From positions 395,655 to 459,654 of the forward strand of contig NZ_KB903835.1 of assembly GCF_000379825.1 (NCBI RefSeq): DNA of 64,000 nucleotides, given 5' to 3'. Each line of letters begins with the position of its first letter. Within the stretch, counting starts at the first letter, position 1. A model generated the notes under the pieces. That model was not told where the DNA came from and did not search any database. It saw only the letters and a list, made by a program, of their open reading frames with translations. Positions 1 to 64,000 of the stretch are shown piece by piece. The translations under genes and the position numbers were made by a program. This stretch comes from Longispora albida DSM 44784. GTDB lineage: Bacteria > Actinomycetota > Actinomycetes > Mycobacteriales > Micromonosporaceae.

Positions 1-182
1 GGGGCCCCCAGGAACAACCAAACAAATTTCAACAGCAAGATCGACTTACCCTCAACCGGCCAAGCCCCCCACCAGCAAAAACTCTCACACCTCCACACCA
101 GCCCCCGCCCGTCAACCCACCAAAACTGCTACCCGCAATTTTTTGCGGGTTTGAAAGCTCCCCCTCCTGCACCATCCCCCGC
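1..182. other. left-edge non-coding stretch
   Basis: No convincing coding frame is visible here. The stretch is C/A-rich, with CCA and CAC runs, and less GC-biased at third positions than the genes to the right. It may be the 3' flank of a gene outside the window. The only structure seen is the hairpin at 131-150. Confidence 0.4.
131..150. terminator. hairpin, possible terminator
   Basis: A perfect 8-bp inverted repeat (ACCCGCAA / TTGCGGGT) with a TTTT loop. Read on the minus strand it is followed shortly by TTTTG, so it could end a transcript coming from either side. It lies 33 bp before the first open reading frame and could instead belong to that gene's leader. Confidence 0.4.
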
Positions 183-518
183 ATGAGCCGCCTATCAACA
201 AAATCAAAAAGCATCCTGCGCCGTGAGGTCATGCAGTTCCGCAACTGGATGCGCCCGGACCTGACTGGTTTCGAGATCGGGTTCTTCGACGATCACGCCC
301 TGGTCATGGCGCTCACAACGCGTGGCCGGTATCCGATGTGCGAGATCTGGTACGAGGGCAGGTTCCAGCTGTGGCGGTTCACGCTACCCAGCCCGGCCGG
401 ATTCCTGCCTGGACGGCTGGCTGACGGGGCGATTCTCTCGGAAGTTCACGACGTGCTCTTCCACGCGAGCTTTCAGGTACCTCGGCTGCCGGAGTACCCG
501 CCCCAGCTAACCCCCTGA
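183..518 (+). CDS. small conserved-looking protein of unknown function
   Basis: This 111-residue frame has coding-like amino acid composition: many aromatic and charged residues, and the segment FDDHALVMALTTRGRYPMCE reads like a folded alpha/beta domain. I recognise no family. The first 16 codons are A-rich and there is no Shine-Dalgarno sequence before ATG 183. The ATG at 231 (MQFRNW...) follows a GTGAGG and is an alternative start. A long hairpin follows the stop at 572-617, which supports a real transcription unit. The gene could be an accessory or recently acquired ORF. Confidence 0.45.
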   Translation: MSRLSTKSKSILRREVMQFRNWMRPDLTGFEIGFFDDHALVMALTTRGRYPMCEIWYEGRFQLWRFTLPSPAGFLPGRLADGAILSEVHDVLFHASFQVPRLPEYPPQLTP

Positions 519-571
519 CTGCCTCTACCTAGCCAGCCAAGACCAACCACCAAGACCAGCCAACTACTAGC

Positions 572-617
572 GACCGGTTTGGACGTCCCATCAAGCCAAG
601 GACCATCCAAACCGGTC
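572..617. terminator. long hairpin terminator between convergent genes
   Basis: A perfect 12-bp inverted repeat, GACCGGTTTGGA (572-583) with TCCAAACCGGTC (606-617). A second inner GTCC/GGAC pairing lengthens the stem. There is no U-tract, as is common in actinobacteria. It lies between the convergent genes at 183-518 and 714-1898 and can serve both. Confidence 0.65.
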
Positions 618-713
618 CCCACCCTCAAGCCCGCCGCCACAGTGGACCAGAACCCTCACCCAGCCACCAAAGCAACCGACCAGCGAATCAATCCCCAAGG
701 ACCGCCGCGCAAC

Positions 714-1898
714 TCACCCCTGCCACAACGACAGCATCATCGCCTCAACGGCAATCTTCGGCTTGACGTTGGCGTCGATCGCTTCCCGGCAGGCCAGGAC
801 AGCCTCCAGCCGCCGGAGCGCAGACTCGGGTGTCCACTTCGCCGCCGCCGCCCGCGTCATCTCCGCCACGTCGGCATGAACAGGGGCGGTCCCCGACTTC
901 AGGGTGAAGGCCAGGACATCCCGATACAGCCCGGCGAGATCCATCAGCGCCCGGTCCAGAGCATCCCGCTGTGCCCGCGTCGCCCGTGACTTCTGCTTGC
1001 GCTCCAGATCCTTCAAAATTCCAGCGGTACCGCGGGCCGCAGCCGCAGCCCCCTTCCCGGTCCCGCCCGCCCCGAGCGCCGTCTCCAGCTCGGCTTTCTC
1101 CTTGGCGGAGACCTCGGAGACACTTGCCGCCGCTTCCTCCTCGGCCGAGCTGATCAGCATGGCCGCCGCGTCGAACGCCGCCGAGATGCTGGTCAGCTTT
1201 CGCGGAATGCCCAGTACCGCCTGCCGCCGGTCCCGCGAAGCCGGATCCCTGGCCAGCTTCCGGGCCCGCCCGACGTGCCCCTGAGCCGCCGCCGCGGCCC
1301 ATGCCGCATCGGCCTCACTGGCACCGTCCCGGGCCACCAGCACGCCAGCAATGGCCGCCGCAGACGGCGTGGTCAGGCTGACCACCCGGCACCTCGACCG
1401 GATGGTCACCGACACGTCCTCCGGGTGCGTGGACGGCGTACACAGGAGGAAAACAGTCCGAGGTGGAGGCTCCTCGATCGCCTTCAGCAGCGCGTTGCCC
1501 GCCGCCTCCGTCAACCGGTCGGCGTCCTCGACCAGCAGTACCTGCCACCGGCCCTGCGTCGGGGAGCTCGCAGCCCGCAGCACCAGCGCCCGCATCTCGC
1601 TCACCGCGATGGACAGCCCGTCCGGTACCACAAACCGCACGTCAGCATGTGTGCCGCCCAGCGTCGTGTGGCACGCCGCGCAGGTCCCGCATCCGCCGTT
1701 CACGCACTGCAAGGCGGCCGCGAAGGCCCGTGCCGCCATCGAACGCCCCGATCCGGGCGGCCCGGTGAACAGCCACGCGTGCGTCATGGCACCTGCCGGT
1801 ACCTGGTCTCCCCGCACGATCGCCGCAGCAGCTCCTGCCGCCTTCTGGAGTACCTCGACGGCCGCGCGCTGCCCGGCCAGCTCGTCGAAGACGGTCAC
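714..1898 (-). CDS. holB: DNA polymerase III subunit delta prime
   Basis: Clamp-loader subunit of the replicative polymerase, a cytoplasmic AAA+ protein that with delta and the tau/gamma subunits opens the beta clamp. The 394-residue protein has the family layout. There is a degenerate P-loop GPPGSGRS at 46-53, with Arg replacing the catalytic Lys as usual for delta prime. A four-Cys zinc module follows at C65, C70, C73 and C76, then an acidic EDADRLT box and the SRC motif (RSRC) after it. The C-terminal half is Ala-rich and variable. It starts with GTG at 1898, overlapping the tmk stop by 4 bases (GTGA), so it is translationally coupled to the thymidylate kinase fusion, a known actinobacterial pairing. 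The gene is complete. Confidence 0.93.
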   Translation of the reverse strand: MTVFDELAGQRAAVEVLQKAAGAAAAIVRGDQVPAGAMTHAWLFTGPPGSGRSMAARAFAAALQCVNGGCGTCAACHTTLGGTHADVRFVVPDGLSIAVSEMRALVLRAASSPTQGRWQVLLVEDADRLTEAAGNALLKAIEEPPPRTVFLLCTPSTHPEDVSVTIRSRCRVVSLTTPSAAAIAGVLVARDGASEADAAWAAAAAQGHVGRARKLARDPASRDRRQAVLGIPRKLTSISAAFDAAAMLISSAEEEAAASVSEVSAKEKAELETALGAGGTGKGAAAAARGTAGILKDLERKQKSRATRAQRDALDRALMDLAGLYRDVLAFTLKSGTAPVHADVAEMTRAAAAKWTPESALRRLEAVLACREAIDANVKPKIAVEAMMLSLWQG

Positions 1899-4051
1899 GG
1901 GGCGACCGCCCGCTTCACCTGCACGGTCGGCAGCAGCGACTCCACGCGTTCCCTGATCCTGGCGGCCAGCTCGTCCTCACCCAGGCCCGCGTCGAGGATC
2001 TGGTACCTCGCGGGCTGCGCGGAAGCCAGGTCCAGGAAGGCGTACCGGACCCGCTCGTGGAACGCCAGCGACTCCGCCTCGATCCGGTCGGCCCCGCTCC
2101 GGGCCTTCGCCCGCGACAGCCCGACCGACGGGTCCACATCGAGCAGTACCACCAGATCAGGCTTCAGCGAACCGGTAGCCCATCCCGACAGCCACGCGAT
2201 CTCATCCGCCACCATCGTCCGCCCCGCGCCCTGGTACGCCAGCGACGAGTCCACATACCGGTCGCTCAGCACGATCAGCCCGGCATCCAGTGCAGGCTTC
2301 ACCACCGACGCGACGTGCTGTGCCCGATCAGCCGCGTACAACAACGCTTCAGCCCTCGGCGAGATCTCTTCTTTCCCGTCCAGCACCAGGCTCCGGATGC
2401 GCATCCCGATATCGGTCGCCCCCGGTTCCCTCGTGACGACAGGCTCATGCCCTTCGTTCCGCAGCCACGCCGCGAGCTTCACCAGCTGCGTGGACTTCCC
2501 CGCGCCCTCGCCGCCCTCGAACACGACGAACAGCCCGCCGGCGCGTTCCTCCGGCTGGGACACGGGCCGTCGCCGGACAGCGCCGACGATGTCCTTCAGC
2601 AGCGGGATGCCCTTGCGGTCGTCCATCTGCCGGAGCGCCACGAGGCCGGTGACAACACCCACGACTCCAGCGACCGCGAGCAGCACACGCGTGGACGACA
2701 GGTGGAACCCGAGAATCGCCCGCGTCCCGCCCAGGCCGACCACAAAGCCGGACAAACTAATACTGAGCATCAGCACGACGCGAACAGCGGTCCAGACGAA
2801 AGCGAACACCCGTCCGCGCACGTCATCACTGACCTCGGCACCCAGCAGCGTGATACCGGCCAGGAAGGCCATCCCGGCCCCGACACCGACCAGGATCGCG
2901 CCAGCCACCGCCACGGCCAGATGCGGAGCCAGCGCCAGCACCAGCACCGCCGAACCAGCCAGCACGATGCTGACCCCGAACCACCGCTTCCGCGACAACG
3001 CCCCGACCAGCACCGGCCCGAGCGCGATGCCAGCACCCAGCCCGATGAAGATGGCCGCGAACAAGATGCCGAAGGTCGCGTCACCGCCGCCGAGCGAAGA
3101 GGCGTAGAACTTGGCGGTACCGATGACGACGCCCCCGCCGGCGAACGCCCCCAGGATCCCGTAGACGAGCCCCCGCACCAGCGGCGTCCGCCCCACGTAC
3201 CGCCAGCCGTCAGCGAACTGTCCCAGCAGCCCGGCGTTCTTGTCGTCCTGCTTGGCCGACCGCCCGCTGATCTCCTTGATCCCGAAGAACACCACGAGCG
3301 CGGTCGCCAGGAACGTCAGCGCGTTGAAGTACAGCGCGATGTTCTCCGACGAGGCCCAGGTGCCTTCCTTCGCCTTCAGCAGCGAGGACAACGCCGACAC
3401 CGTCAGAGCCGCCAGCACGGGCATGACTCCGTACGTCATGATCAAACTAAGCTGGTTGGCCCGCTCCAGCCGCGCCTTCGGCAGCAGGTTCGGGACGGAG
3501 GCCTCTTTCGCCGGCGTCCAGATCATCGACACCGTCTCGATCAGCACCGTGGCCACGGCGGCCCACGTGATCGCGACCCGCCCGTCGTGCGCCAGGGTCC
3601 CCACGAGCGGAATGGACGCGAACAGCCCAAACCGCAGAAGATCACAAGCCACCATCGTGTACCGGCGGTCGAACCGGTCCGCGAACACCCCGGCCACCGG
3701 CCCCAGCACCAGCGCCGGCAGCAGCCGCACCGCGATCACCGTGCCGAACGCCGCACCCTGTGCCACGGTCGTGCTCGCCTGCGACGCCGCGAACAGCGCC
3801 GTGGCCAGCAAGCCGAGCCAGTCGCCGAACGACGAGACGCTGAGAACCATCCAGAGCCGGCGGAAGGGCCTGATCCTGAGGATCGACCGCAGCTCGGCAC
3901 CGCCCGACAGATCGACCTGCGCGCTGATGACGAACCCCCTGAAACCCGGCCAACCAATACCTGCAAATACCTGCCGACCACTGTATAACTGTTGGCTTGC
4001 CGTCTCCGCGCCACCATCAATATGAACAGGTTTCGCGTTAAGGTGATGCAT
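1895..4051 (-). CDS. tmk: MFS transporter-dTMP kinase fusion
   Basis: An N-terminal major-facilitator-type membrane domain of about 12 helices is fused to thymidylate kinase, which phosphorylates dTMP to dTDP. The last 214 residues are a complete kinase: P-loop FEGGEGAGKST, the TREPG segment, the DRYVDSSLAYQG dTMP-binding motif and a LID-like RAKARSGADR. Such fusions are known in actinobacteria; what the transporter half moves is unknown. The start is unclear. ATG 4051 is the only upstream ATG/GTG/TTG in frame (718 residues), but it overlaps the divergent start at 4050 and has no ribosome site. Homology with the family, as I recall it, begins near SAQVDLSGG, where a strong AGGGGG lies 6 nt before an in-frame ATC at 3928. 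It is coupled to holB downstream. Confidence 0.88.
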   Translation of the reverse strand: MHHLNAKPVHIDGGAETASQQLYSGRQVFAGIGWPGFRGFVISAQVDLSGGAELRSILRIRPFRRLWMVLSVSSFGDWLGLLATALFAASQASTTVAQGAAFGTVIAVRLLPALVLGPVAGVFADRFDRRYTMVACDLLRFGLFASIPLVGTLAHDGRVAITWAAVATVLIETVSMIWTPAKEASVPNLLPKARLERANQLSLIMTYGVMPVLAALTVSALSSLLKAKEGTWASSENIALYFNALTFLATALVVFFGIKEISGRSAKQDDKNAGLLGQFADGWRYVGRTPLVRGLVYGILGAFAGGGVVIGTAKFYASSLGGGDATFGILFAAIFIGLGAGIALGPVLVGALSRKRWFGVSIVLAGSAVLVLALAPHLAVAVAGAILVGVGAGMAFLAGITLLGAEVSDDVRGRVFAFVWTAVRVVLMLSISLSGFVVGLGGTRAILGFHLSSTRVLLAVAGVVGVVTGLVALRQMDDRKGIPLLKDIVGAVRRRPVSQPEERAGGLFVVFEGGEGAGKSTQLVKLAAWLRNEGHEPVVTREPGATDIGMRIRSLVLDGKEEISPRAEALLYAADRAQHVASVVKPALDAGLIVLSDRYVDSSLAYQGAGRTMVADEIAWLSGWATGSLKPDLVVLLDVDPSVGLSRAKARSGADRIEAESLAFHERVRYAFLDLASAQPARYQILDAGLGEDELAARIRERVESLLPTVQVKRAVAP
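3956..3974. repeat. 9-bp direct repeat with one-turn period in divergent promoter region
   Basis: AATACCTGC occurs at 3956-3964 and again at 3966-3974, a 10-bp period that places both copies on the same face of the helix. It occupies the -35 region of a possible rightward promoter and the region just downstream of a possible leftward -10. A regulator-binding site is an inference. Confidence 0.4.
3983..3989. promoter_or_regulatory. overlapping divergent -10 candidates
   Basis: TGTATAACT contains TATAAC (3984-3989) for the rightward PLP-enzyme gene and TTATAC (3988-3983) for the leftward MFS-tmk gene. Neither has a good -35. If the leftward element is used, its transcript would begin near 3976, downstream of ATG 4051, which argues for an internal start of the MFS-tmk gene. 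Confidence 0.35.
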
Positions 4052-5273
4052 GCCCACCACGGCCCCTGGTTTTCCCGGCTCGCGTACCGCCGAGCCGGCC
4101 GAGGCGACCGCCGCCCGGTACGCCGCAGCGACGGCGCATCTCGATCCGCCGTTCGCGATCGTCGACTCCGCCGCCTTCGACGCGAACGCGAATGCCCTGC
4201 TCACACGGGCCGCCGGCAAGCCAATCCGCCTCGCGAGCAAGTCGATCCGCTGCCGCGCGCTGCTTACCGACGCCCTGTCCCGCCCGGGCTATGCCGGCAT
4301 CATGGCCTTCACGCTCGCCGAGGCGAACTGGCTGGCGTCGATGGGCGTCAGTGACGACATCCTCGTCGCGTACCCGGCCGCCGACCGCGACGCGCTGTCG
4401 AATCTGCCCTGGCACGCGGACAAGATCACACTCATGGTCGACGACCCGGCGCAGCTCGACCTGATCGACGCGGTTCTCCCGGCCCAGCGCCCGCCGATCC
4501 GGATCTGCCTGGAGCTCGACGCTTCCTGGCGCCCGCTCGGCGTGCACCTGGGCGTCCGCCGTTCCCCGCTGCACTCGCCATCCGCCGTCGGCACCCTGGC
4601 CGCCCAGGTCATCGCCCGGCCCGGCTTCCAGCTCGTCGGCCTCATGTCCTACGAGGCGCAGATCGCCGGCCTCGGCGACGCCCAGCCCGGCCGCCCCGCC
4701 TACAGCCGCCTGATCCGGCTCATCCAGCGCCGCTCGGCCCGGGAGCTCGCCGACCGCCGGGCTACCGCCGTGGCCGCGATCAGCGAGCACACCAAGCTCG
4801 AGTTCGTGAACGGCGGCGGCACGGGCAGCCTGCACACCACCTCCGCCGAATCGGCCGTCACCGAGGTCACGGCCGGCTCCGGCCTCTACGGCCCGACGCT
4901 CTTCGACGGTTACAGCGCGTGGCAGCCCCAGCCTGCCGCCCTCTTCGCGCTCTCCGTCACCCGCCGCCCGACGTCACGCATCGCGACCGTCCATGGTGGA
5001 GGCTGGATCGCGTCCGGCCCGGCGCACCCGAGCCGCCTTCCCCAGCCGTACCTGCCGCGCGGCCTGCGCATCCTCCCCGCCGAGGGCGCTGGCGAGGTGC
5101 AGACGCCGTTGCGCGGGGCTGGCCAGGACCTCAGGGTCGGCGACCGGGTGTGGTTCCGTCACGCCAAAGCCGGGGAACTGTGCGAGCACGTCAACGAGCT
5201 GCACATCGTCTCCGGCTCCCAGATCGTCGACACCGTCCCCACGTACCGGGGCGAGGGCAAAGCCTTTCTTTAG
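4050..5273 (+). CDS. PLP-dependent amino acid deaminase/aldolase (alanine-racemase fold)
   Basis: A 407-residue cytoplasmic enzyme of the D-threonine aldolase / D-serine dehydratase (DSD1) type. The N-terminal barrel carries the PLP-binding lysine in LASKSIR near residue 65. The C-terminal domain has the conserved GGGWIASG segment and the ending EHVNELHIV that precedes the metal-site region of this family. Substrate is not deducible; small D-amino acids are the family norm. ATG 4050 is well supported by AAGG about 6 nt upstream. It is divergent from MFS-tmk and its stop overlaps that of the convergent TetR gene. Confidence 0.8.
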   Translation: MPTTAPGFPGSRTAEPAEATAARYAAATAHLDPPFAIVDSAAFDANANALLTRAAGKPIRLASKSIRCRALLTDALSRPGYAGIMAFTLAEANWLASMGVSDDILVAYPAADRDALSNLPWHADKITLMVDDPAQLDLIDAVLPAQRPPIRICLELDASWRPLGVHLGVRRSPLHSPSAVGTLAAQVIARPGFQLVGLMSYEAQIAGLGDAQPGRPAYSRLIRLIQRRSARELADRRATAVAAISEHTKLEFVNGGGTGSLHTTSAESAVTEVTAGSGLYGPTLFDGYSAWQPQPAALFALSVTRRPTSRIATVHGGGWIASGPAHPSRLPQPYLPRGLRILPAEGAGEVQTPLRGAGQDLRVGDRVWFRHAKAGELCEHVNELHIVSGSQIVDTVPTYRGEGKAFL

Positions 5274-5884
5274 ACGTGCCGGGACAGGTACTCCTTGATC
5301 ATGGCCTTACCCTCCGCCAGCACCTCCGGGTCCCCGCCCGGCATCCGGCGGAACGCCAGCTTGATCAGGGCGTCGCCCGTCTCGACCGCCACCGCGAGCT
5401 GGAGCTCCGGTGGCGTGACGCCGAACCGGTCGGCCAGCAGCCCGCCCAGCCGCGCGGCGATGGCCGCGTTGTTGTCCATCTCCGGGTCGAGCAGGTGCAC
5501 GTCCACTACGTCTCCGAAGTGGAGCGTGCGGAACCCCGGCAGGTCCCTCCGCAGCGCGATGTACTCCTCGATCACCGCGTCGACCCCGTCCCACCAGTGG
5601 TCGAGCTGGTCGGCGGCGAACCGCTCCGAGATCCGCCGCATGTACTCGGCGAGGTTGCGCTCCGTGAGCGCCTGGACGAGTGCCCGCTTGTCCGGGAAGA
5701 ACTGGTACACCGAGCCGATCGCGACCTCGGCCCGCTCCGCGACCAGCGTGGTCGTGAGCGCCTCGTAGCCGAGCTCGTCGACCAGGGCGGCGCAGGCGTC
5801 CAGCATCCGCTCGACTCGTGCGGCACTCCGCTCCTGGACGGGCAGCCGCCGCAAGGGTCCGCTGCGTACCTGGTTGACCGCCAT
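5270..5884 (-). CDS. TetR family transcriptional regulator
   Basis: A 204-residue one-component regulator. The N-terminal helix-turn-helix spans roughly residues 15-60 and includes the hallmark segment VAIGSVYQFFPDKRALV. The C-terminal ligand-binding domain is acidic and aromatic, and its inducer cannot be told. ATG 5884 is chosen because GCGGAGAC precedes it at ideal spacing; the frame is open further upstream. It is divergent from the flavin oxidase gene at 6029, which is a plausible target, and convergent with the PLP enzyme, sharing stop-codon bases (TAA on minus, TAG on plus). Confidence 0.88.
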   Translation of the reverse strand: MAVNQVRSGPLRRLPVQERSAARVERMLDACAALVDELGYEALTTTLVAERAEVAIGSVYQFFPDKRALVQALTERNLAEYMRRISERFAADQLDHWWDGVDAVIEEYIALRRDLPGFRTLHFGDVVDVHLLDPEMDNNAAIAARLGGLLADRFGVTPPELQLAVAVETGDALIKLAFRRMPGGDPEVLAEGKAMIKEYLSRHV

Positions 5885-6028
5885 GTCTCCGCCGCCTCCG
5901 TGTCCGTTACCTAACTGTCCGTACATCATGCCCGATTCGTCCACTGAGTCCTCACCCAGTCCCTCGGCCACGCGCACGAGCCGCCGGGAACCCTTGACGA
6001 CGGCGAATATGAAGAGTACTCACATCAC

Positions 6029-7300
6029 ATGCACGCTTGGCGGAACTGGGCCGGAAACCAGTACGAGACCGCGGCGCTGGCCGTCGCCCCCGCTACCCGG
6101 GACGAGCTTATCGATGCGATCCTCGGTTCCGAAGGCTCCGTCAAGGCCATCGGTTCCGGCCATTCGTTCAGTGCGGCGGCCGTGACGACCGGGCTGCGGG
6201 TCGCACTCGACCGTCTAGCAGGCCTGATATCCATCGACGGCCATCTTGTCACCGTCCAGGCTGGCATGCCGCTGCACCGGCTCAACGCCCTGCTCGCCGA
6301 GCACGGCTTGGCCCTGCCCAATCTCGGCGACATCGACGCCCAGACCATCAGCGGGGCCATCTCCACCGGTACCCACGGCACGGGCCACCGGCTCGGCGGC
6401 CTGGCGACCTTCGTGGAGGCCGTCGAGCTGGTGACCGCCTCCGGCGAGGTCCGCAGGTACGCGCGGGGCGACGACGGGTTCGACGGTGTCGTCGTCGGCA
6501 TCGGGGCCCTCGGCGTCCTCACCGAGGTCACTCTGCGTTGCGTGGACGCCTTCACCCTCCATGCCGCCGAGAAGCCGCTGCCCCTCGCCGACGTCCTCGC
6601 GGGCCTCAGCGAGCACTTCGCGGCCAACGACCACTTCGAGTTCTACTGGTTCCCGTACACGGAACGAGCGCTCACCAAGGCCAACAACCGCGTACCGGCC
6701 TCCGACCGGCCGTTGTCGGCGTTCAGGCAGTGGCTGGACGACGACTTCCTCTCCAACGCCATGTTCGACAAGCTCTGCCGCACCGGCCGGGCCTTCCCGA
6801 AGCTGGTCCCGTCGATCACGCGGTTCTCGGCCTCGGCCCTGTCCGAGCGTTCGTACACCGGTTCCTCGCACGAGGTCTTCTGCTCGCCGCGCCGGGTGAA
6901 GTTCGTCGAGATGGAGTACAGCTTTCCGCGTGAAGCGCTCCGCGAGGCGTTCGCGGGCCTCCGGGCCATCATCGCCAGGCTTCCGTACAACATCGTCTTC
7001 CCCGTGGAAGTGCGCTGTGCGGCCGCCGACGAACTGTGGCTGTCACCGTCCTACGGCCGCGACTCCGCGTACCTCGCCATCCACCAGTACACCGGCATGC
7101 CGTACGAGGAGTACTTCCGGCAGTTCGAGCAGCTCGCGCTCACCCTCGGCGGCCGGCCGCACTGGGGGAAGCTGAACTACTGGACCGCCGAGGACGCCAG
7201 CTCCGCGTACCCGCGCCTCGCCGACTTCACGAAACTCCGCGACGAACTCGACCCCGGCCGCCGCTTCGCCAACGACTACACAAACCGCGTGCTCGGCTAA
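6029..7300 (+). CDS. FAD-linked sugar-lactone/alditol oxidase
   Basis: A 423-residue oxidase of the vanillyl-alcohol-oxidase superfamily, D-arabinono-1,4-lactone oxidase / L-gulonolactone oxidase / alditol oxidase group. The N-terminal PP-type FAD domain has IGSGHSFS near residue 42, where the His in this group carries covalent FAD. ISTGTHGTG (near 112) is the second flavin contact. The C-terminal ALO domain ends with the diagnostic HWGK motif near residue 376 followed by FRP-like ending DPGRRFANDY. The exact sugar substrate is unknown; alditol oxidases of actinobacteria oxidise polyols with release of peroxide. There is no clear Shine-Dalgarno before ATG 6029. A long hairpin follows the stop. 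Confidence 0.85.
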   Translation: MHAWRNWAGNQYETAALAVAPATRDELIDAILGSEGSVKAIGSGHSFSAAAVTTGLRVALDRLAGLISIDGHLVTVQAGMPLHRLNALLAEHGLALPNLGDIDAQTISGAISTGTHGTGHRLGGLATFVEAVELVTASGEVRRYARGDDGFDGVVVGIGALGVLTEVTLRCVDAFTLHAAEKPLPLADVLAGLSEHFAANDHFEFYWFPYTERALTKANNRVPASDRPLSAFRQWLDDDFLSNAMFDKLCRTGRAFPKLVPSITRFSASALSERSYTGSSHEVFCSPRRVKFVEMEYSFPREALREAFAGLRAIIARLPYNIVFPVEVRCAAADELWLSPSYGRDSAYLAIHQYTGMPYEEYFRQFEQLALTLGGRPHWGKLNYWTAEDASSAYPRLADFTKLRDELDPGRRFANDYTNRVLG

Positions 7301-7304
7301 ACAA

Positions 7305-7333
7305 CAGGGGTACCCGGAATCCGGGTACCCCTG
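7305..7333. terminator. bidirectional hairpin terminator
   Basis: A perfect 13-bp stem (CAGGGGTACCCGG / CCGGGTACCCCTG) with an AAT loop, followed by AAAAAA at 7334-7339. It sits in the 40 bp between the convergent oxidase and topA genes. No U-tract follows the hairpin in either direction, because the A-run lies on the topA side. Confidence 0.75.
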
Positions 7334-7340
7334 AAAAAAT

Positions 7341-10232
7341 CTACGACGAAGCCGCAGCCTTCGCGGCCTTCTTGGCGGCAGCCATCGCCTTCTTCACCGC
7401 GTCGGTGGCCTTCTGGGCCTCCGTCAGCTCCTTCTCCGGAGCAGCGGCCTTCTTCGCAGTGGTCTTCTTGGCAGCGGCCTTCTTGGCAGCGGCCTTCTTG
7501 GCAGGTGCCTTCTTGGCGGCAGCTTTCTTCGCCGGAGCCTTCTTGGCTGGCTTGGCCTCGTCCCCGTCGTCCGAAGCCTCGTCAGCCGAAGCCCCGGCGG
7601 CCTTCTTCGCGGTCGTCTTCTTCGCCGGAGCCTTCTTGGCGGCGGCCTTCTTCGTGGCCTTCTTCGCCGGACCGGCAGCCCGCTTCTCGGCGAGCATCTC
7701 CGAGGCCCGCTCGATCGTCAGCTCCTCGACCGTGTCACCCCGGCGCAGCGAGGCGTTGTACTCGCCGTCCGTCACGTACGGCCCGAACCGGCCATCCTTG
7801 ATCACCAGCGGCTTCTGGGTCGCCGGGTCCACGCCCATCTCGCGCAGCGGCGGCTTGGCCGCGCCCCGGGCGGCCCGGGTCTTCGGCTGGGCCAGCAGCG
7901 CCAGCGCCTGCTCCAGCGTGATCGTGAAGATCTGCTCTTCACTCTCCAGCGACCGCGAGTCCGTGCCCCGCTTGATGTACGGGCCGTAGCGGCCGGACGT
8001 CGCCAGGATCTCCTCGCCGGCCTCGTCCTTGCCGACCTGCCTCGGCAGTGTCAGCAGCTGGACGGCCTCCTCGAAGGTCACTGTCTCCGGCGACTGCGTC
8101 TTCAGCAGCGAGGCCGACTTCTCCCCGCTGGAGACGTACGGCCCGAACCTGCCCGACTTCACCAGGATCGGCTCGCCGGTCTCCGGGTGCTGCCCGAGAT
8201 CACGCTCGCCGGAACCGCCGAGGAACAACTCCTCGATCTTCTCGGCCGTCAGCTCGTCCGGCGCCAGGTTCTCCGGGATCGCCGCGCGGGCCTCGGTGTC
8301 CTCGCCCCGCTGGAGGTACGGGCCGTAACGCCCCACCCGGACCACGACATCGCCGTCGAGCGGGATCGAGTTGACCGCACGCGCGTCGATGTCGGCCAGC
8401 CGCTCGGTGACCATCTTCTTCAGGCCGCCCGAGCGCGCGACCGATCCCTCCGGCCCGTCCTCGCCGCCGAAGTAGAAGCCGCGCAGGAAGTCCACCGACG
8501 CCGCCTCGCCGCCGGCGATCTGGTCGAGCTCGTCCTCCATCGACGCGGTGAAGTTGTAGTCCACCAGCCGCGGGTAGTACTGCTCCAGCAGCTGGATCAC
8601 CGCGAACGCCGTGAAGGACGGGATGAGGGCCTGGCCCTTCTTGAAGACGTACTCCCGGTCCTGGATGGTCTGCATGATCGAGGCGTACGTGGACGGCCGG
8701 CCAACGCCCAGCTCCTCCAGCGCCTTGACCAGCGAGGCCTCGGTGTACCGGGCAGGCGGCTGGGTGGTGTGCCCAGCCGGGTCCAGCTTGTCGGCCGTCA
8801 GCCCGTCGCCCTTGGCCAGGTTCGGCAGGCGGCGCTCGGCGTCCTCCGCCTCGGCCTCCTCGTCGTCCGAGGACTCCACGTACGCCTTGAGGAAGCCAGG
8901 GTCGGTGATCGTCTTACCCGAGGCGTGGAAGTCGCACACCTCGCCGGTGCTCGACGTGGCCCTGATCCGCAGCGAGGTCGAGTTGCCGACCGCGTCGGTC
9001 ATCTGGGAGGCGATCGTCCGCCGCCAGATCAGGTCGTAGAGCTTCAGCTCGTCGGCGGGCAGCTCCTTGGCCACGTCGCCAGGAGTGCGGAACGTGTCAC
9101 CGGCCGGGCGGATCGCCTCGTGGGCCTCCTGCGCGTTCTTGACCTTCTTCGCGTACACCCGGGGCTGCGGCGGGACGAACTTGTCGCCGTACAGCTCACG
9201 GACCTGCTGCCGGGCGGCGTTCAGCGCCGTCTCCGACAGGTTCGTCGAGTCGGTACGCATGTAGGTGATGTAACCGTTCTCGTACAGCCGCTGCGCGATC
9301 CGCATCGTCTGCGCCGAGGAGAACCGCAGCTTCCGTGCGCCCTCCTGCTGGAGCGTGGACGTGGTGAAGGGCGCGTACGGCCTGCGCCGGTACGGCTTCT
9401 CCTCCACCCGGTCCACAGCGAACGGCTTGCCGAGCAGCCGGGCGGCGATGCCCCGCGCGCCCTGCTCGTCGAGGTGCAGCACGCCCGACCGGGCGCGGCC
9501 CGTCGACGGGTCGAAGTCCTTGCCGGTCGCCAGGCGCTCGCCGTCCACGGCGGCCAGCGTCGCGTTGAAGCTGATCCGCTCCTCGCCGACCAGGGTCGCG
9601 AGCACGTCCCAGTACGTCGCGGACCTGAACGCCATCCGCTGGCGCTCCCGCTCGACCACGATCCGGGTGGCGATCGACTGCACCCGGCCGGCCGACAGGC
9701 CACGCTGGACCTTCTTCCACAGCACGGCGCTGACGTCGTACCCGTAGAGCCGGTCGAGGATGCGGCGGGCCTCCTGCGCGTCCACCAGCGCCTGGTTGAT
9801 CTCGCGGGGGCTGGCCACGGCCGCCTGGATGGCCGGCTTGGTGATCTCGTGGAACACCATCCGGTGCACCGGCACCTTCGGCTTCAGCGTCTCGGCCAGG
9901 TGCCAGGCGATCGCCTCGCCCTCGCGGTCCTCATCTGTGGCCAGGTACAGCTCGTCGGCGTCCTTCAGGAGCGCCTTCAGCCGGGTGATCTGCTTCTTGC
10001 GGTCGGGGCTGATCACGTACACCGGGTCGAAGTCGTGGTCGACGTTCACGCCGAGATACGCCCACGGCTCCTTCTTGTACTCCTCCGGCAGGTCCTTGGT
10101 GCCGCGCGGCAGGTCCCGGATGTGCCCGATGCTCGCCTCCACCACATACCCCGGCCCGAGGTAACCGGAGATGGTCTTGGCCTTCGCCGGTGACTCGACG
10201 ATGACCAAGCGGTTGTTCACGGAACGCGGCAC
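7341..10232 (-). CDS. topA: DNA topoisomerase I
   Basis: Type IA topoisomerase of 963 residues that relaxes negative supercoils by single-strand passage. The Toprim domain is at the N-terminus (LVIVESPAKAKT; TDEDREGEAIAWHL). The catalytic tyrosine is in ITYMRTDST. The C-terminal half has repeated RYGPYL/RFGPYV topoisomerase-C repeats instead of Cys4 zinc fingers, followed by a tail of about 110 residues rich in AAKKAPAKK repeats, as in other actinobacterial TopA proteins; that tail binds DNA and aids processivity in relatives. GTG 10232 is chosen from GGGAG about 5 nt upstream and the family start close to NNRLVIVES. The Lys-rich tail is encoded by near-repetitive DNA (about 7340-7680). Confidence 0.97.
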   Translation of the reverse strand: MPRSVNNRLVIVESPAKAKTISGYLGPGYVVEASIGHIRDLPRGTKDLPEEYKKEPWAYLGVNVDHDFDPVYVISPDRKKQITRLKALLKDADELYLATDEDREGEAIAWHLAETLKPKVPVHRMVFHEITKPAIQAAVASPREINQALVDAQEARRILDRLYGYDVSAVLWKKVQRGLSAGRVQSIATRIVVERERQRMAFRSATYWDVLATLVGEERISFNATLAAVDGERLATGKDFDPSTGRARSGVLHLDEQGARGIAARLLGKPFAVDRVEEKPYRRRPYAPFTTSTLQQEGARKLRFSSAQTMRIAQRLYENGYITYMRTDSTNLSETALNAARQQVRELYGDKFVPPQPRVYAKKVKNAQEAHEAIRPAGDTFRTPGDVAKELPADELKLYDLIWRRTIASQMTDAVGNSTSLRIRATSSTGEVCDFHASGKTITDPGFLKAYVESSDDEEAEAEDAERRLPNLAKGDGLTADKLDPAGHTTQPPARYTEASLVKALEELGVGRPSTYASIMQTIQDREYVFKKGQALIPSFTAFAVIQLLEQYYPRLVDYNFTASMEDELDQIAGGEAASVDFLRGFYFGGEDGPEGSVARSGGLKKMVTERLADIDARAVNSIPLDGDVVVRVGRYGPYLQRGEDTEARAAIPENLAPDELTAEKIEELFLGGSGERDLGQHPETGEPILVKSGRFGPYVSSGEKSASLLKTQSPETVTFEEAVQLLTLPRQVGKDEAGEEILATSGRYGPYIKRGTDSRSLESEEQIFTITLEQALALLAQPKTRAARGAAKPPLREMGVDPATQKPLVIKDGRFGPYVTDGEYNASLRRGDTVEELTIERASEMLAEKRAAGPAKKATKKAAAKKAPAKKTTAKKAAGASADEASDDGDEAKPAKKAPAKKAAAKKAPAKKAAAKKAAAKKTTAKKAAAPEKELTEAQKATDAVKKAMAAAKKAAKAAASS

Positions 10233-10433
10233 GGTGCTCCCAACTCCATCCAGTCCCCAGCGCTGGCGGCTCTCCCCGACATGCAATCGCAGCCAATCGC
10301 AGCTAGCGATCAATTGCTAAACGTAACGCGTGGGCGGCGGTCGCGGACGCGCAGGTGTCAAATCAGCCCCGACAACCCGGACACGTTACACCGTTCATAG
10401 TCGAACGGGTAGCTATCTCCTCAGGGCCGGACG

Positions 10434-11015
10434 CTACAGCTTCCGGACCGGCCACTCGCCATCCGGCGCGCCGCGCGGCGGGGGCCCGACCAGCTCGGCG
10501 AGCCTGCTCATCCGGCGCTGGCCCGTGATCCGGTACGCCGGGCCGCCGGCCCGGGGGCCGACCAGTTCCGCCGGGAGTCCCGCCCGTTCGATCGCCTGGC
10601 CGACCTGAGCCCACGCGCCGGGGTCCGAGTGGCCAAGGTGGAGGTCGTAGCTGCGGTTGTCGCCGGGGGAGCCCGCGGCGATCGCCCACAGCCGGAGCTT
10701 GTGGCCGTCGAGTTCCAGCCCGGCCGGCGGGCGCTTCACCGCACCGTGCAGCCAGGAGGCCAGCGGGGCGAGCGCCTTCACGTACGCGGTGCGGATCGAG
10801 ATCCGGTCCTCCACGGCCGGGGCCAGCTCGCCGCCGAGCCCCCGGGCCGCGTACTCGCCCAGCAGCGCCTGCGCCCGCCACTCGTCGGCGACCACGACGG
10901 ACACCCGGGCCGTCCCGCCCATCCTGACCAGCTGGCCAGGCCCGGCCAGCAGCCCCGCGAGGTCCAGCGGACTGCGGTCGGTGGCCTCGGCGGCGAAGAA
11001 GGAAAGCTGGCTCAT
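10434..11015 (-). CDS. conserved actinobacterial protein next to topA, function unknown
   Basis: A protein of 193 residues beginning MSQLSFFAAEA. It is basic and Trp-containing with no membrane segment or signal peptide. The central part (SIRTAYVKALAPLASWLHGA; LRLWAIAAGSPGDNRSYDLHLG) looks globular and conserved; I do not recognise a named domain. ATG 11015 is preceded by GTG 11018 in frame and by TAGGCT, 5 nt before the GTG, so either may be the start of a nearly leaderless message. It lies 201 bp upstream of topA on the same strand. Confidence 0.7.
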   Translation of the reverse strand: MSQLSFFAAEATDRSPLDLAGLLAGPGQLVRMGGTARVSVVVADEWRAQALLGEYAARGLGGELAPAVEDRISIRTAYVKALAPLASWLHGAVKRPPAGLELDGHKLRLWAIAAGSPGDNRSYDLHLGHSDPGAWAQVGQAIERAGLPAELVGPRAGGPAYRITGQRRMSRLAELVGPPPRGAPDGEWPVRKL

Positions 11016-11089
11016 CACCGTCCAGCCTAGGGCCTGGGTACCCCTTTCCGGCAGGCCCGAGCCGCCCCGGCGCGACGCACCAGACTCAC

Positions 11090-11095
11090 TAGACT
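11090..11095 (+). promoter_or_regulatory. leaderless-type -10 element
   Basis: TAGACT (TANNNT) ends 7 nt before ATG 11103 and there is no Shine-Dalgarno sequence, so transcription is predicted to start at or next to the start codon. Confidence 0.5.
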
Positions 11096-11102
11096 CACCG
11101 GC

Positions 11103-11648
11103 ATGTCCCGCCGCTGGCTCGCCTGTGCTCTGTCCGTTGTGCTGCTCGCCGGCTCCGTTGCGGGCTGCGGGTCCAGCGGTGACGTGGCCGCGGAGAAATG
11201 GGCGTCGTCGGTGTGCAGCGCCGTGGGCGCGTGGCAGGTGACCGTCGCCGACCTGACCAGGAAGGCCAACGAGGGCGTGGCGGCAGCCAAGTCGCCCCAG
11301 GAGGCCAGGACCAGCCTGCTCGCCCTGCTGGGCGGCGCGGAGACGGCCTCGGAGAAGGCCAGGGCCGGCGTGGTCAAGGCCGGCATCCCCGACGTCGGCG
11401 ACGGCAAGAAGCACGCCGACTCCCTGGCCAAGGCGATCGGTGTGGCCCGCGACGCGTACGGCAAGGCGCGTAAGGCCGTCGAGGGGCTGGCCACCGACCA
11501 GGACAAGACGTTCTACGACGGCGTGGCCGCGGCGATGGAGACGCTGAAGAGCGAGTACAAGCCGGAGTCCGCCGACCCGACCAAGCTCTCCTCCCCTGAC
11601 CTGCGCAAGGCCTTCGACTCCGCGGAGACCTGCAAAGCCAAGCAGTAG
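11103..11648 (+). CDS. predicted lipoprotein, function unknown
   Basis: A 181-residue exported protein. It has a basic N-terminus (MSRRW), a hydrophobic segment and the lipobox VAGC with the lipidated Cys near residue 23, predicting a membrane-anchored lipoprotein facing outward. The mature part is almost entirely helical, rich in Ala, Lys and Glu (SEKARAGVVKAG; KAIGVARDAYGKARKAVEG), and has two further Cys residues (near 37 and the end) that could form a disulfide. The compact helical bundle resembles small periplasmic-type lipoproteins of actinobacteria but gives no function. It ends at a strong hairpin shared with hppA. Confidence 0.78.
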   Translation: MSRRWLACALSVVLLAGSVAGCGSSGDVAAEKWASSVCSAVGAWQVTVADLTRKANEGVAAAKSPQEARTSLLALLGGAETASEKARAGVVKAGIPDVGDGKKHADSLAKAIGVARDAYGKARKAVEGLATDQDKTFYDGVAAAMETLKSEYKPESADPTKLSSPDLRKAFDSAETCKAKQ

Positions 11649-11661
11649 CAGGCACAAAGAA

Positions 11662-11690
11662 AGAGGGCCGGTGGGGAACACCGGCCCTCT
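11662..11690. terminator. bidirectional hairpin terminator
   Basis: A perfect 12-bp stem (AGAGGGCCGGTG / CACCGGCCCTCT) with a 5-nt loop between the convergent lipoprotein and hppA genes. It lacks a U-tract on either side. Confidence 0.75.
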
Positions 11691-11709
11691 CGTCTCACTC
11701 ACTCAGCGT

Positions 11710-14052
11710 TCACGCACTGATTTTCTCGTGTACCTCGCTGCCGTTCGTCTCGTCGGCACCGACCGAGATGGACTTGCGCTTGCTGTTGATCACGGCACCC
11801 ACGATGATCAGCGTCGCCACGGCCGCGATGGTGTACCGCAGCGCCGGGTTCGCGTCCGTGCCGAGGCTCATCGCGACCACTGCCGGGGCGATCAGCAGCG
11901 CGACCAGGTTCATCACCTTGATCAGCGGGTTGATGGCCGGGCCGGCGGTGTCCTTGAACGGGTCACCGACGGTGTCGCCGATGACCGTCGCGGCGTGCGC
12001 GTCGGAGCCCTTGCCGCCGAACGCGCCGTCCTCGACCATCTTCTTCGCGTTGTCCCACGCGCCACCCGAGTTGGCCAGGAAGACGGCCATCAGGGTGCCG
12101 CAGGCGATCGCGCCGGCCAGGTACGCGCCGAGCGGCCCGACACCCAGGCCGAAGCCCACGGCGATCGGGGCCATCACGGCGAGCAGGCCGGGCGTGATCA
12201 GCTCGCGCTGGGCGTCACGGGTGCAGATGTCGACGACCTTGCCGTACTCGGGCCGCTGCGAGCCGTCCATGATGCCCGGCAGCTCACGGAACTGCCGCCG
12301 CACCTCGAACACCACGGCGCCAGCCGAGCGCGACACCGCGTTGATCGCCAGGCCGGAGAACAGGAACACCACGGCCGCGCCGATCATCAGGCCGACCAGG
12401 TTCGCCGGGTTGGCCACGTTCAGCAGGTCGAGGATCTTGTTCTCGATGTCCGCGACCTTGGCCTCGCCGAGCGCGGTCCGCATGATCGTCGTGAACGCGC
12501 CGAACAGTGCGGTCGCGGCGAGCACCGCCGTGGCGATGGCGATGCCCTTGGTGATCGCCTTGGTGGTGTTGCCGACCGCGTCGAGGTCGGTCAGGGTCCG
12601 CGCGCCCTGCTCGTCGATGTCGCCGGACATCTCGGCGATGCCCTGCGCGTTGTCGGAGATCGGGCCGAAGGTGTCCATCGCGACGATCACGCCGACCGTG
12701 GTGAGCAGGCCGCAGCCGGCCAGTGCCACAGCGAACAGCGAGAGCATGATCGAACCGCCGCCGAGGAAGAACGCGCCGAGCACGCCAGCCCCGATCACCA
12801 GTGCGGTGTACACGGCAGACTCCAGGCCGACGGAGACGCCGGCCAGGACCACGGTCGCCGGGCCGGTGAGCGCCGACTTGCCGATGTCGCGGACGGGCCG
12901 CCGGGACGTCTCGGTGAAGTACCCGGTGAGCGCCTGGATCGCGGCGGCCAGCACGATACCGATGACGACGGCACCGATCGCGAACAGCTGCGGGTTGCCG
13001 CTGTGGTTCTTGATCGTCTCGTTGGTGGTGTCCAGCTCGGCGAAGGTGGCCGGCAGGAAGTAGAACGACGCGCCGGCGCACAGCAGGGCCGAGATGAAGG
13101 CCGAGGCGTAGAACGCTCGGTTGATCGCGGTCATGCCGCTCTTGTCGCTCTTGCGGAGCCGGGTGATGAACACGCCGATGATCGAGGTGATCACGCCCAG
13201 AGCCGGGATGATCAGCGGGAAGACCAGGCCCTCGCCGCCGAAGGCAGCGCTGCCCAGGATGAGCGCGGCGACCAGCATCACCGCGTAGGACTCGAACAGG
13301 TCGGCCGCCATGCCGGCGCAGTCGCCGACGTTGTCGCCCACGTTGTCCGCGATGGTGGCCGCGTTGCGCGGGTCATCCTCGGGAATGCCCTGCTCGACCT
13401 TGCCCACCAGGTCGGCGCCGACGTCGGCCGCCTTGGTGAAGATGCCGCCACCGACCCGCATGAACATCGCGAGCAGCGCGGCACCGAAGCCGAAGCCCTC
13501 CAGGACGGTCGGCGCGTCGCCCTGGTAGATCAGCACGACGAGCGCCGCGCCGAACAGCCCGAGGCCCACGGTGAGGAAGCCGACGACGCCACCGGTACGG
13601 AACGCGATCTGCATCGCGCCTTCCCGGCCGCCCTCCTTGGCCCTCGCGGCTGCGGCGACCCGGACATTGGCCCTGGTGGCCAGCGACATGCCGGCCCAGC
13701 CGATGAAGCCGCTGAACAGCGCGCCGACGATGAAGAAGGCGGAACGGCCGATCTTGATCTGCGTTCCGCCGTCGGCGGGCAGCAGCCACAACAGGCCGAC
13801 GGCGATGACGACGAGAACACTGAGCGCCTTGAACTGCCGGTTCAGGTAGGCACTTGCGCCTTCCTGAACGGCACCGGCGATCTCCTGCATTTTCTGGGTG
13901 CCCTTGCTGGTGGCGAGCACCGCCTTGACGAGACCTGCAGCGAAGCCGAGCGCGAGTAGCGCGATGGCCGCGGCGATGATCACGTAGGTGGTGTTGTCAC
14001 CGGTAAGGGACGCCCCCTTCCCGCCCGCCAGGACGAGAGTGGAACCGGACAT
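11710..14052 (-). CDS. hppA: K+-independent H+-translocating pyrophosphatase
   Basis: A 780-residue integral membrane pump that couples hydrolysis of pyrophosphate to proton export. Many transmembrane helices alternate with the acidic substrate loops: ADVGADLVGKVEQGI with the nearby DNVGDNVGDCAGMAADLFE, and the distal SDAHAATVIGDTVGDPFKD. The segment GNTTKAITKG has Lys where K+-dependent enzymes have Ala, so it is assigned to the K+-independent class. A strong AGGAGG precedes ATG 14052. Recycling of pyrophosphate from growth is shared with the soluble ppa at 31.5 kb. In Streptomyces the gene also lies beside bldG. Confidence 0.97.
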   Translation of the reverse strand: MSGSTLVLAGGKGASLTGDNTTYVIIAAAIALLALGFAAGLVKAVLATSKGTQKMQEIAGAVQEGASAYLNRQFKALSVLVVIAVGLLWLLPADGGTQIKIGRSAFFIVGALFSGFIGWAGMSLATRANVRVAAAARAKEGGREGAMQIAFRTGGVVGFLTVGLGLFGAALVVLIYQGDAPTVLEGFGFGAALLAMFMRVGGGIFTKAADVGADLVGKVEQGIPEDDPRNAATIADNVGDNVGDCAGMAADLFESYAVMLVAALILGSAAFGGEGLVFPLIIPALGVITSIIGVFITRLRKSDKSGMTAINRAFYASAFISALLCAGASFYFLPATFAELDTTNETIKNHSGNPQLFAIGAVVIGIVLAAAIQALTGYFTETSRRPVRDIGKSALTGPATVVLAGVSVGLESAVYTALVIGAGVLGAFFLGGGSIMLSLFAVALAGCGLLTTVGVIVAMDTFGPISDNAQGIAEMSGDIDEQGARTLTDLDAVGNTTKAITKGIAIATAVLAATALFGAFTTIMRTALGEAKVADIENKILDLLNVANPANLVGLMIGAAVVFLFSGLAINAVSRSAGAVVFEVRRQFRELPGIMDGSQRPEYGKVVDICTRDAQRELITPGLLAVMAPIAVGFGLGVGPLGAYLAGAIACGTLMAVFLANSGGAWDNAKKMVEDGAFGGKGSDAHAATVIGDTVGDPFKDTAGPAINPLIKVMNLVALLIAPAVVAMSLGTDANPALRYTIAAVATLIIVGAVINSKRKSISVGADETNGSEVHEKISA

Positions 14053-14158
14053 TGCAGTCCTCCTGAGTACCCGATCGCCCAGAGAACGGCTTCAGGAGGG
14101 CGGCGGGCCGCTCCGTGGCCCGCCGCGGGCGGACGACGTCACCCGGCGCACCGGGGGT

Positions 14159-14197
14159 GTGACACGACTCGCGTACTCTAGCCGGAGATCGTGTCAC
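14159..14197 (-). promoter_or_regulatory. inverted repeat flanking a -10-like hexamer upstream of hppA
   Basis: GTGACACGA (14159-14167) and TCGTGTCAC (14189-14197) form a perfect 9-bp inverted repeat separated by 21 bp. Between them, on the minus strand, is TAGAGT (14180-14175), a TANNNT -10 candidate about 120 bp before hppA. A further GTCACAC half-site adjoins the right arm. A repressor site or folded leader is an inference. Confidence 0.4.
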
Positions 14198-14250
14198 GAG
14201 TCACACGTGTACCCACCTGATTTCGAAAGATTCTCGTCTCTGTGCTATGG

Positions 14251-14271
14251 ATCTTGGCTGCGAGCCAAGAT
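14251..14271. terminator. perfect palindromic hairpin downstream of the bldG operon
   Basis: ATCTTGGCT, GCG, AGCCAAGAT: a 9-bp stem with a 3-nt loop, about 100 bp past the stop of the anti-sigma factor gene on the minus strand. It is terminator-like without a U-tract; a palindromic operator is the alternative. Confidence 0.5.
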
Positions 14272-14367
14272 GGGGCGATCAGCACATAACAGGCATCATA
14301 GGGCACAGGAATCCCCTGACCTGCACAAACACGCAGAGGGTGCCGAGAACTAACCGGACGAACGGAG

Positions 14368-14769
14368 CTAACGGGACCGGGTCGGCCACCACAACGAGAC
14401 CTGCGAGCCCAGCCCGCCCGGCCCGGGAATCACCTTGAGCACGTCGGCCGACTCGGCCAGCAGCGCGATGCCGGCCTCGGCCGCGACGGTCTCCTCCGGG
14501 TCGACGGACCCCTGTGGCTCGGCCGGCGCGTAGTCGAAGACCCGCACCTCGAAACCCGCGTCGTCGGCCAGCTCCAGCAGCACGAGATCGGACAGGCCGG
14601 AGCGGCGGTGCCGGGCGACGGCACGCGCGCACGCCTCGCCCACCGCGAGTTTCAGTTCCTCTAGGCGTTCCACCGCGACGCCGGCCCGCCGCCCGCAGGC
14701 GACAGCGACCAGCCGCGCCGTACGCACATGCGCCGGCGACGGTGAGAAGCGCAGCCGGACCGTCGGCAT
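14368..14769 (-). CDS. RsbW/SpoIIAB-type anti-sigma factor kinase partner of BldG
   Basis: A 133-residue GHKL-fold ATP-binding protein of the HATPase_c_2 type, predicted to be the serine kinase/anti-sigma factor working with BldG. The N-box region is LEELKLAVGEACARAVARH, with the conserved E-A-C-A positions followed by an Arg/His stretch. The G1/G2 ATP-lid region is near VDPEETVAAEAGIALLAESADVLKVIPGPGG. In Streptomyces the gene after bldG (ApgA, SCO3548, from memory) has this role. It starts 5 nt after the BldG stop at ATG 14769 and so is cotranscribed. Confidence 0.85.
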   Translation of the reverse strand: MPTVRLRFSPSPAHVRTARLVAVACGRRAGVAVERLEELKLAVGEACARAVARHRRSGLSDLVLLELADDAGFEVRVFDYAPAEPQGSVDPEETVAAEAGIALLAESADVLKVIPGPGGLGSQVSLWWPTRSR

Positions 14770-14774
14770 CGTCG

Positions 14775-15116
14775 CTACCGCGCTCCGCTCAGAGCGTCCG
14801 TCACCGTGGGATAGAGCTCGAAAACCTTCTCCAGTCCCGTGATCCGGAAGATCTTCAGCAGCCGGGGCTGGTCGCAGACCAGCACGAAGCTCCCGGAGCT
14901 GGCCTTGGCCCGCTTCAGCCCGCCGACCAGCACGCCGAGCCCGGTGGAATCCAGGAACTCGACCAGCTCCAGGTCGACCACGATGTCCTTCGCGCCACTG
15001 TCCGCCAGCTCGACCAGCCGCTCCCGGAGCTTCGGGGCCGTATACACGTCGATTTCCCCGGACACCCGCAGGAGTGTGCGGTCGGCGACGGCCTCGGTCT
15101 CCAGCGACAGCTCCAT
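14775..15116 (-). CDS. bldG: BldG-type anti-sigma factor antagonist (STAS domain)
   Basis: A 113-residue single STAS domain. Unphosphorylated, such proteins bind the partner anti-sigma factor and free the sigma factor; phosphorylation of a conserved serine switches this off. That serine is S57 within [14 protein letters not shown], the same number as the BldG phosphosite. Length, motif, downstream anti-sigma gene and divergent helicase match the Streptomyces bldG locus, where the gene is needed for aerial growth and antibiotic production. There is no Shine-Dalgarno; TAGATT lies 6 nt before ATG 15116, implying a leaderless mRNA. Confidence 0.93.
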
Positions 15117-15122
15117 GTCGAG

Positions 15123-15128
15123 AATCTA
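15123..15128 (-). promoter_or_regulatory. leaderless-type -10 of bldG
   Basis: TAGATT on the minus strand, exactly 6 nt before ATG 15116, with no ribosome site between. Confidence 0.6.
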
Positions 15129-15167
15129 ACCATCTTTGCGGGCAGTATTGCGCCCTGCCGGCCGGGT

Positions 15168-15173
15168 TAGTCT
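15168..15173 (+). promoter_or_regulatory. possible leaderless-type -10 of the helicase gene
   Basis: TAGTCT lies 5 nt before GTG 15179, with no ribosome site. The whole bldG-helicase intergenic region is 62 bp, so the two divergent promoters face away from each other with about 40 bp between their -10 elements. Confidence 0.45.
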
Positions 15174-15178
15174 GGTGC

Positions 15179-17488
15179 GTGCCCTCCACCGACCCCGCGA
15201 CCCTGCTGGATCGGCTGGTGCGCGGCCGCACCGGCCTGGTCACCCATGTCGAGCGGGTGCCGGCCCGTGCCGGGTCACCGGCGGAATGGCCAGATTTTGT
15301 ACCTGCGGCCACCCGCTCGGTTCTCGCGAGTCTCGGGATCGACCAGCCGTGGGCACATCAGGCGGAGGCAGCGGCAGCAGCCTGGGCAGGCGAGCACGTC
15401 GTGGTGGCCACGGGCACAGCCTCCGGCAAGTCCCTCGCGTACCAGCTCCCCGTGCTGGCCTCCCTCGGCACCTCCACCGCGCTGTACCTGTCGCCGACCA
15501 AGGCCCTGGCCGTCGACCAGTTCCGCGCCCTGGCCCCGTTCGGCGTGGCGGCGGCGGTGTACGACGGCGACACGCCCCGGCTGGAGCGCGACTGGCTGCG
15601 CCGTCACGCCCGCCTCATCCTCACCAACCCCGACATGCTCCACTACGGAGTCCTGCCCCAGCACGCACGCTGGGCTGGCTTCCTCCGCAAGCTCAGGTAC
15701 GTCGTGGTCGACGAGTGCCACACGTACCGGGGGGTCTTCGGCTCCCACGTCGCCCACGTGCTGCGCAGGCTGCGCCGGTTGTGCGCGAAGTACGGGGCCT
15801 CACCGACCTTCGTCCTCGCCTCGGCCACCGTCAGCGACCCGGCGGCCTCGGCCTCCCGGCTGACCGGGCTGCCCGTCCGGGCCGTGACGGCCGACGGCTC
15901 GCCCCGCTCCGGCATGACCTTCGCCCTCTGGGAACCACCGCTGCTGCCGGTCTCCGGCCCCGTGCCGGCCCAGCGGGAGGGCGGTGGCGCGGGGGAGAAC
16001 GGCGCCCCGGTCCGGAAGACAGCCCTGCGCGAAACCTCCGACCTGCTGGCCGACCTCGTGGCCGCCGGTGTCCGCACGCTCGCGTTCGTCCGTTCCCGGC
16101 GCGGGGCGGAGATCGTCGCCACGATGGCCAAGCGCGGGCTGGACGAGGCGGGCCTGGAGTTCCTCCGCGACCACGTCGCCGCCTACCGCGCCGGGTACCT
16201 CAGGGAGGAGCGCCGGGCGCTGGAGGACGCCCTGCGCGACGGCCGGATCGTCGGGCTGGCTGCCACCAACGCGCTGGAGCTGGGCGTGGACATCGCTGGG
16301 CTGGATTCGGTGCTGCTGAGCGGATACCCGGGCACGCTGGCCTCGCTGTGGCAGCAGGCCGGCCGGGCCGGGCGGTCGGGGAAGGCCGGCCAGGAAGCGC
16401 TGTGCATCATGATCGCGCGCGACGACCCGCTCGACACGTACCTCGTCCACCACCCCGACGCGCTGTTCCGCCGGCCGGTGGAGGCCACGGTCCTCGACCC
16501 GCAGAACCCGTACGTCCTCGCCCCGCACCTGTGCTCCGCCGCCTCCGAGTCCCCGCTGACGACGGCCGACCTGGAGCTGTTCGGCACGACAGAGGACTTC
16601 TGCGACCAGCTGCTCCGCCGCCGCAAGACCGGCTGGTACTGGACGGCTTCCCACCGCCCGGAGGTCGACCTGCGCGGGACGGGCGGCGAGCCGGTGGCCG
16701 TGGTCGAGTCCGGCACCGGCAAGCTCCTCGGCACCGTCGACGCCGGGGCCTCGCACACCCAGGTGCACCCGGGCGCCGTGTACCTGCACCAGGGTTCGTC
16801 CTATGTGGTCGACGAGCTGCACCTCGACGAAGGCGTGGCCCTCGTGCACCCCGAGGAGCCGGACTGGTCCACCCACGCCCGCGACATCACCGAGATCCGC
16901 ATCGTGTCGACCAGGGACACCGTGGACGCCGGCCCCGTCCGGCTGCACCTCGGCGAGGTCGACGTCACCAACCAGGTCGTCTCCTACCAGCGCCGGCGGC
17001 TCGCGAGCGGCGAGGTGATCGACGAGCGGCCACTCGACCTGCCGGAGCGGCAGCTGAGCACGGTCGCCGTCTGGTACACGCTCGCCGAGCCGCCCGTCGA
17101 GGCAGCCGAGCTGCCCGGGGCACTGCACGCGGCCGAGCACGCGGCGATCGGCCTGCTGCCCCTGATCGCGACCTGCGACCGCTGGGACATCGGCGGCCTG
17201 TCGACAGCCCTGCACGCCGACACGGAACTGCCGACAGTCTTCGTCTACGACGGCCACCCGGGCGGCGCCGGTTTCGCCGAGCGCGCCTTCGGCACAGCGG
17301 TCAGCTGGCTGACCGCCACCCGGGAAGCGATCGCGGCGTGCGAGTGCCCAGCCGGCTGCCCGTCCTGCGTCCAGTCCCCGAAGTGTGGCAACGGCAACGA
17401 CCCGCTGTCCAAAAGCGGAGCGATAGCCGTACTGGACACGATCCTGAAAGCACTACCGTCCCCAGACCCCGTCCCCACCCCCACGTAA
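15179..17488 (+). CDS. DEAD/DEAH-box DNA helicase with DUF1998/MZB zinc domain (MrfA/Hrq1-like)
   Basis: A 769-residue superfamily 2 helicase. RecA-like domain 1 has Walker A GTASGKS, motif Ia near SPTKALAVDQ, the DECH box (VVVDECHTYRG) and motif III SAT. Domain 2 has the HQVQQAGRAGR-like QQAGRAGRSGK motif VI. The C-terminal part carries CECPAGCPSCVQSPKCG, the four-Cys zinc cluster of MrfA and Hrq1, helicases that in Bacillus and yeast act in repair of mitomycin-type adducts and crosslinks. A similar repair role is an inference. The frame is open upstream; GTG 15179 is chosen because the upstream codons overlap bldG and its promoter. Confidence 0.9.
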   Translation: MPSTDPATLLDRLVRGRTGLVTHVERVPARAGSPAEWPDFVPAATRSVLASLGIDQPWAHQAEAAAAAWAGEHVVVATGTASGKSLAYQLPVLASLGTSTALYLSPTKALAVDQFRALAPFGVAAAVYDGDTPRLERDWLRRHARLILTNPDMLHYGVLPQHARWAGFLRKLRYVVVDECHTYRGVFGSHVAHVLRRLRRLCAKYGASPTFVLASATVSDPAASASRLTGLPVRAVTADGSPRSGMTFALWEPPLLPVSGPVPAQREGGGAGENGAPVRKTALRETSDLLADLVAAGVRTLAFVRSRRGAEIVATMAKRGLDEAGLEFLRDHVAAYRAGYLREERRALEDALRDGRIVGLAATNALELGVDIAGLDSVLLSGYPGTLASLWQQAGRAGRSGKAGQEALCIMIARDDPLDTYLVHHPDALFRRPVEATVLDPQNPYVLAPHLCSAASESPLTTADLELFGTTEDFCDQLLRRRKTGWYWTASHRPEVDLRGTGGEPVAVVESGTGKLLGTVDAGASHTQVHPGAVYLHQGSSYVVDELHLDEGVALVHPEEPDWSTHARDITEIRIVSTRDTVDAGPVRLHLGEVDVTNQVVSYQRRRLASGEVIDERPLDLPERQLSTVAVWYTLAEPPVEAAELPGALHAAEHAAIGLLPLIATCDRWDIGGLSTALHADTELPTVFVYDGHPGGAGFAERAFGTAVSWLTATREAIAACECPAGCPSCVQSPKCGNGNDPLSKSGAIAVLDTILKALPSPDPVPTPT

Positions 17489-17558
17489 AGCTGAACGACA
17501 GGCGCGCCCTCACCCCCGCAAAGCCCACCCGCCGACCAACCCCACCCTGCATCCAGCC

Positions 17559-17996
17559 CTAAACCCCCGTCTCAGCAATGATCCGCGAACTGGCGTCCGC
17601 CTTGTCGCTACCACCCACCCCGAAGACGATCTCGATGCCGAGTTCGGCGCACACGTCGGCCTCAGCGATCGACGCCGCGTCCCGCCGGTCGCCTCCGTTG
17701 GCGAAGATGATCCGGTCTCCGGGAAACAGCCTGCGCACCTCGGCGAGAGTGTCGCGGACCGAGCCGTCCCGGTCGGTGGCGAGCAGTACCTTGTCCACCA
17801 CCCGGATGTTCTCCACGACCTCCGCCCGGTCGGACTCCCGGATGATCACTCGCCCCTTCTTGAGGATCTGCTGCTCGTCGTTGTTGACGATCACGATCAG
17901 CATGTCGGCGAGCGCCCGTGCTTCGCGCATCATGCGGACGTGCCCGACGTGCAGCGGGTTGAAATAGCCGCTGACCACGGCAACCGAACGTTTCAT
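17559..17996 (-). CDS. nucleotidyltransferase of the cytidylyltransferase/TagD-like family
   Basis: A 145-residue Rossmann-type transferase. The N-terminal signature GYFNPLHVGHVRMM contains the HxGH catalytic motif; a TagD-like C-terminal RIIFANGGDR precedes the end. Relatives join CTP or ATP to small phosphorylated compounds (glycerol-3-phosphate, heptose, pantetheine). The substrate here is not predictable, since the ISSTFI-type motif is replaced by DASSRII. TAACGT lies 6 nt before ATG 17996, suggesting a leaderless transcript. It is convergent with the helicase. Confidence 0.8.
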   Translation of the reverse strand: MKRSVAVVSGYFNPLHVGHVRMMREARALADMLIVIVNNDEQQILKKGRVIIRESDRAEVVENIRVVDKVLLATDRDGSVRDTLAEVRRLFPGDRIIFANGGDRRDAASIAEADVCAELGIEIVFGVGGSDKADASSRIIAETGV

Positions 17997-18002
17997 GACC
18001 TC

Positions 18003-18008
18003 ACGTTA
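18003..18008 (-). promoter_or_regulatory. leaderless-type -10 element
   Basis: TAACGT on the minus strand ends 6 nt before ATG 17996 of the nucleotidyltransferase gene. Confidence 0.45.
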
Positions 18009-18058
18009 ACGGGCTGCCAGGACATACCGCGCCCCCGCGACACCACCCGACCCCCCAG

Positions 18059-18649
18059 TCACAAAGCCACCGAGAACCCTCGCCCCGCACGTCCCCCACC
18101 TCTCCCCGGGGCCACGAACTCCACCTCGGACAGCCGTCCAGCCCACTCCACCCCTCCAGGGAACGGCCGGACCGCCGCCCGGAGGACCACGGCCCCGATC
18201 TCGGCCGCCGCCAGCGGATCGGATTCCGTTTTCACCCGAACGGCCTCCATCGAGCCGAGCGCCGTCCCCACAGCCTCGGCCACGGACCGCCGCACGAGCC
18301 CGACCCATTCCACGACGGCCTCCGCGTACGCGCGCGTCGCCGCCATCCGCTCCGCCAGCGCCTCCTGCTGGCGCACCACAGCCGTCCACTGTGTCTCGAA
18401 GGCGTCCCGGGCCGCCCCGTCCCACGTCACGTCCCGCAGGCTCGGCAACGGCCCCGGTACCGGAAGGCTCGCGCGCCGGAACGGCCCGTCGTCCAGGCTC
18501 ACCGCGAAGGCGAGCGCCTCGCCCGGCGTCAGTCCCGCGTCGCGGATCAGGCCGAGTACGGGATGCCCGGCCGGTGCCCCGTACCGGGCCAGGCACGCGT
18601 CGACCCTGCCCAGCAGGTCCAGCCCCGGCCCGGCCAGCCGATCGAGCAT
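18059..18649 (-). CDS. hypothetical protein in YbaB/EspC-like operon
   Basis: About 196 residues, helical and Ala-rich, with no signal peptide. The middle contains TWDGAARDAFETQW followed by a long helix (RQQEALAERMAATRAYAEAV), the look of a WXG100-family helical hairpin: W-D-G then a long helix. The C-terminus is Gly/Arg-rich (PGRGGGRAGRG). GAGG 5 nt before ATG 18649 decides the start; GTG 18670 and ATG 18664 are alternatives and would overlap the previous gene. It is the third gene of a coupled operon. A role as a type VII secretion-associated or polymorphic-toxin accessory protein is inference. Confidence 0.6.
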   Translation of the reverse strand: MLDRLAGPGLDLLGRVDACLARYGAPAGHPVLGLIRDAGLTPGEALAFAVSLDDGPFRRASLPVPGPLPSLRDVTWDGAARDAFETQWTAVVRQQEALAERMAATRAYAEAVVEWVGLVRRSVAEAVGTALGSMEAVRVKTESDPLAAAEIGAVVLRAAVRPFPGGVEWAGRLSEVEFVAPGRGGGRAGRGFSVAL

Positions 18650-18656
18650 CGAAACC

Positions 18657-18911
18657 TCAGGCATCGCCACCGCCGCCCAGCGCCGGACGGATATCGGCCC
18701 CGGCGTACCGCCCAGCGGCCTCCTCGACCTCCTCGGCGAGCCGGAGCAGCAGCTCGCGCTGTTTCGCCACCTCCGCAGCCCGCGCGCTGATCGCGGCCGC
18801 CCACTGTGCTGCGACCCCTTCCGCGTAGCCAGGAAACGTCACCGGTTCCGCCGCCGGATCACCCGGCACGGCGCCACGTACCCGCCCAGCGAACCCCTGC
18901 AGGTCACCCAT
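18657..18911 (-). CDS. small helical protein, EspC/WXG100-like
   Basis: An 84-residue protein of two predicted helices. The N-terminal part MGDLQGFAGRV leads to FPGYAEGVAAQWAAAISARAAEVAKQ, then a second helix LLLRLAEEVEEAAGRYAGAD. Size and helix-turn-helix hairpin layout resemble the EspC/ESX-associated and WXG100 families found beside YbaB genes in actinobacteria, although no WxG is present. Its ATG (18911) overlaps the stop of the YbaB-like gene in ATGA, so it is translationally coupled. The ATG at 18974 in the same frame lies inside the upstream gene and is rejected. Confidence 0.65.
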   Translation of the reverse strand: MGDLQGFAGRVRGAVPGDPAAEPVTFPGYAEGVAAQWAAAISARAAEVAKQRELLLRLAEEVEEAAGRYAGADIRPALGGGGDA

Positions 18912-19237
18912 CACGAACGCCCGAGCAGCGTGTACCCGGCGAACTGCTCGGCGTGCACCTTCTGCCGCGCCCACTCGGCGGCCTTCACCGAGGACTGGAT
19001 GGCCGCGAGGATCGCCGCGTTGAGCTCGCTCGTGCTGCCGGTACGCCCCCGCTCGGCCACGGTCACCGCCCGGACCTCACCGCTCGCGGCGACCACCAGC
19101 TCGACCTGCCCGTCCGGCGAGCGCACCGTCACCTCGACCTGGCCGAGCGCCCGTTCGTAGCTGGCCTGCCGGGCCTCGATCTCCTCGTACCGCGCGATGG
19201 CCGCGTCCACCCACGCCGCGTCGTACTCCGGGGCCAT
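18911..19237 (-). CDS. YbaB/EbfC family nucleoid-associated-type protein
   Basis: A 108-residue protein: an N-terminal coiled helix (VDAAIARYEEIEARQASYERAL) followed by the YbaB beta-meander VRSPDGQVELVVAASGEVRAVTVAERG and a C-terminal helix containing LNAAILAAIQSSVKAAEWARQ. Classical YbaB binds DNA as a dimer; the many divergent copies in actinobacteria are often paired with WXG100/EspC-like genes, as here. GAGGA about 8 nt before ATG 19237 supports the start. First gene of a three-gene operon running leftward. Confidence 0.78.
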   Translation of the reverse strand: MAPEYDAAWVDAAIARYEEIEARQASYERALGQVEVTVRSPDGQVELVVAASGEVRAVTVAERGRTGSTSELNAAILAAIQSSVKAAEWARQKVHAEQFAGYTLLGRS

Positions 19238-19402
19238 TCATCAGTCCTCAGTGGATCATCGGTGTGCCGAGCGGTGACACTAATCGAACCGTGGCTCTCT
19301 GTGAAGACCCAATAACCCGCAAACGTCGATAAGTACGCCGGCTGCGGGGTCGGCACATTGACAGTAGTGCTTGCCTGGGCATCGACGCCCATACCATGTC
19401 CT

Positions 19403-19427
19403 GCACAGGCTGCACACCTGCCTGTGC
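19403..19427 (+). promoter_or_regulatory. leader hairpin before the holin-like gene
   Basis: A perfect 8-bp inverted repeat (GCACAGGC / GCCTGTGC) with a 9-nt loop, ending 6 nt before the AAGGGG ribosome site of the 60-codon gene. It could modulate translation or be a terminator upstream of it. Confidence 0.4.
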
Positions 19428-19444
19428 CCGGGAAGGGGCTGCTC

Positions 19445-19627
19445 ATGATGCGCTACGCCAAGTTCATCGTCGCCGCGACGGTGGCGGGCCTCACCACCCT
19501 CGCCTCCGCCATCACCGACAACAAGGTCACGCCGCAGGAGTGGGTGACCATCGCGCTGGCGGTCGTGGGGGCGATCGCGGTCTACGTCATCCCCAACAAG
19601 ACCAGCGACACCAAACCGCCGCAGTAG
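19445..19627 (+). CDS. small two-helix membrane protein, phage holin-like
   Basis: A 60-residue protein with two hydrophobic segments (about 5-24 and 33-52), a short polar turn containing TDNKVTPQEW, and the ending VYVIPNK plus a short hydrophilic tail. This arrangement, including the V-T-x-x-E-W turn and the x-V-Y-x-x-P-N-K end, is what I associate with small holin or holin-like proteins of actinophages. AAGGGG 7 nt before ATG 19445 supports the start. It stands alone, with no lysin beside it, although an endolysin-like gene is found 3.4 kb to the right. Likely a phage relic or a domesticated membrane protein. Confidence 0.65.
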   Translation: MMRYAKFIVAATVAGLTTLASAITDNKVTPQEWVTIALAVVGAIAVYVIPNKTSDTKPPQ

Positions 19628-19693
19628 CCCGGTCCTGGGGAGGCCACCGGAGCGTTGCTGGACCGGGCAACTAATATTTGACATAGTACCGCC

Positions 19694-20677
19694 ATGCAGC
19701 AGCTCAACCCCGCCTCCGGCATCCTGGCCGGCCCCGTCGCCGCCGTCGACTACCACACCGCCGGCGAGCCGTTCCGGATCGTGCAGGGCGTCGAGCTGCC
19801 CGGGGCGACGGTCTGGGAACGCAGGGCAGCGCTCAAGCGCGCCATCGCCGAGGACGGCCAGCTCCCGGCCGCCGAGCTGATCCGCCAGCTGCTCTGCCGC
19901 GAGCCGCGCGGCCACGCCGACATGTACGGCGGGTTCATCGTCCCGGCCGACGACGAAGGCGCGGCGTTCGGCGTGCTGTTCTGGCACAACGACGGGTACT
20001 CGACGGCGTGCGGCCACGGCACGATCGCCCTCGGTACCTGGGCTGTCGACTCCGGCCTCGTCGACGTGCCGGCCGACGGCGAGACGGAGATCCGCATCGA
20101 CGTACCGTCCGGCCGCGTCACCGCCCTCGTCACTACCCGCCAGGGCCGCGTCGAGCGCGTGACCTTCCAGAACGTCGAGGCCTACCCGCTCGGCCGCGAC
20201 GTCCCCGCCGGACAGTTCACTGTGGATCTCGCCTACTCCGGTGCCGTGTACGCCGTCCTCGACGCCGCGCAGCTCGGCCTCGCTGTCGAGCCCGCGGACC
20301 TGCCGGCCCTGATCCGGGCCGGACGGGAGATCAAGGCAGCCCTGCGCGACGAGCCGCTCGCCACGCACGCAGGCGACGGCCTGTACGGCGTGATCTTCTA
20401 CGACAGCCGCCGCCCCGACCCGGCTGGCCTCTACCAGCGCAACGTCACGATCTTCGCGGACGGGCAGGTGGACCGCTCACCGTGCGGCTCGGGTACCTCG
20501 GCCTGCCTCGCGCTGCTGGACCTTCCGGCCGGCCAGGTACTCCGGCACGCCTCGATCGTCGGGACGGAGTTCCTGGCCTCGGCCTCGGGCATCACGGGCA
20601 GCGCGTACCGCACCGGCACCAGCGTCTTCGAACTCGACCCGGCCGACGCCCTCGGCACCGGCTTCGTCCTCCGCTGA
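19694..20677 (+). CDS. proline racemase family enzyme (proline/hydroxyproline racemase or epimerase)
   Basis: A 327-residue cofactor-independent racemase fold. Both catalytic thiols are present: C106 in STACGHGTIA and C264 in DRSPCGSGTSA. A Cys/Cys pair points to proline racemase or 4-hydroxyproline 2-epimerase; trans-3-hydroxyproline dehydratases characteristically replace one of them. It is followed 12 nt later by an ornithine-cyclodeaminase-family gene, a pairing typical of hydroxyproline or D-proline catabolism. There is no Shine-Dalgarno before ATG 19694; CATAGT lies 6 nt upstream. Confidence 0.88.
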   Translation: MQQLNPASGILAGPVAAVDYHTAGEPFRIVQGVELPGATVWERRAALKRAIAEDGQLPAAELIRQLLCREPRGHADMYGGFIVPADDEGAAFGVLFWHNDGYSTACGHGTIALGTWAVDSGLVDVPADGETEIRIDVPSGRVTALVTTRQGRVERVTFQNVEAYPLGRDVPAGQFTVDLAYSGAVYAVLDAAQLGLAVEPADLPALIRAGREIKAALRDEPLATHAGDGLYGVIFYDSRRPDPAGLYQRNVTIFADGQVDRSPCGSGTSACLALLDLPAGQVLRHASIVGTEFLASASGITGSAYRTGTSVFELDPADALGTGFVLR

Positions 20678-20689
20678 CGGGAGAACAGC

Positions 20690-21556
20690 ATGTTCGGCAA
20701 CCTCCCGCTCGTCTCCGCGGCGGACCTCAGCACACTCCTGCCCATGCCGGCCGCCATCGCCGCGATCGAGGACGCGCTCGCCGCCGGGCTCGACCCCGAG
20801 GCGGACCCTGCCCGGTCCAATGTGCCCTTCCCCGCCGGTCAGATGCTGCTCATGCCCTCCGGCGACGAGCGATACGCCGGGGTGAAGATCGCGACGGTCG
20901 CCGACCACGGCCTGCCCAGGATCCGCGCCGTCTACCTTCTCCTCGACGGCCAGACCTTCGCCCCGCTGGCGCTCTTCGACGGGACGGCCCTCACGAGCCT
21001 GCGCACCCCGGCCGTCTCCGCCGCCGCGCTCAACCACATCGCCAGGCCGGACGCCTCCCGGCTGCTGGTCTTCGGCACGGGACCACAGGCCGAGGCCCAT
21101 GTCGAGGCGGTGCGGGCCATCCGCGACATCGAGCACGTGGCGATGAAAGGCCGCAACGATTCTCGTACCAGGAAAGAGATCCAGGACGCCGACATCATCT
21201 GCTGCTGCACGACCGCCGAGACCCCCCTCTTTCCCGGCGCGTGGGTTTCGGCCGGCACGGCCGTCGTGGCGATCGGGTCGCACGAGCCGGGCAAGCGCGA
21301 GGTCGACACCGACCTGGTCGCGGCGAGCCAGGTCTTCGTCGAGTCCCGCAGGGCCGCGCTGACCGAGGCCGGCGACGTGATCCAGCCGATCGGCTCCGGT
21401 GTACCCGTCGACCTGGTCACGCTGGCGGACCTGCACGGCACGAAGCCGGACCCGGCCCGCCCGCGCCTGTTCAAGAGCGTCGGGATGGGCTGGCAGGACC
21501 TGGTGGTCGCCGCGGCGGCCTACGAGGCCCTGCCCGGCACCGAAAAATACAAATAG
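20690..21556 (+). CDS. ornithine cyclodeaminase/mu-crystallin family reductase
   Basis: A 288-residue NAD(P)-binding protein. The substrate side has GVKIATV and the FDGTALTSLRTPAVSAAA segment; the Rossmann motif is LLVFGTGPQAEAHVEA. The later part contains ADIICCCTTAETPLF and AIGSHEPGKREVD. Members include ornithine cyclodeaminase, alanine dehydrogenase, and delta1-pyrroline-2-carboxylate / ketimine reductase. Next to a proline racemase, a pyrroline-carboxylate reductase role is the most likely. The protein is shorter than the usual 310-340 residues, mostly between the Rossmann motif and the CCC segment. GGGAG precedes ATG 20690; it is cotranscribed with the racemase. Confidence 0.82.
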   Translation: MFGNLPLVSAADLSTLLPMPAAIAAIEDALAAGLDPEADPARSNVPFPAGQMLLMPSGDERYAGVKIATVADHGLPRIRAVYLLLDGQTFAPLALFDGTALTSLRTPAVSAAALNHIARPDASRLLVFGTGPQAEAHVEAVRAIRDIEHVAMKGRNDSRTRKEIQDADIICCCTTAETPLFPGAWVSAGTAVVAIGSHEPGKREVDTDLVAASQVFVESRRAALTEAGDVIQPIGSGVPVDLVTLADLHGTKPDPARPRLFKSVGMGWQDLVVAAAAYEALPGTEKYK

Positions 21557-21644
21557 CGCAAATTAGCCCATCTACCGAGGCCGTCACCCAGGCCCGGTTT
21601 GCCCGTTGAGTGGATAGCCGCGCGTACCACTCCGAGAGGCACCA

Positions 21645-22991
21645 ATGGGCGACCTTCACTTCGAGACGCGCGTGAACCGCGCTGGCGGCCGGACCAGCAC
21701 CGGCCACCGGGCGATGATCGGCCAGTACGAGATCATCGGCCGCCTCGGCGCCGGCGGGATGGGCACCGTGCACCTCGGCCGGGCCCTCGACGGCCGGATC
21801 GTCGCCGTCAAGGTCATCCATCCCCGGCTCGCGGTCGACGAGCAGTTCCTGGAGCGGTTCCGGCGGGAGGCGGCCCTGGCCAGCCGGGTCGCGGCCTTCT
21901 GCACCGCCCCGGTGATCGACTTCGGTGAGGACGAAGAGGGTCCGTTCCTCGTCACCGAGTACGTCGACGGCATCCCGCTCTCCCGGGCCGTCGCCGAGCG
22001 CGGCCCGCTGCCCAGCTCGTCCGTGCAGGGTGTGGCGGTCGGGGTCGCCGCGGCGCTGACCGCGATCCACTCCGCCGGGCTGATCCACCGCGATCTCAAG
22101 CCGGGCAACGTGATCCTGTCCCTCTGCGGTCCCCGCGTGATCGACTTCGGCGTCGCCAGGGCCGTCGACGGCTCCTCCGACCTCACCCGCACCGGGATGA
22201 TGGTCGGCAGCCCCGGCTGGATGGCGCCCGAACAGGCCAGGGGCGGACCCGTCACCCAGGCCGCCGACATCTTCGCCTGGGGCTGCCTCGTCGCGTTCGC
22301 CTCGACCGGCAGGCACCCGTTCGGCGACGGCGACTCGGTGACCCGCGTCCTCCAGATCCTCCACGAGCCGCCGGACCTCACCGGCGTGCCGGAAGGCCTC
22401 TACCCGCACGTCGCCCGCGCCGTCTCCAAGCGCCCCGAGGACCGCCCCAACGCCCGTACCCTGCTCTCCATGCTCAGCGGGGCCGGCGCTGACCTGACCG
22501 AGCTGGTCGCGCTCGCCGGCTACGACCCCGCACCGTCCCTGGCGAACCAGCCGCCCCGGCAGCGCACCCGCCGGCGCTGGCCGATGCTCGCCGCGCTCAT
22601 CACGGGCGTGAGCGTCGCAGCAGCGGCAGCCGCCGTCACGTACCCGAGCCTGGTCAGCGGCACCGCGCCCGGCACGATCCTCCCGAGCCCCGCAGAGTCC
22701 GCATCGACTTCTCCGGCACCCGCCGCGTCACTCCACCGCAGCCTGCCCGCCACCAAGACCGCCCCCGGTGCGTCGCCGACCGTGCCCGCCAGCTCGCCAT
22801 CGACCGCGCCCAGCGCCCAGCCCACCCAGGACAACCGGCCGGCCCCCACCCGCCCTCCCGTACCCACGACGCCACCGCCCGTGCCGCCAGCCCCGAGCCC
22901 GACGCCCCCGCCGGCCTCACCCACGCAGCCACCGGCCCCGTCTCCGACACCACCCCCGCAGACACCGGCCGCGCAGCCGAGTCCGGCCTGA
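21645..22991 (+). CDS. membrane-anchored Ser/Thr protein kinase
   Basis: A 448-residue Hanks-type kinase. The catalytic domain (about 22-280) has the Gly loop LGAGGMGTVHLG, the VAVKVI lysine, catalytic loop HRDLKPGNVIL, DFGVAR, and the activation segment to APEQARG. One transmembrane helix follows near 312-332 (WPMLAALITGVSVAAAAA). The outer part is a Ser/Pro/Thr-rich tail of about 110 residues with no PASTA or other sensor domain, so it may span the cell wall. GAGAGG before ATG 21645 supports the start. The neighbours do not reveal substrates. Confidence 0.93.
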   Translation: MGDLHFETRVNRAGGRTSTGHRAMIGQYEIIGRLGAGGMGTVHLGRALDGRIVAVKVIHPRLAVDEQFLERFRREAALASRVAAFCTAPVIDFGEDEEGPFLVTEYVDGIPLSRAVAERGPLPSSSVQGVAVGVAAALTAIHSAGLIHRDLKPGNVILSLCGPRVIDFGVARAVDGSSDLTRTGMMVGSPGWMAPEQARGGPVTQAADIFAWGCLVAFASTGRHPFGDGDSVTRVLQILHEPPDLTGVPEGLYPHVARAVSKRPEDRPNARTLLSMLSGAGADLTELVALAGYDPAPSLANQPPRQRTRRRWPMLAALITGVSVAAAAAAVTYPSLVSGTAPGTILPSPAESASTSPAPAASLHRSLPATKTAPGASPTVPASSPSTAPSAQPTQDNRPAPTRPPVPTTPPPVPPAPSPTPPPASPTQPPAPSPTPPPQTPAAQPSPA

Positions 22992-23060
22992 CCCGGCTAG
23001 TACCGATACGCCAACATGGCTCGTACGAATACACGACAGTCCATAGTGCCTGGTCAGGCC

Positions 23061-23066
23061 TAGTAT
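23061..23066 (+). promoter_or_regulatory. leaderless-type -10 element
   Basis: TAGTAT ends 6 nt before ATG 23073 and no ribosome site is present. Confidence 0.55.
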
Positions 23067-23072
23067 TGAGCC

Positions 23073-24023
23073 ATGTCTGCTTGGACTGAGGAATTCGCTC
23101 CGTCCGCATTGGCCGCCCTGGGTGTGGCGGTGAGGAAGGCTTTCGGCCTCACCGCTGTCGCGATCGGCATCAAGGGCGACGAGTCGCACACCTTCGGGTA
23201 CCACCGATCCCGCAACTGGATCAACTCGAACGGTGACGGCTCTGCGGACTACTCCAACAAGCTCGCGCTCGACAGGTCCGGCAATGTGAACTGGCTGGCG
23301 GCGCTGGACATCAGCCTGTCGCCGGAGCAGATGATCGCTGTGTCGTCCCGCCTGCTCGACGGGATGCGGGACGGCGATCCGCGCCTGGCAGCCGTGCGCG
23401 AGTTCTACGGAACCGTCGACGGGGAGAACGTGACCGGCTGGGATTCCGCCACCGGCCGCGCGGTCTCCTCCGACGACAGCCACCTGTGGCACGTGCACAT
23501 CAGTTTCTACCGGTCACGCGCCGCCGACGACCACAGCGGCGTGCTCGCCGTGCTGCTCGGACAGGAAGAGGAAGAAGAGGATATGGATCCGGTACAGGAC
23601 TTCCGGCTCAAGCTGCTCTTCGACAACTGGGCGCCGTCCCGGGCCGACTGGGTGCGGGCCGGCGGGGAGGGCTCCGTGTACGACCAGGCCGCCCAGCGCG
23701 GTGGCGCCACGAACATGAACGCCCTCGCGCACGTCGACACCAAGTCCCGGATCGACGAGCTGAAAGCCACCACAGCCAGCAGCGTCGCCTCCCTGCGCGC
23801 CGAAACCCAGAACGGCCTCAACGCCCTCCGGACCGACACGCAGAACGGTCTCGCCGCCACCAGGACCGGCCTCGCCGACCTGAAGACGGTCGTGGAAGCC
23901 GTCCAGCAGCGCCTCGAACGCCTGAGCACCGGCAACATCGACCCCCAGGCCCTCGCGAAGGCCCTCCAGCCCCTCATCGCCGAGGCCGTCGCCACCGAAC
24001 TCGCCAAACGCCTCGCCAGCTAG
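23073..24023 (+). CDS. phage endolysin-like peptidase with C-terminal coiled-coil region
   Basis: A 316-residue protein. Residues 1-165 resemble the M15-like endopeptidase modules of actinophage lysins: GYHRSRNWI, the SADYSNKLALD segment, and a C-terminal metal-site-like SSDDSHLWHVHISFYR. An acidic run (EEEEEDMDP) then leads to a helical region with repeated heptad units (LRAETQNGLNALRTDTQNGLAATRTGL, broken here only by repeats of TQNGL). There is no signal peptide, as for phage lysins that rely on a holin. It is solitary and surrounded by chromosomal genes, so a domesticated or relic lysin is likely. TAGTAT 6 nt before ATG 23073 suggests it is still transcribed. Confidence 0.65.
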   Translation: MSAWTEEFAPSALAALGVAVRKAFGLTAVAIGIKGDESHTFGYHRSRNWINSNGDGSADYSNKLALDRSGNVNWLAALDISLSPEQMIAVSSRLLDGMRDGDPRLAAVREFYGTVDGENVTGWDSATGRAVSSDDSHLWHVHISFYRSRAADDHSGVLAVLLGQEEEEEDMDPVQDFRLKLLFDNWAPSRADWVRAGGEGSVYDQAAQRGGATNMNALAHVDTKSRIDELKATTASSVASLRAETQNGLNALRTDTQNGLAATRTGLADLKTVVEAVQQRLERLSTGNIDPQALAKALQPLIAEAVATELAKRLAS

Positions 24024-24080
24024 GGCGCGGCCTGCGCCATAGCGGCACGACGCCGGCACAACTCCTTCACAACCAGCCAT

Positions 24081-24086
24081 TACCTT
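24081..24086 (+). promoter_or_regulatory. leaderless-type -10 of the two-component operon
   Basis: TACCTT ends 6 nt before GTG 24093, with no ribosome site. Confidence 0.5.
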
Positions 24087-24092
24087 CATCTC

Positions 24093-24764
24093 GTGAACCA
24101 ACGCCGGGTACTGGTAGTCGAAGACGAGCCCACCATCGCGCAGTCCGTCGCCGCACGGCTGCGCGGTGAGGGCTATCTGGTCGATATCGCCGGCGACGGG
24201 CCGAGCGCCGTCCGGGCCGCCGCCGCGCACCGGCCGGACGTCGTCGTCCTGGACGTCATGCTGCCCGGCTTCGACGGCCTGGAGGTCTGCCGCCGGATTC
24301 AGGCGGATCATCCTGTACCGGTGCTCATGGTCACCGCCCGCGGCGAGGAGACCGACATGCTGGTCGGCCTCGGCGTCGGGGCCGACGACTACCTGACGAA
24401 GCCGTTCAGCATGCGCGAGCTGGCCGCCCGGGTCGCGGTGCTCCTGCGCCGGGTGGAGCGGGCTGCTGTCACCCGGACGGCGAAGCTCGGACCGCTGGAG
24501 ATCAACCAGGCCGAGCGCCGGGTGTTCTGCAACACCGAGGAAGTCCACCTGACGCCGACGGAGTTCGACCTGCTGCGCTGCCTCGCCGAGCGCCCGCGTG
24601 CCGTGCTCAGCCGCGAGCAGCTGCTCTCCGCGATCTGGGGCTGGTCGGACCCCGCAGCCAGCCGTACCGTCGACAGCCACGTCAAGACCCTCCGCCGCAA
24701 GATCGGTGCCGACCTGATCCGCACGGTGCACGGCGTCGGCTACGCCCTGGAGGTACCGAAGTAG
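24093..24764 (+). CDS. OmpR-family response regulator
   Basis: A 223-residue cytoplasmic regulator. Receiver domain: acidic pair E10/D11, phosphoacceptor D54 in VVLDVMLPG, T81, and K103 in YLTKPF. The C-terminal winged helix (about 130-223) has LTPTEFDLLRCLAERP and the recognition helix SRTVDSHVKTLRRKIG. GTG 24093 is chosen because TACCTT lies 6 nt upstream. The stop TAG shares its last base with the GTG of the histidine kinase gene, so the two are coupled. The stimulus and regulon are not visible. Confidence 0.95.
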   Translation: MNQRRVLVVEDEPTIAQSVAARLRGEGYLVDIAGDGPSAVRAAAAHRPDVVVLDVMLPGFDGLEVCRRIQADHPVPVLMVTARGEETDMLVGLGVGADDYLTKPFSMRELAARVAVLLRRVERAAVTRTAKLGPLEINQAERRVFCNTEEVHLTPTEFDLLRCLAERPRAVLSREQLLSAIWGWSDPAASRTVDSHVKTLRRKIGADLIRTVHGVGYALEVPK

Positions 24765-25783
24765 TGGGTGACTGGCTGCGCCGGGCGCTCCCACGCCCCC
24801 TCGACCCGGTCCGCTCGATCAAGATGAAGATCGGGATACTGGTCGCCGCGTCGATCGCAGCCGCTGGCCTGGTCTTCTACTACGGCATCGGCTGGCTGCC
24901 CCCGTTCACCCTCGCCTCGGCGATGCTCGCGGCCCTGGCCGTCACCCAGGTGATCGCGCACGGCATGACCTCGCCCCTCCGCGCCATGACGGCGGCGGCC
25001 AAAGCCATGGCCCGGGGCGACTACCAGCAGCGCGTCCAGGCCACGTCCAAAGACGAGGTGGGCGAACTCGCCCGCGCCTTCAACCAGATGGCCGCCGACC
25101 TGGGCGAGGCCGACCGGCAGCGCCGCGAGCTGATCTCCAACGTCTCCCACGAGCTGCGTACCCCGATCACCGCCCTCCAGGGCGTGCTGGAGAACGTGGT
25201 CGACGGCATCTCCGACCCTTCGACGCTCAAAGCGGCCCTCACCCAGACCGAGCGCCTCGGCCGGCTCGTCACCGAGCTGCTCGACCTGTCCCGCCTCGAA
25301 GCTGGCGTCGTGCCTCTCACCAGGTCCACGTTCCTCGTCAAGCCGTTCCTGCACGAGGTCGCGACCCTCACCAGCGCCGTCGTCACGGCCCCAGACGACC
25401 TCACGATCACCGCCGACCGGGAACGCCTGCACCAGGTCATCGCGAACCTGCTGGCCAACGCCTACCAGCACGGCCCGGCGGACGGCCGCGTCGGCCTCTC
25501 GGCCACCCGCGACGGCTCGGCGATCCTGATCGAGGTCTCCGACGACGGCCCCGGCATCCCAGCCGAGGAACGCGAACTCGTCTTCGAACGCTTCATCCGG
25601 GGCAGGCGAGCTGCCGACGGCGGCACCGGCCTGGGCCTGGCCATCGCCCGCTGGCTCGTCCAGCTGCACGGCGGCACGATCGCGGTCGTCGGCGACGGCC
25701 CCGGCTGCACGATCCGCGTCACGCTCAGCAGCGAGGCATCCGGTAACGAAAAAGGCCAGATCCCCGGCACCCCGGGAACCTGA
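24764..25783 (+). CDS. sensor histidine kinase
   Basis: A 339-residue kinase paired with the preceding regulator. Two transmembrane helices (about 21-40 and 48-66) are separated by only a few residues (GIGWLPP), so there is almost no extracellular sensor; sensing within the membrane or through partners is likely. HAMP follows (about 68-120), then HisKA with phospho-His H129 in SNVSHELRTPI, N box NLLANAYQHG, G1 DDGPGIP, and GGTGLGLAIARWLV. GTG start overlaps the upstream stop by one base. The gene is complete. Confidence 0.94.
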   Translation: MGDWLRRALPRPLDPVRSIKMKIGILVAASIAAAGLVFYYGIGWLPPFTLASAMLAALAVTQVIAHGMTSPLRAMTAAAKAMARGDYQQRVQATSKDEVGELARAFNQMAADLGEADRQRRELISNVSHELRTPITALQGVLENVVDGISDPSTLKAALTQTERLGRLVTELLDLSRLEAGVVPLTRSTFLVKPFLHEVATLTSAVVTAPDDLTITADRERLHQVIANLLANAYQHGPADGRVGLSATRDGSAILIEVSDDGPGIPAEERELVFERFIRGRRAADGGTGLGLAIARWLVQLHGGTIAVVGDGPGCTIRVTLSSEASGNEKGQIPGTPGT

Positions 25784-25798
25784 CCTCTGAACTCTCGG

Positions 25799-25872
25799 AG
25801 CCGCCTTCGGGATTCGAACCCGAGACCTACGCATTACGAGTGCGTTGCTCTGGCCAACTGAGCTAAGGCGGC
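25799..25872 (-). tRNA. tRNA-Thr (anticodon CGT)
   Basis: A 74-nt cloverleaf on the minus strand. The acceptor is GCCGCCT paired near the 3' end, the D-loop contains AGCTCAGTTGG, the anticodon loop CTCGTAA gives CGT (reads ACG), and the T-loop is GGTTCGAATCC. The discriminator base is T and CCA is not encoded. No partial copy of its 3' end, as expected for an integrated element, was noticed in the window. Confidence 0.95.
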
Positions 25873-26034
25873 AGTCACGGCACTGGAAGCCAGTGTCGCC
25901 GGACCAGTGTACGTGACAGTGCCCCCGCGCGCGAACCGCCCCCGGCCCGCCGGCTGGCGGCTCGAAGAAAAGCCCTGACAGGTCGGTGACAAGGATCTAT
26001 CGCCCGGCGCGCCGGAGACGTACCCTGCGAACCG

Positions 26035-27615
26035 ATGGACGCCACACCCCCCGTGAGGAAGCAGCCGGTCGCCTGGTTCGCACCCGGGCAGCTGGCCGGT
26101 ACGGCGCTGCGCGTCGTGCTCGCACAACGGTTCGGCGCGTACCTCGACAAGCGGGAACTCCAGGCGATGTTCGACCAGGAGGCCTTCCACCACGAGGCCG
26201 GCGGCGAGCTGTGGCTGGACTACGTGGCCGACGTCGGCGACGGCTTCGACCCGACGTACTCCGTCGCGTACCTGCTCGCACAGCCCTCCCTCGACCTCGG
26301 CGAGGACCTGGCCCTGCCCCGGGGCGACGTCCTCGTGATGGGCGGCGACCAGGTGTATCCGGCCGGGTCGGCCAAGGAGTACCGGGAGCGCTGCGAGGGC
26401 CCGTACACGATGGCCTTCCCCGACGGCGCGGGGACTTCGGGGCACGACACCAGGTCCCCGTCCCTGTACGCCATCCCGGGTAACCACGACTGGTACGACG
26501 GCCTGACCGCGTTCCTGCGGCTCTTCGGCAAGGGGAAGCACTTCGGGGGCTGGCGCAGCCCGCAGAGCCGGAGCTACTTCGCGCTCAAGCTGCCGAACGG
26601 CTGGTGGCTGTACGCGATGGACTTCCAGTTCGAGGCGTACATCGACGAGCCGCAGCTCGTGTACTTCCAGAAGGCGGCCCGCGAGCTCAAGCCCGGCGAC
26701 CGCGTGATCATCACGACGCCGGCCCCGACGTGGGTGCACACGGCGGAACGCACCGACGCCTACGACACCATCCGGTACTTCAGGAAGAAGGTGATCGGCG
26801 ACCGGGACGTGCAGGTCAGGGTGCACCTGTCGGGGGACACCCACCACTATGCACGGTACGGCGAAGCGTTCATCACCTGCGGCGGTGGCGGCGGGTACCT
26901 GGCCGGCACGCACAACCTCCCCGAGAAGATCATCGTCCGGGACGAGGTACAGCCGCTCAACGCCACGTATCCCTCCACGGCCCAGTCGAAGCGCTTCACC
27001 TGGGGCGCCTTCTGGCGCATCCCGCTCCGCAACCCCACCTTCGCGCTTCTCCTGGGGACGATCCACACGCTGCTCCTGCTGGCGTTCGTCTCGTCCCGGC
27101 CGCGCATTCTCACCATGCCGGTGCTCGCCATGATCGGCGTCGTGATCGGTGCGACGTGGGGCTTCACGGCCCTGGAGGCCAAGGTCAGGAAGAAGCGCCA
27201 CCACATACTCTCCGCGATGCACGCCGCCGCGCACTTACTCGTGGCCCTCACCGGCATGTACATCTGGAACCGTCTGCCCTTTGTGGACCTGCCGCCACCC
27301 TGGGCCACGGCCTCGGCGGTCCTCTACCTGCTCGTCGTCTCGGCCGTCGCGGTGGAGGTGGTGGCGGCGCACCTCGTGCTGGCCGACCGGTTCAAGGTGA
27401 ACAGCAACGAGCTCTTCGCCGGGCAGGGCATCATCGACGCGAAGTGTTTCCTGCGGATGCACTTCGCCCCGGACGGCTCGCTGACGATCTACCCGATCGG
27501 CCTGGCCCGCTCCGGCCGCCGCTGGATCCCCAACCTCGGCACTGGAGGCTCGGTGCTTCTCCCGGAGACGCAACTGCGGCCCCATCTCATCGAGCCGCCG
27601 ATCAAGATCCTTTAG
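26035..27615 (+). CDS. membrane-associated metallophosphoesterase
   Basis: A 526-residue protein. The N-terminal calcineurin-like phosphoesterase domain (to about residue 300) has the metal-ligand motifs VGDGFD, GGDQVYP, PGNHDWYDG and SGDTHHY. The C-terminal part has about four hydrophobic helices (LLLGTIHTLLLLAFV; VLAMIGVVIGATWG; MHAAAHLLVALTGMYIW; TASAVLYLLVVSAVAVEVV) and a final globular stretch. There is no signal peptide, so the esterase domain is probably cytoplasmic. Substrate unknown. TACCCT lies 8 nt before ATG 26035. The stop overlaps that of the convergent PSP1 gene. Confidence 0.82.
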   Translation: MDATPPVRKQPVAWFAPGQLAGTALRVVLAQRFGAYLDKRELQAMFDQEAFHHEAGGELWLDYVADVGDGFDPTYSVAYLLAQPSLDLGEDLALPRGDVLVMGGDQVYPAGSAKEYRERCEGPYTMAFPDGAGTSGHDTRSPSLYAIPGNHDWYDGLTAFLRLFGKGKHFGGWRSPQSRSYFALKLPNGWWLYAMDFQFEAYIDEPQLVYFQKAARELKPGDRVIITTPAPTWVHTAERTDAYDTIRYFRKKVIGDRDVQVRVHLSGDTHHYARYGEAFITCGGGGGYLAGTHNLPEKIIVRDEVQPLNATYPSTAQSKRFTWGAFWRIPLRNPTFALLLGTIHTLLLLAFVSSRPRILTMPVLAMIGVVIGATWGFTALEAKVRKKRHHILSAMHAAAHLLVALTGMYIWNRLPFVDLPPPWATASAVLYLLVVSAVAVEVVAAHLVLADRFKVNSNELFAGQGIIDAKCFLRMHFAPDGSLTIYPIGLARSGRRWIPNLGTGGSVLLPETQLRPHLIEPPIKIL

Positions 27616-28433
27616 CCTTCCTCGTACGCCCTGCGCGACCCGCACACCGACGCGAGGTTGCACGCCGTCCGTGACCCGTCGGCGTCGAGCCGTACGACGA
27701 CCGACTCGCTCGGCACGCTGTGCGCGACCACCCGGCCGTCGCCCTTGTCCGTGCCGACCCGGGCCCCGACGGCCGGCGCGCTCGCCTGGAACTGCTGGTA
27801 CAGCGGATGTTCGTACTTGAGGCAGCACATCAGCCGCCCGCAGGCCCCGGAGATCCGCAGCGGGTTGAGCGGCAGGTCCTGGTCCTTGGCCATCCGGATC
27901 GTGACCGGCTCGAAGTCCGTCAGGAACGTCGCGCAGCACAGGTCACGGCCACAGGACCCGATCCCGCCCTGTACCCGTGCCGAGTCCCGTGCCGACAGCT
28001 GCCGCAGCTCGACCCGGCACTTGAGCGTCGCGCCGAGGTCGCGGACGAGCGAGCGGAAGTCGACCCGCTGGGGGGCCGTGAAGTAGATGGTGCTGCGATC
28101 GACGTCCGGCCCCGGCGTGTGGTCGATCGCGACGATCTTCATGGGCAGGTCGTGGGCGCGGATCAGCCGCTTGGCTGCCACCTTCGCCTCGGCCTTGCGC
28201 CGCCGGATGTAGGCGTCACGGTCGAGGTCGTCCTGGCTGGCGATCCCGGCCAGGACCGGGAAGCCCTCCGTGTCCTCGCTGACCCACTGCGCGGCCCACA
28301 CGCACTCGGCCACCACGACACCGTCGTCGGTCGGCACCAGCACCCTGTCGCCGACCTGGGGGCTGTGGTCGCCGGGGTCGAGGTAGTAGAGCCGCCCGTA
28401 GCGGTTGAAGCTCACCGCGCACAGCATCCCCAT
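27612..28433 (-). CDS. PSP1 domain (RicT/YaaT-like) protein
   Basis: A 273-residue protein. The PSP1 C-terminal domain contains the Cys-rich signature of this family: GSCGRDLCCATFL and CGRLMCCLKYEH, which in Bacillus RicT ligates Fe-S clusters in the Ric complex acting with RNase Y. In actinobacteria the gene is conserved beside replication genes and its role is not settled. ATG 28433 is chosen as the family-like start MGMLCAVSFNRYG; the frame is open 15 codons upstream. It converges on the phosphoesterase with a 4-base overlap of the stops (TAA against TAG). Confidence 0.88.
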   Translation of the reverse strand: MGMLCAVSFNRYGRLYYLDPGDHSPQVGDRVLVPTDDGVVVAECVWAAQWVSEDTEGFPVLAGIASQDDLDRDAYIRRRKAEAKVAAKRLIRAHDLPMKIVAIDHTPGPDVDRSTIYFTAPQRVDFRSLVRDLGATLKCRVELRQLSARDSARVQGGIGSCGRDLCCATFLTDFEPVTIRMAKDQDLPLNPLRISGACGRLMCCLKYEHPLYQQFQASAPAVGARVGTDKGDGRVVAHSVPSESVVVRLDADGSRTACNLASVCGSRRAYEEG

Positions 28434-28543
28434 GCCCGGCACTCTACCGGGCGGAAAAACGCCAAAAATCACCCGCAACCCTGACCAGGTGGTAGAAATA
28501 TGACAGAGCGCGGCGCGCTCGCAGACCTGCGGGGGGTGCAGGG

Positions 28544-28596
28544 GCCTGCGGTGCCCTGTGCCGGGTCAGTGTGACCCAGGCACGGGCACCGCAGGC
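28544..28596. terminator. large hairpin downstream of the MFS gene
   Basis: A perfect 13-bp outer stem GCCTGCGGTGCCC (28544-28556) / GGGCACCGCAGGC (28584-28596), with an inner imperfect stem around GGGTCA/TGACCC. It starts 11 bp past the MFS stop on the minus strand. No U-tract follows it. Confidence 0.75.
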
Positions 28597-28606
28597 ATAA
28601 ACCTGT

Positions 28607-29884
28607 CTACGTGGAGGAGCCCGCGGCCGCGTACTCGGCCTCCTCGGCCTCCCGCCGCGCGATGCCCTCCCGGTTGTCGTAGCTGACGAACTTCGGGAGC
28701 AGCGCGGAGATCACGATCGTCCCGGCCACGCACAGCAGCCCGCCGGACACCACCGACCCGGTCAGCCCGAACAGCTTCGCCGCCAGGCCCGACTCGACCT
28801 GGCCGAGGGTCGGCCCGGAGGAGTACGAGATCACCTCGATCCCGGCCAGCCTGCCGCGCAGCCGGTCGGGGATCGTCTGGCCCCAGATCGTCCCCCGGAA
28901 CAGGCCCGAGATCATGTCGGCGGCGCCGGCCAGCGCGAGGAACACCAGCGCCAGCCACAGCCAGTCCGACAATCCGAAGCCGACGATCGCCAGCCCCCAG
29001 CACGCCGCGGCGACCGCGACCGCGAGCCCGTGCCGGTGCACCCGCTCCGCCCAGCGCGACGTCAGCGAGGCCACCAGGGCGCCCAGTGCCGGTGCGGAGT
29101 AGAGGAGCCCCAGGACCCCGGGGCCGCCGAGTTTGGCGGCCAGCGCCGGGTACAGGGCCGTCGGCATGCCGAAGAACATGGCGTTCATGTCGACCAGGTA
29201 CGTGCCCAGCAGCTCCTGCCGGTTCTTCGCGTACCTCAGCCCGGTCACCACCGACCGCAGGCTCGGCCGGTCGGCGGACTCCGGCGGGGCGACCGCGCGG
29301 ACCATGAGCAGGCAGCCCAGCGAGATGACGTACGTGGCGAGGTCGAACGCGTACACCCAGCCGAGCGGCACGGTGGCGATCAGGAGCCCGGCCAGCGCCG
29401 GACCGGCCAGCATGCCCGTATTGATCATGGCGGAGTTGAGCGAGATGGCTGCCGGGAGCTGCCCGGCGGGCACCAGCCTCGGGAAGAGCGAGTCGAGCGC
29501 CGGGCGCTGGATGCCGAACACCGCCGCGGTCAGCGCCGCGAAGACATACAGCAGCCACAGCTCCCTCAGCCACACGGCATTCACGATCAGAAGCGCGGTC
29601 AGAACGGTGAATGCCAGCTCGGAGAAGAGAACGAGCTTACGCCGGTCGATATAGTCGGCGAGAGCACCGCCGACGAACGCCATGAAAAGCAGCGGGACCA
29701 GCTCGCACAGCCCCATGAAGCCGACCGCCAGCACCGACCCGGTCATCTCGTAGACCTGGTACGGCACAGTGGTGTGCGTGATCATTCCGCCGAGGAAGGT
29801 GACACTGCGGGCGCTGAATACCAGCCGGTAATCGCGGTGCTCGATCAGGGGGCTGAGGTCCGGCAGCCAGCGGTGTCTTTTCAC
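28607..29884 (-). CDS. MFS efflux transporter (EntS-like)
   Basis: A 425-residue protein with about 12 transmembrane helices. The N-terminal SLIEHRDYRLVFSARSVTFLG, the loop motif ADYIDRRK between helices 2 and 3, and IWGQTIPDRLRGRLAGIE in the central-to-C-terminal part are typical of the enterobactin-exporter-like MFS group. It starts at GTG 29884 without a Shine-Dalgarno. The divergent MarR gene 95 bp away with a palindrome between them suggests drug- or metabolite-inducible efflux. The exported compound is unknown. Confidence 0.88.
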   Translation of the reverse strand: MKRHRWLPDLSPLIEHRDYRLVFSARSVTFLGGMITHTTVPYQVYEMTGSVLAVGFMGLCELVPLLFMAFVGGALADYIDRRKLVLFSELAFTVLTALLIVNAVWLRELWLLYVFAALTAAVFGIQRPALDSLFPRLVPAGQLPAAISLNSAMINTGMLAGPALAGLLIATVPLGWVYAFDLATYVISLGCLLMVRAVAPPESADRPSLRSVVTGLRYAKNRQELLGTYLVDMNAMFFGMPTALYPALAAKLGGPGVLGLLYSAPALGALVASLTSRWAERVHRHGLAVAVAAACWGLAIVGFGLSDWLWLALVFLALAGAADMISGLFRGTIWGQTIPDRLRGRLAGIEVISYSSGPTLGQVESGLAAKLFGLTGSVVSGGLLCVAGTIVISALLPKFVSYDNREGIARREAEEAEYAAAGSST

Positions 29885-29907
29885 GACGCAAAGTTTTTAT
29901 TGCCCGG

Positions 29908-29919
29908 GACTGCCCAGTC
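29908..29919. promoter_or_regulatory. palindrome in the MFS/MarR divergent promoter
   Basis: GACTG-CC-CAGTC is a perfect 5-bp inverted repeat midway between the MFS start (29884) and MarR start (29980), a plausible MarR operator. Confidence 0.4.
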
Positions 29920-29979
29920 GACACATTATTTCCGTGCTGGTGGTCACACGAACTATGAAGCGATGGCCGAAGGAGTCCC

Positions 29980-30444
29980 ATGTCGCAGGCGCCGCCCCAT
30001 ACCCCGGCTGATGAGATCATTGGCCAGATCGGGCTCTTCTTCCGCCGGTCCCAGGCGTTGTACCAGCTGATCCGGCCAGACGAGGACCGGTCGCTGGAAC
30101 GTCCCGCCTACATCCTGCTCGGCATGATCGAGACAGCCGGCCCGGTCCGGCTCACGGCGCTGGCGGTCACCGCCCAGCTGAACCTGTCGACGATCAGCCG
30201 TCAGGTGTCGGCGCTGGAGGGCGCCGGCCTGATCATCCGCGAGCAGGACCCAGCCGACGGCCGGGCCAGCCTGGTCCGGGTGAGCGAGCTGGGCCGGATC
30301 GCGCTGGAACGCAATCACAACCGCTGGCGGGACGAGCTCACCGCGATGCTCGCCGACTGGGACGAGAAGGAGCGCGACGAGTTCGCCCGCCTCTTCACCC
30401 GGCTGAACGAGGCGATGGCCGAACGGTGCGCTGAGGACAGATAG
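29980..30444 (+). CDS. MarR family transcriptional regulator
   Basis: A 154-residue winged-helix regulator. The DNA-binding part is PVRLTALAVTAQLNLSTISRQVSALEGAGLI with the wing REQDPADGRASLVRVS, and flanking helices form the dimer. AAGGAG 6 nt before ATG 29980 fixes the start. It is divergent from the MFS exporter and probably controls it. It is convergent with the scramblase-like gene. Confidence 0.9.
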   Translation: MSQAPPHTPADEIIGQIGLFFRRSQALYQLIRPDEDRSLERPAYILLGMIETAGPVRLTALAVTAQLNLSTISRQVSALEGAGLIIREQDPADGRASLVRVSELGRIALERNHNRWRDELTAMLADWDEKERDEFARLFTRLNEAMAERCAEDR

Positions 30445-30569
30445 CGCGATCCCGTGGTACCGGTGAACGGGGCACCGGTCCCTCGCACCACCCACAGCGG
30501 ACAGTCCATCATGGACACCGTCCCCGGAGCGCGGAACCCGGCACGAGCGGCCGGTACAAGGAAATGGGT

Positions 30570-31391
30570 CTAGCCGAGACCCCGCTCGTCCTGCTTGAGC
30601 GCGGTGTCGATGGTCAGCGCAGAGGCGACCACCATGCTCAGCAGCGGATCGGCCAGCGGCCGGTGGATCTGCACGACGTAGTTGTCGGCAGTGGTGAACA
30701 TGGTCTTGAGCATGCCCTCCCAGGTCTTCGTCACCCGGGCGATCTCGGTGCCGGTGTGGTCGACGATGGCGAAGTTCCACGCCCGCCAGTTCTCCGCGCG
30801 GATCTCGCCGATCTGGTGACCGCCGGCCACCAGCGCGAAGCGGATCTTGCCGAACACGTTCTGCTGGACGATCTCGCCGACCGGCTGCCCGTCGCCGCGC
30901 TGCACGACCACCCGGGACTTCATGAACTTCGCCGGCCTGGTCAGCAGCAGCTGCACCCGCCCGCCGTTGTCCCTGACCTCCAGCTTGTGCGTCAGGAACT
31001 GGTCGACGCTCGTCAGGAACCGCAGCGCCTTCACCGCGCCGCTCTGCCCGACCTGGACCACCGAGCCGATCGGACGGCCCTGCTGGTCGAAGACGGCGTA
31101 CTCGTTGTTCAGCTCGATCAGCTTGGTCTTCTGGTTGACCACGATCACGGGCTCGGTGAACAGGGTGCCGCCCCCGGAGGCTGCCTGCCGGACCCCGGCC
31201 TGCTGCTGGACCTGCTGCTGGATGCGGCCCGGGTCGTGCGCGCCTTCGACGGACAGTTCGAGAACGCTCTCGGGAGCCTGACGCTGCTGTGGCTGTGTGT
31301 GTGCCGTCCACTGCTGGCCGTCCCACCAGCGGTGCCCGGGAGTGCCGGAGGGGTCGGGATACCAGCCGGGAGGCGGGGGAGGGGTCGTCAT
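30570..31391 (-). CDS. scramblase/LURP-like protein with N-terminal DUF2510
   Basis: A 273-residue protein. The N-terminus (PPPPPGWYPDPSGTPGHRWWDG) is the short Trp-rich DUF2510 motif, common in actinobacterial membrane-associated proteins. A Gln-rich linker follows, then a beta-rich domain of about 190 residues (FTEPVIVVNQKTKLIELNNE...; IGSVVQVGQ; FAIVDHTGTEIARVTKTWEG) of the phospholipid-scramblase/LURP-one-related fold. Whether it moves lipids is unknown; there is a weakly hydrophobic C-terminal segment (PLLSMVVASALTIDTAL). It is preceded by the ppa terminator, so it is transcribed separately. Confidence 0.75.
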   Translation of the reverse strand: MTTPPPPPGWYPDPSGTPGHRWWDGQQWTAHTQPQQRQAPESVLELSVEGAHDPGRIQQQVQQQAGVRQAASGGGTLFTEPVIVVNQKTKLIELNNEYAVFDQQGRPIGSVVQVGQSGAVKALRFLTSVDQFLTHKLEVRDNGGRVQLLLTRPAKFMKSRVVVQRGDGQPVGEIVQQNVFGKIRFALVAGGHQIGEIRAENWRAWNFAIVDHTGTEIARVTKTWEGMLKTMFTTADNYVVQIHRPLADPLLSMVVASALTIDTALKQDERGLG

Positions 31392-31410
31392 GGCCCAAGG
31401 GTGACATGCG

Positions 31411-31447
31411 ACGAGCCCGCCTCCCCAGTACGGGAAGGCGGGCTCGT
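31411..31447. terminator. terminator hairpin of ppa
   Basis: ACGAGCCCGCC (31411-31421) pairs with GGCGGGCTCGT (31437-31447). The loop is 15 nt and partly paired. It lies between the ppa stop and the start of the scramblase-like gene, both on the minus strand. Confidence 0.7.
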
Positions 31448-31460
31448 GACGAAGATCTAG

Positions 31461-31994
31461 TTAGTGCTCGCCGAGCGGCGCCGCGGTCGGGGCGACCGGC
31501 ACCTCGTGCTCGCCGGAGGCGGCCAGCCGGTCGATCGAGTTCTTGATCTCGGCCTCGGCCTCGGTCCGGCCCACCCAGGTCGCGCCCTCGACGCTCTTGC
31601 CCGGCTCCAGGTCCTTGTAGACCTCGAAGAAGTGCTGGATCTCGAGCTTGTCGAAGACCGGCAGGTGGTTGATGTCGCGCAGGTGCTCCTGGCGCGGGTC
31701 GTTGGCCGGGACGCACAGAACCTTGTCGTCGCCGCCCTTCTCGTCCGTCATCCGGAACATGCCGATCGCGCGGCAGCGGATCAGGCAGCCGGGGAACGTG
31801 GGCTCCTGGAGCAGGACGAGCGCGTCGAGCGGGTCGCCATCCTCGCCGAGCGTACCCTCGATGAAGCCGTAGTCGGCTGGGTACTGCGTCGCCGTGAACA
31901 AGGTACGGTCGAGGCGGATGCGCCCCGTGGCGTGGTCAACTTCGTACTTGTTCCGCTGACCCTTGGGGATTTCGATCGTTACCTCGAACTCCAC
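31461..31994 (-). CDS. ppa: inorganic pyrophosphatase
   Basis: A 177-residue soluble family I enzyme hydrolysing PPi to phosphate. Conserved residues are visible: [32 protein letters not shown], the metal site [11 protein letters not shown], and KDLEPGK near the C-terminus. GTG 31994 is chosen because AGGGAG lies 6-7 nt upstream and the product then begins [12 protein letters not shown] as in relatives; the ATG 7 codons earlier would place the ribosome site inside the gene. It is divergent from dacB, as is usual in actinobacteria. Confidence 0.95.
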
Positions 31995-32073
31995 GCCAAC
32001 TCCCTTGTCGCGCATCGCTGTTTATCCAATCTAGTCTCAGGTAGAGCTGGCCGCAGGCAGAAAGAGGGGGCTC

Positions 32074-33573
32074 ATGGGGAGGCATAGCACACAAGCGACG
32101 GGCTCGGAGCAGCCTGCGCCAGGGGCAGGCTACGATGCGCGCCCCACGCGCGGCACTGTATATGGCTCGTCACCATCTGTGCCACCCCAAGTGTCCGCGA
32201 ATGCGGTACCCAGTGTGGAGCAAAAGCCGCGCAAAGGCCGGTGGATCGCGGCTTTCGCCGCCGTGACCGTGCTCGGCGCCGCCGGTGGGGCAGCCGTGGC
32301 GCTCGATCCGCTCGCCGAGCAGCCGAAGCTGTCGTTCTGGGCCGGCCTGCCGGCTGACGCCGCACCGGCCGCCGTGCTCGATCCGGGCAAAAAGGATGCG
32401 CCGGCCGTGACGCCGGCCGCGGTGAACGCCGCGATCTCCGCCGCGATCGCCGACCCGAGGCTCGGCACGAAGGTTTCGGCCGTCGTGGTCGACCTCGCGA
32501 CCGGCGAGAAGCTCTACGACCGTGCCGCAGACACCTCGCTCACGCCCGCCTCCACGATCAAGCTCTCCACCAGCGCGGCAGTGCTGATCACCCGGGGCCC
32601 GGAGTACCGGATCGAGACCCGGGTGGTGGCAGGCCCCAACCCCGGTGAAGTGATCATCATCGGCGGCGGGGACACCACGCTCTCCGTCGACGGCAACGGC
32701 GCGTACCCGGGCGCCGCCAAGCTTTCCGACCTCGCCGAACAGGTCAAGAAGAACAACGGCGGCCAGCCGGTCACCAAGGTGATCGTCGACGGCACCCTGT
32801 TCCCCGGCCCGGCGGCCGGCCCCGGCTGGCTGCCCGCCGACCTCACCGAGGGCTGGGTGACGAACGTCACTGCCCTCGCGACCGACGGCGCCAGGGTCGA
32901 CCCGAAGGGCGGCAAGGGCACGCCGCGCCACCTCGACGCCTCGGCTGTCGCCGGCGCGCAGTTCGCGAAGCTGCTCGGGCTCCCGGCCAGCGCGGTCAGC
33001 ACGGGCAAGGCCGCGCCCGAGGCCAAGGAGCTCGGCAAGGTCTACTCGCCGACCATCGCCCGCCTCGTCGAGTACTCGCTGACGACCAGCGACAACATGG
33101 TCGCCGAGGTGCTCGCCCGGCAGGTCGCGCTCGCCAGGGGCAAGCCGGCCTCCTACGAGGGCGCTTCCGAGGCGATCAAGGAGGCGCTGACCGGGCTGGG
33201 GCTGACCCCGCCGGTACAGGTCGACGGGTCGGGGATGTCCGCCAGGAACAAGGTCAGCCCGAACTTCTACGGCGCGCTGCTCGTCCTCGCGGCCAAGCCC
33301 GACCGGCCGGAGCTGCGGACACTGTTCACCGGCCTGCCCGTCGCGGGGTACTCGGGCACGCTCGACGACCGGTACCCGACGACGAGCGACGGGGCCGGGG
33401 TGGTCCGGGCGAAGACCGGCACGCTGAGCGGCGTGGACTCCCTGGCCGGCATTGTCACCACGCGGGGCGGCCGCCAGCTCGGGTTCGCCATCATGGCCAG
33501 CGACACCCCGAACATGGACCAGGCCAGGGCGGCGCTCGACAAGGTCGCCGTCCTCCTGGCCCGCCTGCCGTGA
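32074..33573 (+). CDS. dacB: D-alanyl-D-alanine carboxypeptidase/endopeptidase (PBP4 family)
   Basis: A 499-residue penicillin-binding protein of class C4 that trims cell-wall peptides outside the membrane. The N-terminus is a disordered cytoplasmic segment of about 55 residues, followed by one transmembrane helix (about 57-78). Active-site motifs are SxxK at S160-K163 (STIK), SDN in TTSDNM, and KTG in VRAKTGTLSG. AGAGGGGG before ATG 32074 supports the start. It is first gene of the conserved dacB - phosphoribosyltransferase - protease - tilS - hpt group. Confidence 0.95.
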   Translation: MGRHSTQATGSEQPAPGAGYDARPTRGTVYGSSPSVPPQVSANAVPSVEQKPRKGRWIAAFAAVTVLGAAGGAAVALDPLAEQPKLSFWAGLPADAAPAAVLDPGKKDAPAVTPAAVNAAISAAIADPRLGTKVSAVVVDLATGEKLYDRAADTSLTPASTIKLSTSAAVLITRGPEYRIETRVVAGPNPGEVIIIGGGDTTLSVDGNGAYPGAAKLSDLAEQVKKNNGGQPVTKVIVDGTLFPGPAAGPGWLPADLTEGWVTNVTALATDGARVDPKGGKGTPRHLDASAVAGAQFAKLLGLPASAVSTGKAAPEAKELGKVYSPTIARLVEYSLTTSDNMVAEVLARQVALARGKPASYEGASEAIKEALTGLGLTPPVQVDGSGMSARNKVSPNFYGALLVLAAKPDRPELRTLFTGLPVAGYSGTLDDRYPTTSDGAGVVRAKTGTLSGVDSLAGIVTTRGGRQLGFAIMASDTPNMDQARAALDKVAVLLARLP

Positions 33574-33598
33574 GTGCTCGACCGGCCGTGAGGGCCCG

Positions 33599-34111
33599 GT
33601 GAGGAAGGCGCTCCGGGAGGCGATGCTTCGTTCGCTGCTGCGCGACCGGGTCCAGTTCGTCGGCGAGGGGTACCTGCACCTGCGGGCCTGGTGGCGTGAC
33701 GCCGAGATCCTCGCGGCGCTCGGGCCGGCCCTCGCCGGGTTGTTCGAGGAGCGGCCGACGGTGGTGGCCGGGAGCCAGTCCTCCGGGTACATGCTGGGTC
33801 CGCTCGTCGCGGTACACCTGAAAGTGGGTTTCGCCGCGGTGCGCAAGGCAGAGCCGGGCCAGGTGTCCGCCTTGGACAGTGCGCCGTTGCGTGACGGCAG
33901 TGTCCTGGCGCTGGACCGTGGCGCGGTGGGCCCCGGCGACCGAGTGCTGTTCGTCGATGACCTGGTGGAGAGCGGTGAGCAGGCCCGGGCGGTCCGCGCG
34001 CTGGTGGAGCGGGCCGGAGCCTCGTGGATCGGTGCGGCGGTGGTCGTCGACATGGGCGAGGAAGAGTTCGCGGACGTAAGGGCTCTGATCTCCTACGACG
34101 CGCTACGTTAG
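33599..34111 (+). CDS. orotate-phosphoribosyltransferase-like protein
   Basis: A protein of about 170 residues with a type I phosphoribosyltransferase fold. It has the PRPP-binding loop VLFVDDLVESGEQARAV and a flexible-loop region near ALDRGAVGPGD; the N-terminal hood is short. Similar short proteins next to dacB in actinobacteria are annotated as phosphoribosyltransferases of unknown base. GTG 33599 has GAGGG upstream; ATG 33623 is an alternative. It begins 25 nt after dacB. Its stop overlaps the -10 element of the next gene. Confidence 0.75.
   Translation: MRKALREAMLRSLLRDRVQFVGEGYLHLRAWWRDAEILAALGPALAGLFEERPTVVAGSQSSGYMLGPLVAVHLKVGFAAVRKAEPGQVSALDSAPLRDGSVLALDRGAVGPGDRVLFVDDLVESGEQARAVRALVERAGASWIGAAVVVDMGEEEFADVRALISYDALR
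34104..34109 (+). promoter_or_regulatory. leaderless-type -10 overlapping the upstream stop codon
   Basis: TACGTT ends 6 nt before ATG 34116, and its last T is the first base of the TAG stop of the phosphoribosyltransferase gene. It suggests an internal promoter for the protease-tilS part of the operon. Confidence 0.5.
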
Positions 34112-34115
34112 GTGC

Positions 34116-35135
34116 ATGACGCAGTTCGTGGACTGGGAGCTGGCCGCCGCGACCGCAGCGAGACTGGGTGGCTCCGGGCCGCGGGTCACCTACACCGAGG
34201 CGGCGGAGACCGTCACCGAGCTGCGCCGCCTGGCCGATGAGGCCGCCGGGCACGTGGAGGAGTTCACCGGGCTGCGCTGCCCGCCGGATCTGCCACCGAT
34301 CCGGGTCGTGGACCGGGCCGACTGGGCACAGGCCAACATCGATGGCTTGAAGAACCTGTTCGGCACCCTCGTGCCCCGCATGGTGAACCAGGAGCCTGGC
34401 CTGCTGACCAGCCTGGTCGGCTCGAAGCTGACCGGAGCGCAGGCCGGCACGGTGCTGGCGTTCCTGTCCGGCAAGGTTCTCGGGCAGTACGAGGTGTTCT
34501 CTGGTGCTCCGGGGCAGCTGCTGCTGGTCGCGCCGAACATCACCGAGGTGCAGCAGCAGCTCGGCGCCGACCCCCGCGACTTCCGGCTCTGGGTGTGCCT
34601 GCACGAGGTGGCCCACCGGGTGCAGTTCACGGCCGTGCCCTGGATGCGTGGCCATTTCCTCGGCGAGATCCAGGCCTTCGCTGATGCGTCCCAAGGGGAC
34701 ACTGAGGCCTTCGGTGAGCGGATGCGCAAGGCTTTCTCTGCGCTGTCCGACGATTCCGTCAACCTGCTCGACGCCGTGCAGACCCCGGAGCAGAAGAAGG
34801 TCGTCGCCCGGCTCACGGCGCTGATGACCCTGCTGGAGGGGCATGCCGAGTTCGTGATGGACGGCGTCGGCCCGCAGGTCGTGCCGAGCGTCGAGGAGAT
34901 CAGGGCGAAGTTCACCGCCCGCAGGTCCGCCGCCAACCCGATCGAGAAGTTCATCCGGCGGCTGCTGGGCATCGACGCCAAACTCAAGCAGTACACCGAG
35001 GGGCGGAAGTTCGTCTCGGCTGTCGTCGGCGAGGTGGGCATGGCCGGTTTCAACAAGGTCTTCGAATCCCCGCTGACCCTGCCCCGCACCGAGGAGCTGG
35101 CGGATCCGGCTGCCTGGATCGCCCGGGTGCAGTGA
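34116..35135 (+). CDS. zinc-dependent metalloprotease-like protein (DUF2342)
   Basis: A 339-residue protein of the actinobacterial DUF2342 family. The metal site HEVAHRVQF (HExxH) lies near residue 165, and a glutamate-rich third-ligand region (LEGHAEFVMDG) about 80 residues later matches the family's EGHAE motif. There is no signal peptide or membrane segment. Proteolytic activity is inferred from the motif only. It is invariably beside tilS in actinobacteria, and here its stop overlaps the tilS start (GTGA). Confidence 0.85.
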   Translation: MTQFVDWELAAATAARLGGSGPRVTYTEAAETVTELRRLADEAAGHVEEFTGLRCPPDLPPIRVVDRADWAQANIDGLKNLFGTLVPRMVNQEPGLLTSLVGSKLTGAQAGTVLAFLSGKVLGQYEVFSGAPGQLLLVAPNITEVQQQLGADPRDFRLWVCLHEVAHRVQFTAVPWMRGHFLGEIQAFADASQGDTEAFGERMRKAFSALSDDSVNLLDAVQTPEQKKVVARLTALMTLLEGHAEFVMDGVGPQVVPSVEEIRAKFTARRSAANPIEKFIRRLLGIDAKLKQYTEGRKFVSAVVGEVGMAGFNKVFESPLTLPRTEELADPAAWIARVQ

Positions 35136-36067
35136 CCGGTCCGTCCGCTGCGGTCGCTGCCGTCCGGGTGGCCGTCCGCCGTACCCTGCCCGCTTCCGGG
35201 CCGGTTCTGGTCGCGTGTTCCGGCGGTGCCGACTCGCTGGCTCTCGCCGCAGCGCTGGCCTTCGAGGGGCCACGCGCAGGCTTGCGCACCGGACTGGTCA
35301 CTGTGGACCATCAGCTCCAGGAAGGCTCGGCGGAGCGGGCGTCACTCCTGGCCGCCTGGGCGGAAAACCACTTCGACTTTGTACGCGTGGAGACAGTCAC
35401 CGTGAACCCCGGCGCCGGCCCGGAAGCCGCCGCGCGCACAGCACGGTACGAAGCACTCGAACGCGTGGCAGCCGAGACCGGCGCGAGCGCCGTACTGCTC
35501 GGGCACACCCAGGACGACCAGGCCGAGACGGTACTGCTGGCCCTGGCCAGAGGCTCCGGCCCGCGCGGGATCTCCGGCATGCCTGCCAGCCGTGGCGTCT
35601 ACACCCGCCCGCTGCTGGACCTGCCCCGCGCCACCGTCCGCCAGGCGTGCGCCGACGAGGGGCTCGACAGCTGGGAAGACCCGCACAACACCGACGACCG
35701 GTACGCGCGGGCCCGCGTCCGCGAGCTCATCGGCACCCTCGGCGCCAAGGTCGTGGCCAACCTGGCCCGCACGGCAGCCCTCGTCGCCGCCGACTGCGCC
35801 GAGCTCGACCGGCAGGCCGCCGAGGCGTACCGGCCGGCTGAAACGCTCGACACCGCCCGCCTCGCGGCCCTGGCAGCCCCGATCCGCACCCGCGTCATCC
35901 GTACCTGGGCCCTCGCCAGCGGCGCGCTCCCCGCCGACCTGACCCACCAGCACATCCTCGCCGTCGACGCCCTCGTCACGAACTGGCGCGGCCAGGGCCC
36001 GATCCCCCTCCCTGGCAACGTGTCGGTGACCCGGCGGAACGGCAGGCTGGTGGCATCGGATACCTGA
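35132..36067 (+). CDS. tilS: tRNA(Ile)-lysidine synthase
   Basis: A 311-residue N-type ATP pyrophosphatase that converts C34 of tRNA-Ile(CAU) to lysidine, an essential step for reading AUA. The PP-loop is SGGADS (30-35). The family segments LVTVDHQLQEGS, LLGHTQDDQAETVLL and ARGSGPRGISGM follow. The C-terminal domain is short, as in actinobacteria. GTG 35132 overlaps the protease stop by 4 bases. Confidence 0.93.
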   Translation: MTGPSAAVAAVRVAVRRTLPASGPVLVACSGGADSLALAAALAFEGPRAGLRTGLVTVDHQLQEGSAERASLLAAWAENHFDFVRVETVTVNPGAGPEAAARTARYEALERVAAETGASAVLLGHTQDDQAETVLLALARGSGPRGISGMPASRGVYTRPLLDLPRATVRQACADEGLDSWEDPHNTDDRYARARVRELIGTLGAKVVANLARTAALVAADCAELDRQAAEAYRPAETLDTARLAALAAPIRTRVIRTWALASGALPADLTHQHILAVDALVTNWRGQGPIPLPGNVSVTRRNGRLVASDT

Positions 36068-36185
36068 GTGTTCCGTTCCGGTACACCTGGTGCGCTGTTC
36101 CCGTCATGCCCGGCTTTCCTGAAGAGAACATGAAATCCGGGGGGTCGCCGTGCAGTGACTCAGGCCATCGGGCAGGCTATGGGTC

Positions 36186-36737
36186 ATGGGGTGGTACGCC
36201 GACGACATTGACCGGATCATCGTCTCCGAGGAACAGATCAAGGAGCGCACCGCCGAGCTCGCCGCGCAGGTCGCGGCCGATTACGCGGACCGTGACGGCC
36301 TGCTGCTGGTCGGGGTGCTCAAGGGCGCCGTGATGTTCATGGCCGACTTCGCCCGCGCGTTCCCGCGGCCGACGGAGCTGGAGTTCATGGCCGTGTCCTC
36401 CTACGGGCAGGCCGCGACGTCCTCCGGCGTGGTCCGGATCCTGAAGGACCTCGACCGTGACATCGCCGGCCGGCACGTGCTGGTCTGCGAGGACATCGTG
36501 GACTCGGGGCTGACCCTGTCCTGGCTGCTGCGCTACCTGGCCTCGCGCGGCGCGGCCTCGATCGAGGTCGTCGCGCTGCTGCGCAAGCCGGACGCCGTGA
36601 AGGTCGACGTGCCGGTGCGCTACATCGGCTTCGACATCCCGAACGAGTTCGTCGTCGGGTACGGGCTGGACTTCGCCGAGCGTTACCGCGAGCTGCCGTT
36701 CGTGGGCGTGCTCAAGCCCGAGGTCTACAGCCGGTAA
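36186..36737 (+). CDS. hpt: hypoxanthine phosphoribosyltransferase
   Basis: A 183-residue purine-salvage enzyme joining hypoxanthine or guanine to PRPP. Motifs: [38 protein letters not shown], the PRPP loop [18 protein letters not shown], and [19 protein letters not shown] near the end. It is separated by 118 bp from tilS, so may have its own promoter. A small hairpin follows the stop. Gene order tilS-hpt-ftsH is conserved, but here a secreted-protein gene is inserted before ftsH. Confidence 0.95.
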
Positions 36738-36754
36738 CACTCCGTAATGGAGTG
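36738..36754 (+). terminator. small hairpin after hpt
   Basis: CACTCC-GTAAT-GGAGTG: a 6-bp stem right after the hpt stop. A second weak stem (TGTCC/GGACA, 36763-36777) is followed by ATTTTGT and could complete the terminator. Confidence 0.5.
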
Positions 36755-36847
36755 CGGCGCAGTGTCCGGTGCGGACAATTTTGTCGTACCCATTGGTTTA
36801 CCACCAAATTAGACATAGAGTGTGACCATCCTCTCTAGGGGGTGGTC

Positions 36848-38263
36848 ATGCTCCAACCTGCCTCTGTGCTGCGCGGACTGTGCAGCCTGCTTCTGGTACC
36901 CGTGAGCCTCGCCGCCGGGCCAGCCCTGCCCGCCGGGGCGGCCCCGGAGGGGATCACCCTCCGTTACTCCACGACCGGGCGAGGCGGCCTCGACACGGCC
37001 ACAGCCCGCGATCCCGTCGGCGTACCGGAGAAGGCCGGCGTCAGTCACGCCCGGCTCTACTGGTGGGCTGACCTCCCCGAGGCCGGCGGCATCGCCACGA
37101 TCGGCTTCCGGTCGCCCGGCGCCAGCGGCTACACCCAGATCTCCGGCGAACTCGAACCGGGCGAGGGCGGGTACCAGGCCACTGCCGACGTCACCGAGCA
37201 GGTCAAGTCCGGCGGGAACGGGCAGTACGAAGCCGTGGCCGGCCAGTGGACCCTCGTCGTCGCCTACACCCACGACGCCGCCCCGTACCGGCAGATCCTC
37301 CTCGCCGACGGCCTGGCCGCCGACGCCGAGCTGACCCTCGACCACCAGGGGACGGCCACGGTCGGCTGGATCGGGTACGGCGACCAGGCGGCCACGGTCA
37401 ACGGCCAGCCGGTCGACCAGGGCGGCTCGGTCCCGATCGTGGCCGGCTCCCGCTTCCATGTGGCGGGCAGCGGCAACGGCCGGGGGCTGATCGGGGCGCT
37501 CTACGCGGCCGTCGACCTGCCGGCGCCCGACCTGACCGTCGAGGTCTCCGCGGCCGCCGAGCGGTACCCGTCTCTCGGCGACCCTGTCATTCCCGGCGTC
37601 CTGATCGCCTTCACCTACAAGATCAAGGCGGGGCCGGGTGCCGACCTGATCGGCCTGAGCCTGCTGGCGCCCATCCCGCAGGGCACGACGCTCGTCTCCG
37701 GGCCGGGCCAGGTGGAGTGGGGCCAGATGTGGGTACCCCTGGGCCGGATGGCGGCCGGGGCTGCCACCGAGCTCACCATGACGGTCCGGGCGGGGGAGGA
37801 GTCGGGCGGCAGCTCGGTACGCGGCACGGCGGCCGTGATCTACGCGCCGGCGTACCTTCCCGACTTCAGCCGGACCGCGATCGGCTGGTCCCCGGCCATC
37901 CGGATTACGCCAGCGGCGAACCTCGCGCTGCACAGCAGGCTCGACGTGACCGACGCGTGGCGGTACACCGTGAAGATCTCCAACGCCGGGCCCTCAGCGG
38001 CGTCCGACATCGTGCTCAGGGAAGCCGTCCACACCGTGCTCGGTCAGCCCGAACCGGTGCCAGGCTGCACTTTCACCGAGCAGTTGCTGACGTGTCAGGT
38101 CGGGGCACTGGCGAAGGGCGCTAGCGTGGAACTAGTACTCACCCTGCGACCGCAGGCACCCGTGCCACCCGGGACCAAGGTGCCCAACGCCGCCAGCGTC
38201 GCGGCGGCCACCCTGGATCCCGACCCGGGGGACAACGCCGTGGTGACCGCCGTCACACACTAG
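36848..38263 (+). CDS. secreted protein with DUF11-type repeat domain
   Basis: A 471-residue exported protein. The signal peptide (LRGLCSLLLVPVSLAAGPALPAGA) ends at about residue 32. The first half (GVSHARLYWWADLP; QWTLVVAYTHD; LYAAVDLPAPDL) resembles the beta-rich domain often placed before DUF11 repeats in actinobacterial surface proteins. The C-terminal part (YTVKISNAGPSAASDIVLREAV) is a DUF11/CARDB-like repeat ending TLDPDPGDNAVVTAVTH. There is no LPXTG or transmembrane anchor, so it is probably released or wall-associated. AGGGGG 5 nt before ATG 36848 decides the start over GTG 36842. Function unknown. Confidence 0.75.
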   Translation: MLQPASVLRGLCSLLLVPVSLAAGPALPAGAAPEGITLRYSTTGRGGLDTATARDPVGVPEKAGVSHARLYWWADLPEAGGIATIGFRSPGASGYTQISGELEPGEGGYQATADVTEQVKSGGNGQYEAVAGQWTLVVAYTHDAAPYRQILLADGLAADAELTLDHQGTATVGWIGYGDQAATVNGQPVDQGGSVPIVAGSRFHVAGSGNGRGLIGALYAAVDLPAPDLTVEVSAAAERYPSLGDPVIPGVLIAFTYKIKAGPGADLIGLSLLAPIPQGTTLVSGPGQVEWGQMWVPLGRMAAGAATELTMTVRAGEESGGSSVRGTAAVIYAPAYLPDFSRTAIGWSPAIRITPAANLALHSRLDVTDAWRYTVKISNAGPSAASDIVLREAVHTVLGQPEPVPGCTFTEQLLTCQVGALAKGASVELVLTLRPQAPVPPGTKVPNAASVAAATLDPDPGDNAVVTAVTH

Positions 38264-38409
38264 ACGGCTAGCCACTCCGCGTTAACGGCTGGCACGGTGT
38301 ACCGTCAAATATCCGGAGTGACTCCGGAGTCGCACCGTCGTGTCCGAGTGGTGCGGGGTGACTGGTCCGAGGATCGGGAGGGGCCGGGCGCGCGGCGTCC
38401 GCTTAAAGC

Positions 38410-40392
38410 ATGGAACGTACTCGTATCTTCCGCAGAGCCTGGTTCTGGGTCATCCTCGTCATCGTCGCGGCGATCGTCCTGACCGGCGTCTTCTCCAGCA
38501 GCGGTGACTACACCAAGATCAAGACGTCAGAGGCCATCGCCCTGCTCAACGGCGACAACGTCAAGTCGGTCGTCATGCAGGACAAGGAGCAGACGCTCCA
38601 GATCGAGCTGAAGAACGCCGAGAAGATCGGCGACGCCAAGACAGCGGTGTCCAAGGTCCAGGCGCAGTACCCGGCCGAGACGTCCAAGCAGATCTTCGAC
38701 AAGCTCATCGAGCAGAAGAACGCTGGCCGGATCGGTCAGTACAACGCCGACGTGACCCAGGAGAGCACCCTCGGCAGCATCCTGCTGAGCCTGCTCCCGC
38801 TCGCTCTCGTCGTGCTGTTGCTCCTGTTCTTCATGAGCCAGATGCAGGGCGGCGGTTCCCGCGTCCTCAACTTCGGCAAGTCCAAGGCGAAGCTGATCTC
38901 CAAGGACACGCCGAAGACCACGTTCGCCGACGTGGCCGGCGCCGACGAGGCCGTCGAGGAGCTCCACGAGATCAAGGACTTCCTCCAGAACCCGGCCAAG
39001 TACCAGGCTCTCGGCGCGAAGATCCCGAAGGGCGTGCTGCTGTACGGCCCGCCCGGCACCGGTAAGACCCTGCTGGCCAGGGCCGTGGCCGGCGAGGCGA
39101 GCGTGCCGTTCTACACGATCTCCGGTTCCGACTTCGTCGAGATGTTCGTCGGTGTCGGTGCCTCCCGGGTCCGCGACCTGTTCGAGCAGGCCAAGCAGAA
39201 CGCTCCGGCCATCGTCTTCGTCGACGAGATCGACGCCGTCGGCCGTCACCGTGGCGCCGGCCTCGGCGGTGGCCACGACGAGCGCGAGCAGACGCTCAAC
39301 CAGCTGCTCGTCGAGATGGACGGCTTCGACGCCAAGGGCGGGGTCATCCTGATCGCCGCCACCAACCGGCCGGACATCCTCGACCCGGCGCTGCTGCGCC
39401 CGGGCCGGTTCGACCGGCAGATCGCCGTCGACCGCCCCGACATGGAGGGCCGCCGCGCCATCCTGCGGGTGCACGCCAAGGGCAAGCCGTTCACGCCGGA
39501 CGTCGACCTCGACACCATCGCCCGCCGTACCCCGGGCTTCACCGGCGCCGACCTGGCCAACGTGATCAACGAGGCGGCGCTGCTGACCGCCCGGGCCAAC
39601 AAGAAGGCGATCGGCGACCACGAGCTCGAGGAGTCGATCGACCGGGTCGTCGCGGGCCCCGAGCGCCGCGGCCGGGTGATGAGCGACAAGGAGAAGCTGG
39701 TCACCGCGTACCACGAGGGCGGGCACGCCCTGGTCGCGTGGGCGCTGCCGCACTCGGCACCGGTGCACAAGCTGACGATCCTGCCGCGTGGCCGCTCGCT
39801 GGGCCACACGCTGATCCTCCCGGTCGAGGACAAGTACACCCAGACCCGCTCCGAGATGATCGACACCCTGGCGTACGCGCTGGGTGGCCGGGCAGCAGAG
39901 GAGCTGGTCTACCACGAGCCGACCACCGGCGCGGGCAACGACATCGAGAAGGCCACCGCGCTGGCCCGGTCGATGGTCACCGAGTACGGCATGAGCGCCA
40001 AGCTCGGCGCGATCAAGTACGGCACCTCCGGTTCCGAGCCCTTCCTGGGCCGGGACATGGGCCACCAGCGCGACTACTCCGACTCGGTCGCCGCCGACAT
40101 CGACGCCGAGATCCGGGCGCTGATCGAGCTGGCGCACGACGAGGCGTGGGAGATCCTCGCCGAGTACCGTGACGTCCTCGACAACATGGTGCTCGAGCTG
40201 ATGGAGAAGGAGACGCTGACCCAGGCCGACATGGCCCGGATCTGCGCCCGTGTCGTGAAGCGCCCGCCGATGTCGCCGTACAACGGTTTCGGCAAGCGCA
40301 CCCCGTCCGACAAGCCGCCGGTCGAGATGCCGGGCAAGGCTGCCACGGACGAGGTCGTCGACGGCACCGTGGTCGAGGAGCAGTCGCGCTGA
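38410..40392 (+). CDS. ftsH: ATP-dependent zinc metalloprotease FtsH
   Basis: A 660-residue hexameric membrane AAA+ protease degrading membrane and regulatory proteins. Two transmembrane helices (about 12-28 and 123-142) enclose an extracytoplasmic domain. Walker A is GPPGTGKT (213-220); Walker B is [11 protein letters not shown]; the SRH has [20 protein letters not shown]. The zinc site is HEGGH (435-439), with the third ligand region [13 protein letters not shown]. The C-terminus is polar. There is no clear Shine-Dalgarno before ATG 38410. The 146-bp upstream region contains a palindrome (GACTCCGGAGTC). Confidence 0.97.
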
Positions 40393-40411
40393 GCACCACC
40401 GATCCATCGGT

Positions 40412-40439
40412 CCCAGCCCCGGAGGAGTCCGGGGCTGGG
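40412..40439 (+). promoter_or_regulatory. 12-bp perfect hairpin between ftsH and folE
   Basis: CCCAGCCCCGGA (40412-40423), loop GGAG, TCCGGGGCTGGG (40428-40439). It lies in the 140-nt gap between the ftsH stop and the folE GTG. It is terminator-like without a U-tract, but could be an attenuator or an RNA processing site in an ftsH-folE message. Confidence 0.6.
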
Positions 40440-40532
40440 GACCTGCACGATGGCCCGACCGGGGCCGACGACCTGGACTACCTGGCCGCGCGGCTGGTCG
40501 ACGGCGGATTCGCCGGCCGGCCTGTCTCCGAC

Positions 40533-41108
40533 GTGGTCGACGTGGCCCGGATCGAGCGGGCCGTCCGCGAGATCCTGATCGCGATCGGCGAGGACCCGGA
40601 GCGCGACGGCCTGCGCAAGACCCCGTCGCGCGTCGCCCACGCCTACGCGGAGATGTTCGCCGGGCTCCGGGTCGACCCGGCGGCCACGCTGAAGACCGCG
40701 TTCGAGGCCAACCACGACGAGATGGTGCTGGTCCGCGACATCGAGGTCACGTCGATGTGCGAACACCACCTTCTCCCCTTCCACGGGGTGGCGCACGTCG
40801 GCTACATCCCTGGCACGCACGGCCGGATCACGGGCCTGTCGAAGCTGGCCCGGCTGGTGGAGGCGTTCTCCCGCCGCCCGCAGGTCCAGGAACGCCTGAC
40901 CGCACAGGTCGCCGACACCCTGGAGCAGCAGCTCCAGCCGCGTGGTGTGATCGTCGTGATCGAGTGCGAGCACCTGTGCATGGCGATGCGCGGCATCCGC
41001 AAGCCCGGCTCCCGGACGGTCACGTCCGCGGTGCGCGGCCGGTTCAAGACCGACGCCCGCTCCCGCTCGGAAGCCATGAGCCTGCTCAACCTGCACCGCC
41101 TGGCGTAG
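40533..41108 (+). CDS. folE: GTP cyclohydrolase I
   Basis: A 191-residue first enzyme of tetrahydrofolate synthesis, converting GTP to dihydroneopterin triphosphate. Zinc ligands are in [11 protein letters not shown] and [24 protein letters not shown] and [15 protein letters not shown] are family segments. It starts at GTG 40533 without a good ribosome site. The frame remains open for 48 codons upstream to a CTG overlapping the ftsH stop, so a longer product cannot be excluded. folP, folB and folK lie 7 kb to the right on the other strand, separated by inserted genes. Confidence 0.95.
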
Positions 41109-41130
41109 ACCGCTGCGGCGTGGTGCCGGG

Positions 41131-41391
41131 CTAGATGATCATTTTGTACGTGCCTGCGGCGTCGAGGGCGCCGCGGGCCAGCGTGCCAGCCTCGTCGAGC
41201 CGGTCGCGGGCCTGCTGGAGGTAGCGGATCGCCTCGTCTGCCTTGGGGTGGGAGCTGCCGGCCGCAGCGGTGCGGATCCGGACGATCGCCTCGTCCAGCC
41301 GGTCGCACAGCCCCTGTACCTGGGTGACGACGTCCTCGGTGTCCCGGGTCGCGGCCGTGATGACCGCCTTGATCTGCTCGATGTTGGCCAC
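41131..41391 (-). CDS. small helical protein, partner of FtsK-like ATPase cluster
   Basis: An 86-residue soluble protein of predicted helices: MANIEQIKAVITAATRDTED then a long amphipathic stretch (VQGLCDRLDEAIVRIRTAAAG; ADEAIRYLQQARDRLDEAGTLARG). Size and all-helical build resemble WXG100/ESAT-6-like proteins but there is no WxG and no YxxxD/E export tail. GTG 41391 has GGAGGAG 7 nt upstream and follows the membrane-protein stop by 1 nt. It is the last gene of a cluster headed by the FtsK-like ATPase. Being a substrate or adaptor of that ATPase is inference. Confidence 0.7.
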   Translation of the reverse strand: MANIEQIKAVITAATRDTEDVVTQVQGLCDRLDEAIVRIRTAAAGSSHPKADEAIRYLQQARDRLDEAGTLARGALDAAGTYKMII

Positions 41392-41392
41392 G

Positions 41393-42019
41393 TCATTCTC
41401 CTCCGAAGAGCCACAGGAAGTACCAAAGGACCAGTAGCGGGGCGGCCGGGGCCAGGCAGATCGCCAGGCCGAGCGGCCGGGTGCGTGGCGGCTTGCCGCC
41501 GACAGCCGGGGTGTACAGCCAGCCGATGGCCGAGCCGCCGATGCCGAACGCGAGCCACGGCAGGATGATGAGCAGCGGCAGGATCAGCAGCAGCCAGCCG
41601 CCGGAGGCCGACAGCACGATGGCCAGGCCGAGCAGGAAGGCCCCGGCCGAGGTGGCGGCGTAGACGACCGAGTTGCGCATGCTCGCCGACCAGTGCGCGA
41701 GCCGGGGCGAGCGGCGTGAGCCCGCCTCGACGGCGGTGAGCTGGGTGCCGGCCCGCTCGGCGGCCTCACGGGCCCGGCGCAGCCCCTCGGCCAGGTCCGG
41801 TACGGGTGGCGGCTGTCCGGCCAGTACCGGCTCGGCCAGGTCGAGCTGCTCGTACAGCCGGCCGATCCGCTCCCGCTGTCCACTGAGGATCTCGTCGATC
41901 GCGGCCAGCTCGGCTCCGAGCGTGGACCGTGCCCCGGCGTGCCCGGCAGCGCTGGCCGCCTGCACGGCCCGGTGTGCTTCGAGCTGGCCGGCCAGGGTCG
42001 CGTAGTCGCGCCACGTCAT
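41393..42019 (-). CDS. coiled-coil membrane protein of the FtsK-like cluster
   Basis: A 208-residue protein. An N-terminal helical, coiled-coil-like part of about 110 residues (LEAHRAVQAASAAGHAGARS; DEILSGQRERIGRLYEQLDL; GLRRAREAAERAG) is followed by two hydrophobic helices (SVVYAATSAGAFLLGLAIVL; LLLILPLLIILPWLAFG), a basic loop, and a final helix (LAICLAPAAPLLVLWYFLWLF). AGGGG 7 nt before ATG 42019 decides the start. It is between the ATPase and the small helical gene, and may anchor the ATPase to the membrane. I do not recognise the family. Confidence 0.7.
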   Translation of the reverse strand: MTWRDYATLAGQLEAHRAVQAASAAGHAGARSTLGAELAAIDEILSGQRERIGRLYEQLDLAEPVLAGQPPPVPDLAEGLRRAREAAERAGTQLTAVEAGSRRSPRLAHWSASMRNSVVYAATSAGAFLLGLAIVLSASGGWLLLILPLLIILPWLAFGIGGSAIGWLYTPAVGGKPPRTRPLGLAICLAPAAPLLVLWYFLWLFGGE

Positions 42020-42144
42020 CGAGTGCCCCTTGAGGATGCTGTCATCGGTATCTCCGGGAGCGGCGGGACGCCGGGTACCCGCGCGGGTGACTCCGGGCCC
42101 GCCTGCCACGGGTCGGGCGGCTCATGACCCGTCCGCTGTGGAGT

Positions 42145-44664
42145 TCACGCGTACCGCCCGGGGCGGACGTAGGGCACGAAGGTCGACACGCGGTCGGTGT
42201 GCCGGTCGATGAGCAGTGCGCGGTTGGGCCGGTACTGCCAGTCGAGCTGTGCCTGTCCCAGCAGCATCGCGACCTCCGAGCCCGGCAGGTTGAGCGTGAC
42301 GAGGCAGGCGACGTCCTCCCGGCCGGAGGACCCGCCGATGTCCTCGTTGAACCGCCGCAGGCCGCGCCACCAGCCGAGCACGTGCACCCCGCGGGCCGGG
42401 CCGGAGCGGAGCAGGTCCCGCAGGTCGGCCAGCCCGGAGCGGCCTCGGTCCGGATCGCGCTGTTCGAGCATGCCGCTGGCGGCGTCGGCTCCGAAGAGGA
42501 CGAGGTACGTGGCCTTCTGGCGGCCGTCGGTGGCCGGGTCGGCCAGGCCAGCGAGGGTGTTGCGCAGCGTGTACGCGTCGAGCAGCTCGTAGCTGTGCCC
42601 GAGCCGGTCGAGGTCGGTGACGACGTCCGCACAGACCGGGTCGGCTGCGGCGACGAGCGGGGCCAGGCAGAACCGTGCCTCGCCTGGTTCGTGCTGGCGC
42701 GCGAGTCCCAGGACGGCAGCGTGCAGGATGTCAGCCCCGACCTCACTCGGCCCGAGGACGGCGATGTGCCGGCCGGGGCTGGTGTCGAGGGGGAAGGCGG
42801 CCGTGGAGCCGGGCACGTCCACGTTCCGGCCGACGATGATCTCGGGGCGGCGGCGCTGGGCCGGGGCCTGGAACATCGGATCGGCCTGGACGTGCTGCTC
42901 CGCGTACCCCTCGAACACGCTCGGCGGCTCCGAACCGGCCGGCCGGGCCTGCCACAGCGCGTGCCGCAGCTCGGTCAGGGTGTCGGCCTCGGCGTTCGGG
43001 TCGGGGAACCGGATGATCGTGTCGTGCCCGGCCGCGCCGGCCGACACGTTGATGATCGCCTCACCGAGCCGGAGCGCCTGGGCGGCGTTGTTCATCGGGT
43101 CGAGCACCCCGCCGCCACCCGGGAGCGCGATCCGGGCGGCGAACTGGCCGAAGATGGACTCCTTCTTGGTGTACAGCGCCTCGACCCCGCTGACCGTCTG
43201 GCTGGCGAGGACGAGGTGGATGCCGTACGACCGGCCCTTGCGGGCGAGCGATTCGAGCAGGGCCACGGCGTCCCTGGCGAGCTGGTCGTTGCCGTCGAAC
43301 AGCACCTGGAACTCGTCGATCACGCAGACGATCCGGGCCGGGGCGGATTCGAGGTCGGCGAGCTTGGTGACGCCGGCCCGCTTGAGCACACTCGACCGCC
43401 GGGTCATCTCGTCGTCGAGTTCCCGGAGGACGGCGACACCGTACTCCCGGTCGGACTCGATGCCGACGGCCCGCGCGTGCGGGATCCACGACGGGTCGCG
43501 CTCGGTCGGGGTGAACTCGGTGAAGCTCACGCCCTCCTTGAAATCCAGCAGGTACAGGGTCAGGTCGGCTGGCCCGTACCTCGTCGCCAGCCCGTACAGC
43601 ATCGTCACCAGGAAAGCTGTCTTACCGGCACCCGACCGGCCGCCGACCAGCCAGTGTGGAGTGGCGTCGTCGAAGCTGAGCGTGTGTTCCGCCCGGCCGG
43701 CCCGCCCGACAGTGGTCCGCAGCCCGGCCCGGCTCGACTCCGACCAGCGCTGGGCGGGCAGCAGCGCTGCCAGTTCCGTACGGCTGCCCTGCTGTGCTTC
43801 GGCGGCGACCCGGGTGGCGATGCGCTCGATCAGCGCGTCCGGCGGGGCCTGGTCGACATGGATGGGAATCGTCGACGACTCGCCGCCGGGGCTGATCAGC
43901 AGCGCGTGCGCCGGGCCGAGCGCCAGCTGCGTACTCTTCGGCAGCGGCTGTCCGGTGTGGGCGGTCACGAGCAGGTGCAGCTTCGCGGCCGGGCCAGCGT
44001 GCGCGAGAGCGGCGATCCGGGCGGTGTCAGCCGGTTCGAGCAGCTCAGGGGCGGTGGCGATCACGACCAGCAGGTACGGCAGATCGTGGTGTGCTGCCTT
44101 GATCTGCCGCTCGGCCTCGTCCAGCACCTGCTTGAGCCCGTCACGGCTGGTGACCGGCGGTGGCAGGGTGCCACTCTCGAACAGCGGCCGGAACGGTGCG
44201 GTCGCCGCACCCATCGTCGCCGTGTCAGCGATCAGAATCCGCAGGTCACGCGGCGGAAGGCTCGCCAGCAGGCGAAGGAGAGCCGTCCGGATCAGCGCCG
44301 TCGCGGCAGGGTTGCGGGCGTCGGCGTCGATCGCGAGATGCCCGGCACCGAGCAGCGGCACGAGCAGCGGGAAGGAGGCGTCGGGCAGTGGCCGCGCCTC
44401 ACCGACCCTGATCAGCCGGTGACTCTCCGGTACCGGGTAGTCGGCGTCAGCGGTCAGCGGCCCGCCGAGCCAGCCGGGAGCGATCTCCTGCGCCGTGCGG
44501 GCGATGCGCTCGGCGATGACCCGCTGCTCGGCCGTGGACTCAGCGGAGTAACCGCTGGCGGTCGGCACCTCCAGCGCGCGCCGGACCGCCGCCAGCAGTC
44601 CCGAGGCCTGCCGGTGCAGGGCGACCGCCTGCTCGACCCCGGACCGCAGAGCTCCCAATCCCAT
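42145..44664 (-). CDS. orphan FtsK/SpoIIIE-type ATPase (EccC-like three-domain)
   Basis: An 839-residue protein with three tandem FtsK-like domains. Only the middle one looks catalytic: Walker A GGRSGAGKT with K348, Walker B VCVIDEFQVLF, and LVLASQTVSG. The first (about 95-290) has no P-loop (HLAIDADARNPAATALIR), and the third (about 640-830) has GPSEVGADIL where G-K-S/T is expected. No transmembrane segment is present, unlike FtsK and EccC. Three-domain ATPases with one active site recall EccC of type VII secretion and related actinobacterial proteins. ATG 44664 follows TAGCGT by 7 nt. The two small downstream genes are likely partners. Confidence 0.82.
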   Translation of the reverse strand: MGLGALRSGVEQAVALHRQASGLLAAVRRALEVPTASGYSAESTAEQRVIAERIARTAQEIAPGWLGGPLTADADYPVPESHRLIRVGEARPLPDASFPLLVPLLGAGHLAIDADARNPAATALIRTALLRLLASLPPRDLRILIADTATMGAATAPFRPLFESGTLPPPVTSRDGLKQVLDEAERQIKAAHHDLPYLLVVIATAPELLEPADTARIAALAHAGPAAKLHLLVTAHTGQPLPKSTQLALGPAHALLISPGGESSTIPIHVDQAPPDALIERIATRVAAEAQQGSRTELAALLPAQRWSESSRAGLRTTVGRAGRAEHTLSFDDATPHWLVGGRSGAGKTAFLVTMLYGLATRYGPADLTLYLLDFKEGVSFTEFTPTERDPSWIPHARAVGIESDREYGVAVLRELDDEMTRRSSVLKRAGVTKLADLESAPARIVCVIDEFQVLFDGNDQLARDAVALLESLARKGRSYGIHLVLASQTVSGVEALYTKKESIFGQFAARIALPGGGGVLDPMNNAAQALRLGEAIINVSAGAAGHDTIIRFPDPNAEADTLTELRHALWQARPAGSEPPSVFEGYAEQHVQADPMFQAPAQRRRPEIIVGRNVDVPGSTAAFPLDTSPGRHIAVLGPSEVGADILHAAVLGLARQHEPGEARFCLAPLVAAADPVCADVVTDLDRLGHSYELLDAYTLRNTLAGLADPATDGRQKATYLVLFGADAASGMLEQRDPDRGRSGLADLRDLLRSGPARGVHVLGWWRGLRRFNEDIGGSSGREDVACLVTLNLPGSEVAMLLGQAQLDWQYRPNRALLIDRHTDRVSTFVPYVRPGRYA

Positions 44665-44671
44665 TTCGAGA

Positions 44672-44677
44672 ACGCTA
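44672..44677 (-). promoter_or_regulatory. leaderless-type -10 of the FtsK-like gene
   Basis: TAGCGT on the minus strand, 7 nt before ATG 44664, with no ribosome site. Confidence 0.5.
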
Positions 44678-44720
44678 GCGCAGAGCGGGCACCCGATCCA
44701 GAACGCCGCCACGGGCGTTG

Positions 44721-45200
44721 TCAGGGGCGTCGTTCACTGTGGCCGGACAGAGCCGTGGTCACGGCGGTGATCGCGTCGTCGAGCGTCTCGTGTTCCCAGA
44801 GCCGGACCACCTGCCAGCCGGCCTCGGCAAGAGCCTCGTTGGCGGCCTTGTCCCGTTCGACGTTACGGCGGAGCTTCGGCGTCCAGTACCACTCGTTACT
44901 GGTCGGTTCCCGGCCGTGCACCGGGCACACGTGCCAGAAGCAGCCGTCCACGAACACGGCGACCTTGCGCGCGGTGAAGACGATGTCTGGCCGGACCCGG
45001 ACACCGGACGGCAGGTCCAGCCGCAGGTCCTTCCGGTACCGCAGGCCACGCGCGTGCAGCGCCTTCCGCAGCGCCACCTCCGGCTTCGTGTCCGACCGGC
45101 GGTTGGCCTTCATGTTCCGCGACCGGCCCTCGTTCTTCGGCCGGGGATACAGCCCCCTGGCGTACGCCTGCTCGCGGGAATCCTTGCCAGTACTCGCCAC
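44721..45200 (-). CDS. vsr: very short patch repair endonuclease (Vsr)
   Basis: A 159-residue nuclease that in E. coli nicks T:G mismatches left by deamination of methylated cytosine. Recognisable are NMKANRRSDTKPEVALRKALH, RPDIVFTARKVAVFVDGCFWHVCPVHG (metal and zinc-site region), and the ending ERDKAANEALAEAGWQVVRLWEHE. No cytosine methyltransferase is adjacent, unlike in many species; vsr alone is common in actinobacteria. GTG 45200 is chosen because TACGTT lies 7 nt upstream; the frame is open further and would overlap the divergent gene. Confidence 0.9.
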   Translation of the reverse strand: MASTGKDSREQAYARGLYPRPKNEGRSRNMKANRRSDTKPEVALRKALHARGLRYRKDLRLDLPSGVRVRPDIVFTARKVAVFVDGCFWHVCPVHGREPTSNEWYWTPKLRRNVERDKAANEALAEAGWQVVRLWEHETLDDAITAVTTALSGHSERRP

Positions 45201-45207
45201 GCCCGTG

Positions 45208-45213
45208 AACGTA
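45208..45213 (-). promoter_or_regulatory. leaderless-type -10 of vsr
   Basis: TACGTT on the minus strand, 7 nt before GTG 45200. Confidence 0.45.
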
Positions 45214-45269
45214 CCCCGCCACCTCCGCCAGCCGGTCGCGGCATCCTGCCCGGCATGGCCCGTACCGCG

Positions 45270-45275
45270 TACAGT
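45270..45275 (+). promoter_or_regulatory. leaderless-type -10 element
   Basis: TACAGT ends 7 nt before ATG 45283, with no ribosome site. Confidence 0.5.
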
Positions 45276-45282
45276 GACCGGC

Positions 45283-45894
45283 ATGAGCGGTGCCGAACCC
45301 GAGGAACCCATGTGGCCCATGGCCCAGCCCTCGAGCACCCAGCCACCAGCCACGATCCCCGATCAGCCCCCGGCAGCCGCAGAAGTCCCCGCCCAGCGCG
45401 CCACGGAACCCGCCGCCGGCCCGGCAGCCCCGCCCGCAGCCACCACGGCCCCGGCGAAGCGCCGCCTGGCCGGCCGCCGGATCGCGCTGATCGCCGGCAT
45501 CGCGGCAGCCCTGGTACTGATCTCGGCAGGCTGGCTCGCCCTGAACGTCTACGACGAGAAAACCAAGATCGACCGAAGCACGCCGACGGTCGCGGTCACC
45601 CAGCTCGTCGACGCACTGTTCACCCAGCGCGACGAGTCAGCCGTCGCCCGCTTCAGCTGCAGGAAGCCACAGCTGGCACCGCTTCGGGACTTGGCGGCCG
45701 ACCTTGCTCAACGTGAGAAGCGATTTAACACCCGCTTCGCCGTGACGGTGCGTAATCTTCAGCTCAAAGGTTCGTCCACTGTGGAAGTTGAACTTGGCCT
45801 GGCCGCCTCGGGTACCGAGGACGTTCAGCCGTGGATCTTCGAAACCGTTGACGAGGACGGCTGGCGGGTCTGCTCCGCCCGTAAGGCTGCCTGA
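45283..45894 (+). CDS. single-pass membrane protein with Pro-rich N-terminus and NTF2-like outer domain
   Basis: A 203-residue protein: a Pro/Ala-rich cytoplasmic N-terminus of about 60 residues, basic RRLAGRR, a transmembrane helix (about 66-86, IALIAGIAAALVLISAGWLAL), then an outer domain of about 110 residues (VAVTQLVDALFTQRDESAVARFSC; VRNLQLKGSSTVEVELGLAA; WIFETVDEDGWRVCSA). The domain resembles SnoaL/NTF2-like or DUF4878-type lipoprotein domains with a likely disulfide (C near 124 and C near 199). Function unknown. It is divergent from vsr and ends 1 nt before the stop of the permease gene. Confidence 0.72.
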   Translation: MSGAEPEEPMWPMAQPSSTQPPATIPDQPPAAAEVPAQRATEPAAGPAAPPAATTAPAKRRLAGRRIALIAGIAAALVLISAGWLALNVYDEKTKIDRSTPTVAVTQLVDALFTQRDESAVARFSCRKPQLAPLRDLAADLAQREKRFNTRFAVTVRNLQLKGSSTVEVELGLAASGTEDVQPWIFETVDEDGWRVCSARKAA

Positions 45895-45895
45895 C

Positions 45896-47089
45896 TCAGA
45901 CCTTGTACCGGGTCGGCGGCGTGTCCCAAGGGTCGATGTCCGCCCCGGCCCCTTCGCGTTCCTCGGCTCCGTGCCGGGGTGCCTGGTGCGGTACGGCCCA
46001 CGGGGCCGGCGCCTCGTCCGGTTCCCTGACGGCCCACGGCGGCTCGGTGTCTCCATCGTTGGCCGGGTTCTCGCCGGGCCAGATCGGCTGGTCGGCTGGG
46101 TCGGAGAGCGGGTCGAGGAGCGTGGGCTTGGGTGGCCTCGGCTGGGTACGCCACTCGATCAGCCGGGTCACGAGCAGCCCAGCGATCAGGACCATCGCCG
46201 CCGTGCCAAGCAGGCCGAGCTGGTAGCCGGTGTTGTGGTTGAGCAGCTTGTCGAGCGCGATCACCAGGAAGACGCCGAGTACCGTGCCGGCCACTCCGCC
46301 GCGCCGCCCGTAGGCGCTGACGCCGCCGATCAGTACCGCGGCGAGCGCTGCCGTGCTCAGCGTGATCCCGAGCTGGGTGGCTTCGACGGGCTGCCGCATC
46401 GCGAGGGTGTGCATGATGCCGGCCAGGCCCGCCAGCCCGCAGGAGGCGACCAGGGTCAGCGCGGCCAGCAGCGAGGGCCCGGGGCCGGGCCGCCCGGCCG
46501 GGTCGCCGTCGATCCGGTACTGGGACAGCGCCCGCCGTGGCCCTCTGGCGAGCATCAGCAGCCCGCCGAGCAGCGACACGGCGATCGCGCAGACCAGCCA
46601 GATCCGGATCTCCTTCTCGCTGCGGTGTGCCGCGTTCTCCAGGCTGGGCACGTATGGCAGCGGGACGGCGACCGTCAGCAGGGCCAGGCCGAGGCTCGCG
46701 GCCCACGCGGGTACCCGGAAGACGCACACCAGCAGCGCCAGCACGAGCCCGGCGGCCAGGGCCCCGCCGACCGCGTACGCGCCAGCGACCGCGTACCCGT
46801 CGTAGTCGTGCCGGGCGAACAGGTTGCTGGACCACACCGCGACCGGCCCGGCGGCCAGGTTCACCACTCCGGCGCGGACGGTGAGTGAGACTCCGATCGC
46901 CAGCGTCAGGATCACCACGATCCAGACGAGGGAGTGCCGCAGCGAGGGCTGCCGGTACGTGTCGGGCTCGAGCGCGTACAGCGCGACCGCCACGGCGGTC
47001 ACGGCACAGGCGAGCAGGACTTCCCACACGACGTGGACGAACAGCCGGTCCTTGCCCAGTGGCTGGGCGGCGGCGGCGTCAAGGGCCAT
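45896..47089 (-). CDS. ABC-type permease-like membrane protein (BPD_transp_2), orphan
   Basis: A 397-residue protein. About eight to ten hydrophobic helices in residues 20-310 follow the LivH/RbsC permease pattern (AIGVSLTVRAGVVNLAAGPVAVWSS; GLAGIMHTLAMRQPVEATQLGITLSTAALAAVLIGGVSAYG, with this run broken by loops). The tail of about 90 residues is Pro-rich and hydrophilic. No ATP-binding or solute-binding gene is adjacent. Either it lost its partners, shares an ATPase encoded elsewhere, or has a different role. It lies 24 bp past DUF3180 on the same strand, so is probably the end of the fol operon. Confidence 0.72.
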   Translation of the reverse strand: MALDAAAAQPLGKDRLFVHVVWEVLLACAVTAVAVALYALEPDTYRQPSLRHSLVWIVVILTLAIGVSLTVRAGVVNLAAGPVAVWSSNLFARHDYDGYAVAGAYAVGGALAAGLVLALLVCVFRVPAWAASLGLALLTVAVPLPYVPSLENAAHRSEKEIRIWLVCAIAVSLLGGLLMLARGPRRALSQYRIDGDPAGRPGPGPSLLAALTLVASCGLAGLAGIMHTLAMRQPVEATQLGITLSTAALAAVLIGGVSAYGRRGGVAGTVLGVFLVIALDKLLNHNTGYQLGLLGTAAMVLIAGLLVTRLIEWRTQPRPPKPTLLDPLSDPADQPIWPGENPANDGDTEPPWAVREPDEAPAPWAVPHQAPRHGAEEREGAGADIDPWDTPPTRYKV

Positions 47090-47113
47090 GCCACGGGACC
47101 GTACCCAGTGATC

Positions 47114-47605
47114 TCAGTTCAGGGAAGGGCCTTCGTCGACATCCCTGGTCTCCGGGGGAATTCGGCACGAGTGTTCCAGCCACAAAGCCGCTGCCAGGAG
47201 TGCCGCCGAGGCCCCGAAACCCAGCAGGGCGCCGGGCAGGTCCTGGTTGGCTGCCGTGAGCCGGTCGGAGGTGGCCCACAGCCACAGGGCGATCGCGCCG
47301 TACCCGCCGGTGCAGATCGCCCCGGCCAGCGAGGACGCCTTGGCCAGCACCGCGAACCGCGCGACGGTCAGCGGTTCGAGCGGCGCAGCGCCCGGCTTCC
47401 GGGCGATGCGGGCCCGGGTGGTCCAGGCCGCGTACGCCTCCGCGCAGGCCAGCAGCCCGAGCGTCAGGGCTGGCAGCCAGGTCAGCCGGGGGAAGTCGCC
47501 GTAGTACCTGTCAATGAGCACCCAGACCAGCGCTGCGGTACCCAGCCCGGCGACGAACAGTGTCGCTGCGCTGGTCGGGCGGAGGCTGGGCGTGGGCTCG
47601 GTCAT
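47114..47605 (-). CDS. DUF3180 family membrane protein
   Basis: A 163-residue protein with four predicted transmembrane helices (LFVAGLGTAALVWVLIDRYYG; LPALTLGLLACAEAYAAW; SLAGAICTGGYGAIALWLW; LLGFGASAALLAAALWLE). DUF3180 proteins are encoded right after folK in most actinobacteria; their role is unknown. ATG 47605 overlaps the folK stop by 4 bases (ATGA), so the gene is translationally coupled to the folate operon. Confidence 0.85.
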   Translation of the reverse strand: MTEPTPSLRPTSAATLFVAGLGTAALVWVLIDRYYGDFPRLTWLPALTLGLLACAEAYAAWTTRARIARKPGAAPLEPLTVARFAVLAKASSLAGAICTGGYGAIALWLWATSDRLTAANQDLPGALLGFGASAALLAAALWLEHSCRIPPETRDVDEGPSLN

Positions 47606-48099
47606 GCTTTCAACGTACCGATCCGGAGCACGCCGCGGGCATCCGCCGCCAGGGCCGGAGTGTCGAGCAGGGCTGCGACGGTGCCGTGGCCGGGGAGTTC
47701 GGCGCCCGGATCGATCTCCAGCCACGGGACGAGCACGAAGGCCCGCAGGTGCGCCCGTGGGTGCGGCAGGGTGAGTTCGGGGTCGGCGGACAGCACCGGA
47801 TCGGGGTCCCAGACCATGATCACGTCGACGTCCAGCGTGCGCGGCCCGTACTGCCGTTCCGGGTCACGTACCCGCCGCGCGTCCGACTCCAGCTGCCTGG
47901 CGACGACGAGCCAGTCGGCCTCGCCCTCCACGAGCAGTGCCGCGTTGAGGTATCCGGGCTGGCCGGCGTCGCCCCACGGCTCCGTCTCGTACACGGAAGA
48001 GGATCTGAGCAGCACCGGGGACAGCGCGCCGGCGACGGCGCGCAGGGTGGCGAGACGATCGCCGAGGTTGGACCCGACGGACAGTAGCGCCCGGCTCAT
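47602..48099 (-). CDS. folK: 2-amino-4-hydroxy-6-hydroxymethyldihydropteridine pyrophosphokinase
   Basis: A 165-residue HPPK transferring pyrophosphate from ATP to 6-hydroxymethyl-dihydropterin. Motifs: [44 protein letters not shown] in the form [13 protein letters not shown], and [18 protein letters not shown] 48099 overlaps the folB stop by 4 bases. Confidence 0.95.
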
Positions 48100-48452
48100 G
48101 ATCTGCGCACCGTGACGGACACGTCGGCGAACTCCTGCTCGATCGGCGCCTGCGGCTTGTGGACGGTGACCTCGCAGGCCCGGACCCGCGTGTCTGCCAG
48201 GCATGCGCTCGCGAGCCGGTCGGCCAGGGTCTCGATGAGGTTCACCGGCTCGCCAGCCACGATCGCAGCCAGCTGGGCGGCAAGCTCGCCATAGTGGACG
48301 GTGTCGGCCACGTCGTCGCTCGCCGCCGCCCGGGCCAGGTCCAGCTCCAGCACGACGTCGACCACGAAGTCCTGGCCCTGGCGCCGCTCGAACTCGTACA
48401 CGCCGTGATAGCCGCGCACCCGCAGGCCGGTGAGTGTGATGCGGTCGGTCAT
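48096..48452 (-). CDS. folB: dihydroneopterin aldolase
   Basis: A 118-residue enzyme producing 6-hydroxymethyl-dihydropterin. Family features: [20 protein letters not shown] near the start, [24 protein letters not shown], and [19 protein letters not shown] at the end. ATG 48452 overlaps the folP stop by 4 bases; the open frame upstream lies in folP and is ignored. Confidence 0.95.
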
Positions 48453-49264
48453 CGTTCCTGTTCCATCCGGTGGAGCACGGCAAGGACATCTGCTGTCGCG
48501 CGGACGTCGTGCACGCGCAGTCCCCACGCGCCGCCCTGCGCGGACAGCAGACTAATCGCGGCAGTGGCATATTCGCGGCCATCAGCGGCGCGGGGAGTGC
48601 CATTCTTGTCTGCCAGGAGTGCGCCCAGGAAGGATTTCCGGCTCGCTCCGATCAGCAAAGGCAAACCCAATTCATGGAGTACCGGCATGCGCGCCAGCAG
48701 CGGCCAATTGTGCTCACCGGTCTTGGCGAATCCGAGCCCCGGGTCGAGGACGAGCTGCTCACGTTTCACCCCGGCGGCCAGCGCCTCCGACACACGCGCC
48801 GCCAGCTCGTCGCGGACCTCGGTGACCACGTCGGAGTACACAGCCTGCGACTGCATGTCCCGCGAGTGGCCGCGCCAGTGCATCAGCACCCACAGCACGC
48901 CGGTCTCGGCGGCGACCCGGGCCATCCCCGGATCGGCGAGCCCGCCCGACACGTCGTTGATGATCGAGGCCCCGGCCGCGACGGCCTCCGCCGCGACAGC
49001 GGCCCGCGTGGTGTCCACACTGATCCTGACGCCGGACCGGCTCAGCTCCCTGATCACCGGGATGATCCTGGCCAGCTCTTCGGCCTCGTCGACCCGTGCG
49101 GCACCCGGCCGGGTCGACTCGCCGCCGATGTCGACGTAGTCAGCGCCCTCTGCCGCGAGTTCCAGGCCCCTGGTGATCGCGGCGGCCGTGTCCAGGTGCC
49201 TGCCGCCGTCGCTGAACGAGTCAGGCGTGACATTCAGGACGCCGAGGATGACAGGTGTACTCAC
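48449..49264 (-). CDS. folP: dihydropteroate synthase
   Basis: A 271-residue TIM-barrel enzyme joining p-aminobenzoate to the pterin, the sulfonamide target. Signatures: [14 protein letters not shown] at the N-terminus, [24 protein letters not shown], and [12 protein letters not shown] 49264 is the first codon; TAGCCT lies 6 nt upstream without a ribosome site, so the folP-folB-folK-DUF3180 message is predicted to be leaderless. Confidence 0.96.
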
Positions 49265-49270
49265 CTGACC

Positions 49271-49276
49271 AGGCTA
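49271..49276 (-). promoter_or_regulatory. leaderless-type -10 of the folP operon
   Basis: TAGCCT on the minus strand, exactly 6 nt before GTG 49264. It lies in the 9-bp gap after the stop of the upstream membrane-protein gene, so the two genes may be read separately. Confidence 0.5.
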
Positions 49277-50089
49277 ATCCCGCTCTTCGGCCGCCTCGGG
49301 CCCGGCCTCGTCCAGCGGCCACACCGCCAGCTCGACCGCGCCGGCCGCCGACACGGGCAACTGCACGAGCCCGATCGGCATGAGGCGGAAATCCGTCAGC
49401 CGGACGAACCGGCGGCCCGCACAGTCCTCAGCGGCCACCACCACCAGCCACGTACCCGCGGCATCCAGGTACACCCAGCCCAGCTGCGCGTCCTCCGGCA
49501 CCGCCGGGTCGTACAAGACCGCCCCCGCAGCCCCAGCCGCCATCACCGGGTCGGCCTGCGACGTGCCATTTACCTGCGGCGTGCCGTACACCTGCGGCGT
49601 GCCAGCCACCTGGGGCTGCACCGGTACCTGCGGCATCCCGGGCATGCCCGGCACCAGCACCGGCAGCAGCGCCGCACCCTTCGCGTACGCGGAGATCTCC
49701 ACCCGCCGGACCAGCTTCGTCACCCCGAGCAGCCCCGCGAGCAGCACCAGCGCCCCGGAGCCCGCCACCAGTACCCAGTGCCAGAGCGGAGTCACCGGCA
49801 CCGACCACACGACCCCGCCAGCCCCGGCCGTGGCCAGCAGCAACCCGAGGGCCACAGCGGACACCGCGAGCGGCCCGGTACCCAGGTGGGGCCGGCCAGC
49901 GGTGCCGAGGGCCACCGTGGACGCTCCAGCGCCGGGCACGGTGCTGCGGCCGCCCGCAGCCCTGGCCGTGGCCACGCCGACCCGGAGGGCGCGCGCGGCC
50001 CGGGCGACGCCGAGGTCATATCCGCTTAAACCCGCCATCAGGAGGCCGGCAAACATGATCATCGTGCCGGCGATCGCCATCCGTACCAT
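49274..50089 (-). CDS. membrane protein with PQVxGT repeat loop, function unknown
   Basis: A 271-residue protein. There are about three hydrophobic segments (IAGTMIMFAGLLMAGLSGYD; GPLAVSAVALGLLLATAGAGG; WHWVLVAGSGALVLLAGLLG). A loop of five PQV-type repeats (PQVAGT, PQVYGT, PQVNGT) encoded by 18-bp DNA repeats follows, then a soluble C-terminal domain of about 100 residues (LYDPAVPEDAQLGWVYLD; GTWLVVVAAEDCAGRRFVRL). GGGAGG 6 nt before ATG 50089 sets the start. It is divergent from the T4SS-like operon and may be connected with it, but there is no direct evidence. Confidence 0.7.
   Translation of the reverse strand: MVRMAIAGTMIMFAGLLMAGLSGYDLGVARAARALRVGVATARAAGGRSTVPGAGASTVALGTAGRPHLGTGPLAVSAVALGLLLATAGAGGVVWSVPVTPLWHWVLVAGSGALVLLAGLLGVTKLVRRVEISAYAKGAALLPVLVPGMPGMPQVPVQPQVAGTPQVYGTPQVNGTSQADPVMAAGAAGAVLYDPAVPEDAQLGWVYLDAAGTWLVVVAAEDCAGRRFVRLTDFRLMPIGLVQLPVSAAGAVELAVWPLDEAGPEAAEERD
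49557..49646. repeat. five 18-bp tandem coding repeats
   Basis: Units begin at 49557, 49575, 49593, 49611 and 49629; the first three share TGCG(G/A)CGTGCC and the last two are more diverged. They encode the PQVxGT loop of the membrane protein and could vary in copy number. Confidence 0.65.
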
Positions 50090-50298
50090 GCCACACCTCC
50101 CTGGTCGGACCTGGTGTGCCGGAAGGACCTCGTGCACAGTCTTCTTAGCTTGTCTGCCCGTTGGGCGCAATGTAGGTTCATGCTCACCGTGAGCTTCACT
50201 CACGACACAAGGTCGCCGCTTACTACCACTCAGCTTGGTTTTCCGGAAAGCTAGACAAATGGCGGCCGGGGTGCCCGGTCGCAGCCGGGGAGGTCCAC

Positions 50299-50589
50299 AT
50301 GTCCGTGATGGAATTCGCGCAGGCCGCGCAGTCCGCCGGCCCTGTGCTGCTCGCCGCCGACCCAGAAATCAACACGACTGGTGTCCTGGGCTTCTTCGCC
50401 ACGAAGATCGTGCCGATCCTGCTCGCCGTGCTCGGCGTGATCTTCATCGGCCGTGCCAACAAGGGCGAAGTGTCCAAGGTGCTCACCAGCTCCGCGATCG
50501 CGATCGTCGGCATGGTCTTCGTGGCCGGCGCCGCGACGCTGTTCTTCCTCGGCGAGTATCTGATCAAGCTCCTGTTCACCAAGCAGTGA
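50299..50589 (+). CDS. small membrane protein, VirB2-like candidate, first gene of T4SS-like operon
   Basis: A 96-residue protein. A short N-terminal part (MSVMEFAQAAQSAGPVLLAADPEINTTG, read with a break) is followed by two transmembrane helices (IVPILLAVLGVIFIGRA; ITS-like SSAIAIVGMVFVAGAATLFFLG) joined by the basic turn NKGEVSKV. Size, two helices and first position before VirB3- and VirB4-like genes are typical of VirB2/TrbC-type subunits. No clear signal peptidase site is seen. GGGGAGG 6 nt before ATG 50299. Confidence 0.65.
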   Translation: MSVMEFAQAAQSAGPVLLAADPEINTTGVLGFFATKIVPILLAVLGVIFIGRANKGEVSKVLTSSAIAIVGMVFVAGAATLFFLGEYLIKLLFTKQ

Positions 50590-50608
50590 CTGCTGAGACG
50601 GGCTGACC

Positions 50609-50971
50609 ATGCGGCTGAGGACAGATGACGACATCTACCGGGCTCGTCTGGTCTACCTGGGCCCGCCCGGGTACACGCTGCCGGTCCACTTGCCGTACGC
50701 GCAATATGGACTTTTCATCGCGTTAGTACCCGTTTTCATGTTCATTCACTACCTGTTCAGCCTTAAGGTTGACCTGTTCCCGGCGTGGGAGATCGCGCTG
50801 GCAATGGTGACCACGTCGTTCGTGTTCCGGCATGTCGACCCGGACCGTCCTGCCCGCATGGTCATCCGCACCGCGCTCACCGACTGGCGCCGGACCACGG
50901 AACCCCGCACCGAACAGCGGGAACCCAGGCTGGTCGCCCGTCGGGTGCTCATCCGCGAGGAGCTGACATGA
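50609..50971 (+). CDS. VirB3/PrgI-like membrane protein
   Basis: A 120-residue protein: hydrophilic N-terminus, two hydrophobic helices (YGLFIALVPVFMFIHYLFSL and FPAWEIALAMVTTSFVF), and a basic cytoplasmic tail (WRRTTEPRTEQREPRLVARRV). The two-helix protein directly before a VirB4-like ATPase is the hallmark of VirB3/TcpE/PrgI components. Its stop overlaps the ATPase ATG (ATGA at 50968), so the two are translationally coupled. Confidence 0.7.
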   Translation: MRLRTDDDIYRARLVYLGPPGYTLPVHLPYAQYGLFIALVPVFMFIHYLFSLKVDLFPAWEIALAMVTTSFVFRHVDPDRPARMVIRTALTDWRRTTEPRTEQREPRLVARRVLIREELT

Positions 50972-53900
50972 CCACCGCCCCAGGCAGGCCAGGCGAGCCG
51001 ACCCCGGCAGCTGGCGAGAAGCCGCCGGTCCCGGGCCAGGCGGGGCCGGTCGCGGTCTTCCGCGCGCCCGGCGCCGACATGAGCTCGTCGATCCTGGACG
51101 CTGACGACGCGACCCTGTCGCCGTTCCTGGGCCTGGTCACGCCGTCAGCGCCAGAACAGGCCGCCGCCGAACGCCCGGCGCCCCCTGCCGTACCCGCCCC
51201 GCCGGCCGGCCGTCCCGCTGTGGACCGGCCGGCTACAGGCCGTCCCGCTGTGGACCGTCCTTCCGGAGACCGTCCTCCTGTGGACCGTCCTCCCGTGGAC
51301 CGGCGCGCTGCGGAGGCTCCGCGACGCGAGCCGGTCCGCCGCCGGATCGAGGAGCCGGGACACCAGCAGGTCATCCCGCCTGCCGCCCCGGGCATGCCGC
51401 CCACAGCGCCTCAGGCTGCCGCGACCGCGCCGCCAGCGGCACCTCGCCGCCGGCCCGAGCCGCCCGTGCCTCCTGTCGTGCAGGCTCCATCCACTGTGCC
51501 CCCGCGCGCCCCGGAGCCTCGCCCGCAGCCGGCGCCACCCGCTCCGCCCGTTGTTCCACCCACGCCGCCCACCCCGCGCCCACCGGACTCCGACCCGCTC
51601 GCCCAGCACGTAGACGAGCTGTTCTCGGCCGCCGTCGAGGCAGTACGGGCACCGGCGGAGACTGGTGAGCAGCTCGCGCCGAAGGTCACCGGCCGGGCCA
51701 GCGCCCCGCCCGGCTCCCGCCCCGACCGGGACAACCGGCCCACGGAGGACATCCGCATCGGACGGCGGCCCCAGCCGGTCGTGCCCGAGCCGGTGCGCGC
51801 CGACCCGAAGCCCCGCCGTGTCCCGAGCAGGGCACTCCAGCCGATCCGCGACGGCGTGCCGAAGCGGCAGCTCCCCAGGTTCCGTGACCGCGACCCGGTC
51901 GCCGACATGGCGATCACCGAGGTCGCCGGGCACCTGACGTTCACGCCGAACACGATCACCGCGTGGTACTGGCTGCCGGAGGTCCGCTGGGCCTTCCGGC
52001 CGGACGCCGAGCGCGAGGCGCTGATCGTGGCGATCTCCGAGCAGTACGCCGGCCTGGCGGGCTTCCGCCTCCACCTGCGCCGGACGACCATGCCGTTCCC
52101 TGCCGACGAGTGGGCGCGCACAGTGGACGCCCACACGCCCCGGCCGCTCCCGCCGGTCCCCGGCGCGCCGAGCTGGGGTGACCACCTGGTCAACGCGCAG
52201 AAGCACCTGCTCCAGGTGAACCACGCCGAGGGGCAGACGTATCTCGGCATCACGTTCGCCCGCCGGACGCTCGGCGACTCGCTCAGCGAGAAGATCAGCC
52301 GGATGTTCGGCAAGGGCGTGACCGAGTCGGAGCGCAAGCGGACGGCGCGGCTCGTCGAGCAGTTCGACGAGGTGCTGGGCGCGTTCGGCATGCGCGGCCG
52401 CCGGGTCACCGTCAAGGAACTCGAGTGGCTGCTCTACCGCTCCGTCGCGCTGTGCATGTCACCGCCGCGCGAGATGTCCCCGGTCGGCTCCGGCGAGTGG
52501 GAGCGCGGGGACCTGCTGGCGATGACCGAGCACATCGAGCGGTACCGCACGCCGTACGGCTCCACCGTGAAGCTGGTCAACCGGCTGACCGGCGAGGAAC
52601 GCCACGTGTGCGTGCTGACCGTGGGCCGGATGGAGCCGCTGGAGATCCCCGAGCGGCACGAGCCGTGGCTGCACTTCCACGAGCGGCTGCCGTACCCGAT
52701 GGAGATCTCCAGCCGGGTCGACGCGCTCGGCCAGAACGACACTTTCAAGAACCTTGAGCACCGGCTGCGCATGATCCGCTCCCAGCAGCGCGACTACGCC
52801 GACCACGGCATCGACGCGCCGCCGGAGCTCGAACGCCTCGCCCAGCGGGCGCTCGGCATCGGTGACGAGGTCACCACCGGCCTGCCGATCGACGCTGCCC
52901 GCGTCCACGGCTGGCACCGGATCGCCGTCGGCGGCAACAGCCGCGAGGAGGCACTCGAACGCGCCCGCAAGCTCATCCAGATGTACTCCCGTGAGCTGCG
53001 CGTGTCCCTCCAGCACCCGAAGAACCAGGACTGGCTGGCCCGCGAGTTCATCCCGGGTGAGCCGATCGCCAACTCCGGGTACGTGCGCCGGATGCCGGTC
53101 AAGCTCTTCGCCGCCGCGCTCCCGCAGGCCGCGTCCACCGTGGGCGACCGGCGCGGTGACCTGATCGGCCGCACCGCTGGTACGTGCCGCCGGCCGGTGT
53201 TCCTCGACGTGCACTTCCCGACCGAGGTACGTGAGCGCTCCGGGCTGGCCGTGTTCGTCGCCGAGCCCGGCGGTGGCAAGTCGACCCTGATGGGTGCCCT
53301 CGGCTACCTGGCCTCCCGGCGTGGCGTCCAGGTGACGATGCTCGACCCGTCGGGGCCGCTCGGCCGGCTGTGCGAGATGCCGGAACTCAAGCCGTACTCC
53401 CGCGTGCTGAACCTGACCGGCTCCGGTCACGGGACCCTCGCGCCGTACGCGCTGATCCCCACTCCACAGCGCACCCACTTCGCCGTCGGGTCCGAAGGGG
53501 ACCGCGAGTTCCAGATCGCGCTCGGCAACGCCCGCGCCGAACGCCGGATGCTCGTCCAGGACATCTGCTCGATGCTCGTCCCGCCGCAGGTGGCCCGCGA
53601 GTCCCGCACGGCCACGCTGCTCAGGCACGCCGTCCGCAAGGTACCGGCTGAGGAGACAGCGACCCTCGACGACATCGTCAAGGCGCTCCAGGACGGCGAC
53701 GACCACTCGCGTGAGCTGGGCAATCTGCTGCTTGACACGGCGGAGATGCCCCTGGCGCTGCTGTTCTTCGGCCGTCCGCCGGAGGGCGCCCTCGGCGACG
53801 ACAAGACGCTCACCGTGATCACGATGGCGGGCCTGCGCCTGCCAGACCTCAAGATCGAGCGTGAGTACTGGTCGGCGGAGGAGCAGCTCGCCCTGCCGAT

Positions 53901-54411
53901 GCTCCACACGGCACACCGGCTGGCCGTGCGGCGCTGCTACTCCGGGGACATGCACCGGCGCAAGCTCGTCGGCCTGGACGAGGCCCACTTCATGGAGGGC
54001 TGGCGGTCCGGCCGGTCCTTCCTGGTCCGGCTCGCCCGCGACTCCCGAAAGTGGAACCTGGCAGCTTTGGTCGCCTCCCAGAACCCGAAAGACATTCTCG
54101 GACTCGACGTGCAAAACCTCGTGTCCACTGTGTTCGTGGGACGGATCGCCGAGGACTCCGAGATCGCGGAGGAGGCGCTGCGCCTGCTCAGAGTGCCGCG
54201 CGGGGTCGGATATGAGCAGACCTTGGCGACACTCTCCCAAGTTGAGGCATCATCACAGGATCGGCTCGGATTCCGGGAGTTCGTGATGCGCGACGTGGAT
54301 GGGCGGGTGCAGAAGGTGCGAGTGGACATCTCCTACGTGCCAGGCTTGCTGGACTTCCTGGACACCACGCCGATGACGGCTGCGGAGGCTACTGCACAGG
54401 AGAGTCAGTAG
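50968..54411 (+). CDS. VirB4/TraC-like secretion ATPase with long Pro-rich N-terminus
   Basis: An 1147-residue ATPase. Residues 1-270 are disordered and Pro/Arg-rich, including RPAVDRP/RPPVDRP repeats. The VirB4 N-domain spans roughly 290-740. The C-terminal ATPase domain has Walker A EPGGGKST (K771) and Walker B KLVGLDEAHFM (D1004-E1005), followed by VASQNPKDILG, the VirB4-type arrangement. It energises pilus or channel assembly in T4SS. No relaxase or VirD4-type coupling protein is found nearby. It overlaps the preceding and following genes, as expected of one operon. Confidence 0.85.
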   Translation: MTTAPGRPGEPTPAAGEKPPVPGQAGPVAVFRAPGADMSSSILDADDATLSPFLGLVTPSAPEQAAAERPAPPAVPAPPAGRPAVDRPATGRPAVDRPSGDRPPVDRPPVDRRAAEAPRREPVRRRIEEPGHQQVIPPAAPGMPPTAPQAAATAPPAAPRRRPEPPVPPVVQAPSTVPPRAPEPRPQPAPPAPPVVPPTPPTPRPPDSDPLAQHVDELFSAAVEAVRAPAETGEQLAPKVTGRASAPPGSRPDRDNRPTEDIRIGRRPQPVVPEPVRADPKPRRVPSRALQPIRDGVPKRQLPRFRDRDPVADMAITEVAGHLTFTPNTITAWYWLPEVRWAFRPDAEREALIVAISEQYAGLAGFRLHLRRTTMPFPADEWARTVDAHTPRPLPPVPGAPSWGDHLVNAQKHLLQVNHAEGQTYLGITFARRTLGDSLSEKISRMFGKGVTESERKRTARLVEQFDEVLGAFGMRGRRVTVKELEWLLYRSVALCMSPPREMSPVGSGEWERGDLLAMTEHIERYRTPYGSTVKLVNRLTGEERHVCVLTVGRMEPLEIPERHEPWLHFHERLPYPMEISSRVDALGQNDTFKNLEHRLRMIRSQQRDYADHGIDAPPELERLAQRALGIGDEVTTGLPIDAARVHGWHRIAVGGNSREEALERARKLIQMYSRELRVSLQHPKNQDWLAREFIPGEPIANSGYVRRMPVKLFAAALPQAASTVGDRRGDLIGRTAGTCRRPVFLDVHFPTEVRERSGLAVFVAEPGGGKSTLMGALGYLASRRGVQVTMLDPSGPLGRLCEMPELKPYSRVLNLTGSGHGTLAPYALIPTPQRTHFAVGSEGDREFQIALGNARAERRMLVQDICSMLVPPQVARESRTATLLRHAVRKVPAEETATLDDIVKALQDGDDHSRELGNLLLDTAEMPLALLFFGRPPEGALGDDKTLTVITMAGLRLPDLKIEREYWSAEEQLALPMLHTAHRLAVRRCYSGDMHRRKLVGLDEAHFMEGWRSGRSFLVRLARDSRKWNLAALVASQNPKDILGLDVQNLVSTVFVGRIAEDSEIAEEALRLLRVPRGVGYEQTLATLSQVEASSQDRLGFREFVMRDVDGRVQKVRVDISYVPGLLDFLDTTPMTAAEATAQESQ
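51208..51302 (+). repeat. coding tandem repeats in the VirB4-like gene
   Basis: Imperfect 12-30-bp units built on CGTCC(T/C)...GTGGACCG; a 20-bp unit occurs identically at 51208 and 51238. They encode the RP(A/P)VDRP repeats of the disordered N-terminus and are a likely spot for length variation. Confidence 0.6.
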
Positions 54412-56222
54412 TGTCCGGCCATCGTCGCTGGGCAGCCATTCTTCTCACCGCACTCGTCACGGGCCTGATGCTCGTCGTACCGGTCGCTCCGGCCGGTGCG
54501 GCTGCCCCGTGCAGCCTGGAGGAATGGCGGGAGCCCGGCAAGCTCACCGAGTGCGTCGACCGGCTGCAGAAGGTCAGCTCGGCGCGCGCCCAGTGCCTCA
54601 AGGCCCCGACGCCGAGCGCGCCGGACTCCGGGATGGCCGGCTGGTTCGCCTCCCGCCCCGAGTCCTCCCGCAAGCCCGGCGTGACCGGCATGTACTCCAA
54701 GTACGGCTACGCCGGGTACGACTTCACCACCTACGACATCGACTGCGTGCAGACCACGATGCACCCGTCGTACAAGTTCGAGAACACGATCGCCAACGGC
54801 GAGTTCATGCTCGCCACCGGGATCGTCGGCGCGGCCAACGCGCTGCGCGAGCGCGCCTGGCAGCCCAAGGAGCTGTGGGGCTGGGCTGACCCGCTGGTGG
54901 AGAAGGCCACCAAGGCGGTGTACACCAAGGTCTTCACGGTCTTCGGCGCGCTGACCCTGGCGGTCGTCGGCCTCTACCTGCTGTGGCGCTCCCGCCAGTC
55001 GGACATGTCGGCGACGATGACCACGGCTGGCTGGGCGCTGTTCGTGCTGGTGATCGTGACAGCTCTGGCCACCTGGCCCACCAAGGCCGCAGGCCTGGCC
55101 GACGCCACCCTGACCGGCGGCCTGTCCGCCGTGCACGGCGCGGTCGGCCCGTCGGTGAAGGACATCCCGCCGGAGAAGTGCCCGCAGCCCAATCCTGCCG
55201 CGTGCAAGGACAACCGGCCGCCGGCCGTTCGCGCCGGCGACAGCGCCGTGGATACGTTGCTGTACAAGAACTGGCTGCGTGGCACGCTCGGCAGCGCGGA
55301 CAGTGTGACGGCGCAGAAGTACGGCATGGCGCTCTACGACGCCAAGTCCTTCTCCTGGGACGAGGCCGAGCTGATGCGCAAGGAGCCGGTCCAGCGGCAG
55401 ATCATCATCACCAAGAAGGCCGACGAGTGGCAGCGGGTCGCTGAGCAGATCAAGTCGGAGGACCCGGAGGCCTACGAGTACCTCCAGGGCATGCGCGGCA
55501 CCGACCGGATCGGGGCCGGCTTCATCGCGATCCTCGCCTCCCTCGCGTACGCGTTCTTCGACATCACGGCCTCGGTGCTCGTGCTGCTCGGTTTCGTGCT
55601 GTTCCGCTGGGCGGTGATCGCGGCGCCCGTCATCGGTACGCTCGCGCTGCTCCGGCCAGCGAGCGCCGGTTTCCGCCGGCTGATGAACGCGGTGGTCGCA
55701 GCCGTGTTCAACATCCTCATCTTCGGTACCGGGGCGGCGATCTACCTCTTCGCCGTCGACCAGATCATGGGTACCGCTGCCCTGCCTGGCTGGCTGCAGG
55801 TGGTGCTGATCTGGCTGTGTGGCGTGGTCGGCTGGATGCTCCTGCGCCCGTACCGGCGGATCACCCAGATGGCTGGCAAGGAGTCGGGTGCCGCGGCCCC
55901 CGGCGCGAGCTGGCGGGAGCGCTTCTTCGCCGACCTGCGCTCGGCTGCGGTCGCCTCGAAGGCCTCCACGGAGCCGGAGCAGAAGGCCGCCGACCAGACC
56001 AGCACCACGAGCTCGCCGCGCGCGGAGTCCAGGGTGGAGGAGGCCCCGGCCCGCGCCGAGACGACATCCAGGCCCGAGTCGACATCCGCCCCGTCCTCGA
56101 CACCACGCGAGGCTCCGGTACGGGAGGCCAGGCCGGCTCCGTCCGCCCCGCGTTCCCAGGCGGACACCTGGGGTGGCGAGGTGTACCGCCCAGCGGAGTC
56201 CCGAGCGGAGGAACGGGTGTAG
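54411..56222 (+). CDS. VirB6/TrbL-like polytopic membrane protein
   Basis: A 603-residue protein. It starts with a signal-like segment ending in VAPAGAAAP, then a Cys-containing outer domain (C33, C47, C62, C106 approximately). About seven hydrophobic helices follow: VFTVFGALTLAVVGLYLLW; WALFVLVIVTALATW; a cluster at about 360-480 with FFDITASVLVLLGFVLFRW and VVAAVFNILIFGTGAAIYLF. The C-terminal 110 residues are hydrophilic and Pro/Arg/Ser-rich. The layout fits VirB6/TrbL/TcpH channel proteins. GTG 54411 shares its G with the preceding TAG stop. Confidence 0.75.
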   Translation: MSGHRRWAAILLTALVTGLMLVVPVAPAGAAAPCSLEEWREPGKLTECVDRLQKVSSARAQCLKAPTPSAPDSGMAGWFASRPESSRKPGVTGMYSKYGYAGYDFTTYDIDCVQTTMHPSYKFENTIANGEFMLATGIVGAANALRERAWQPKELWGWADPLVEKATKAVYTKVFTVFGALTLAVVGLYLLWRSRQSDMSATMTTAGWALFVLVIVTALATWPTKAAGLADATLTGGLSAVHGAVGPSVKDIPPEKCPQPNPAACKDNRPPAVRAGDSAVDTLLYKNWLRGTLGSADSVTAQKYGMALYDAKSFSWDEAELMRKEPVQRQIIITKKADEWQRVAEQIKSEDPEAYEYLQGMRGTDRIGAGFIAILASLAYAFFDITASVLVLLGFVLFRWAVIAAPVIGTLALLRPASAGFRRLMNAVVAAVFNILIFGTGAAIYLFAVDQIMGTAALPGWLQVVLIWLCGVVGWMLLRPYRRITQMAGKESGAAAPGASWRERFFADLRSAAVASKASTEPEQKAADQTSTTSSPRAESRVEEAPARAETTSRPESTSAPSSTPREAPVREARPAPSAPRSQADTWGGEVYRPAESRAEERV

Positions 56223-56225
56223 CCG

Positions 56226-56768
56226 ATGCGCTGGCTGTCCTATCTGGGTGCCCGGTACGGGATCGCACTCGGCCTCGCCCTGCTCATCGCCGGTCTGGTA
56301 CTCACGGTCCGGCTCGCGGGGCCCGCGCCGGGCGGCGAGCCCGTCATGCCGGGCGGCACCGGTACCCAGGCTGTACCGGCCACGCAGGAGCACGCCGACG
56401 AGGGCCATGACCTGGAGCCCAGCCGGGCGCCGGCCAGCCCGTCGACGGGTGCGGGCTTCGCCCCGCCCGACGTCGTCGCGAAGACGTTCACGTCAGCGTG
56501 GCTCCGGCACACGGGTGTGTCGGGGGAGCAGTGGCTGACGGGCCTCAAGCCGTACGCGACCGCCGCGCTGCTCGACAAGCTCAAGGGGGTCGACCCGGCC
56601 GGCGTGCCGGCTGAGCGGATCACCGGCGACCCGGTACCGGGTGCGTTCGCCGGCCAGGCATTCGTGGAGTACCGGCTGCCGGTGGATTCTGGCACGCTGA
56701 CCCTCCGTCTCATCGCCCAGAATGGACAGTGGCGGGTGGACACCATCGACTGGGAGCGCCGAAGGTGA
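56226..56768 (+). CDS. single-pass membrane protein with NTF2-like domain (VirB8/TcpC-like candidate)
   Basis: A 180-residue protein: one transmembrane helix near the N-terminus (ALGLALLIAGLVLTVRL, about 13-31), a Pro/Thr linker of about 45 residues, and an outer domain of about 100 residues (VVAKTFTSAWLRHTGVSGEQW; PVPGAFAGQAFVEYRLPV; WRVDTIDWERR). This is the topology of VirB8 and TcpC, whose NTF2-like domains line the T4SS channel. It is 4 nt after the VirB6-like stop, and its own stop overlaps the peptidase GTG. Assignment rests on topology and context. Confidence 0.65.
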   Translation: MRWLSYLGARYGIALGLALLIAGLVLTVRLAGPAPGGEPVMPGGTGTQAVPATQEHADEGHDLEPSRAPASPSTGAGFAPPDVVAKTFTSAWLRHTGVSGEQWLTGLKPYATAALLDKLKGVDPAGVPAERITGDPVPGAFAGQAFVEYRLPVDSGTLTLRLIAQNGQWRVDTIDWERRR

Positions 56769-57922
56769 GAAAGAAGGTGATCATTCCGGCGGTGATGGCC
56801 GGTGTGCTCGCCTTGCTGTGCTGCGCCGGTGGGATCACCGCTGCCCTGCTCGGCGGGCTCAACCCGCAGGAGGAGCAGCCTGGCCTGAATCTCGCGGCGT
56901 GCGGCTCCGGTTCCACGATCGATCTGCAGAAGCTCCCGAAGCTGTCCGAGATGACGCCGGAGCAGATGCGCAACGCCGCGCTCATCGTCCAGGAGGGCCA
57001 GCGGCTGACCGTGCCGCCCCGGGGCTGGGTGATCGCGATCGGCACGGCGCTCCAGGAGTCCAACCTGCGGAATCTGGCGAACAGCAACGTGCCGCGTTCC
57101 CTGAACATCCCGCACGAGGGTGTCGGCCGCGACCACGACAGCGTCGGCCTGTTCCAGCAGCGTCCGCTGCCGCCGGACGGCGCGGGTGGCTGGGGCACGG
57201 TCGAGGAGCTGATGACCCCGGCGACGAGCGCGAAAAAGTTCTACGACAAGCTGCGGACCATCCAGGGCTGGGAGCTGATGCGGCTCACGGACGCAGCCCA
57301 GCGCGTGCAGGTCAGTGCTTTTCCCGAGGCGTACCAGAAGTGGGAGCCGATCGCCGCGACCATCGTCGACGCGCTGACCGGCGGCGGGGCCCGCGCGATC
57401 GCCGTGTCCAAGCCCGACGAGCTCCGGTGTGCCCCGCCCGGCCAGGTGACGGCCGGCGGCTGGGCCGCCCCGGTCACGCACGAGGTGACCAGCTCGTTCG
57501 GCCCGAGGTCCGGCGGGTACCACTACGGCGTCGACCTCGGCTCCCCGCGCAACTCGGTGATCCGGGCCGCCTCGTCCGGCACGGTGATCACCGCGGAGTG
57601 CAACGCGCACGTGGGCGGCGACTACTGGGGCTGCGACCGGGACGGCGGCGTCTGGGTGAGCGGCTGCGGCTGGTACGTGGAGATCCGGCACGCGGAGAAC
57701 ATCGTCACCCGCTACTGCCACATGGTGACCCGGCCGAGCGTCCGCGTCGGTGACCTGGTCACGGTGGGCCAGCCGATCGGCATGATCGGCTCGTCGGGCA
57801 ACTCTTCCGGCCCCCACCTGCACTACGAGGTGCACATGGACGGCGACCTGAGCAGCCGGGGCGCGGTCGACCCCGTGGTGTTCATGGCCGGCCGCGGCGC
57901 CCCGCTCGGCAACCCCGGCTAG
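56765..57922 (+). CDS. cell-wall hydrolase: lytic-transglycosylase-like plus M23 peptidase (VirB1/TcpG-like)
   Basis: A 385-residue membrane-anchored or exported hydrolase. One N-terminal helix (VIIPAVMAGVLALLCCAGGITAAL, written here with both Cys) is followed by a transglycosylase-like domain (WVIAIGTALQESNLRNLANS; DHDSVGLFQQRP) and an M23 zinc endopeptidase domain with HYGVDLG and the HLHYEVH (HxH) site. Cutting both glycan and peptide is as expected for the VirB1/TcpG wall-opening component of Gram-positive T4SS. GTG 56765 overlaps the previous stop (GTGA). It closes the operon. Confidence 0.85.
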   Translation: MRKKVIIPAVMAGVLALLCCAGGITAALLGGLNPQEEQPGLNLAACGSGSTIDLQKLPKLSEMTPEQMRNAALIVQEGQRLTVPPRGWVIAIGTALQESNLRNLANSNVPRSLNIPHEGVGRDHDSVGLFQQRPLPPDGAGGWGTVEELMTPATSAKKFYDKLRTIQGWELMRLTDAAQRVQVSAFPEAYQKWEPIAATIVDALTGGGARAIAVSKPDELRCAPPGQVTAGGWAAPVTHEVTSSFGPRSGGYHYGVDLGSPRNSVIRAASSGTVITAECNAHVGGDYWGCDRDGGVWVSGCGWYVEIRHAENIVTRYCHMVTRPSVRVGDLVTVGQPIGMIGSSGNSSGPHLHYEVHMDGDLSSRGAVDPVVFMAGRGAPLGNPG

Positions 57923-57999
57923 CCTCCGGCAGCCACCGGTCCGGCTAAGAGGGCCTCACCAAGGATCTCTAAAACACGGCGACGGCTGCTGCTGGCCCC

Positions 58000-58752
58000 G
58001 TGATAATGGCCGGCGTGGATGAAGTCGAGGTTGTCGTCGCGCATTCCGAGCGAGCGACCCTGCGGGTCGGCGACGTGTTCCTGAAGGTCGACGCGGATCA
58101 GGCTCGCATGGATATCGAGGTCGCGGCGATGGCGATGGCGCCGGTCCCGACGCCGGAGATCCTGTGGCACAAGCCGCCGGCACTCGCGCTCGCTCCGCTC
58201 TCCGGTACAGCGCTCGGCCGCCTGGGCGAGCCGTCGACCGCGTCGCCAGCGGCGTGGGCCGCAGCGGGCGCCGCCTTGCGGAAGCTGCACGACGCGCCGC
58301 TGCCGCCCTGGCCCGGCAAGACCCGCGAGGAGATCACCGCGCGCCTCGATACCGAGTGCGCGTGGCTCATCGAGAACGCCGTCCTTCCCGCTGACCTGGT
58401 CACCCGCAACCGCGAGATCGCGGATGCCGCGCTCCGGCCGTGGATACCGGTGTTCACGCACGGCGACCTGCAGATCAGCCACGTCTTCACCGAAGGTGAC
58501 GAGGTCACCGGGATACTCGACTGGTCGGAGGCCAGCCAGGGTGACGCCATGTCCGACATCGCCACCCTGACCCTCGGGCACGAGGACCGCCTGGCTGACC
58601 TCGTCTCCGGCTACGGAACCGGTGCCGACCTCGGCGTGGTCCGCGCGTGGTGGTCGCTGCGGAGCCTGCTGGCGAGCCGCTGGCTGATCGAGCACGGCTT
58701 CGATCCTGACTCGCCTGGCTGCGAGTTCGACGTGCTGCGATCCCGGATGTGA
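58000..58752 (+). CDS. aminoglycoside-phosphotransferase-family kinase
   Basis: A 250-residue APH/choline-kinase-fold protein. The catalytic loop is FTHGDLQISHVF: the usual metal-binding Asn of HGDxxxxN is His here, as in a subgroup of this family. The DxD/DWE motif is GILDWSEA. The N-terminal lobe is reduced (TLRVGDVFLKVDADQ). The substrate is unknown; resistance should not be assumed. The start is GTG 58000 or ATG 58006. It is convergent with the methyltransferase gene, 10 bp apart. Confidence 0.8.
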   Translation: MIMAGVDEVEVVVAHSERATLRVGDVFLKVDADQARMDIEVAAMAMAPVPTPEILWHKPPALALAPLSGTALGRLGEPSTASPAAWAAAGAALRKLHDAPLPPWPGKTREEITARLDTECAWLIENAVLPADLVTRNREIADAALRPWIPVFTHGDLQISHVFTEGDEVTGILDWSEASQGDAMSDIATLTLGHEDRLADLVSGYGTGADLGVVRAWWSLRSLLASRWLIEHGFDPDSPGCEFDVLRSRM

Positions 58753-58762
58753 GCCCGCGCGT

Positions 58763-59611
58763 TCACCTCAGCCCGGTGTACCGGGCGGTCGCGTGGTTGA
58801 TCCGCATGCCACAAGGCAACTGGCCGTCTCCGCCCACAATGGACTGGGACTCCGCCAGGAACCGCGAACGCAGCTCCGTCGTCTCCTCCTCGCCGAGGTC
58901 GGTCATCTCGTAGAGCGTGAACGCCATGACCTCCCAGACCCGCTCGGGCGTGCCACGCGGGTCGATGATGATCGGCTCCCAGCTGACTGGCTCGAATCCG
59001 TGCGGTACGAGGATCTCGTCGAGCCCTTCGCGGTTGCGGGCCCGGCGGTCACCGAGAGGCGGGGTCCGGGCGGCGTCAGGCTGGGCCCGGAAGTACGGCC
59101 GGGCCAGTTTCAGGAACAACTCGCGCGCCTCACCCTCGACGGCGCCACCACCCACGCCGACCGAGAACACGCCGCCGGGAACCAGTACCCGAGCCACCTC
59201 GGCCGCGACTTGCTCCACATCGGACATCAGCATGAAAGCCATGTGGGACACGACCGCGTCGTAGGCGTTGTCGCTGAAGGGTAGCTGCTGTGCGCGCCCG
59301 CACCGCAGATCCGCATCGGCGAGCGCGGGCCGTCGCCGGGCGAAGGCGAGTTCGCCCTCGGACAGGTCGATGCCAGCCAGGGTTTCGGCGCCGGCTTCCG
59401 CGAGGAGTTGCAGGAGCATGCCGTCGGCGCAGCCCAGGTCGAGAACTCTCCGCGCGCCGGCGACCCGGTCGGCGATGACCTGATAACTGGTACGCCCATC
59501 GGCGGTGAGCAGTTCCTCGCAGCCTTCGGACTGGCGGCCGGGGTTCTCGTTGTGATGCGTGCGCAGGAAGTCCTCGGCGGCCAGGGCTGCTGCTGTCGGC
59601 GGCGTCGTCAT
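58763..59611 (-). CDS. SAM-dependent methyltransferase (class I)
   Basis: A 282-residue small-molecule-type methyltransferase. Motif I is VLDLGCADGMLLQLLAEAG, the acidic ribose-binding Asp follows in LAGIDLSEGEL, and motif IV-like region is LPFSDNAYDAVVSHMAFMLMSD. The C-terminal domain (RGTPERVWEVMAFTLYEMTDL) is lid-like. The substrate is not deducible; the neighbouring kinase-fold and reductase genes look like accessory metabolism. The start ATG 59611 lies in an open frame. Confidence 0.85.
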   Translation of the reverse strand: MTTPPTAAALAAEDFLRTHHNENPGRQSEGCEELLTADGRTSYQVIADRVAGARRVLDLGCADGMLLQLLAEAGAETLAGIDLSEGELAFARRRPALADADLRCGRAQQLPFSDNAYDAVVSHMAFMLMSDVEQVAAEVARVLVPGGVFSVGVGGGAVEGEARELFLKLARPYFRAQPDAARTPPLGDRRARNREGLDEILVPHGFEPVSWEPIIIDPRGTPERVWEVMAFTLYEMTDLGEEETTELRSRFLAESQSIVGGDGQLPCGMRINHATARYTGLR

Positions 59612-59674
59612 CCGGCCGACCCTACCGGCCGGACTCCGACGCGACCACTGTGGACATTGGATGGTCCGGCGTGC

Positions 59675-60343
59675 TCAGCTCGCGATGCCGAGGACCTGCC
59701 GGATGGTGTCCGGCTGGTTGAGCATGGCGAGCATGTGGTGCGCGACGTCGGCGCGCGGTACCGAGAACCCGCCTCGGATGTTGCGGTTCAACGCAGTCCG
59801 GTACCTGCCGGTCACAGGCCTGTCGGTGAGTTTCGGCGGGCGGGACACCGTCCAGTCGAGCCCGCTGTCGCGCAGGAGTTGCTCGGTGACGGCGAGGTCG
59901 GCGTAGTGCGGGCCGAACAGCGCCCGGGTCAGCGGAGTACCCAGATACCGCATCAGGAACCCGTCACCAGGATCGTGCCGGGGCGGCTCCACCTGACCGG
60001 GTACCGGCACGGGCCCGACCGGCGCAGCGCTGACGACGACGATCCGCCGGACGTCCTCGGCCAGCATCGCCTGGACGATCGCACGCGTACCACGGGACGT
60101 GATGCCAGCGTCCGCGCGCGGGTTCCGCGGGCCCAGCCCGGACAACACGGCGTCGGAGTCGCGTACCGCCGCGGCGAGAACCCCCGCGTCGGGCCGGTCG
60201 AGGTCTGCGGCGACCGCGCGAACCCCGTCCGGCAGGTCACGGGGCCGCCGGGCGACTGCGGTGACCTCGTGCCCGGCCGCTACCGCCTGCTCGACCAGGT
60301 GCCGTCCGATCCCGCCCGTAGCGGCAACGATCGTGAGCCTCAT
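59675..60343 (-). CDS. NmrA/BVR-type NAD(P)H-binding protein
   Basis: A 222-residue short atypical SDR. Nucleotide-binding motif TIVAATGGIGRHLVEQA is close to the N-terminus; VVVSAAPVG and the substrate-side YADLAVTEQLLRDSGLDWTVSRPPKL follow, the pattern of NAD(P)H-binding YwnB/HSCARG-like proteins. No catalytic YxxxK is obvious. ATG 60343 overlaps the stop of the upstream NmrA-like gene (ATGA), so the two are coupled and probably under the divergent MarR regulator. Confidence 0.85.
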   Translation of the reverse strand: MRLTIVAATGGIGRHLVEQAVAAGHEVTAVARRPRDLPDGVRAVAADLDRPDAGVLAAAVRDSDAVLSGLGPRNPRADAGITSRGTRAIVQAMLAEDVRRIVVVSAAPVGPVPVPGQVEPPRHDPGDGFLMRYLGTPLTRALFGPHYADLAVTEQLLRDSGLDWTVSRPPKLTDRPVTGRYRTALNRNIRGGFSVPRADVAHHMLAMLNQPDTIRQVLGIAS

Positions 60344-61185
60344 CGGTCCCCTCCTGCCGTGAAAGCAGAACGGTGATCCAGAGCCCAGGTGGCGTACGTG
60401 CGAGCCGGTCGCCCCAGCAACTCCCGGACCGTGCCCGTCGTCGGCCCGGCCTCGCGTGCGTAGTCGGCGAGCGAGCCGAGCAGCCGGTCGGGTACCTCGG
60501 CGGGCAGCCCGGCGGCCAGCATGCCCCGCCGGATCTCGTCCGGTGTGGACTCAGCGAACGACAACGGCCGCCCGAGCGCCGTACCGAGCGCGGCGACCTT
60601 CTCCGGCTGGCTCAGGGACTCCTCGCCCGTGAGCAGGTACACCTGGCCATTGTGGACGGAATCCGTCAGCGCCAGCGCAGCCACGGCGGCGATGTCGCGC
60701 TCGTCGATGGTGGACGTCCTCGCCTCCGGGTACGCCCCTCGGACCGTCCCGGTCAGCTGGATCTGGCGGGCCCAGGCGAGCGTGTTGGCGGCGAAGTCCG
60801 CGCAGCGCAGGATCGTCCAGTCCAGCCCGCTGCCCCTGGCGATGTCCTCGACAGCCTGGAACTGCTGCCGGAACCGGGGGAGCCCCGCCGGGTACTGCAC
60901 CGTCAGCGCAGACAGGACGACAACCCGCTTCGCGCCCGCCCCGCGAGCGTGAGCCAGCAGGCCAGCGGCGTCCGCTCCGGCCGCGCGCGGGCTGAGCAGG
61001 ATGGCTTCCACGCCGCTGAGAGCGCCGCCGAGCCCGGCGACCTCGCTGGGGTGAACGACCTGTGTGCCGGAGGGGAAGGCGGCGCGGGGATCGCGGGTGA
61101 CCACGGTGACCTTCGCCCCGCTCTCCACCAGTAGCCGGACTGTTTCCCTGCCGACGGCGCCAGTGGCACCGGTTACCAGGATCAT
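60340..61185 (-). CDS. NmrA family NAD(P)-binding protein (QorB-like)
   Basis: A 281-residue atypical SDR. MILVTGATGAVGRETVRLL is the Rossmann motif, and VVLSALTVQYP and LDWTILRCADFAANTLAW are typical of NmrA/YtfG proteins. The C-terminal helical part (GRPLSFAESTPDEIRRGMLAAGLP) matches the family lid. Related proteins are quinone reductases or redox sensors. GAGGGG about 8 nt before ATG 61185; the upstream open frame overlaps the divergent MarR gene and is ignored. Confidence 0.87.
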   Translation of the reverse strand: MILVTGATGAVGRETVRLLVESGAKVTVVTRDPRAAFPSGTQVVHPSEVAGLGGALSGVEAILLSPRAAGADAAGLLAHARGAGAKRVVVLSALTVQYPAGLPRFRQQFQAVEDIARGSGLDWTILRCADFAANTLAWARQIQLTGTVRGAYPEARTSTIDERDIAAVAALALTDSVHNGQVYLLTGEESLSQPEKVAALGTALGRPLSFAESTPDEIRRGMLAAGLPAEVPDRLLGSLADYAREAGPTTGTVRELLGRPARTYATWALDHRSAFTAGGDR

Positions 61186-61204
61186 GACCCAACCCCTCTC
61201 GCTG

Positions 61205-61252
61205 TCGTATCGTATGAGAACCAAACTATCTGAGATTCGGAGTTCATACAAT
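61205..61252. promoter_or_regulatory. divergent promoter/operator region between NmrA-like and MarR genes
   Basis: GTATGA (61212-61217) and its inverse TCATAC (61244-61249) flank this short region, whose A+T content is much higher than average. CGTAT is repeated directly at 61206 and 61211. TACAAT directly precedes the MarR ATG. A MarR autoregulatory site is inferred. Confidence 0.4.
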
Positions 61253-61744
61253 ATGAGTGCCGTAACATCTGGAGGCCGAAGTGCCCGCAGGCAGCTGACC
61301 ACCCAGATCAAGGACACGCTGCGGGACCTGCGCAACCAGCTGTCGACGCTCAACCGCCAGGTCGGAGTCCAGCTCGCCCTCAAGGACATCGACATGGACT
61401 GCCTCGACCTCATCAGCCGGCACGGGCCGCTGAGCCCGAGCGGGCTGGCCCGCCGGGCCGGGCTGCACCCGGCCACCATCACGGGCATCCTCGACCGGCT
61501 GGAACGGGCCGGCTGGGTCGCCAGGGAGCGGGACCCGGCCGACCGGCGCGCGGTCACCGTCCGGGCGCTGCCGGATCGGGGCAGGGAGGTGTACGTGCTG
61601 TTCGCCGGCATGAACACGGCGCTGGACCAGATCTGTGCCGGCTACGACGAGCAGCAGCTCGAGCTGCTCGCCGACTTCCTCAGCAAGGCCAACGACGCCG
61701 GACTCACCGCGACCCGCACCCTCGCGGACGGTTCCGGCACGTAG
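61253..61744 (+). CDS. MarR family transcriptional regulator
   Basis: A 163-residue regulator. The winged helix is LSPSGLARRAGLHPATITGILDRLERAGWV with wing RERDPADRRAVTVRALP; the flanking helices (N-terminal QIKDTLRDLRNQLSTLNRQV and C-terminal ELLADFLSKAND) form the dimer. ATG 61253 is chosen because the upstream frame overlaps the divergent gene. It probably represses the two NmrA-like genes, as with redox- or quinone-responsive MarR proteins; the ligand is unknown. One Cys only, near the middle, and one near residue 122. Confidence 0.88.
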   Translation: MSAVTSGGRSARRQLTTQIKDTLRDLRNQLSTLNRQVGVQLALKDIDMDCLDLISRHGPLSPSGLARRAGLHPATITGILDRLERAGWVARERDPADRRAVTVRALPDRGREVYVLFAGMNTALDQICAGYDEQQLELLADFLSKANDAGLTATRTLADGSGT

Positions 61745-61755
61745 CCGTCATCCGG

Positions 61756-62490
61756 TCACGCGCAGGCGGCCACGCAGAACTCGTTGCCGTCCGGGTCGGC
61801 CAGCGCCACCCAGCCATCCCCGCACGGCGCGGTACCGGCGTGCGTGGCCCCGAGCGCGAGCAGCCGGCCGACCTCGGCCTGCTGGCCGCCGCCGTCCGCC
61901 GGTACGAGATCGAAGTGCACCCGGCCCTTGCCGGCCTTCGGCTCGACGGGCGGTCCGCCCCACGTGATCTTCGTGCCGCCGGCCGGCGACTGGATCGCGG
62001 TCTCCTCGTTCTCGTCCCAGACCAGCGGCCAGGCCAGCGCCTCGGCCCAGAAGTAGCCGACGGCCTGCGAACCATCGCAGGCCAGTGCACCGATGACACC
62101 GGTACCGGCGAGGAAGTTGTTGCCGGCCTCGATGACGCAGAACTCGTTACCCTCGGGGTCGGCCAGCACCACGTGACCCTCGTCCCCGGTCTGGCCGACG
62201 TCGGCGTGCCGCCCGCCGAGCCTGAGTGCCGTGGACACCGTCTGCTTCTGCCCCTCGGGCGACTCGCTCGTCAGGTCGAAGTGCATCCGGTTCTGGACGG
62301 TCTTCGGTTCCGCGGCTGGCACGAGCCGGATCCGGTATCCGCTGCCGGAGCCGGGCAGGAGCGCGACGCCGCCGTGCACCTCCTCAGCCAGCTCCCAGCC
62401 GAGGAGCCCGGCCCAGAACCGCCCTGCCCGTGCTGGTTCGGCCGCGTCGAAAGTGATCGCGAACAACTGGGAACCCATCCGCCTGCTCAT
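61756..62490 (-). CDS. tandem VOC (glyoxalase/bleomycin-resistance fold) protein
   Basis: A 244-residue protein of two VOC domains. The first starts FAITFDAAEPARAGRFWAGLLGW and ends VVLADPEGNEFCVIE. The second begins GVIGALACDGSQAVGYFWAEAL and ends VALADPDGNEFCVAA. The paired DPxGNEFCV endings are diagnostic of this group. Ligand or reaction is unknown; many are called glyoxalase-like. ATG 62490 or 62478 is the start. It is convergent with the MarR gene. Confidence 0.85.
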   Translation of the reverse strand: MSRRMGSQLFAITFDAAEPARAGRFWAGLLGWELAEEVHGGVALLPGSGSGYRIRLVPAAEPKTVQNRMHFDLTSESPEGQKQTVSTALRLGGRHADVGQTGDEGHVVLADPEGNEFCVIEAGNNFLAGTGVIGALACDGSQAVGYFWAEALAWPLVWDENEETAIQSPAGGTKITWGGPPVEPKAGKGRVHFDLVPADGGGQQAEVGRLLALGATHAGTAPCGDGWVALADPDGNEFCVAACA

Positions 62491-62766
62491 CTCCGATCCG
62501 CGCCGAACGCGGATCTGTCGCCGTACGCGCAGCACTCTGCCGCCTGATGATCGGGAGCCTAGAGACGAGCAGGCGGCATCGCAGCCGACTTACCAGGGGA
62601 TTCACCGGAAAGAGGGGCTGGAGAAGAACCTCAGCTATCCCCTCTGCTGTATCCAGCATATCGGCGTGTCAAGCAGATCAAATCGCCCTGGATGCTGATT
62701 TTGCGGCCCTGGCCAGCACCTACTCTCGACAAGCACGCGAAGAACCATGCTTTTCGAAGGAGCCAC
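62491..62766. other. 276-bp promoter region of the HelD gene
   Basis: No gene is supported here. TACTCT near 62722 with TTTTGC upstream is a promoter candidate for the HelD gene. GAGGGG (62614) and CCCCTC (62639) form a weak inverted repeat. I looked for the palindromic rifamycin-associated element known before some helR genes and did not see it. Confidence 0.4.
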
Positions 62767-64000
62767 GTGTCCGAACTCGCTTCCGAGCTCGTATCCGAAA
62801 CCGAACGTCAGATCGCCGTCGAGCAGCAGGTAGTCGACAAGGTCTACGACCGTCTGGAGGTCATGCGCGCACAGGCGAGGGAAGTGAAGCAGGAAGGGCA
62901 CAGCCGGGGCATGTCCGGCCCGCCGACCGGGCTGGTCGAGCGGGACGTCCTGGTGCTGGGCGCAGCCGCCCGGATGTCCGACCTGGACGGCCAGGAGGAC
63001 GGCATCGTCTTCGGCCGCCTAGACTTCGAGGACGGGTACACCTACCGGGTCGGCCGGCTCGGTGTCCGCGACGAGGACAAGGAACCGCTCGTCGTGGACT
63101 GGCGCGCCCCGGCGGCGGCGCCGTTCTACCGGGCGACCCCCGGCGAGGCGCTCGGCGTGGACCGGCGGCGCGTCATCACGTGCGAGGGCCCGAAGGTCGT
63201 GGGCCTCGACGACGAGGTGCTGTCCGGCAAGGACGTCGAGGGTGTGGTCGGCGAGGGCGCGCTGCTCCGGTCGATCACCAGGGAACGCGGCGAGCACATG
63301 CGCGACATCGTCACCACGATCCAGCGCGAGCAGGACGAGGCGATCCGGGCACCGGCGACCGGCGTCACGCTGATCTCCGGCGGTCCCGGTACCGGCAAGA
63401 CGCAGGTCGCGCTGCACCGCGCCGCGTACCTGCTCTACACCGACCGGGGGAAGTTCTCCGACGGCCGGGTGCTCGTGGTCGGCCCGTCGACGGTGTTCAC
63501 CGAGTACATCGGGAAGGTGCTGCCGGGGCTCGGCGAGGACAGTGTCCACCTGCGGGCGCTCGGTGAGCTGTTCGACGGGGTCGTCGCGACCCGCCGGGAC
63601 TCCGCAGAGGTGGCCCGGGCCAAGGGCGACCTGACCATGGTCCGGGTACTGACGGACCTGGCCTGGGACACCCCGCCCGGCGCGCCGGACCGGCTCGGCC
63701 CGCTCACGGCCGACGTGCTGGCGAAGGCCCGCGCGGACATCCGGAAACAGTGCGAGGCGAAGGACATCAAGCCGAACGGTGCCCGCCCGGTGGCGGCCAG
63801 GGTGCTCACCGGGCTGCTGGACGGCCGGACGGTACCGGACGCCTTCCTCGACGTGTGGTGGCCGCCGCTGACCCCGCAGGACGTGCTGCCCGCGCAGGAC
63901 GGGGAGTGGACTGTGGACGACGTGCCGCTGCTCGACGAGCTCGCCGAGATCCTCGGTACACCGGAACTGCCGAAGGCCCGTGTGCCGGAGTGGCAGCTGC
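62767..64000 (+). CDS. HelD-family UvrD-like helicase, N-terminal part (runs off window)
   Basis: The first 411 codons of an SF1 helicase-like protein. The N-terminal coiled-coil (MSELASELVSETERQIAVEQ... to about residue 45) is the arm that enters the RNA polymerase channel in HelD. DWRAPAAAPFYRATPG is the family's specific segment, IVTTIQREQDEAIRAP is the Q-motif region, and Walker A is GGPGTGKT (205-212). HelD proteins free stalled RNA polymerase and in some actinobacteria (HelR) give rifamycin tolerance. AAGGAG 5 nt before GTG 62767 fixes the start. The rest, including motifs III-VI, lies beyond 64000. Confidence 0.9.
   Translation, partial: MSELASELVSETERQIAVEQQVVDKVYDRLEVMRAQAREVKQEGHSRGMSGPPTGLVERDVLVLGAAARMSDLDGQEDGIVFGRLDFEDGYTYRVGRLGVRDEDKEPLVVDWRAPAAAPFYRATPGEALGVDRRRVITCEGPKVVGLDDEVLSGKDVEGVVGEGALLRSITRERGEHMRDIVTTIQREQDEAIRAPATGVTLISGGPGTGKTQVALHRAAYLLYTDRGKFSDGRVLVVGPSTVFTEYIGKVLPGLGEDSVHLRALGELFDGVVATRRDSAEVARAKGDLTMVRVLTDLAWDTPPGAPDRLGPLTADVLAKARADIRKQCEAKDIKPNGARPVAARVLTGLLDGRTVPDAFLDVWWPPLTPQDVLPAQDGEWTVDDVPLLDELAEILGTPELPKARVPEWQL

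Follow-up and report, generated by a model that had tools for sequence, protein, structure and literature searches.

The window, that is, the whole stretch of 64,000 nucleotides analysed here (contig NZ_KB903835.1 of Longispora albida DSM 44784), carries six nearly touching open reading frames, all on the forward strand, in the order virB2-, virB3-, virB4-, virB6-, virB8- and virB1-like (Table 1). A preliminary description had recognized a six-gene chromosomal operon resembling a type IV secretion system (T4SS), and its placement of the six co-oriented frames was correct. Sequence profiles and predicted models together give good support to their assignment as the core of a monoderm T4SS, with putative VirB1-, VirB2-, VirB3/PrgI-, VirB4, VirB6 and VirB8-like products.

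Table 1. The six-gene operon and neighbouring features, in window positions.
Feature	Position	Strand	Description
Small predicted gene	41131-41391		86 aa; after the ATPase pair
Membrane protein	41393..42019	-	gene pair with the FtsK-like ATPase; 208 aa, three predicted TM helices; no Pfam match
FtsK/SpoIIIE-domain (EccC-like) ATPase	42145..44664	-	5.6 kb from the first operon gene; candidate partner
'g12' homologue	45310..45894	+	small membrane protein; start codon uncertain; no Pfam match
Divergent membrane protein	49274..50089	-	271 aa; adjoins virB2; longer ORF without Pfam match
virB2-like	50299..50589	+	96 aa, two hydrophobic helices; assigned by position and topology; family alignment
virB3/prgI-like (TcpE position)	50609..50971	+	120 aa membrane protein; assigned mainly by position
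virB4 ATPase	50968..54411	+	1147 aa; N-terminal ~300 aa proline-rich
virB6/TrbL-like polytopic channel protein	54411..56222	+	603 aa; later start at 54468 possible
virB8 (TcpC/TraM-like)	56226..56768	+	180 aa; TM helix and NTF2-like domain; predicted model pLDDT 83.9
virB1-type two-domain wall hydrolase	56765..57922	+	385 aa, muramidase and M23 endopeptidase; upstream GTG at 56729 also open

Of the channel set proposed earlier, VirB4, VirB6, VirB8 and the hydrolase were corroborated by profiles or structures. The VirB4 ATPase matched AAA_10 in Pfam (E 2.4e-23), the TcpF ATPase model (E 1.8e-20, under that model's curated cut-off) and, by profile, the solved VirB4-like protein 4ag5 (2.4e-6); its GGGKST, LDEAH and RDSRK motifs are intact in 106/106 family sequences. 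VirB6 matched the NCBIfam CD3337/EF1877 family (E 2.5e-6, under cut-off), and the nine best Foldseek matches of its predicted model (pLDDT 80.7) were all TrwI/VirB6 chains of R388, the best being TrwI with an E of 2.3e-3, a probability of 1.00 and moderate TM-scores. Structure prediction of the 180-residue protein, a check proposed in the preliminary description, yielded a VirB8 fold: the top Foldseek match was the VirB8 domain of PrgL (E 5e-3), and VIA-align ranked TraM of pIP501 best (Z 11.4), followed by CagV (10.7) and DotI (10.4). At the sequence level, the VirB8 profile found no match among PDB sequences, and Pfam detected TcpC in one of the 41 VirB8 rows (E 0.038). The hydrolase matched the muramidase 8b2e (3.9e-26) and the M23 family (3.9e-22), and 97 to 100 of the 100 family sequences retain its catalytic motifs.

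Regarding the VirB2- and VirB3/PrgI-like proteins, the assignment is based on position, size and two hydrophobic helices, as neither gave a significant family match. The Pfam scan of the 96-residue protein was without match; in the family of the 120-residue protein, TcpE was weakly matched (E 0.008) by one of 28 members, a plasmid relative. A VirB1/4/6/8 set, with a putative VirB3, is common to the window operon and to the monoderm conjugation systems of the pIP501, pCF10, Tn916/ICESt3 and pCW3 class, whose TraM, PrgL and TcpC are nearest to the window VirB8 in fold. These conjugation systems are mobile and possess a coupling protein and a relaxase.

No relaxase, VirD4 or integrase family gave a Pfam match above the cut-off among the window genes scanned (about 36.2-61.7 kb), in agreement with the preliminary description as regards relaxases and integrases. 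Its claim that there is no coupling ATPase within 14 kb overlooked an FtsK/SpoIIIE-domain ATPase, which matched FtsK_SpoIIIE (Pfam, E 4.4e-24) and EccCa (NCBIfam, 1.8e-22) and weakly, under their cut-offs, the Pfam TraG/TrwB profiles. This EccC-like neighbour may itself serve as a coupling ATPase, in which case the system would not be free of a coupling protein. EccB, EccD and WXG100 families were not found among the neighbouring window genes scanned. The 'g12' homologue was assigned by reading both sequences against each other; in relatives, g12 occupies the interval that separates the six genes from the ATPase. BLAST relatives of the 271-residue protein adjoin virB2 in ten loci (L071, L074, L076, L080, L082, L102, L105, L122, L139 and L140). 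In 66 of 80 named loci the ATPase gene itself immediately follows the six genes, and by coordinates it is next to them in 21 of the 35 Micromonosporaceae genomes with a VirB4 orthologue; it is not close to them in basal loci or in families f11/f13. Since its family is multi-copy (the Longispora genome has two further good matches) and it is retained in a genome without an orthologue of the six genes (G024), we consider it a candidate partner only.

Longispora belongs to Micromonosporaceae, a large group of soil-living bacteria, and a VirB4 orthologue was found in 35 of the 37 genomes sampled from this family (36 genera). All six genes occur in 29/29 unnamed loci whose VirB4 shares at least 50% identity (26 from Micromonosporaceae, three from other families); among the 80 named loci, missing genes all fall at contig ends, except in L162 and L181, which are draft contigs. 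Gene order is constant in all uncut Micromonosporaceae loci checked, two draft contigs excepted, so that the synteny comparison called for earlier shows the six genes to be co-conserved across the family. In the VirB4 tree, obtained by a quick method and with long branches flagged, the chromosomal copies form one clade (SH-aLRT 100), with three loci of two other families as sister (99). Against the sister species, the dN/dS of the six genes is 0.10-0.32, compared with 0.29-0.36 for the fol genes. As had been described, the operon resembles its surroundings in GC content, although 1-kb bins inside it deviate (0.63 and 0.77). The flanks are ordinary; the fol location stressed by the preliminary description is not fixed among relatives, as the six genes lie away from fol in other families and in six Micromonosporaceae loci (L074, L076, L080-L082 and L105). 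Because of the single VirB4 clade, the fol-like dN/dS and the ordinary flanks, the six genes look vertically inherited. Their vertical inheritance under purifying selection across Micromonosporaceae is well supported and bears out the earlier view of a vertically kept machine; neither a relaxase or coupling gene just outside nor a patchy distribution with mobile borders was seen.

Surveys of the phylum returned 4 positives in 396 genomes at E 1e-60 (three Micromonosporaceae, the Longispora genome included, and G050) and 4 in 148 at E 1e-12, again with the Longispora genome; absence in these surveys is soft, because few candidates per genome were scored. SsgA is encoded in 43/43 genomes with the six genes, which are absent from 7/7 SsgA-negative genomes; this association is confounded by ancestry and is weak outside Micromonosporaceae (Fisher p 0.054). 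Two genomes of 2.4 and 3.0 Mb (G046 and G059) also carry the six genes. Our literature search found no description of the six-gene system in Micromonosporaceae. One passage of a paper on M. lupini mentions a lone virB4 among genes of unknown function (PMC4182475); as the M. lupini genome holds the six-gene set (L189), that gene is probably its virB4.

Outside the chromosomal clade, the six genes are most closely related to a module on actinobacterial, mostly linear plasmids (331 records, 10 examined), whose VirB4s share 30-38% identity with the window VirB4 among the matches listed (best listed 38%). Like the chromosomal operon, the module has the six genes in identical order and orientation in 10/10 examined plasmids, which include Streptomyces pRVR2, the Nonomuraea NBC_00507 plasmid and Rhodococcus opacus pRoPD630_1. 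Neither version has an annotated relaxase alongside (0/10 plasmids in the stretch). ParA-like genes occur in the stretch in 8/10 plasmids. In contrast to the chromosomal version, a coupling-type ATPase gene lies nearby in nine of the ten (FtsK/SpoIIIE-type in eight, VirD4-type in one). Moreover, several of the plasmid hydrolases are of the NlpC/P60 (C40) type whereas the chromosomal ones are M23, and the chromosomal clade, unlike the plasmid module, is kept vertically. A transfer module of the kind that actinobacterial plasmids carry today is the likely origin of the channel; given the quick VirB4 tree and its flagged long branches, both this plasmid origin and the direction of the change are likely rather than established. 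A phage origin was rejected, with three weak matches only, as was a defence system, for which PADLOC reported P-loop matches (mad8, SspH, HerA) and a Vsr match without any system.

The window ATPase was rejected as the plasmid coupling ATPase, as it shares 25-26% identity over about 150-175 residues with two plasmid FtsKs, themselves 34% identical over 373 residues; judged from these sequences, it belongs to a different FtsK branch. A dispersed plasmid-type FtsK in Micromonosporaceae was rejected as well, the profile matches covering about 90 residues of the motor domain (E ~1e-11 to 1e-13) in nearly every genome and being taken as ordinary FtsK; a somewhat longer and stronger match was found in G014 (4.5e-18), and one of 4e-40 in G054, outside Micromonosporaceae. 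The genome-wide check suggested earlier revealed VirD4-type and Replic_Relax genes in Longispora, at other places in the genome: a VirD4 gene at C13:258092-259486, and an element (L006/L007) with an integrase, a TraG/VirB4-type ATPase, a VirD4-like gene and Replic_Relax. The orphan C13 VirD4 was rejected as a split-off coupling protein serving the whole family, since among 61 genomes its close relatives (69-70%) occur only in G013 and G040. With it as a single query, which may miss other VirD4 lineages, 15 of the 35 Micromonosporaceae genomes with the six genes had no VirD4-family match. That the six genes have neither a relaxase nor a dedicated coupling ATPase (VirD4 or plasmid FtsK/TcpA type) as a companion is well supported.

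Several known systems share features with this operon. The cmdABCDEF operon of Streptomyces coelicolor (SCO4126-4131) is likewise chromosomal, T4SS-like and composed of six genes with a single VirB4-like ATPase; it is related to the transfer genes of the linear plasmid SLP2, for which it is no substitute, and its deletion affects sporulation, segregation and branching (PMC2782261). CmdB is set apart by its description, with a motor domain at residues 77-407 and without the long VirB4 form of the window operon. When the VirB4 profile was compared with six presumed Streptomyces genomes, no full CmdB-like match was obtained and two gave partial matches, so that any homology to cmd is taken no further than the T4SS superfamily. 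The Patescibacteria T4SS, in the portion of its description considered here (PMC12102498), is also chromosomal, of the monoderm class and near-ubiquitous in its group, mostly without relaxase and with VirB2-like pilins. Its hosts are epibiotic ultrasmall bacteria with several VirB2 paralogues and, in many genomes, VirD4 homologues usually away from virB4, whereas the window operon has one VirB2-like gene and belongs to a free-living mycelial family. Bordetella Ptl, Brucella VirB, Helicobacter ComB and Bartonella Trw (PMC12857230) resemble the window operon in having a VirB channel without VirD4 but, unlike it, are all Gram-negative with outer-membrane core complexes.

We propose, with a probability of about 0.6, that the operon encodes a monoderm-kind type IV channel of plasmid-type transfer origin that was domesticated by the host lineage for a host role. 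A channel without the usual parts for picking and sending DNA was probably recruited for the host's own job. VirB2, VirB3, VirB4, VirB6 and VirB8 would form the channel, powered by VirB4, while the two-domain hydrolase would open the wall locally. Substrates would reach the channel without a T4SS coupling protein: either another ATPase would pass them on, or they would already lie outside the membrane, following a two-step route like that of Ptl, Brucella VirB or ComB. By analogy with cmdABCDEF, the most likely use may be, tentatively, as a complex of the cell envelope that acts inside the mycelium in growth or sporulation; protein export would come next, followed by DNA uptake or DNA exchange between cells. 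The co-occurrence with SsgA counts in favour of the proposal. Across 93 loci, the region upstream of virB2 showed no enrichment of known developmental sigma or Bld/Whi motifs, GACAC being observed in 36 of them versus 31.8 in shuffles. The lack of a full CmdB-like match and of an enriched motif, the weak SsgA association outside Micromonosporaceae and the two small genomes speak against a developmental role.

A rather unlikely alternative is a protein exporter, either a VirD4-less two-step T4SS or a T4SS/T7SS mosaic fed by the EccC-like FtsK ATPase and its membrane partner. In the mosaic version, small helical or WXG-like proteins would be fed into the VirB channel. VirD4-less protein exporters are known (review PMC12857230), the ATPase frequently adjoins the six genes, a small gene follows the ATPase pair, and the L080 operon has a PPE-like gene (E 2.4e-6, in this locus only) and weak WXG-like genes as neighbours. 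However, the 86-residue product gave no WXG100 match, the L081 proteins tested gave no family match, and the ATPase is multi-copy, kept in G024 without the six genes, distant from them in basal loci and f11/f13, and of another branch than the plasmid coupling ATPases. A hybrid machine, in which an EccC-like (T7SS-type) FtsK ATPase and its membrane partner would have replaced the original coupling ATPase of the plasmid-derived VirB channel and would export small helical proteins in mycelial actinomycetes, appears quite improbable.

DNA uptake or exchange between cells, by a ComB-like or Ced-like machine importing DNA or moving chromosomal DNA between hyphae, is somewhat less plausible than export: the closest relatives lie within apparent DNA-transfer modules and ComB works with VirB2-VirB4 and VirB6-10 without VirD4 (review PMC12857230), but competence genes were not seen in the neighbourhoods examined. 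More doubtful than any of these is a conjugation apparatus used in trans, for which integrative elements or the orphan VirD4 would supply the coupling protein and relaxase; such genes do exist in the Longispora genome, but the C13 VirD4 has a narrow distribution, VirD4-family matches are lacking in many six-gene genomes with that single query, and the L006/L007 element has T4SS-type genes of its own. Finally, a decaying, functionless remnant of an integrated plasmid, which would account for the absence of both the plasmid-type coupling ATPase and the relaxase, is in practice refuted by the conservation of the catalytic motifs, the low dN/dS and the retention in nearly all genomes sampled.

Micromonosporaceae such as Micromonospora, Salinispora and Dactylosporangium, which are culturable and produce antibiotics, carry a conserved, single-locus T4SS free of a coupling protein, and the range of functions of Gram-positive T4SSs becomes directly testable through one operon deletion. 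If the hybrid reading were true, the family would possess an essential or developmental Gram-positive T4SS linking type IV and type VII secretion. Near-universal in the Micromonosporaceae sampled, this plasmid-type channel without DNA-recruiting parts probably does a job for its host, and would offer a worked example of how a conjugation channel becomes a core host structure.

The six genes lie in one orientation and nearly overlap, in a window (G000:C22:395655-459654) belonging to the 6.82-Mb genome of Longispora albida. The third gene encodes a VirB4 ATPase (AAA_10, E 2.4e-23; TcpF, 1.8e-20) and the sixth a muramidase (match 8b2e, 3.9e-26) fused to an M23 peptidase. The fourth product scored 2.5e-6, below the family cut-off, against the CD3337/EF1877 mobilome membrane family of NCBIfam, and the nine best Foldseek matches of its predicted structure (pLDDT 80.7) were all TrwI/VirB6 of R388 (best E 2.3e-3). 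Structure prediction, proposed in the preliminary description for the 180-residue fifth product, revealed a single transmembrane helix and an NTF2-like domain of VirB8-type fold, nearest to the VirB8 domain of PrgL (Foldseek, E 5e-3) and to TraM of pIP501 (VIA-align, Z 11.4, rmsd 2.7, 97 residues), with CagV and DotI also retrieved. Profiles or folds support four of the channel components initially proposed (VirB4, VirB6, VirB8 and the hydrolase), while the two small proteins encoded by genes 1 and 2 would be VirB2-like and VirB3/PrgI-like from position and topology only.

A VirB4 orthologue with 72-100% identity was found in 35/37 sampled genomes assigned to Micromonosporaceae in the GTDB sense (36 genera). 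The exceptions were G006 (69% complete), with no VirB4 match, and G024, with a weak match only; G025 and G031 harbored additional weaker matches beside the orthologue. The full six-gene set was present in 26/26 Micromonosporaceae loci of this sample, as well as in three loci from two further families (f11, f13). A second set comprised the best 80 named relatives among 252 VirB4 relatives, all from Micromonospora, Salinispora, Dactylosporangium, Phytohabitans, Plantactinospora, Planosporangium, Virgisporangium, Asanoa, Verrucosispora or MAGs labelled by family or phylum only. All 80 loci carried VirB4 and VirB6; VirB8 was detected in 76 of them, the hydrolase in 75, and VirB2 as well as VirB3 in 63. 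Apart from VirB2/VirB3 in L162 and L181, the missing genes all fall at a contig end. In 15 of these 80 loci (L124, L130, L133, L135, L142, L144, L151, L156, L157, L161, L163, L164, L177, L180 and L190), the draft contig begins within the part of virB4 that codes for the proline-rich N-terminus, a pattern suggesting that short-read assemblies break there and that virB2 and virB3 are thereby concealed.

Against the sister species, dN/dS values of the six genes were, in order, 0.27, 0.10, 0.23, 0.24, 0.27 and 0.32, compared with 0.29, 0.32 and 0.36 for folP, folB and folK. The Walker A, Walker B and RDSRK motifs of VirB4 are intact in 106/106 family sequences; among 100 hydrolases, the M23 motifs are found in 100 and 97 and the muramidase motif in 98. 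The channel set, with intact ATPase and hydrolases, appears complete and looks vertically kept, as first proposed, given the distribution of the orthologue, its single VirB4 clade and dN/dS values near those of the fol genes.

The bounding by folate genes applies to the window and to most Micromonosporaceae genomes, where the six genes lie between folP and folE, but is not fixed: other neighbours occur in L074, L076, L080-L082 and L105 of this family, ribA/his-type and infC-rplT-type genes flank the operon in f11/f13, and other ordinary chromosomal genes surround it in L091-L095 (several neighbour names being readings of translations rather than family searches). In the window, folE, an FtsK-like ATPase and its partner lie inverted on the far side of the fol genes; because the sister species (L071) retains the usual order, this rearrangement is a recent one.

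A 201-residue family with no Pfam match, g10, follows the six genes in 75/80 of the best relatives' loci and may be an additional part of the system. No copy was found in the operon's surroundings in the window; a weak relative (34%) lies near the module of another family (L095). PPE/WXG-like genes flank the operon in the basal genome L080, and paired proteins with no assigned name lie on both sides in L081.

Coordinates of the operon and associated features (unprefixed positions refer to the window)
Location	Strand	Feature
50299-57922		Six-gene operon
42145-44664	-	FtsK/SpoIIIE-domain ATPase, EccC-like (NCBIfam)
41393-42019	-	208-aa three-TM protein
41131-41391	-	Predicted 86-aa helical protein
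44721-45200	-	Vsr endonuclease (TIGR00632, 1.8e-47), adjoining the FtsK-like ATPase
L072:15018-15623		g10
L080:222-5206		PPE/WXG-like genes (PPE, 2.4e-6)
L004:12670-16077 (G000:C13, about 256.7-260.1 kb)		Orphan VirD4/TraG (T4SS-DNA_transf, 4e-28)
G000:C22:108000-147999 (L006/L007)		Candidate integrative element: tyrosine integrase, TraG-type ATPase, VirD4-like gene, Replic_Relax gene

The preliminary description, which reported no coupling ATPase within 14 kb, had overlooked this FtsK-like protein. In 66/80 of the best relatives' loci, its gene is located downstream of the operon (8 of the other 14 have less than 5 kb of sequence past virB4); by coordinate comparison, it is near the six genes in 21/35 Micromonosporaceae genomes. 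Against a partnership, the family is multi-copy and differs from that of the plasmid coupling ATPases, G024 carries the ATPase beside folE without the six genes, and it is not near them in basal loci or in f11/f13. The ATPase and its two small neighbours recur unlinked in the genome (L116), alongside DUF6244 proteins, and are possibly an orphan T7SS-like system. A 70% relative of the adjoining Vsr occupies a similar place in L113.

Elsewhere in the genome, not beside the six genes, VirD4-type genes are present on contig C13 and in the candidate integrative element, the latter also with a Replic_Relax gene. The C13 gene, flanked by a putative zinc-ribbon protein gene and a small gene, has close relatives (69-70%) only in G013 and G040 among 61 genomes, and used as a query it gave no VirD4-family match in 15/35 module genomes. 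The plasmid FtsK profile retrieved only short motor-domain matches in Micromonosporaceae, except for a somewhat better one in G014.

Plasmid relatives of VirB4 amounted to 331 records, with a top identity of 38% among the matches listed. The ten examined in detail (nine linear, one circular) all carry the six genes in order. A coupling-type gene in the stretch is of FtsK/SpoIIIE type in eight and of VirD4 type in one; Pseudonocardia p1 lacks both. In the gene table, which is incomplete, no relaxase is annotated within any of these stretches; one Rhodococcus plasmid is typed MOBP. Such a relaxase-poor module, with the FtsK/SpoIIIE-type ATPase and often ParA, recurs on linear actinobacterial plasmids (L199, L200, L202, L222, L223 and L225-L227), mostly typed non-mobilizable by MOB-suite.

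In a VirB4 tree built by a quick method, with long branches flagged and rooted on a separate group of four VirB4s whose loci have VirD4 close by or share a region with it, the Micromonosporaceae form one clade (33 rows, SH-aLRT 100) that includes named members of this family, with f11/f13 as sister (99). Outside these, plasmid VirB4s group with the chromosomal L091-L095 (40% identity). We read this as a plasmid-type transfer module that would have been domesticated by the host lineage, perhaps on several occasions within the order.

Earlier reports describe relaxase-free chromosomal monoderm T4SSs in Patescibacteria (PMC12102498), T4SSs without VirD4 in Gram-negatives (PMC12857230) and a lone virB4 among genes of no known function in Micromonospora lupini (PMC4182475); our literature search retrieved no account of a six-gene system spanning Micromonosporaceae.

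VirB4 would power assembly or movement in a wall-crossing VirB2/3/6/8 channel and, as there is no dedicated coupling protein, substrates would reach it in two steps or via another ATPase. The best precedent for a use is the T4SS-like developmental operon already known in Streptomyces, cmdABCDEF: according to PMC2782261, these six co-transcribed chromosomal genes are related to transfer genes of plasmid SLP2, and their deletion disturbs sporulation and chromosome segregation without affecting transfer of an SLP2-derived plasmid. Two results count against a developmental role: a VirB4 profile search of six presumed Streptomyces genomes gave no full match of the type of CmdB (the VirB4-like ATPase of that operon), and none of the known developmental promoter motifs was enriched upstream of virB2 in 93 loci. 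SsgA is present in 43/43 module genomes, and the module is absent from 7/7 SsgA-negative genomes (outside Micromonosporaceae, 8/17 versus 0/7, p 0.054, counting G044 by VirB4 alone), a co-occurrence consistent with a link between the module and development.
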